Shown: positions 1 through 23,892 of the stretch, in pieces
Layout of the letters: each line of letters begins with the position of its first letter
How positions within the stretch are numbered: the stretch's first letter is position 1
From: a virus
Reading direction: 5' to 3' (one strand)
Length of the DNA stretch: 23,892 nt
IMG/VR virus record: IMGVR_UViG_3300023179_005514
Span: 1 to 23,892 of that record
Notes under the pieces: model-generated
The model's database searches: none
The model's input: the letters and a program-made list of their open reading frames with translations, nothing else
What the model was told of the DNA's origin: nothing
Translations under genes and position numbers: made by a program

Positions 1-156
1 TTCTACCTTGCGGATATTGTATGGGGGATAGTTAGGAATATTTTTGGTCAAATCATCGTGTAGCTTAGCCATACGATTCCAATTATCATCAAACCCCACA
101 TAGAACTTATCCAAGTCCTTAAACATATCCAAAACGTTACGTGGTACTAGAGTCAT
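1..156 (-). CDS. hsp20: Small heat-shock protein Hsp20/IbpA family, N-terminal part (runs off left edge)
   Basis: Only the first 52 codons are present; the frame is open to base 1. The peptide starts MTLVPRNVLDMF, continues with LDKFYVGFDDNW, and ends in a PNYPPYNI segment. This is the typical N-terminal arm of IbpA/Hsp20 proteins (a GFD..F phenylalanine-rich stretch, then YPPYNI at the entry to the alpha-crystallin domain, which lies outside the window). Members of the family are ATP-independent holdases that bind unfolding proteins; hsp20 is common in T4-like cyanophages and relatives. The ATG at 154-156 follows an AGGAG ribosome site (minus strand, about 163-168). A late promoter and a structured leader precede it. 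The family call is good; the gene is incomplete, so nothing can be said about its C-terminus. Confidence 0.85.
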   Translation of the reverse strand, partial: MTLVPRNVLDMFKDLDKFYVGFDDNWNRMAKLHDDLTKNIPNYPPYNIRKVE

Positions 157-269
157 TTTAGTTCTCCTATTAAGCGAGTTAAATTAAAAACCAACCCAAA
201 TGGCGTTGGCACCAGTGAATATTTTACTAGCCTTCACTGGCATGCTAGTTCCCATCCCGGGGATATAAT
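157..269 (-). promoter_or_regulatory. Structured hsp20 leader with predicted H-type pseudoknot
   Basis: Read as minus-strand RNA, four segments interleave. ACUAGC (249-244) can pair with GCUAGU (231-226), and CCAGUGAA (240-233) can pair with UUCACUGG (219-212). Both stems are perfect (6 and 8 bp). The order S1a-S2a-S1b-S2b, with loops of 3, 1 and 6 nt (the last AAAAUA), is that of an H-type pseudoknot. A 5-bp hairpin (CCAAC/GUUGG, 209-205 with 195-191) follows, and a small AUCCC/GGGAU hairpin (254-264) precedes. The ribosome site lies further down at about 163-168. Pairing is read directly from the sequence; folding, and any role as riboswitch, thermometer or stability element, is inference. 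Confidence 0.55.
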
Positions 270-277
270 TATTTATA
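270..277 (-). promoter_or_regulatory. T4-type late promoter upstream of hsp20
   Basis: The minus strand reads TATAAATA, an exact match to the T4 late promoter -10 element recognised by gp55-type sigma with the gp33/gp45 co-activators. It lies in a true intergenic gap, just after the kinase/nucleotidyltransferase gene ends, and would give a leader of roughly 105 nt before the hsp20 ATG. The match and location are seen; use as a promoter is inferred from T4. Confidence 0.65.
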
Positions 278-301
278 TACTAAAAGCAAAAATACTTATT
301 T

Positions 302-1144
302 TTATTTTTCCAATCCCATTTCTTTTCTTATTTGAGTAGCAGAAATACTATGGATACTATCATCAAACACTTCTTTTTCTATTTTGTACCCTACATCCCT
401 TCCATATGTAATATTTACTATATTAGGAACAACCATCACCGCATATTTGCCTTGATATAATGGGTCTAGATCTCGTTTTATATAATCAGTGACTTGATTT
501 ATGGCAAATGGATTCGAATCGTTCCATCCTTGGCAGTCTCTAATCATAATAGCAACTTGTCCAGTCTTGGCAAGTGCTCGCTCAAATAATGCTCTATGTC
601 CAGCATGCCATGGTTGCCATCTGCCCAACATTTGCACTGTTTCTTTTTTCCAATCAAATACTGGACGACGTTCCTTTGCTATAATCATTTCCCCCACATA
701 GGGAACCCATTTACTAGCATTTTGTTCTGTAATTCTGAAATCATAGATATCTGGTGGCACGAAAATTTTATTAGTATCTTCGTACTTACTTTTATCTATT
801 GTATCTAACCATATTGTCCAGTCTGCTTTAAAATTATGTCGCATCTCTGGTAGTGGTGCAACAAAATCACAAATAGCATAGTCGCCCGTGCACTTTAAAG
901 AAAATTCAAACATCCTAAGACTTTGACGAATTCTTCCTTCATGGGAAAAATCCCAATCATTAAATCGCCTACGTATTTCATCAGCATTGAACCAATCAAC
1001 CTTAGATTTTAATACGGGGTAAGGAACATCACCAGTAATTCTAGCCAAACAATTATTACCATGATTTTCTAAATATACTTTTAATCGTTCAGCAAAAAAT
1101 GTTTTACCTGAACCTGGTAATCCCATAATCAAAATTCTATCCAT
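302..1144 (-). CDS. Bifunctional P-loop (APS-kinase-like) kinase / HxGH nucleotidyltransferase
   Basis: This 280-aa protein has two domains. Residues 1-160 form a P-loop kinase with Walker A GLPGSGKT (8-15), an FNADEIRR segment (52-59) and CDFVAPLPEMR (92-102), which parallel the D-N-R and ISPYR motifs of adenylylsulfate kinases. Residues 170-280 form a nucleotidyltransferase with GRWQPWHAGH (174-183, HxGH) and ISATQIR (267-273, equivalent to ISxTxIR), closest in style to NMN or cytidylyl/adenylyltransferases. The kinase could phosphorylate a small metabolite that the second domain then activates with a nucleotide, but the substrate is not evident. The ATG overlaps the regA stop (TAATG) and is preceded by AGGTGGAG, so it is translationally coupled to regA. 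The domain calls are firm; the function is open. Confidence 0.8.
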   Translation of the reverse strand: MDRILIMGLPGSGKTFFAERLKVYLENHGNNCLARITGDVPYPVLKSKVDWFNADEIRRRFNDWDFSHEGRIRQSLRMFEFSLKCTGDYAICDFVAPLPEMRHNFKADWTIWLDTIDKSKYEDTNKIFVPPDIYDFRITEQNASKWVPYVGEMIIAKERRPVFDWKKETVQMLGRWQPWHAGHRALFERALAKTGQVAIMIRDCQGWNDSNPFAINQVTDYIKRDLDPLYQGKYAVMVVPNIVNITYGRDVGYKIEKEVFDDSIHSISATQIRKEMGLEK

Positions 1145-1569
1145 TACTCCACCTGTTTCTTTTTACCAATATTATATTTAGTTTGTAAATCCCAGTCATT
1201 CTTTTCTTTAAAAGATATAATTTTAATCTGAGATAAAGGTGCAATATCATTATGTAAATGTGCATCCATAATACTTACTAAACCCCAGTCTACTAGCAAT
1301 TTAGCAATGGTATTTCTACGTTGTATATCATTATCGGTTAGATCCGCTTGTTTGCCATCTAGAGCAAATAATTCTTTAAAATGTACAATAAAATAACGAC
1401 CTTGCTTATGTAGAATGTGGCAAGATTGGTATAATACTTTATCCTTACGTGAAGCAACACCGATACGAGTTAGTGTTTCTCTTACTTTCAAAAAATCATC
1501 TGGTTGTACTAGATTGACCTCCAAAGGATTATATCTGGGAAAATCAATTTTAAAAAATTCATCGGCCAT
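1144..1569 (-). CDS. regA: RegA translational repressor
   Basis: In T4, RegA is an RNA-binding autoregulatory repressor that occludes ribosome sites of early mRNAs, including those for clamp and clamp-loader genes. The 141-aa product contains the RegA signature DFLKVRETLTRIGVAS (25-40), KDKVLYQSCHIL (42-53), YFIVHFKEL (59-67) and a C-terminal KIISF..K.DW segment. It is slightly longer than T4 RegA (122 aa) because of an extra ~20-residue N-terminus. I use the ATG at 1567-1569 (MADEFF), which has AGGTGG at good spacing, rather than the GTG nine bases upstream that lies in the ribosome site itself. It overlaps the end of gene 62. The order 44-62-regA is as in T4. Confidence 0.93.
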   Translation of the reverse strand: MADEFFKIDFPRYNPLEVNLVQPDDFLKVRETLTRIGVASRKDKVLYQSCHILHKQGRYFIVHFKELFALDGKQADLTDNDIQRRNTIAKLLVDWGLVSIMDAHLHNDIAPLSQIKIISFKEKNDWDLQTKYNIGKKKQVE

Positions 1570-2008
1570 TCCGTCCACCTTTTATTAGTTTTCTTTTAAG
1601 GTCATTAATAATTTCATCATTAAGGAGAGGAAGGACTTGGCGTGCCTTGTCTGTGCTATAGCCATAGTATTCTTTGATAACTTCCATCGCCTCAATTTTC
1701 TCAGGCTTGATCCATTTATTGAATCTCTTTTTAGCCCTAATTATATTTATTAGAAATGAATTTTGTAAGGCCTTATCCAAATGGGGACGAGAATTCATCT
1801 CGTTTGCTGCAATTACAGTGTCGTGACCGTAAGATAATCCTCTATTAATCAGATATGAATTATATTGTTTCTCGGACCAGTCATCTACTATAAGATTTTC
1901 TTTAGAATAATGAATAGCATTTATAAAATCAAACGGAGATATAGCAGGTGTTTTATATGGCTCTTCCACAACCTCTGCTTTAGGTTTTTCATTGAATAAC
2001 GTCGTCAT
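1559..2008 (-). CDS. 62: Clamp-loader small subunit gp62
   Basis: The 149-aa protein carries the gp62 pattern of marine T4-like phages: a PFDFINAIHYSKENL segment (25-39), NRGLSYGHDTVIAANEMN (55-72), then the HLDKALQ...KKRFNKW stretch and a YYGYS..KAR motif near the C-terminus. gp62 is the single wrapping subunit that joins four gp44 ATPases to form the T4-type clamp loader, which opens the gp45 ring. It is shorter than T4 gp62 (187 aa). It lies between gp44 and regA as in T4, separated from gp44 only by a 61-aa gene whose last 20 bases overlap its start. The ribosome site is weak (TAGA before TTTTAATG), so translation probably relies on coupling. Confidence 0.88.
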   Translation of the reverse strand: MTTLFNEKPKAEVVEEPYKTPAISPFDFINAIHYSKENLIVDDWSEKQYNSYLINRGLSYGHDTVIAANEMNSRPHLDKALQNSFLINIIRAKKRFNKWIKPEKIEAMEVIKEYYGYSTDKARQVLPLLNDEIINDLKRKLIKGGRNGR

Positions 2009-2174
2009 TAAAATCTACCCATTTCTTAGCATAGAAATCTGCAATACCAAATGTATTACAAAACTTCTCATATTGGATTTCAAAGTAAGAATCAATAAAG
2101 ACTACTCTATAATCTGTGCCTCTTTCAGTCACAAATGCGCACCTACCATTCTTTATATATTCTACTAGTTTCAT
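1989..2174 (-). CDS. Small protein of unknown function between gp44 and gp62
   Basis: This 61-aa protein begins MKLVEYIKNGRC and is rich in aromatic and charged residues (..FYAKKWVDFND). I do not recognise a family. Its start overlaps the gp44 stop (ATGA) and its end overlaps the gp62 start by 20 bases, so it is embedded in the clamp-loader transcript and probably translated by coupling. No transmembrane segment or signal peptide is apparent. The continuous overlaps support a real gene; the function is unknown. Confidence 0.65.
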   Translation of the reverse strand: MKLVEYIKNGRCAFVTERGTDYRVVFIDSYFEIQYEKFCNTFGIADFYAKKWVDFNDDVIQ

Positions 2175-3112
2175 TTGAACTCCACTGCTGCCATAATCTC
2201 AGTTAAACATGCCACAAGGTTAATTTCTTGATCCGCAACAAATGCTGCTTTATACTGATAATCTGCAAGCAAAAGAATTAGTTGCGGCACCTGTACTACC
2301 TGATCTACAAGTTGATCATAAATCTTTCTAAAGATCGCAGTTGATTCTTGATCTGAATTATTCACAACCCAAGACCTCATCTTTTTCCAATCTTTATCCT
2401 TCAGGGACGTTACAAGATCATTAAAGCTGGCATCTGAAATATTAACCAAAATACCTTCATCAATTTTACCTGCAACTGAGTATCGCTGTAATTCATTTAG
2501 AATACGACGATAATCAGGAAAATATTTCATCAGTAATGTAGCGACTACTTTCTCATCATATGCTACATTTTCATTCTCGAGAATAAACTTAAGTCGCTTC
2601 ATGAACTTAGCTGCGATCTTCGGTTTATCTTCTTTAGATAATTTGAATTCAACTACAGCACATCTTGAATGCAGAGGTGCAATGATTCTATTCTTAAAGT
2701 TACAAGTAAAAATAAATCTGCAATTAGATGAGAATTCTTCAATGAATGCTCTTAACGCTGGCTGAGTACTATTAGGATTCAGATAGTCCGCCTCGTCTAG
2801 AATAACTACTTTAGTCTTTCCACTAAAGGATACACTTGAAGCAAATTGTTTGATTTTAGTTCTAAGTACATCAATACCAGATTCTTCTGAACCATTAATA
2901 ATGATATAGTCAGTCTCTAATTGTTCACATAGAGCCCTTGCAACTGTAGTTTTACCTACACCTGCAGAACCACACAATAACATATTTTGAATCTCCCCCT
3001 TATCAAGAAAGACCTGAAAAAAGTCTTTTTGATTCTGGGGGAGAATGCAATCATCTAGATTACGAGGACGATACTTCTCAACCCACAAAAACTGCTCATC
3101 ACGAATTTCCAT
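2171..3112 (-). CDS. 44: Clamp-loader ATPase subunit gp44
   Basis: This 313-aa AAA+ protein of the RFC/DnaX clamp-loader type has the N-terminal WVEKYRP box (10-16), Walker A GSAGVGKT (48-55), Walker B VILDEAD (103-109), sensor 1 TCN (136-138) and the SRC motif carrying the trans arginine finger (149-151). Its length matches T4 gp44 (319 aa). Four copies with one gp62 would load the gp45 clamp at primer-template junctions. A GGAG ribosome site stands upstream of the ATG at 3110-3112, and a 17-base gap separates it from the transporter gene before it. Downstream it is coupled to the 61-aa gene and gp62. Confidence 0.96.
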   Translation of the reverse strand: MEIRDEQFLWVEKYRPRNLDDCILPQNQKDFFQVFLDKGEIQNMLLCGSAGVGKTTVARALCEQLETDYIIINGSEESGIDVLRTKIKQFASSVSFSGKTKVVILDEADYLNPNSTQPALRAFIEEFSSNCRFIFTCNFKNRIIAPLHSRCAVVEFKLSKEDKPKIAAKFMKRLKFILENENVAYDEKVVATLLMKYFPDYRRILNELQRYSVAGKIDEGILVNISDASFNDLVTSLKDKDWKKMRSWVVNNSDQESTAIFRKIYDQLVDQVVQVPQLILLLADYQYKAAFVADQEINLVACLTEIMAAVEFK

Positions 3113-3129
3113 AATAACTCCATAATATA

Positions 3130-3744
3130 TTACTCAGACTTCACGAACTTCTTTTGTAAATGATTCAATAAGATACCATATGCTGGTAAAATAACAAGTA
3201 AACTAACTAGAATCTTACTAATACTATTATTAGTTGCTACAATATGCCAATTATTGGCCATAAACTCATCAGCACCACCTGCAAAAGCAGTACCAAAGAA
3301 TACATAAGTATCAATAAATGTACTTGCTATTGCGCTTAGTGTAGGCGCAATCCACCATGAGCTATATTTCTCTCTAAAGTATTGGAATACATAAACATCA
3401 AGCAGGTTACTTATAAAATAAGCCATACCTGAACCTAACCCAATACGAAACGCTACAGAATCAGGAGCACCACCTAGTTTTACTATTGCCATACTTACTA
3501 CAATAGCAGGAATAAAAGCAAGTGAAATTACTGCTCGTCCTGTTTGTTTGCCCAACAATCTTACAGTAAGATCGGTAAGCACAACAACTAATGGGAAAGT
3601 AAATGCAGCCCAAGCCAATGGAGCACCAAATATTGTAAATTTAAATTGAACAATATAATTGCTTACAGCAATAATAATGATATGTGCCAACATTAGTTTG
3701 TAGGCAACTGCCTTATCTACACCGTCTAAAAGTTTATTTAGCAT
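3130..3744 (-). CDS. yhhQ: YhhQ/VUT-family queuosine-precursor (7-deazaguanine) transporter
   Basis: This 204-aa protein is very hydrophobic, with about six membrane segments (roughly residues 15-33, 41-60, 71-90, 98-120, 131-156 and 175-195). The loop VVVLTDLTVRLLGKQTGR (53-70) is typical of the VUT/YhhQ family (TD-L-x-x-x-x-GK-x-x-R). E. coli YhhQ imports preQ0/preQ1 for queuosine synthesis, and homologues in some phages accompany 7-deazaguanine DNA modification. A strong AAAGGAGG site lies just upstream of the ATG at 3742-3744. It sits between the sugar C-methyltransferase gene and gp44. No queC, queD, queE, folE or dpdA-like gene is in the window, so its phage role cannot be settled here. 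The family call is firm; the precise substrate is inferred. Confidence 0.85.
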   Translation of the reverse strand: MLNKLLDGVDKAVAYKLMLAHIIIIAVSNYIVQFKFTIFGAPLAWAAFTFPLVVVLTDLTVRLLGKQTGRAVISLAFIPAIVVSMAIVKLGGAPDSVAFRIGLGSGMAYFISNLLDVYVFQYFREKYSSWWIAPTLSAIASTFIDTYVFFGTAFAGGADEFMANNWHIVATNNSISKILVSLLVILPAYGILLNHLQKKFVKSE

Positions 3745-3760
3745 GGTACCTCCTTTAAAT

Positions 3761-4993
3761 TTATTGCTGATACTCTACAGTAAATTCTGGAAAATATCTA
3801 ACAAATATATCTTTTTTCTTTGTAGAATTGCCGAAAAATTGCCTGTTCTTAATAATTTTAGCTTTAATTTCATCATAAAAATTCCAGGCATATATTACAA
3901 AACATATCTGTTCTATATGATCTATATCATCAAATTTAAAACTATTAACCAAGTATATACTAGTACCTGGTGTATACTTGCCCTGCTTTAAAGGGGTGTC
4001 CTCAAAAATATATGAAGGTTTTTCTTTAACATAATTTAGGAAAGTAGAGCTTTTTGCTGGAGCACTATAACCTAGTACGAGAATATTATTATCCTTACAT
4101 TCTTTTACAAACTCATCGTATTTTCTCTTTGTTTCTTCGGCCTTCTTCTTAAATTCGATAAGCATTTCTTTACCATATAATCCACTATCTCTTTCTCTTT
4201 TAATCAAGGACATAATGTGGCTAATATTTTCCTTAGTTTTAGAAATGACAAATACATAACTATTACCATGCACGGGATGCATTATTACATCAATAAGATT
4301 TAAACCAGCTCTTTCACATAATCTATACATTGAATTAATATTATAGAAAGAAATATGCTCATGATAGATTGTATCAAATTCACCGTTCGGCAACATTTTC
4401 GCTTGAGATGTTACTGCAAAACATAACCCATCATCTTTAAGATTTTCTTTTATATCTACTAATAATTGATACTGGTCATAATTATGAGCGAAAGCATTTT
4501 GTACAGTGACAATATCAAATTTGTTTTCAATTAAATCTTTTTTGTAATAATCACAAATTACATTATGCCTTTTAGATGTAGCTATCCACAAATTTTTTGC
4601 TGGGTCAACACCCCAAGTTTCCATGCCATATTTTTGTTTATAGATATCTAATTGACTTCCATCATTGCATCCAATATCTAAAATTGTTTTTGTGCGGCTT
4701 TTGAAATATCGTAATGACATGTCTGCGAACCAATCAAAAAATTCAATAGCTGTTTTTGATACTCCAGACATATAAGCATAATCAATAAACAAAAGATCAG
4801 GATTAACCAAATGAGTTAATTGCACATGATAACATTCATTGCAGGCTTGAATACCAAGAGGAAATTTGAGTTCCTCTTGATCCCGAAAGATTTTATAGGA
4901 ATTAGCTAAAGGTTGCTCTCCTAAGTTAAACACTTCACTTAGATTGGTACCACCGCAAGCAAAACAATGTTTAATTTCTTTGCAATTGGTCAT
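3761..4993 (-). CDS. SAM-dependent sugar C-methyltransferase (NDP-hexose C3-methyltransferase type)
   Basis: The 410-aa protein has the three-part build of deoxysugar C-methyltransferases. An N-terminal zinc-binding region has cysteine pairs C10/C13 and C51/C54. A Rossmann SAM domain has LDIGCNDG (105-112) and the active-site-type motif YHEHISFY (210-217). A C-terminal domain has LGYSAPAKSST, which in the family helps bind the nucleotide-sugar. Relatives methylate C3 of NDP-4-keto-6-deoxy sugars. The phage makes such a compound (GDP-4-keto-6-deoxymannose, by gmd at 16134-17135), so a link is plausible although this gene lies apart, between gp45 and the transporter. It overlaps the preceding 61-aa gene by 23 bases and has a GGGG ribosome site. 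Family certain; substrate inferred. Confidence 0.85.
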   Translation of the reverse strand: MTNCKEIKHCFACGGTNLSEVFNLGEQPLANSYKIFRDQEELKFPLGIQACNECYHVQLTHLVNPDLLFIDYAYMSGVSKTAIEFFDWFADMSLRYFKSRTKTILDIGCNDGSQLDIYKQKYGMETWGVDPAKNLWIATSKRHNVICDYYKKDLIENKFDIVTVQNAFAHNYDQYQLLVDIKENLKDDGLCFAVTSQAKMLPNGEFDTIYHEHISFYNINSMYRLCERAGLNLIDVIMHPVHGNSYVFVISKTKENISHIMSLIKRERDSGLYGKEMLIEFKKKAEETKRKYDEFVKECKDNNILVLGYSAPAKSSTFLNYVKEKPSYIFEDTPLKQGKYTPGTSIYLVNSFKFDDIDHIEQICFVIYAWNFYDEIKAKIIKNRQFFGNSTKKKDIFVRYFPEFTVEYQQ

Positions 4994-5156
4994 TTTCGCC
5001 CCAGAATCTTTTCTTATCTAAAAATCCTAATTGTTCCACCAAAAGAATAATTTCCCATGCTCTAGGAACATAGTACTCCCATTGATCTTGTGTCCCGCAT
5101 TCTCTTTCACTTATGATGCGAGCAGCATATTTGATGTTTTTATCGCCTTTAGTCAT
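4971..5156 (-). CDS. Small protein of unknown function after gp45
   Basis: This 61-aa protein starts MTKGDKNIKYAARIISER and ends in a polar tail. Its central part (YYVPRAWEIILLVEQLGF) looks helical. No family is recognised. The ATG overlaps the gp45 stop (ATGA) and the last 23 bases overlap the methyltransferase gene, which argues for a translated gene. There is no signal peptide or membrane segment. Confidence 0.6.
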   Translation of the reverse strand: MTKGDKNIKYAARIISERECGTQDQWEYYVPRAWEIILLVEQLGFLDKKRFWGENDQLQRN

Positions 5157-5809
5157 ACTACTGAATCCGGTTCCATAGCGACAAAATACTCAATAGATTT
5201 TGTCTCGTGTTTAAAGTGAAAGAATTTCTTCTTACTAATTGTTACTGTATATGCATCTGGAATTAATTTAAAATTCTCAACTGCCATATGACAATCAAAG
5301 TCTGCAATACCTGGGCCAATAATTTTGTTATAGCTATTAGCTGTATCGTTTTTCCTATCACCCACAGACAATACAACTTCTTGATTGCTACATGTAACAG
5401 AAATGGTAGGTGCTGCAGTAATAGCTGCCGCTTTCATAATCATATTCACATCTTCAGCTGTAAGTTTAAACTGAAAATGATTATCAAGTTCAATACTTTT
5501 ATCTGGTGCTGCGACGATTACGTTCGCATTAGAATAAAAATATTCGAACTTGCCACCATCCTTAGAGATAGTTAAAGACTTCTCACCAAACTCTACATTT
5601 TGCTGATCCATTAAAGTTAATAGAGCAAGCAACGAGTTTAGATCGTAGATTGGTACTTCTACAGGAAAATCTTCACTAACAGAAGCTTTGGCAAAGATAT
5701 TCTTTGCTGTACTAATAGTTGAAATTGATTTACCTTTTCTGATAAGAATATTGCTATTGATACTAGAAAAATTCTTAAGAATTTGAATTGTTTCATTACT
5801 AAATTGCAT
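5153..5809 (-). CDS. 45: DNA polymerase sliding clamp gp45
   Basis: The 218-aa product matches T4 gp45 in length (228 aa) and pattern. It starts MQFSNETIQILKNFSSINS, continues with IYDLNSLLALLTLM and IVAAPDK, and ends with YFVAMEPDS, where T4 has YVVALEADS. The homotrimeric ring tethers the DNA polymerase and, in T4, also activates late transcription with gp33 and gp55. That matters here because late promoters occur in the window. I chose the ATG at 5807-5809, placed six bases after GAGG, over an upstream GTG that overlaps that ribosome site. The start overlaps the DUF3310-like gene by 11 bases, and the stop is joined to the next gene by ATGA. Confidence 0.93.
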   Translation of the reverse strand: MQFSNETIQILKNFSSINSNILIRKGKSISTISTAKNIFAKASVSEDFPVEVPIYDLNSLLALLTLMDQQNVEFGEKSLTISKDGGKFEYFYSNANVIVAAPDKSIELDNHFQFKLTAEDVNMIMKAAAITAAPTISVTCSNQEVVLSVGDRKNDTANSYNKIIGPGIADFDCHMAVENFKLIPDAYTVTISKKKFFHFKHETKSIEYFVAMEPDSVV

Positions 5810-6092
5810 CTTTATCCTCACTTAGTTTTGTTTCAAGATCATGTACATACAACATTATTAAAGCATAGTGTAACACCTTTAGTATATCCTTCCTATTCTT
5901 TCCCTCTTTTTTCCCATATCTTTGGGCATACTTAATTATATTACCAACAGTATGACCAATACCATGACCATTGTCAATAATAAATTCTGTAGTCTGAATC
6001 TTCCCTTGCGCATAATGTTGGCTATAGGTTGCGTCTACATAATTTTTAAGTTGTTCAATTAATTCATCTTCATTGTATTTGTATTTTATCAT
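5799..6092 (-). CDS. DUF3310-like small protein
   Basis: The 97-aa protein contains QHYAQGKIQTTEFI (25-38), GNIIKYAQRYGKK (50-62) and a KVLHYALIMLY helix. These follow the DUF3310 pattern (HY..GKIQ..EFI ... GN.IKY..RY ... D..KA.HYL). DUF3310 proteins are common in phages and have been called nucleotide-kinase-like, but no activity is established. Its first 23 bases overlap the end of the preceding candidate glycosyltransferase gene and its end overlaps gp45, so it is the first gene of the replication block. Confidence 0.7.
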   Translation of the reverse strand: MIKYKYNEDELIEQLKNYVDATYSQHYAQGKIQTTEFIIDNGHGIGHTVGNIIKYAQRYGKKEGKNRKDILKVLHYALIMLYVHDLETKLSEDKDAI

Positions 6093-6861
6093 AATATTTT
6101 CTCAAATAAGGTTCAGAATATAATCCAGGATTAGGGGAACATAATTTTTCTGGCGGGGCATCTATAACAAATATTCTTGTTGCTTTATGACCTACCCAAA
6201 ACTCGTCCACTAATCTATCGACAAAATATGGTTGCTTAACAGACTGCCACCAACTTGAATTAGAAACATCATCTAATGTTCTAATATAATCACTTCTAGC
6301 CCACCAAAAGTTACCACTAAAGTGGGGGAAAGGATGACTATTATAATTACAACCTGCTAACTCATGCCCTTCCTTGAGTGCATTGACGCATATCGACCAA
6401 TTCTCAAGACATCCCCATTCCAAATATTTTCTCCAATAGAAATAATTTTTAAATGTATTAATATCCCCGTTTTTAAAATGTCTTAAAAATGATGATGCAC
6501 CTTTAGAATGAAAATATAAAGCTAAAAAATCTTCTTCTTTTGAATCATCCCAAATTCTTTTTATAGTGGGTGTTTCATAGATAAATTTTTTCTCTAACGT
6601 ATCATCCCTTTTAGCAAAGTCATTAGAAATATCTGTACTTGTAGAACTATTTAGAATGGGATAAACTGTTATCTTTTGGTAGGTATGAGATAGTTTATCT
6701 AATAAATCAATTTGTGTCTGATCCCCAAGAGCAGTAACCTTTACTTCATCCACAGCATCCAATAAGCCATAATCTTCTATCTGTTTAAGTTGATCTATAT
6801 AGATTGAAACCCAATTAGAATCTTCAGTTAAAAATTGATGATTATAAAGTACTATTCTCAC
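6070..6861 (-). CDS. Candidate glycosyltransferase-related protein with YFHSKG and HFSGNFWWA motifs
   Basis: This 263-aa protein has an N-terminal beta-strand start (MRIVLYNHQF), a YFHSKG motif (116-121) followed by a W/Y-rich segment, and HFSGNFWWARSDY (180-192). These motifs recur in uncharacterised proteins of polysaccharide loci that are probably glycosyltransferases, but I cannot name a CAZy family. The start is GTG at 6859-6861, overlapping the TGA of the gene before it (GTGA). It is the last gene of the glycosylation cluster and overlaps the DUF3310-like gene by 23 bases. Confidence 0.6.
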   Translation of the reverse strand: MRIVLYNHQFLTEDSNWVSIYIDQLKQIEDYGLLDAVDEVKVTALGDQTQIDLLDKLSHTYQKITVYPILNSSTSTDISNDFAKRDDTLEKKFIYETPTIKRIWDDSKEEDFLALYFHSKGASSFLRHFKNGDINTFKNYFYWRKYLEWGCLENWSICVNALKEGHELAGCNYNSHPFPHFSGNFWWARSDYIRTLDDVSNSSWWQSVKQPYFVDRLVDEFWVGHKATRIFVIDAPPEKLCSPNPGLYSEPYLRKYYDKIQIQ

Positions 6862-7586
6862 TTTCTATTCTCATAAAAATTTTTATAGTTATGCACCATG
6901 TCATAATCATTACGCATACTATTTAAATCTATACTTGGATTTTCGGGAAAGATGTTGTATAATCTCGGATTTACGCTATATTCTTTTCCTGCTAGATAAT
7001 AATAGATATGAAGAAAACAATCGTTCCAACCTAATTGGGGCTGGTTCTGATGAAATCTCTCAAAATTCTTATCATAGAATTCTATAACATCCCAGAAATA
7101 TTCTATAAATGTGCTTGTTTTAAATATTGCGCCTGCGCCTGCACCATAACAATCTCTGTTAGGTTTAACTCCTGAATGTTCCTCACACGCATCTAATAAT
7201 TCTTTAGTAAAATAATTTCCTCCGAAAATATCATATGCGGCAAGTTCCCAGGATTCATCAAATTGTATTTCGTTTAAACAAATAACATCATCTTCACTAA
7301 TAACAAAATGTGTAGTGTTCATTGAAACGCACGCTAAATACATACGCTTTAAAAAATGTGCTACTTTAAATTTATCATGACCCCAGTGAGGAGAAGGATA
7401 ACCTATTCTATATTGGCTATGTAGATATTCTACATTATATCTTTTACATAAATCATAAAAATCTGCGCCACCATCGCATGCTAAAAAATATGGAACATCT
7501 GGATTATGTTCTCTGAATGATGCAACAGAAGCTTCAACGGCAGACATATTATCATATGTCCAATGATAAATTCCAATTGATTTCAT
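6858..7586 (-). CDS. GT-A-type glycosyltransferase (putative)
   Basis: The 242-aa protein starts with a strand-loop MKSIGIYHWTYDN, has a VPYFLACDGG segment (31-40) like the first strands of a nucleotide-sugar-binding fold, and carries FVISEDDV (94-101), which fits the metal-binding DxD position of GT-A enzymes. Further on it has a glycine-rich GAGAGAIFKTS stretch and a WNDCFLHIYYYLAG helix, resembling the acceptor side of such enzymes. Coupled by ATGA to the methyltransferase gene before it and by GTGA to the gene after it. Donor and acceptor are unknown. Confidence 0.65.
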   Translation of the reverse strand: MKSIGIYHWTYDNMSAVEASVASFREHNPDVPYFLACDGGADFYDLCKRYNVEYLHSQYRIGYPSPHWGHDKFKVAHFLKRMYLACVSMNTTHFVISEDDVICLNEIQFDESWELAAYDIFGGNYFTKELLDACEEHSGVKPNRDCYGAGAGAIFKTSTFIEYFWDVIEFYDKNFERFHQNQPQLGWNDCFLHIYYYLAGKEYSVNPRLYNIFPENPSIDLNSMRNDYDMVHNYKNFYENRK

Positions 7587-8206
7587 ATTTTATTAAAAAA
7601 TGCTGTTAGAATATTAGGTTCATTATTAGAAGATTTTCTAATAGTATCTTCTAAATTACAATAATTAACTAAATTATATCCATAATAATTCATAAATTTA
7701 GTTAAAGATTTTTCATTAAAATGAAACAGGTGCTCATCTTCTCTGCGATGTTTCCAATTTTCAAACCAATCCTCGTTTGGATAATGGCACCAAGGAACTG
7801 ATACACAAATAAAGCTTGACTTAAGATCACCTACAAAATCTATATTATCATAATGTTCTAATGAATCAAAAAAGGTTATTACATCATAATGATTAGAAGT
7901 AATATCTTCCACAAAGGAACAACCATCAGGTATTTCATACCCACTAATATCATGTCCGAAACATTCTTGAATAATATTACTACAAGTTTTTAAGAATGAC
8001 CCATTACCGTATCCAACATCAAGTATTGACATTGGAACACAACCAATACATCCTAAAATATATCCCAATCGTAAATGACTCATATAATTAGTTAGTTCAC
8101 CATAACAATTATATCTAGTATTTATATAGTTTTTATCGTATATGTATTTACTTTTCTCTATTTGATATACTACATCAAATTCATTTTTAGCATAATTATT
8201 AAGCAT
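7583..8206 (-). CDS. Class I SAM methyltransferase, paralogue A
   Basis: The 207-aa protein has SAM motif I ILDVGYGNGSF (61-71), post-motif FGHDISGYEIP (83-93), acidic motif ITFFDSLEH (110-118) and a C-terminal WKHRREDEHLFHF (151-163). The same architecture appears in the methyltransferase at 8912-9541, with matching DFGYGNGDF, FTFFDSIEH and HRKPNEHFHHF. Such short Methyltransf_23-like enzymes are common in surface polysaccharide loci, where they O- or N-methylate sugars. The start ATG follows the previous stop closely (TAA-T-ATG) without a clear ribosome site. A possible internal late promoter lies 37 bases upstream. Target unknown. Confidence 0.78.
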   Translation of the reverse strand: MLNNYAKNEFDVVYQIEKSKYIYDKNYINTRYNCYGELTNYMSHLRLGYILGCIGCVPMSILDVGYGNGSFLKTCSNIIQECFGHDISGYEIPDGCSFVEDITSNHYDVITFFDSLEHYDNIDFVGDLKSSFICVSVPWCHYPNEDWFENWKHRREDEHLFHFNEKSLTKFMNYYGYNLVNYCNLEDTIRKSSNNEPNILTAFFNKI

Positions 8207-8207
8207 A

Positions 8208-8915
8208 TTAGAAAGGATTTACCCATTGTTTTTCAAAAAACATATTTATAGTACCTTTACCTTGCATAACATGAAAAGGTACCGTATGTAAACGAGCGAA
8301 AGTACTATAGTAATAATATAATTTTCTTTTATCATTATTCAATACAGATGCTAATAAGGAAGTACCAGTTTCCCCTCCGATAAAATATTCACAAGTGGCG
8401 ATATGATTTATATTATCAATATATCCAGTGCTAAATACAAATCCTTTTAAATCTATACTAATAGGATCTTTGATGCAAATTACTTTCTCATACTTATGAT
8501 ATTTGCTATCAGCAAATTTGTCAATTAAATCTTGAAGTAATTCTACCGGCCAATTTCTATAATTATTATATGGGCCATCAAATAAAGGAAATATACATAT
8601 CTTCTTTTCCATTGGTTGGGGATTTGGAAGAACTAATATATCACCGGCCAATGCTCTATAATCCCACACGTTTAAATTTTCGTATTCTAAATTAATATCG
8701 CCTTGTTCCGATGTCATAAAATCAGTATTACTAATTAACCAGTTTCTAAATTTTATTCCAACATCACCGTCAAGAATAGCATTATCGGGCAAATGTGCTT
8801 TTATTTCCTGGTTATTATTCACATTTCTCAAATGTTGAATTAGATTTAGCACACCTAAAATATCACCATTTCTAATTCTGCCCCCGAAATTTCTATCTGT
8901 AATATTAACTATCAT
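8208..8915 (-). CDS. GT-B/heptosyltransferase-like protein (putative)
   Basis: This 235-aa protein has a second-half pattern close to GT9/heptosyltransferases: a strand CIFPLFDG (107-114), then YRNWPVELLQDLIDKF (119-134), where heptosyltransferases have a K-W-P..fa.L...L segment. Near the end it has CEYFIGGETGTSLLASVL (175-192), which resembles the nucleotide-binding D....GG.TG..H.A loop. The N-terminal half is less typical. Coupled by ATGA to the methyltransferase before it. The fold assignment is moderately supported; substrate unknown. Confidence 0.55.
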   Translation of the reverse strand: MIVNITDRNFGGRIRNGDILGVLNLIQHLRNVNNNQEIKAHLPDNAILDGDVGIKFRNWLISNTDFMTSEQGDINLEYENLNVWDYRALAGDILVLPNPQPMEKKICIFPLFDGPYNNYRNWPVELLQDLIDKFADSKYHKYEKVICIKDPISIDLKGFVFSTGYIDNINHIATCEYFIGGETGTSLLASVLNNDKRKLYYYYSTFARLHTVPFHVMQGKGTINMFFEKQWVNPF

Positions 8916-9541
8916 AATTTTTTCGCAATAACTGTTAAAATATTTGTAAGAGAATCTACTGGTTTTCTTATCTCATCCTCGTCGTTACCAACATATAAAA
9001 CATCACATCCTGCATCCTCAAGTAATTTAGTTAATCCATGGATATCAAAGTGATGAAAATGCTCATTAGGCTTTCTATGCTTCCAAGTTTTAAACCATTC
9101 AGCACCCATTTCTTCATGCATATGAGGCAAGGATATACAAAAATATTTTGTATGAATACCTAATAAAAAACTAACTAAATCTGAATTGTGAATATGTTCT
9201 ATAGAATCAAAAAATGTAAATAAATCTACTGATACATCATCTATTGAATTAACAAATTGAACTCCTGGAGGTGTTGGATATTTTGAAATATCATACCCAA
9301 AACAACTATGGTTTTGTTCAGTACAATAAGATAAAAAATCACCATTCCCATAACCAAAATCACATACTGATGAAAAATTTCCTATAACAGATTTTATTCT
9401 ATTGTATCGTAATTTGGACATTGCGATACCTGGTATTCTATTATAATAACTTATGTAATCGTTATTATAGGATGGTCCTGGACCGGTTCTGAACATTTGA
9501 AAATAATGTCCGGGACGTAATTTAACGTAATTGTCAAGCAT
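8912..9541 (-). CDS. Class I SAM methyltransferase, paralogue B
   Basis: The 209-aa protein has SAM-binding motif I VCDFGYGNGDF (59-69), FGYDISKYPTPPG (81-93), FTFFDSIEH (108-116) and WKHRKPNEHFHHF (153-165), the same set as the protein at 7583-8206. The two are clearly paralogues separated by one gene. Overlap with the gene before it is 8 bases; ATGA links it to the gene after it. It probably methylates a sugar or glycan made by this cluster. The exact group methylated is unknown. Confidence 0.78.
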   Translation of the reverse strand: MLDNYVKLRPGHYFQMFRTGPGPSYNNDYISYYNRIPGIAMSKLRYNRIKSVIGNFSSVCDFGYGNGDFLSYCTEQNHSCFGYDISKYPTPPGVQFVNSIDDVSVDLFTFFDSIEHIHNSDLVSFLLGIHTKYFCISLPHMHEEMGAEWFKTWKHRKPNEHFHHFDIHGLTKLLEDAGCDVLYVGNDEDEIRKPVDSLTNILTVIAKKL

Positions 9542-10268
9542 AATTGAAAGTATATATATGTTCTATTCTAGTATTTCTATTGCTATAATAATGCTTATTA
9601 TATGTGTCCATAATAGAACTTCTATTATCCCATGTTATCATAGCATCATCATATAATACAATCTGTTCTTTTTTCATAAGGTTAGCTAAAACCGAAATAC
9701 CAGTGATTGCTGAAATAAAAGGATACTTAGATTTATTCATTAATGCTGCATTGTAAGCCATTGTTTGACTATAATCTAAATATCTAAATTTTACATCATT
9801 GTATTTTCCTGAATCTTTAATAATATTACAGTTTCTTCTCATATCAATATTAGTAGTCCAACGATCACCTATATAGACATAATCTGCTGCATCATTATCC
9901 AATTCTATTTTAGGTATTTCTAAAACAAAATCATCGTCAACTTCAAAAGAAACGTCATACGTATCATTTAAAAAATTTTCATATCTTGATGTTTCTATAG
10001 GTCGATGTTCTGAATTTTTAGTTGACCTTGTCCAACTTGTCAACTTAAAATATTCTACATCAATCGTTACTTCATCATCATATACCACATCCTCAAACAT
10101 GTATTGATATTTCAATAAGTCTATCATGCCATTGAATGTTCTGAGATTTCCCTGGACTGCTAAAAATATTTTACAATCATATGCTTTGGATAATCCAGAC
10201 AGCACAGGCAGAGAATTTAAAAAATCTCCCATCACACCGGTTCCTTGAATAGCATGTACTTTAAGCAT
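9534..10268 (-). CDS. Heptosyltransferase-like (GT9-type) protein (putative)
   Basis: The 244-aa protein opens with QGTGVMGDFLNSLPVLSGL (8-26), matching the GT9 N-terminal pattern in which a GD-x-x-x-x-LP-x-x-x-x-L loop binds the donor. It ends with YPFISAITGISVLANLM (182-198), where GT9 enzymes have a D....G..T...HLA segment. It is shorter than true heptosyltransferases (about 320-350 aa). Overlaps of 8 bases on both sides show a continuous operon. Fold call moderate; donor unknown. Confidence 0.55.
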   Translation of the reverse strand: MLKVHAIQGTGVMGDFLNSLPVLSGLSKAYDCKIFLAVQGNLRTFNGMIDLLKYQYMFEDVVYDDEVTIDVEYFKLTSWTRSTKNSEHRPIETSRYENFLNDTYDVSFEVDDDFVLEIPKIELDNDAADYVYIGDRWTTNIDMRRNCNIIKDSGKYNDVKFRYLDYSQTMAYNAALMNKSKYPFISAITGISVLANLMKKEQIVLYDDAMITWDNRSSIMDTYNKHYYSNRNTRIEHIYTFNYA

Positions 10269-11064
10269 GATTAAAATCCTTAAATATCACAAACCACCCA
10301 TCCTTGTTAGGGTCAATATAGTTTATACTAAATAAATGAGGAGCTGTTCTAAAAGACATAAGCAACATTGTTTGGTCATCATCTATCATACCTACACGAG
10401 TTAATACAGATAATGAATCCAACATAAGACCTCTTAGATGAGACCACCCTTCTCTATGAGATACAATATGGCATCCTTGTATGTATACATCCCCAGACAT
10501 AACGATATCAAATATTGGTCTATCATCTAATGGGCGAATATTAAATAAATTAATTTTATTATTGGTATCAAATTTCCATGTAGTACCAGGAACAAATCTG
10601 GTATCATCTCTCACATAACCAAAATCAATCCAAGCTAAAGTGTTCGCATCGTCTATGTTATTATTAATGACGTATTCTACAAATAAAGATTTATAAAAAT
10701 TAATTAGTACATACTTAGGAGACCAATATTCTGGCGATGCAGGGGAATCAATTAATTTTATAAAGTCCCTATTCCTCATAATCCTATGCAGCTCCTCCAT
10801 AAGATTATAATTTTCTGAAAAGATTTCATCATACTCTACTATGATAATATCATCGCGCATTTCCTTTATAATATCAGAAAATTTGCTTTCTGTAAACACA
10901 ATGATTTTATTATCTAGTTTAGTTAACGCCTTAAATCGTTCCAAATAAGTTTCGGTTGATCTTTGAATATAAGGAGCAATAGGAGTCCCGTTAGCATATC
11001 CTACCCAATCACCTCTACCTATATCAAAAAAGGCTGTTACGATAGTTACTGATTCCGCCGCCAT
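10261..11064 (-). CDS. HtrL/YibB (WlaTC) family protein, putative glycosyltransferase
   Basis: The 267-aa protein has the HtrL/YibB hallmarks: VTAFFDIGRGDW near the N-terminus (9-20), RSTETYLERFKAL (35-47), a KLIDSPASPEYWSPKY segment with the family's spey..pky pattern, and AWIDFGYVRD (144-153). The family is found in LPS and surface-glycan loci and is regarded as glycosyltransferase-like. I use the ATG at 11062-11064, preceded by AAAGG, rather than a TTG 27 bases upstream that lies inside the fucosyltransferase-like gene. With this start only one base separates it from that gene's TAA. Confidence 0.8.
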   Translation of the reverse strand: MAAESVTIVTAFFDIGRGDWVGYANGTPIAPYIQRSTETYLERFKALTKLDNKIIVFTESKFSDIIKEMRDDIIIVEYDEIFSENYNLMEELHRIMRNRDFIKLIDSPASPEYWSPKYVLINFYKSLFVEYVINNNIDDANTLAWIDFGYVRDDTRFVPGTTWKFDTNNKINLFNIRPLDDRPIFDIVMSGDVYIQGCHIVSHREGWSHLRGLMLDSLSVLTRVGMIDDDQTMLLMSFRTAPHLFSINYIDPNKDGWFVIFKDFNHA

Positions 11065-11065
11065 A

Positions 11066-11938
11066 TTAACCTTTATATACGTTGTTATCAAACCAAGTTA
11101 AAAATCTATCTACTTCCATATACTTATTTCGTTTATTATCAATAAGTGCAGGTTCATTGAAATACTTTTCATATAATTTTGAATTATTATCTACTTCAAT
11201 AATGGCTTCTATAAACTCTTCATCATTCTCATAATCATGCAAGGATAACATAGAAGCAGGATTAAAATCTAATCCAATAGTAGGACTGCCCCAGTAGATT
11301 GGTACAGCATTTGCCCAATATGAATGTAGAATTTTTTCTGTAACATAACCAGGATACCCTGATTGTTCAAAACACATAACAAATTTTTTATTTCTGAAAA
11401 AATCTATTTTCTGTTTTTGTGCATCGTCACCTCTCGGCAACACATATCCTATATTATTAAATAACGGACCTCCGCTATCAATTTTTTTATACTGGGATAA
11501 TTTATTATAAAAATCTACGCGTTTAGGAGTATTACCATTGCCATGAACAAAACCACAAAAATTTGTCTTTATAGCTAGGTCTCTTTTATTAAATACATCT
11601 AAAAAACTACCCATCCCTTTATTATGTTCCATGTGCCATTCTTCTACAGTGTATAATGGCAACCTATAATGAAATGGTTCTTCGTAATGGTCGAATGTAA
11701 TAGCATAATGACATACATAATCCCAGTACCTTCTGTTTTCACCTGTGTAGAAAATCTTTAATACTTTAGAAGGATCATACTGAGTATTTTTAGTTCCAAA
11801 TACCTCATCTCCAAAAATTAAATATTCCGGGTTTTCATCATCTCGAATGATTTCATATTTTTTGGACAAAACATTTGTAAAAAATAGATCAGCGCAACCA
11901 AAAAATGTATCTGCGAATCCTAATCTTAGTTTTTTCAT
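11066..11938 (-). CDS. GT10 alpha-1,3/4-fucosyltransferase-like enzyme
   Basis: The 290-aa protein has FYTGENRRYW (63-72), the acceptor-side motif of GT10 enzymes, and the GDP-fucose-binding signature KFVMCFEQSGYPGYVTEK (185-202) followed by ILHSYWANAVPIYWGSP (203-219). In characterised members the conserved E of FE and the Y-V-TEK segment contact the nucleotide-sugar. GT10 enzymes transfer L-fucose from GDP-fucose. The same cluster makes GDP-4-keto-6-deoxymannose and carries a GDP-fucose-synthase-type enzyme, so donor supply and transferase are encoded together. It could instead use a related deoxyhexose such as colitose, given the ColD-like gene. Linked by ATGA to the gene before it. Confidence 0.87.
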   Translation of the reverse strand: MKKLRLGFADTFFGCADLFFTNVLSKKYEIIRDDENPEYLIFGDEVFGTKNTQYDPSKVLKIFYTGENRRYWDYVCHYAITFDHYEEPFHYRLPLYTVEEWHMEHNKGMGSFLDVFNKRDLAIKTNFCGFVHGNGNTPKRVDFYNKLSQYKKIDSGGPLFNNIGYVLPRGDDAQKQKIDFFRNKKFVMCFEQSGYPGYVTEKILHSYWANAVPIYWGSPTIGLDFNPASMLSLHDYENDEEFIEAIIEVDNNSKLYEKYFNEPALIDNKRNKYMEVDRFLTWFDNNVYKG

Positions 11939-12759
11939 TTGCTAAATTTCTTTTCAATATGAGGTTTCAAATTAGGTATTCTATCATACTGGTGAACAAT
12001 AACAAATTCTTTTCCTGTAGATGTTGTTACATAATCTTGATGTAGAATAGGTTTGGGTTCTAATAAATTAGGTTCAAAGTATGCAATTTTATTTGGATCA
12101 GCTGTAGTACCAAGTTGTGCTGCCCAACCATCCTCAGATGTGCAGTATTTCGTAGTACTTTTCCAGGGTTCACAATTTAACATAACATTAAATGTTGCTT
12201 GATCTACAATAGGTATAGGTCTATTTATTGACATAATGAACAACATCATAGCCATATCTTTTACAGCCTGATATGTGCCAGCAAATGTCCCTACATTATA
12301 TATAGTTTCATTTTTATATTCTTCATAGATATATTCACCGAAGGTAGACTTAAGATTATCATCTCCCCAAGGTTCATCTTTATATTTTAACGACTCAGAC
12401 CCAACTATCAACTGTTTGTCGCCTATGTTTTCTTCTATCCATCGTATAGGATCATTTTGAAATACCACATCTTTCACATCCGTAGTAACTACATATCTAT
12501 ACTTATTTTGAGACAAGTAATGATAAATGTGAATAAATCTTTCTACATGAACAGGGATAGCAGATCTATAGCTATAACTTTCATCAACAGGAACAACAAT
12601 GATATTATTATCTTCTAATAATTTTACTGTTTTTTTATCGCACTCAAAAACGATAAGAACCTTATCGCCTTTAAATCCAGACCTATTTATTGAATTGACC
12701 CAGTATTTTAATTGATCCCATGTATATCGTGTACTACATCCTATAATTAAATCTTTCAT
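11935..12759 (-). CDS. GT-A-type glycosyltransferase (putative)
   Basis: This 274-aa protein has an N-terminal strand DLIIGCST, a HVERFIHIYHYL helix (71-82), a VVTTDVKDVVF segment (90-100) with a DxxD metal-binding-type motif followed by QNDP, and YNVGTFAG (154-161), where many GT-A enzymes have N-x-G acceptor loops. The build resembles enzymes that read a nucleotide-sugar with Mn2+. ATGA overlaps link it to both neighbours. I cannot assign a CAZy family or a sugar. Confidence 0.65.
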   Translation of the reverse strand: MKDLIIGCSTRYTWDQLKYWVNSINRSGFKGDKVLIVFECDKKTVKLLEDNNIIVVPVDESYSYRSAIPVHVERFIHIYHYLSQNKYRYVVTTDVKDVVFQNDPIRWIEENIGDKQLIVGSESLKYKDEPWGDDNLKSTFGEYIYEEYKNETIYNVGTFAGTYQAVKDMAMMLFIMSINRPIPIVDQATFNVMLNCEPWKSTTKYCTSEDGWAAQLGTTADPNKIAYFEPNLLEPKPILHQDYVTTSTGKEFVIVHQYDRIPNLKPHIEKKFSK

Positions 12760-13670
12760 AAATTATTCTCAATTTCCTTATTTAGATTTTCGTAACTATG
12801 ATCTAATACGATATTATATTTACAATTATATTTTATATTATGTGATAAAGATTCTGTTTGCCATTTAGTGAAGGAAATAAATGTTTTGTCTGGATTGTTA
12901 AAATTTTCCTTAGTCTCACAGAAAACAAAAGGTCCAGAATTTTTCCCTATAATTACATTACAAAATCTACTTAGATATGATATCTCATTTAGATCACAGT
13001 TATTTTGTTGTCTATCATGCCAAGGGGCATTAAAGTCATACAGATCGTTATCTTTTATAATATCATCTGTAAATAAAATATTACTTTCTGTTGTATTAAA
13101 TTTCTTAGTACATAACCAAGTAATATCATTATACTTATTAGCCAAAGGATTTAATAAATCACTCATGTCGCCCACAAAAGATTGATTAGACATAGGTATT
13201 CCATTACAAACCAATACTTTTTTATTTTTATTTGAGTTTACAAAATCATCTATGGATTTAACATTAAAAAAGGATTCGTCTAGTGTTGGTACATAGTATT
13301 CTTTATTAGATTCTAATGATACGGCTACATCAAAATAATCATTGATCTTATTATAAATATGTCGCCAACTCATCATTAATGAATCAAGATTTACCCCAAC
13401 ATATCCTTCAGTATCTCCCCACACACCTATCCATGTATTAACTAATAGTGTATTAAAAGATCTTTCTATAAATTTATCTCTATCATTTATATTAGAAGGT
13501 GTGCCAATTAAAGGTATATCCAAATCCTTATTTACTTTAGGATGATTAAAATGCAAATACTGAAATACAAAATCAGCGCCGGCTAATTGTTGCTTTAGAT
13601 GCCTAATAAATTCTTTATGTGTGAAAAGATCTCCTCGATGATAATGATTAAAAAATATAATTTTACGCAT
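12756..13670 (-). CDS. GT-B-like protein of the glycan cluster (putative)
   Basis: The 304-aa protein begins IIFFNHYHRGDLFTHKEF (4-21), recalling a heptosyltransferase/GT-B N-terminal loop (G-D-x-x). It ends with LSRFCNVIIGKNSGPFVF (233-250), like a donor-binding G-x-x-S/T-G segment preceding a helix. Between these is a strand KVLVCNGIPM (151-160). No known catalytic set is complete to my eye, so a glycosyltransferase role rests on fold hints and context. It overlaps its neighbours by 4 and 8 bases. Confidence 0.5.
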   Translation of the reverse strand: MRKIIFFNHYHRGDLFTHKEFIRHLKQQLAGADFVFQYLHFNHPKVNKDLDIPLIGTPSNINDRDKFIERSFNTLLVNTWIGVWGDTEGYVGVNLDSLMMSWRHIYNKINDYFDVAVSLESNKEYYVPTLDESFFNVKSIDDFVNSNKNKKVLVCNGIPMSNQSFVGDMSDLLNPLANKYNDITWLCTKKFNTTESNILFTDDIIKDNDLYDFNAPWHDRQQNNCDLNEISYLSRFCNVIIGKNSGPFVFCETKENFNNPDKTFISFTKWQTESLSHNIKYNCKYNIVLDHSYENLNKEIENNL

Positions 13671-14031
13671 TATCTACGCCTTTATATAATTTAACAGAAT
13701 CCTCTCTCAATGATTTACCCTGCAAAATAGCATTATCAATCATAGTATTGATTGCCATAACATATTTTGGTCTTTTCACTTTGAAACAAATATCAATTTT
13801 TCTTTTTAGATCAGCTATTTCTTTATCTGTCTTGGCAACTTGAATAGCATCTTCGAGCATCCATGTTCTGATATGAAGTATAGCTAATTTCTCAATAACT
13901 TCTCCTAATGAATCTGTTTCAACATATTCAATATCTGGAAAATTATGATCTTGTACAGAAACAGACCTAGATCGTTCTAATGTCTTATGAATTGTATCTT
14001 TTAAAATTTGTTCTATATCAATAGCAATCAT
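13663..14031 (-). CDS. DUF4254-like small protein in glycan cluster
   Basis: The 122-aa, mostly helical protein contains DSLGEVIEKLAILHIRTWMLED (residues 40-61) and a KRKIDICFKVKRPK stretch (76-89). This resembles short proteins, some annotated DUF4254, that accompany glycosyltransferases (pattern S..ELIDKLSI...K.WHLED). Their activity is unknown to me. The start overlaps the aminotransferase-fold gene (TAATG), and the end overlaps the next gene by 8 bases. The family link is tentative. Confidence 0.6.
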   Translation of the reverse strand: MIAIDIEQILKDTIHKTLERSRSVSVQDHNFPDIEYVETDSLGEVIEKLAILHIRTWMLEDAIQVAKTDKEIADLKRKIDICFKVKRPKYVMAINTMIDNAILQGKSLREDSVKLYKGVDNA

Positions 14032-15215
14032 TAGATGTCCTTAATAATATTTTCGAGAAATTCCATATCCTCACCATCTACAAAATGGTTGTTTCCAATG
14101 TATACACCATGGGTGTGAATAATCTGTGCGTTTGTCTCGGTCTTTTCTGTAATCATTTTATATTTCTTTAGAAAAGGTTGAGCTAATAAATTACCAGCAA
14201 CAACTGGTCTATATTCAATACCATTATCCTTAAAGATTGTCTTCATTTTAACAGTTGTATTTTTGTCCTTACAAATAAAAGGAAAACAAAAGCTACTATT
14301 ACCAGGATCATATGTATGAGGATAAAAAAGATTTGAGTTATTGTTTATAATTTTTACATACTTAACATAATTACTACGTCGTATCTTAATCATCTCATCT
14401 AAACGACTTAATTGTGCAATGCCCAATACCGCACAAATCTCATGATTTCTAAAATTATATCCATCAGTCTGAAATAAAAATTGGGGATCTATTTCAGGGG
14501 ACATTAGATGGTATCTTGTAGGATCTGATGATTCTCTTGCTAATCCATGGCTTCTTTTCATTTTCATTAAATCATACAACTCAAGATCATTGGTAGTTAC
14601 CATACCCCCTTCAATAGTGGACATATGGTGTCCGAAATAAAAACTAAAGGTTGCTCCTAATGAATTTGATCCTACCTTATTATCATTAGGATCTAGACAT
14701 CCATGTGATTCGCATACATCATCTATAATAAGAGCATTGGGCAAAATCTCTTTTAGTTTATCGTTTTGTGCAGGGAAACCTAATAAATGAGTAACAAAGA
14801 TCATTTTAATATCTTTATGTAATAAAGCAATCTTTTTAACTTCATCTAAATCAAAACTATAATTCTGCAAATTAATATCGCAGAAGATAGGAGTCAATCC
14901 TAATTGAATTATAGGGGCTACATTAGTCATCCAAGTACATGCTGGTAGCAAAACCTTATTGCCTGGGACTAGACCAAATTTTTCCATTACAGCAGCTACT
15001 AATAAAAAATTGGCAGTACTACCACTAGATACATACAAAGAACGTGCAAATGAATTGTTTGAATCTTTTAAAATCCAGTCATTCCATTCCGATTCAAATT
15101 GTTTTACCTTTATTCCATTAGTAAATCTATCAGCAGTAAGACAAAATGCTGCCATTTTTATTCTATCACTCCAGGTGATAGTTTCACCCATCAATGGCCA
15201 TCTTAATTTACTCAT
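14031..15215 (-). CDS. colD: ColD-like GDP-4-keto-6-deoxymannose 3-dehydratase (DegT fold, Lys replaced by His)
   Basis: The 394-aa protein has the DegT/DnrJ/StrS PLP fold: VSSGSTANFLL (62-72) for phosphate binding, IIDDVCESHG (163-172) with the Asp that contacts the PLP ring nitrogen, and SFYFGHHMSTIEGG (191-204). In sugar aminotransferases that last motif carries the Schiff-base Lys (pattern SF....K..T.GEGG). Here the Lys position is His196. The codons are CAC CAT, so this is not a reading error in translation. Lys-to-His at this place is the hallmark of ColD, which removes the C3 hydroxyl of GDP-4-keto-6-deoxymannose in colitose synthesis. Other ColD-like stretches are GIEYRPVVAGNLL (332-344) and THGVYIGNN (368-376). 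Length matches ColD (about 388 aa). No Fe-S cysteine set of E1-type dehydrases is obvious. ATGA links it to fcl. The dehydratase class is well supported; the exact substrate is inferred from gmd next door. Confidence 0.82.
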   Translation of the reverse strand: MSKLRWPLMGETITWSDRIKMAAFCLTADRFTNGIKVKQFESEWNDWILKDSNNSFARSLYVSSGSTANFLLVAAVMEKFGLVPGNKVLLPACTWMTNVAPIIQLGLTPIFCDINLQNYSFDLDEVKKIALLHKDIKMIFVTHLLGFPAQNDKLKEILPNALIIDDVCESHGCLDPNDNKVGSNSLGATFSFYFGHHMSTIEGGMVTTNDLELYDLMKMKRSHGLARESSDPTRYHLMSPEIDPQFLFQTDGYNFRNHEICAVLGIAQLSRLDEMIKIRRSNYVKYVKIINNNSNLFYPHTYDPGNSSFCFPFICKDKNTTVKMKTIFKDNGIEYRPVVAGNLLAQPFLKKYKMITEKTETNAQIIHTHGVYIGNNHFVDGEDMEFLENIIKDI

Positions 15216-16141
15216 GCTTTATTTTCCATAAACCATTTAACTGTTGATTTCAGCCCTTCATCAAATCCAATTTTAGGTTTCCATCCTAAATCAAATAATC
15301 TAGTGTTATCCATTTTGCGCCTAGGAGTACCATTGGGTAGAGTAGTATCCCAGAAGATTCTTCCTTCAAACCCTACTTCTCGTTTAATAATTTCAGATAA
15401 TTCTTTAATAGTAATTTCAGTATCTGATCCTACATTAATATGAGCAGAATCATCATAATTGTTCATTAAAAATACGCATGCATCTGCTAAATCGTCGCAA
15501 TGTAGAAATTCTCTAGTAGGCGAGCCATCACCCCAAGCAGTTATAGCATCATGCCCATTTACTTTCGCGCTATGGAATTTTCTAATAAGCCCTGGAATAA
15601 CATGGCATTCTAATGGATTAAAATTATCGTTAGGCCCATATAAATTTGCAGGCATCAAACTAATAGCATTAAAGTCAAATTGTGTCTTGTAATGTTGACA
15701 CATACGAAGACCAGCAATTTTAGCTAAAGCATATCCCTCATTGGTTGGCTCTAGTGGAGCAGTCATTAAGTATTCTTCTTTAATAGGCTGAGGTGTTACT
15801 TTAGGATAGATACAAGCAGACCCTAAAAATAATAATTTTTTGACTCCTGTTCTATAAGCGGTGTCTATGACATTAGTTTGAATCATTAGATTATCATATA
15901 TAAAATCACCTGGTACTTGGGCATTATAAGCAATACCCCCTACCTTAGCTGCAGCGAGAAAAACATATTCCGGTCTATTATACTTAAACCAATTATTAAC
16001 ATCATCTTGTTTACGCAAATCTAAACTGGTGTGCGGAACAGTAACAATATTATGATAACCATCAGATTGTAATTTTCTGACGATTGCTGAACCTACTAAT
16101 CCTTTATGCCCGGCGACAAAAATTTTACTATTCTTATCCAT
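15212..16141 (-). CDS. fcl: GDP-L-fucose synthase-type epimerase/reductase
   Basis: The 309-aa short-chain dehydrogenase has GHKGLVGSA (11-19) for NADP binding, GSACIYP (107-113), GYALAK (136-141) and a CHVIPG segment (179-184). Ser108, Tyr137 and Lys141 form the SDR triad. Cys110 and His180 match the acid/base pair of E. coli Fcl (Cys109, His179) used for C3/C5 epimerisation. It would turn GDP-4-keto-6-deoxymannose into GDP-L-fucose. ColC, which makes GDP-L-colitose from the ColD product, belongs to the same fold, so this enzyme could also act after the ColD-like protein. It overlaps gmd by 8 bases and colD by ATGA. Confidence 0.93.
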
Positions 16142-17135
16142 ATAAACACATATCCTGTACTAATGATTTAAAATTATATTTAGGTGCCCAGCCTAATTCT
16201 CGTCTTGCTTTTGAAGAATCTCCAAGTAATTGGTCAACCTCAGCTGGTCTAAAATATCTTTTATCTACTGCAACAACAACATTACCAGTTTTAATGTCTC
16301 GTCCAATCTCATTTAATCCCTCACCTTCCCATTGAATATTCATATTAAAATAAGGGGCACATGCTTCAGCAAACTCTCTCACCGAATACATTTCACCTGT
16401 AGATATAACATAATCATCTGGTTTATCTTGTTGTAGCATCAACCACATTGCCTCGACATAATCTTTAGCGTGACCCCAGTCACGCTTGGCATTTAGATTA
16501 CCTAACAATACAGGCGATTCAGTTTTACCAATATAGATATTTCTCAAACCTTGAACAATTTTTTGTGTAACAAAATTGTGCCCACGTCTTGGAGATTCAT
16601 GATTAAATAAAATACCAGAGCAAGCAAACATATTATATGCTTCTCTATAATTCTTCACAATCCAATACCCATATAGTTTAGCTACTCCATACGGAGATCT
16701 AGGATAAAATGGGGTTGTTTCTTTTTGAGGAACTTCCTGAACTAATCCGTATAATTCAGATGTTGATGCTTGATAAATTTTAGCATTTAAACCAAGCATT
16801 CTAGTACACTCTAGAATTTTTAAAGTCCCAACTCCATCAACCATAGCAGTATACTCAGGTGTTTCAAAAGAAACTTGCACATGACTTTGAGCCGCTAAAT
16901 TGTAAATCTCTTGAGGATTATTTTTCTCTAACACGTTCATCAGTGTGAAAGAATCGGTCACATCCCCATAATGTAATTTTAGATTCGGGTTGTTATAGAG
17001 ATGATCTATTCTTCCCGTATTGATTGATGAACTTCTTCGGATAATACCGTGTACTTTATATCCTTTAACTAAAAGGAGCTCTGCTAGATATGATCCATCT
17101 TGTCCTGTAATACCAGTAATTAGTGCTGTCTTCAT
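16134..17135 (-). CDS. gmd: GDP-mannose 4,6-dehydratase
   Basis: The 333-aa extended SDR enzyme has [12 protein letters not shown] (8-19), [15 protein letters not shown] (33-47), [11 protein letters not shown] (81-91), STSELYG (124-130), YGVAK (149-153) and SPRRG (181-185), the standard GMD set. The catalytic Ser/Thr-Glu and Tyr-Lys are present. It converts GDP-D-mannose to GDP-4-keto-6-deoxy-D-mannose with internal hydride transfer on NADP. Mannose nucleotide must come from the host; no manC/manB is in the window. It is the first gene after the late promoter, with an AGGTGAT ribosome site before the ATG at 17133-17135. Confidence 0.97.
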
Positions 17136-17144
17136 TCAATCACC

Positions 17145-17164
17145 TATAATATAGTTATATTATA
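17145..17164. repeat. 20-bp AT-rich perfect dyad at the gmd late promoter
   Basis: On the plus strand TATAATATA, a GT centre, then TATATTATA form 9-bp perfect arms. The dyad begins at the edge of the TATAAATA element and ends at the ribosome site. The expected start point falls inside it, so it would act mainly as DNA. An AT-only palindrome can arise by chance in this composition. Confidence 0.5.
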
Positions 17165-17170
17165 TTTATA
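17163..17170 (-). promoter_or_regulatory. T4-type late promoter for the glycosylation cluster
   Basis: The minus strand reads TATAAATA, the exact T4 late -10 consensus, 28 bases upstream of the gmd ATG and just after a terminator hairpin. This is the usual spacing for a phage late transcript. No -35 box is expected. It would drive gmd and the overlapping genes after it. Confidence 0.75.
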
Positions 17171-17176
17171 ATAGGC

Positions 17177-17200
17177 AATAGGGCACAGAAGTGCCCTATT
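17177..17200 (-). terminator. Hairpin terminator after the CobS-like gene
   Basis: AATAGGGCAC and GTGCCCTATT form a perfect 10-bp stem; the minus-strand loop is TTCT, giving a CAC-UUCU-GUG cap similar to stable tetraloops of phage terminators. It lies 15 bases past the stop of the ATPase gene. The tract after the stem on the minus strand (GCCTATTA) is not U-rich, so it may act as an mRNA 3'-end stabiliser or a weak terminator. On the plus strand the stem is followed by TTGCTTT. Confidence 0.65.
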
Positions 17201-17215
17201 TTGCTTTAGGTAAAA

Positions 17216-18388
17216 TTAGAAAGGAATCTCATCTGATACCATATTGGTATCCTTCGCAGTTTCTTCAACCGGAGGCTCCTCCATCTTCTGATACAAGTCC
17301 ATAAAAGCTGACTTTGTATCTGAATCAAAACGATTGATACAAAGATTGATTGCCTTTTGGCGTTCTTTGAACACTCCATATGCTTTAACGATATGTACTA
17401 AACGACGTGTCGAGATGATTTCGTCAATAGCACCTTCTACATATGTCTTACGAATAATTTCAGCCCAAGCAACTAACTTGTCCGCAAACTCTTCATCCAA
17501 GCAATTGAAATGTTCCATATTGTTAATGATGATTTTACGTTCGGTAGTAGATGAAGGATATTCTTGTTCAACAGTAATCGGAAAACGCTCAAGAAATGCT
17601 TCATCAAGAATTTGAGCTGCAATAAACTTACCATCATCTGTACCACGACCTTTAGTATTAGCAGTTGCGATAATATTAAAACCTGGTTCTGGTACAATCA
17701 TTTCCCCGTTTTTCTTATTAAAGTATTGCTTACCCTCTAGAATACCTTGAATACACATTAGCTTGTTACTACCACGGTCAATCTCATCCAGCAAAAGAAT
17801 AGCACCTCGACGCATTGCTGTAATAACAGGACCCTCACGGAATGTTACATTACCATCAATAAGAGTACTGCCACCTACAAGATCATCCTCGTCTGTTTCG
17901 ATACTAATATTTACTCGAATACACTCTCTGCGAAGCTTTGCACAAATTTGCTCTACCATAGTAGTCTTACCATTACCAGACAAACCAGTAATGAAGATCG
18001 GATAGAAAGAATTGTGCTTGATAATTGATTCTAAATCTTTGTAGAAACCGAACGGTACATACGTGTCGTCTTTATTAGGAATTAGATTATCGACTTCCGT
18101 TACTAACTTCTTTTGTCGAAGAGGCACTACTGCCGCAGCAAGAGCTACTGCAGTATTTGGTTGTTCAACTATCGTCGTTTTAGTGGGGGTGGATTTCTCT
18201 AGATCAGCAGCCAAGTTAATTAATCCTCGGTCATGTTTAAATTCTGCGCCATTGATTAACCAATTAGGTACAGAAACCCCCAATTCTTTAGTATATTTAA
18301 TAATATCTTTACGAGCAGCGATATTACCAAATTTAGAAATCAACTGTTCAATCAATATTTTTTTCTGAACATCTGTCACTTTACGCAT
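17216..18388 (-). CDS. cobS: MoxR/CobS-type AAA+ ATPase
   Basis: The 390-aa protein has Walker A GLSGNGKT (135-142), Walker B ILLLDEID (197-204), sensor 1 TAN (242-244) and an EAFLERF segment, as in MoxR/CobS ATPases. The first ~100 residues are a helical region with an Ala-rich linker (80-88), and the C-terminus is acidic, ending DEIPF. CobS is the cobaltochelatase ATPase subunit; phage homologues are usually called CobS but sit, as here, beside a VWA protein, the pairing typical of MoxR-VWA chaperone systems. No other cobalamin gene is present, so I favour a protein-remodelling role. It has its own sigma70 promoter and ends at a hairpin. The symbol reflects homology, not a proven chelatase. 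Confidence 0.85.
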   Translation of the reverse strand: MRKVTDVQKKILIEQLISKFGNIAARKDIIKYTKELGVSVPNWLINGAEFKHDRGLINLAADLEKSTPTKTTIVEQPNTAVALAAAVVPLRQKKLVTEVDNLIPNKDDTYVPFGFYKDLESIIKHNSFYPIFITGLSGNGKTTMVEQICAKLRRECIRVNISIETDEDDLVGGSTLIDGNVTFREGPVITAMRRGAILLLDEIDRGSNKLMCIQGILEGKQYFNKKNGEMIVPEPGFNIIATANTKGRGTDDGKFIAAQILDEAFLERFPITVEQEYPSSTTERKIIINNMEHFNCLDEEFADKLVAWAEIIRKTYVEGAIDEIISTRRLVHIVKAYGVFKERQKAINLCINRFDSDTKSAFMDLYQKMEEPPVEETAKDTNMVSDEIPF

Positions 18389-18416
18389 AATATAGTCCTT
18401 GGGTTATCAATAATTT

Positions 18417-18445
18417 ATTATATAATCTTTAGATAAAGATGTCAA
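18417..18445 (-). promoter_or_regulatory. Consensus sigma70 promoter of the CobS-like gene, with dyad in the spacer
   Basis: On the minus strand TTGACA (18445-18440) and TATAAT (18422-18417) are separated by exactly 17 bp: a full consensus host promoter, so probably early. The -35 box overlaps the TGA of the VWA gene. A perfect dyad, ATCTTTA-GA-TAAAGAT on the plus strand (18425-18440), fills the spacer and could be a repressor site. Confidence 0.85.
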
Positions 18446-20652
18446 GCAATTTCACATATAAATTTATTCAAAAACACTCTATTAACTAATTTTTTCTTTT
18501 GATTAACTAAAAAAGCTTTCATTAATTCTCTCTTCGAATTGTTTTCAGTTACAAGTTTATCTTCAGCTATTTCTAAATCTTTACTAGTGATCAAAAAATA
18601 TTTGTTATACCCTGTATTTTGAAGATCATAAAATTTATTCTTTTTTATTTCGTTTCTTACAAGATCCGAACTTATCAGATTATCTTTACCATTTGTTTGT
18701 AAAAAACTAGCAATATAACCAGTACTCAATCTCGGCAAAATATAAAAACCAATAATATTTGCATTACATCTATTTTTAATCATGCGAAGAAACGCATGAG
18801 TAATAGATTCCCCGGGAAAGGTATTTCCGATAACGTTATTTTTGACATCCTTAATGATTAAATGATAATTATTTTTTTCTCTTGAGTTTAATTCGTAATT
18901 AATAAGTCTTCTTCTACCTTCTTTGAAAATAACATCTAAATCTTTTCCTTCACCATCGGACAATACAATAAAATTCATGATATCTAGACGATATGATTCT
19001 TTAAAGTCTGCAACTAAATTTTGACAGATAATTAATGCTTCATTTAAAGGTGTTCCGTTAAGACTAAGTTCTTTCGGAATAGCCCTGTGTAAAGCTTGTC
19101 TTAAAGAAATGCCCTCATATCCCAATTTTGAATTTGAGAATGTATCAAAAGCCTTAGCAATTTGCAACAGTCTTTTTTGTGCCTCATTGTATTGGGTAAC
19201 ACTCATATTACTATTCATGAATTCAATCATATTGAAATGCTTATATTCAAATACAACTAATGCATTTTCTACCATGGGCCAATCATTTTCTTTATCACTA
19301 TTAGATAATTTACTTAGATAAGAGCAATCCGAAAAAGCATAAACACCAAACGGAATATTAATTTTTTTACAAAAATCTGCTAGAATAAGAGTTTGTTCTA
19401 TAGTATCAGAAAGACAATCCGACATAGAACCTGACCAATCAATGAGCATTATCATACCATGATTTTTGCCCTTAGGAATTTGAGTTACTCGTTTGAATAA
19501 ATCATCTCGCAATTTATACGACCAAACTTTTTCCGTATCAAGTTCTCCTGTTTTTGATACGTTTGCTCTCGCGTATTGCTTAGCATTACGTTTTAGCTCA
19601 AATTCTTTTACCAAATAGGAAATAAATTTACTATTTCTCTCCTTATACTGAGACAATAAAGTTGAACTATTTAGTATTTCAGCATGTGTAGAATCAACAT
19701 TATACTCCACTAGTACATTTTTAAAATTATCAGCATAGGACCAATCTAACCTGGAATAAACATCGCTGTGTGAAATAATACAATGTCTCCAGTTTTTCGG
19801 GTAATGCAAATCTACATATACATAAGGTTTAATTTTATCGGAAATCAGTGATTTCTCTTTTTCTCGAAAATGCATATCAGTTAGAGACTTAGGATCTTTC
19901 TCTTTTGATCGGCCGCCCTTTCTAGCATTACTTTTTAAATCTGAATCGCTGTCTTCGTCGCCCTCTTCACTCAAACTACTTTCTGAACTGCCAGATCTGC
20001 CATTACCTTCACCGCCAGCATCATCAAAATCATCAAAATCACTAGAATCCCCCTCATCCCATTCGTCGGGCATTGTATCGAATTCTGTTTGCATTTCTTC
20101 TTTACGATACTCGTATAAGTCTTTGGCGATACTTAGAACATCATCCCAAGTAGAAATATTGTCGATACGTTTAAGAAATACATGTTCTTGATCTTTGAAA
20201 GGGACATTCATAAATGGACCTAACTTATAATGAACATTGATTCGGTCAATCAAGGGCAATTTGTTTATGTCATATTTAGACAACCCAAAGAAGTCTTTAT
20301 CATGTAAATCTTTGTATGCTTTATAGAAAGATGATCGAAGACCTGGGTATCTAGATTTAATTTTTTTCTCGATACGGGCATCCTCGACCACATTAAGATA
20401 TGATTTAAACCCTTTTGGATGAGCAGTTACTGCGTCATGCCATCCGTCTGGGGGCGTTTCCCAAGCATGACCGACTTCATGCCCAACCAAAAGATCATAC
20501 AGATCATTGGACATGTCTTTCCAAATTGGAAGGACTAGCAGTCTATTCATCGGATCAAAGTATGCGGTTTGAACTTTACGGTGTTCAACCTTGAGATTTT
20601 CTTGCGCCAAGAGCTTGGCTAGAACTGATTTGCTGTTTGCTACATTAAGCAT
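18442..20652 (-). CDS. cobT: CobT-like protein: HEVGH metallopeptidase-like domain plus VWA domain
   Basis: The 736-aa protein has, in order: an N-terminal zinc-peptidase-like region with HEVGH (58-62) and VVEDARIEKK (88-97), whose ED could give the third ligand; an acidic Ser/Asp/Glu/Gly low-complexity linker (about 193-240); and a VWA domain with the MIDAS motif DWSGSMS (405-411), a GTPLNEA segment and LSDGEG. CobT has an acidic linker and a C-terminal VWA. The HExxH region suggests a separate peptidase or metal site. With the neighbouring MoxR/CobS ATPase it would form an ATPase-VWA pair; the target is unknown. AAGGAGG lies before the ATG and a consensus promoter just upstream. Domain calls firm; role inferred. 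Confidence 0.82.
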   Translation of the reverse strand: MLNVANSKSVLAKLLAQENLKVEHRKVQTAYFDPMNRLLVLPIWKDMSNDLYDLLVGHEVGHAWETPPDGWHDAVTAHPKGFKSYLNVVEDARIEKKIKSRYPGLRSSFYKAYKDLHDKDFFGLSKYDINKLPLIDRINVHYKLGPFMNVPFKDQEHVFLKRIDNISTWDDVLSIAKDLYEYRKEEMQTEFDTMPDEWDEGDSSDFDDFDDAGGEGNGRSGSSESSLSEEGDEDSDSDLKSNARKGGRSKEKDPKSLTDMHFREKEKSLISDKIKPYVYVDLHYPKNWRHCIISHSDVYSRLDWSYADNFKNVLVEYNVDSTHAEILNSSTLLSQYKERNSKFISYLVKEFELKRNAKQYARANVSKTGELDTEKVWSYKLRDDLFKRVTQIPKGKNHGMIMLIDWSGSMSDCLSDTIEQTLILADFCKKINIPFGVYAFSDCSYLSKLSNSDKENDWPMVENALVVFEYKHFNMIEFMNSNMSVTQYNEAQKRLLQIAKAFDTFSNSKLGYEGISLRQALHRAIPKELSLNGTPLNEALIICQNLVADFKESYRLDIMNFIVLSDGEGKDLDVIFKEGRRRLINYELNSREKNNYHLIIKDVKNNVIGNTFPGESITHAFLRMIKNRCNANIIGFYILPRLSTGYIASFLQTNGKDNLISSDLVRNEIKKNKFYDLQNTGYNKYFLITSKDLEIAEDKLVTENNSKRELMKAFLVNQKKKLVNRVFLNKFICEIA

Positions 20653-20674
20653 GGTGCCTCCTTAATATATCAAT

Positions 20675-20703
20675 ATTATATAAGGTATTGGCACCTTTGT
20701 CAA
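20675..20703 (-). promoter_or_regulatory. Consensus sigma70 promoter of the CobT-like gene, with dyad in the spacer
   Basis: On the minus strand TTGACA (20703-20698), a 17-bp spacer and TATAAT (20680-20675) match the sigma70 consensus exactly. The spacer holds an inverted repeat, AAGGT-6-ACCTT (20682-20697). The start point would be about 20668, giving a short leader with an AAGGAGG ribosome site. Likely an early promoter. Confidence 0.85.
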
Positions 20704-20734
20704 GTCCTGCACTAAAAATAAAAGTTATTTGATA

Positions 20735-21319
20735 TCAACGACTTACTTCACTAGCATTATTATGAGCGTCTTTTAATATGTCCAAAACAATTTTACTTGC
20801 GTGTTTCTTAACAATTTTTTCTTTTTTATGCTTGAATTTTTTGACCGCCATTGCCCATTTCATAGGAGATACATGTTTTTTAAATGTATTTCCCATCATA
20901 TGGTCGTATTCATGCTGAAAAATTCTAGCAGTTAGACCAGATAAAACCTGTTCGACAACTTCACCATTCTCATTCTGAAAACGAACTTCTATAGTTTCAG
21001 GTCTTTTTACATCTAAAGTTATACCTGGAAAAGAAAGACACCCTTCATTAAAATTTGTTTCTTTTTTACTATGGGATATAATTATAGGATTAAAAATAAA
21101 TAACTTTACTTCATCTATACCCATAACAAAAACTTTAGCATTTACTCCTACTTGATTAGCAGAAAGACCAACACCTCCCAATTCCTTCATTCTAGTAAAT
21201 AAGAGATTGGCAAATAGTCTGGCAGAATCTAAATCATCAAACACATATTCACTAGGAGGCGTATTTAAAATACTATTTGTTTCTGCAACTAGTTTTAATT
21301 GGTCTTTTCTAATAATCAT
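20735..21319 (-). CDS. def: Peptide deformylase
   Basis: All three deformylase motifs are intact in this 194-aa protein: GVGLSANQVG (49-58), EGCLSFPG (92-99) and QHEYDH (135-140). Cys94 and the two His of HEYDH would bind the metal, and Glu137 is the catalytic base. The enzyme removes the formyl group from the N-terminal Met of new proteins. Phage forms are common in marine T4-like phages. The C-terminus extends past the core as a Lys-rich helix. ATGA links it to gp46. No terminator is seen between it and the promoter that follows. Confidence 0.95.
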   Translation of the reverse strand: MIIRKDQLKLVAETNSILNTPPSEYVFDDLDSARLFANLLFTRMKELGGVGLSANQVGVNAKVFVMGIDEVKLFIFNPIIISHSKKETNFNEGCLSFPGITLDVKRPETIEVRFQNENGEVVEQVLSGLTARIFQHEYDHMMGNTFKKHVSPMKWAMAVKKFKHKKEKIVKKHASKIVLDILKDAHNNASEVSR

Positions 21320-23028
21320 ATTGCTCTCGAAAAATTCTGATGTTTCTCAAATTTAATTAATGAATTGAATTTGTCTAGTAATTGGTCACCTTTATGGCTA
21401 ATTACGAATACATTTACATCATCACCTATAGTGTTTAGAAGATTCATAACAAACTCTGTACCATTTGAATCTAAACTACTATCAAACACCTCATCTAATA
21501 AAAGTAGATTGGTACTTGCACTATTTTTCATCTTCGCAATAGTTCTCCAAGTGAACAATAACGCTAGATCAATACGTTGTTTCTCACCTTCACTGAATGA
21601 GGCATAACTAAAATCATCTCTATGCCTTGATTTAATTAATTCATTAAATGCCTCATCCAATTCAAAAGAAACAAAGAAGTCCATTGCAGATAAGTATTTA
21701 TTTACTAACTTATTAATGACGGGCAAGTATTGACGAATAATCTTCGTCTTAATCCCGGTGTCCTTGAGTAATGTAGCAGCGGCGTCATAATAATACGAGT
21801 TTTCTTTAAGCTTACTTTTATCTTCGTTAGTTTGAATGACGCTTTTAGCGAGGTCTTTAAGTTTAGTTTTAGCAGCTTGAATGGTTTGTACATCTTGTGC
21901 TGAGGTGTCTTTGTTCGTCTGTAACTTTTTAATATATCCTTGTTCTGCAATAATGGCAGTGTTTGTTGAAACAATTCGTTGTTGGATAGCCACCATTTCC
22001 TTTTTAATTCTAGTGATTTTTTCAAGTCTACTTTCAATCTTTTCGATTTTATTGTTGAGAGTATCAATTGCTGCATTGACTTCTTCGATTTTGTGTGTAT
22101 GTTTCTCAACTGCATGTGTTTTAAGATTTGCAGATAATTGCTGAGCGCATGTTGGACAATTGTCGTTCTGCTCATAGAAGTGTATTTCGTTCCTTGCTTT
22201 CTTAATTCTCTCAGATAAACTTTTAAGAAGAGTTCCAAGTTCTGCTCGTTTGTTTGCTGCATCCAGCTCGTCCGAAACTTCGGATTCATATATGCTGTAA
22301 GTATTTTTGAGATCTTCAAGAATACTGGCAAAATTTTGTATTTTGGCTGTAGATTCCTGTATATCTTTCTCAACGTCAGTCTCCCTTTTTCTTTTGTCTT
22401 CTTCTAATTGTTCTATATATTCTTGTTGTAATTTTACCTTTTGTTTACCAACCTCAATACTTGAATCTAAATCCCTTATTTGATCTCTTATCTCAGTCAT
22501 TCTATTTTTTAGAAGCTGATTCATAGTAGTAAAGATTTGAATATCTAGTATATCTTCGATAATCTCTCGCCGATGTCCCTGAGGCAATTGCATAAAGGGC
22601 GTAAAAGAAGCCGAACCAAGTATAACAATCTGTGTGAAAGATTTATAATTAAGTTTTAGTATTTTATCCTCAAGATATTTTTGATAATCCCTCGATGCGG
22701 CATCTTGAGAAAGTAATTGGTTATCCTGGTAAATCTCAAGTATCCCAGGTTTCATTCCTCGTATGATTTTATAGTCTTTTTTGCCTATCGTAAATTCTAT
22801 ATGTACTTCGGTGTTTTTATTATTGATAGAATTTACTAATTGAGGTTTATTTATATTTCTAAATGCTTTACCAAATAAAACAAAACATAATGCGTCTAAA
22901 ATTGTACTTTTACCTGCACCGTTTTCGCCGATGATAAGTGTTGTTGGTGCTTTATCTAATTGTACTTCTATAAATTGATTGCCTGTTGATAGAAAATTAC
23001 GCCATTTTATTGTCCTAAATAAAATCAT
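21316..23028 (-). CDS. 46: Recombination endonuclease subunit gp46 (Rad50/SbcC-like ATPase)
   Basis: The 570-aa SMC-type protein has Walker A GENGAGKS (34-41), a coiled coil from about residue 180 to 400 interrupted by the zinc hook CPTC (291-294), the ABC signature FSEGEKQR and Walker B LLLLDEVFDSSLD. This is the T4 gp46/Rad50 build at the expected length (T4 560 aa). With gp47 it processes DNA ends for recombination-dependent replication and host-DNA breakdown. The ATG overlaps the gp47 stop (ATGA), giving coupled expression of the two subunits. Confidence 0.96.
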   Translation of the reverse strand: MILFRTIKWRNFLSTGNQFIEVQLDKAPTTLIIGENGAGKSTILDALCFVLFGKAFRNINKPQLVNSINNKNTEVHIEFTIGKKDYKIIRGMKPGILEIYQDNQLLSQDAASRDYQKYLEDKILKLNYKSFTQIVILGSASFTPFMQLPQGHRREIIEDILDIQIFTTMNQLLKNRMTEIRDQIRDLDSSIEVGKQKVKLQQEYIEQLEEDKRKRETDVEKDIQESTAKIQNFASILEDLKNTYSIYESEVSDELDAANKRAELGTLLKSLSERIKKARNEIHFYEQNDNCPTCAQQLSANLKTHAVEKHTHKIEEVNAAIDTLNNKIEKIESRLEKITRIKKEMVAIQQRIVSTNTAIIAEQGYIKKLQTNKDTSAQDVQTIQAAKTKLKDLAKSVIQTNEDKSKLKENSYYYDAAATLLKDTGIKTKIIRQYLPVINKLVNKYLSAMDFFVSFELDEAFNELIKSRHRDDFSYASFSEGEKQRIDLALLFTWRTIAKMKNSASTNLLLLDEVFDSSLDSNGTEFVMNLLNTIGDDVNVFVISHKGDQLLDKFNSLIKFEKHQNFSRAI

Positions 23029-23892
23029 GTTTCCTCGTATTCGTGAGCCTCTACATAAAGTTCTTTTAGTATTACTTTAAGCCTTTCTTTATCCGCATCT
23101 GTCTCTAAACCATCCACATACTCTGATAGTAAAGTCATAGTATCTTCAAGATTAATATTATCATCTATTGCTGATGATTCAAATTCTGTTAGATCCTCTA
23201 TGATTTTTAATTCTACAGGATTTTTATTGTAAATTTTCTCTATAAAACTATCAAATAAATTATAATCTTTTTTATCTACAACAATTAGTTTAACATACTT
23301 ATCCTCAGCAAAGGAAATATCTATTAAATTTGGATCTTCTTTTTCCTCGTTGTAATAGTACTTAACAAACATTTCATAAGGGTTTCTAATAAACTCTATT
23401 TCGAGGGTATCAGTATCTAGGACATAGAATCCTTTTTGGTCTTGAAAGTCATTCCAAAATAATTCATAAGGCGTCCCAAGATAAGTGATATTCCCAGAAG
23501 AGGAACGAGTATGAAAATGACCAGAATAAACCTTTTCATATCTTTCAAAAATATTTCTGTCGATACCTTCATGGCTTGCCATTCCTTTCATCATTTCAAA
23601 ACCAGATATTTCAAAATGCCCGACACAAACATTACTATTACCTGAACTTATAAAATCGTAAATTTCTTTTTCATTCTCTTTACAAATCCAAGGTATTGCA
23701 TCCAACTCAAATCCATAGATATCTAGTGTAATTGGTTTTGTTATTAGATTGATATTAGAATAATCTTTTAGTAATAAATCTGGTGAATTAATGGATAGAC
23801 TTTCTTTCCAGAAAATATCATGATTGCCGATAAGAGCATATAGTTTTACATTACGCTTTTCTAACTGATCGAAAAAATATCTACGAGATTCG
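23025..23892 (-). CDS. 47: Recombination endonuclease subunit gp47 (Mre11/SbcD-like), partial
   Basis: The reading frame is open to the right edge: 288 residues are visible and the true start is outside. An ATG-less point at 23703-23705 (TTG) is only a codon within the gene. The visible part has LIGNHDIFW, the GNHD motif of calcineurin-like phosphoesterases, then VGHFE and YSGHFHTR, which supply metal-binding histidines. These match Mre11/SbcD/gp47 motifs III-V. The C-terminal part is charged, ending HEYEET, and couples to gp46 by ATGA. It acts as the nuclease partner of gp46. Confidence 0.94.
   Translation of the reverse strand, partial: ESRRYFFDQLEKRNVKLYALIGNHDIFWKESLSINSPDLLLKDYSNINLITKPITLDIYGFELDAIPWICKENEKEIYDFISSGNSNVCVGHFEISGFEMMKGMASHEGIDRNIFERYEKVYSGHFHTRSSSGNITYLGTPYELFWNDFQDQKGFYVLDTDTLEIEFIRNPYEMFVKYYYNEEKEDPNLIDISFAEDKYVKLIVVDKKDYNLFDSFIEKIYNKNPVELKIIEDLTEFESSAIDDNINLEDTMTLLSEYVDGLETDADKERLKVILKELYVEAHEYEET

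Follow-up and report, generated by a model that had tools for sequence, protein, structure and literature searches.

The leader of the hsp20 gene in this phage DNA holds two kinds of RNA structure. Upstream lies an H-type pseudoknot that is genuine and evolutionarily supported, and downstream of it lies an element that, judged by its letters and predicted fold, has the sequence and structural parts by which ROSE-like elements are defined, including a hairpin that buries the SD. On balance, we favor the view that translation of the late-expressed phage Hsp20 is controlled by a composite leader, in which a ROSE-type thermometer at the SD lies behind a 5′ hairpin and pseudoknot that may serve as cap and insulator.

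The hsp20 leader and its surroundings

The window, as we call the whole stretch analyzed, comprises 23,892 nucleotides of the IMG/VR virus record IMGVR_UViG_3300023179_005514. Its clamp-loader sequence is nearest, among cultured phages, to those of Stenotrophomonas phage DLP6 and Methylophilales phage Melnitz (about 61%), and we therefore regard the window as T4-like phage DNA. The partial hsp20 open reading frame (ORF) at its edge matches PHROG 432 Hsp20 (E 5.9e-5), and a full-length homologue in the relative L002, whose first 52 residues are identical to those in the window, matches Pfam HSP20 (E 3.4e-18). Between the late promoter and the hsp20 start there are 108 nt of leader, arranged as follows in the direction of transcription.

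270..277, minus strand: T4-type late promoter TATAAATA, exact octamer
250..264, minus strand: 5′-terminal hairpin AUCC-CCG-GGAU (264–254) plus GGGA (253–250), read from the sequence
212..249, minus strand: H-type pseudoknot, S1 249–244/231–226 and S2 240–233/219–212, from shuffle test and covariation
191..209, minus strand: hairpin P1, the first ROSE-type hairpin, 209–205/195–191, bulged G204, 203–202/197–196, loop AUUU
164..178, minus strand: ROSE-type SD hairpin CUC(G)CU-UAAU-AGGAG, with the SD (168–164) buried; Rfam ROSE_3 match
1..156, minus strand: start of the hsp20 gene, ATG at 156–154, 52 codons and then the window end

The exact late promoter that a sequence-only reading had placed upstream of the leader structure is indeed present at 277–270, as one of six copies of the octamer in this AT-rich window against 7.3 expected, which is not rarer than chance. 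Among the 76 relatives' leaders that have both, 58 show TATAAATA, 5 nt and then AUCCC, and this spacing, together with the geometry of T4 late promoters, predicts a transcript start at about A264. The combination AUCCC..GGGAUGGG after a late promoter was found in 99 viral stretches, the readable ones of which lead hsp20 operons, and among contigs long enough to judge, this leader start occurs only before hsp20 operons. Compared with the stems that come after it, the palindrome-like start AUCCC..GGGAUGGGA (250–264 in the window) varies far less in sequence, which could mean that it is an operator at the DNA level or that a sequence-specific RNA contact is made where the transcript starts. Folding the plus strand of the leader region gave nothing compelling.

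Further along the minus strand of the window, the gene at 302–1144 encodes a protein whose N-terminus is like a P-loop kinase and whose C-terminal part is like a cytidylyltransferase, and that at 3130–3744, in the T4-like phage replication region, encodes a YhhQ-like membrane protein of the Vut_1 family, a family of queuosine-precursor transporters. The minus-strand stretch 6070–17135, between the clamp and AAA/peptidase genes, appears from translations only to be a long run of sugar- or glycan-type genes, with ORFs resembling sugar-nucleotide epimerases/dehydratases, aminotransferases, methyltransferases and glycosyltransferases.

A ROSE-type element at the ribosome-binding site

In ROSE-like elements, U(U/C)GCU is imperfectly paired to the SD in the last hairpin, and versions with two hairpins have been reported (PMC3669281). 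After P1, the minus strand of the window runs through a U-rich linker into CUC(G)CU (178–173), UAAU (172–169), AGGAG (168–164) and the ATG. Here UCGCU (177–173, within CUCGCU) faces AGGAG, with pairs 178–164, 177–165, 176–166, 174–167 and 173–168 and with G175 unpaired; the leader belongs to a small heat-shock gene (PHROG 432/Pfam HSP20), and a stable, covarying hairpin, P1, stands 5′ of the sensing hairpin. The sequence-only reading had noticed P1 (209–191) as a downstream flanking hairpin, and it proves to be real and strongly covarying, while the SD hairpin (178–164) lies beyond the region then described (191–264).

A DNA similarity search of a 1.2-kb region against phage records gave no match, and relatives were therefore compared through the Hsp20 protein and short patterns; a protein scan of viral contigs (80 loci) and pattern scans together yielded about 200 distinct leaders. 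Across 21 diverse leaders, P1 and the SD hairpin are paired in 100% of 252 cells, with 40 two-sided cells, all of them in P1. P1 is found in 185 of 198 leaders, a set in which its first three outer pairs were a condition of selection; the fourth and fifth pairs, which were not, are paired in 185/185 and 184/185. The stem of the SD hairpin is invariant among leaders (CUCGCU or CUUGCU with AGGAG), and its loop is variable (AAA, UUCG, GAAA, UAAU, UAUUUA and longer).

The U-rich stretch behind P1 raises the question of whether the two form an intrinsic terminator, through which the leader would act by attenuation. A terminator-like site is called near P1 (window 214–201), and a run of at least four U follows within 8 nt of P1 in 108 of 185 relatives. 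However, a run of this kind is lacking in the remaining 77, the stem of P1 is short and interrupted by a bulge, no alternative pairing that could act as an antiterminator can be seen, and a hairpin with this bulge is part of the Rfam ROSE_3 thermometer model. We consider attenuation highly improbable.

At the Rfam gathering threshold the window gave no match. The best Rfam match of its leader is to ROSE_3 (24.7 bits, E 0.0023), and in eight related records the only non-tRNA matches at E ≤ 0.05 are likewise to ROSE_3, each at an hsp20-type leader; scores in relatives include 34.1 bits in Melnitz-1, the best, and 29.2 bits in MED4-213. Both the window and the eight records stay below the curated ROSE_3 (RF02523) cut-off of 43 bits, and because of this score the window element is not a member of Rfam ROSE_3 as curated. 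Scored with the same model, the thermometer of E. coli ibpA reaches 20.8 bits.

The two-hairpin ROSE-like thermometers of Pseudomonas ibpA (PMC3669281) and ROSE_3 share with the phage leader a small heat-shock gene, a stable first hairpin, which in ROSE_3 has the same single bulged position before CC as P1, and a second hairpin in which the SD is imperfectly paired to U(U/C)GCU. Unlike them, the phage leader has a T4-type late promoter, an extra 5′ hairpin and pseudoknot, and a score below the cut-off, and its thermoregulation is putative. E. coli ibpA, which also encodes a small heat-shock protein, has the letters CUCGCU and AGGAG identical to those of the phage, and when R1, a model built from the phage ROSE-type element, is run on the E. 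coli ibpAB stretch, its best match (E 0.0075) falls on the ibpB leader. However, E. coli ibpA and ibpB (ROSE_2, RF01832) have different upstream hairpins, the ibpA leader is longer than that of the phage, and the window leader gave no match to Rfam ROSE_2. We know of no pseudoknot in the E. coli ibpA leader.

When the P1 and SD part is folded at 25–45 °C, exactly two bulged hairpins are obtained, and the computed ΔG of the SD hairpin is −3.8, −2.5 and −1.6 kcal/mol at 25, 37 and 45 °C, respectively. Predicted SD accessibility in P1 plus the SD hairpin changes only shallowly, from 0.22 at 5 °C to 0.29 at 50 °C, and because the computed opening is so shallow, a response to temperature is inferred from the ROSE class and not from folding. 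Accessibility that barely moves would also suit an SD hairpin that merely fixes a constant, low level of translation with no sensing of temperature, and aquatic hosts may undergo only small temperature shifts. Nevertheless, in bacteria this motif has been proven to act as a thermometer although its predicted energies are about as modest there (PMC3669281), and very distant phages retain the anti-SD and its unpaired G even where the loop letters differ. A constant-level hairpin is rather unlikely in our estimation, and thermometer function remains our preferred reading of this part of the leader.

As one of the scans used the motif itself, the 80 protein-fetched loci were checked separately. 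The SD hairpin stands ahead of hsp20 or its operon in 78 of the 78 judgeable loci (the contigs of the other two are too short to judge), in 46 directly before hsp20 and in 32 before an upstream gene of the same operon, and it occurs in 0 of 1280 random control windows from the same loci. Judged from sequence, nearly all the phages examined have the SD hairpin ahead of hsp20 or of the operon that contains it. A MAFFT alignment (A2) that shifts the SD in rows with longer loops was left out of the model. R1 finds one strong copy per phage genome, which adjoins the annotated start of Hsp20 in Bellamy, Syn33, P-SSM3, Melnitz, MED4-213, S-SKS1 and P-RSM6. The ROSE-type element is present before hsp20 in named cyanophages, in pelagiphages and in Melnitz. 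S-TIM5 has a diverged form only, and S-CAM1 gives a weak R1 match.

Secondary R1 matches inside phage genomes (E 0.02–0.05) look spurious; the two that were inspected lie away from any hsp20 and have no SD hairpin. An exact 18-mer searched in bacterial genomes gave a single match, in Methylophaga with no Hsp20 behind it, which we take as chance.

The operons differ in their makeup. Many open with an ORF of 70–76 amino acids that is phasin-like or of 48 amino acids that is rubredoxin-like, and where such an ORF comes first, the leader precedes it (L012, L022, L026, L041, L051, L066 and others); one 76-residue first ORF that was searched matched nothing in Pfam or PHROG. Four operons (L011, L051, L204 and L255) have two ROSE-type SD hairpins, the leader copy and a second one, lacking P1, directly before an internal hsp20. 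In L244 (4905–5200), L026, L068, L103, L124 and about 80 other hsp20 leaders, the promoter and the ROSE part are separated by a second structured module of larger size. The pairs of its two hairpins are kept in 18/18 and 26–27/27 sequences with many compensatory changes, and two loop contacts covary (CGU/ACG to UGU/ACA, and CUG/CAG to CCG/CGG and CGG/CCG). It has no convincing match in Rfam, and it is probably an undescribed RNA family.

The upstream pseudoknot

The four interleaved and perfectly complementary segments of the sequence-only reading are all present on the minus strand. S1a, ACTAGC (249–244), pairs perfectly with S1b, GCTAGT (231–226), over 6 bp, and S2a, CCAGTGAA (240–233), with S2b, TTCACTGG (219–212), over 8 bp; the loops are L1, ATG (243–241, 3 nt), L2, G (232, 1 nt), and L3, AAAATA (225–220, 6 nt). 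The reported stem and loop lengths thus hold for the window, but the innermost two A-U pairs of S2 are lost in most relatives and its conserved part is only 6 bp.

Chance was assessed with dinucleotide shuffles, using a stacking score that ignores loop penalties and serves for ranking only. For the 43-nt stretch, the top-scoring H-type pseudoknot has −27.4 kcal/mol (S1 about −10.7 and S2 about −16.7 kcal/mol) against a shuffle mean of −7.4; 0 of 2000 shuffles of that stretch attain its score, and 6 of 2000 do so when the shuffled sequence is the whole 108-nt leader. Standard nested folding recovers S2 and not S1, as is expected of such a method.

Because a MAFFT alignment (A1) does not bring the S2 arms of different subtypes into register, pairs were counted on the arms only, with the variable loops 2 and 3 omitted so that the arms line up. 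In 18 relatives of the same subtype, 88.9% of pseudoknot cells are paired against 80.1% in shuffles, two-sided changes occur in 8 of 14 pairs (two in S1 and six in S2) against 3.6, and there are 23 two-sided cells against 5.9, a count reached by 0 of 500 shuffles; sliding the partner by one base abolishes the signal. Two interleaved stems, each with compensatory changes in homologous leaders, are therefore what the comparison finds, and it was on such changes that the sequence-only reading had staked its pseudoknot. Variants include ACUAGC/GCUAGU, ACCAGC/GCUGGU and AAUAGC/GCUAUU for S1, and CCAGUG/CACUGG, CCGAGG/CCUCGG and GUGGGG/CCCCAC for S2; a few relatives (L007, L008 and L266) have one or two mismatches in S2.

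Other lineages, for example L207, L257, L029 and L210, have unrelated stems of the same topology at the same place, although the arms in these four were picked by their pairing and are an illustration, not a test. The pseudoknot is absent from 38 short leaders and from every cultured phage examined, and hence we regard it as accessory. Comparison of the leaders depicts it as an optional upstream module whose stems change rapidly.

These patterns bear on the suggestion, made in the sequence-only reading, that the pseudoknot could be a riboswitch; as a small-molecule switch, it would govern access to the SD. Its geometry and A-rich third loop are like those of small pseudoknot riboswitches, and the loop letters AAGG and AAAAU recur within one subtype. 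Yet the suggested comparison with wcaG, preQ1 and SAM-II gave no match, nor did any other Rfam riboswitch, even at permissive thresholds; the pseudoknot and the SD hairpin show no sign of exchanging pairs; and since the relatives have unrelated stems and loops in the same topology, there is no conserved ligand core. We therefore judge a riboswitch to be very unlikely.

The further suggestion of a thermosensor fits the leader overall, with the SD hairpin as the likely sensor. It does not fit the pseudoknot, which is often absent and whose S1 and S2 are too stable to melt at growth temperatures.

Proposed working and biological meaning

We propose that the marginally stable SD hairpin would keep hsp20 translation low at low temperature and would open as the temperature rises, by analogy with bacterial ibpA/hsp20 mRNAs. 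With less confidence, we suggest that the 5′-terminal hairpin and the pseudoknot may together act as a compact cap, stable to heat, under which the 5′ end of the late mRNA is protected. The same cap may also prevent pairing between upstream RNA and the thermometer, which would leave the weak SD hairpin free to fold and melt alone. Structured 5′ ends can slow 5′-end-dependent decay, as in ompA, and RNA tied up in a compact knot is not available to the A/U-rich thermometer for pairing; it is for these two reasons that we propose a cap or insulator. The predicted start at the first hairpin, the heat-stable stems and a ROSE part that never needs the module are in line with it, while the many relatives that have no pseudoknot speak against it. 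Of the functions suggested for the pseudoknot, our best guess is stabilization of the mRNA, which the sequence-only reading had also offered, or insulation; this is the weakest step of our account.

Its main rival is a protein-binding site. The pseudoknot and the AUCCC..GGGAUGGGA start would in this case be an operator at which Hsp20 or another phage protein represses translation, and misfolded protein would titrate Hsp20 away and free its synthesis. E. coli IbpA represses its own translation via the 5′ UTR, for which it needs R93 and an aromatic residue at position 34 (PMC10474464), and the equivalent of R93 is present in 179 of 179 phage Hsp20 proteins, with Y or F at position 34 in all. The leader of T4 gene 32 is a precedent, being that of a T4-type phage with an H-type pseudoknot upstream of the ribosome site, although gene and sequence are different there; gp32 coats the leader and blocks translation (PMC3014915). 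That this leader type was seen only before hsp20 operons would also suit an operator. On the other hand, R93 and Y34 are common in proteobacterial Hsp20 generally, and the letters of the pseudoknot stems and loops change fast and the module is missing from many hsp20 leaders, unlike a fixed protein-binding site. We consider such an operator possible but doubtful. Conservation of R93 and Y/F34 in the protein sequences nonetheless leaves open an IbpA-like feedback loop, whether or not the pseudoknot is its dock. For the leader as a whole, we retain the composite element with a thermometer at the SD.

Earlier work counted two phage thermometers and added one candidate (PMC11182007). Those of lambda cIII and SPbeta blyA (a fourU element; PMC10586365) and the sigma-70 candidate (PMC11182007) resemble the present leader in that they control translation and are temperature-responsive or predicted to be so; they belong to other classes and other genes, none being a ROSE element or serving a heat-shock gene. 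In the open-access literature searched, we found no report of ROSE elements in phages, an absence that is not proof, and nothing on the control of hsp20, which marine T4-like cyanophages have among their core genes (PMC3037559).

Well over a hundred distinct leaders of phage hsp20 genes are predicted to mask the SD in the manner of ROSE, and the named isolates with such predicted masking infect Synechococcus, Prochlorococcus, Pelagibacter and Methylophilales. This suggests that many T4-like phages tune Hsp20 by RNA folding; if the masking is temperature-responsive, RNA folding would set chaperone output during infection across much of the phage group. The pseudoknot modules, supported by covariation, are a target for structural work. 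More speculatively, the hsp20 leaders of T4-like phages may be modular, with fast-evolving pseudoknots giving the ROSE thermometer a second input from a protein or metabolite, by which the phage would integrate temperature and protein-folding load. We hold this only as a tentative possibility, but if it is true, these leaders would provide the first ROSE element described in a virus and a new class of pseudoknot regulator.
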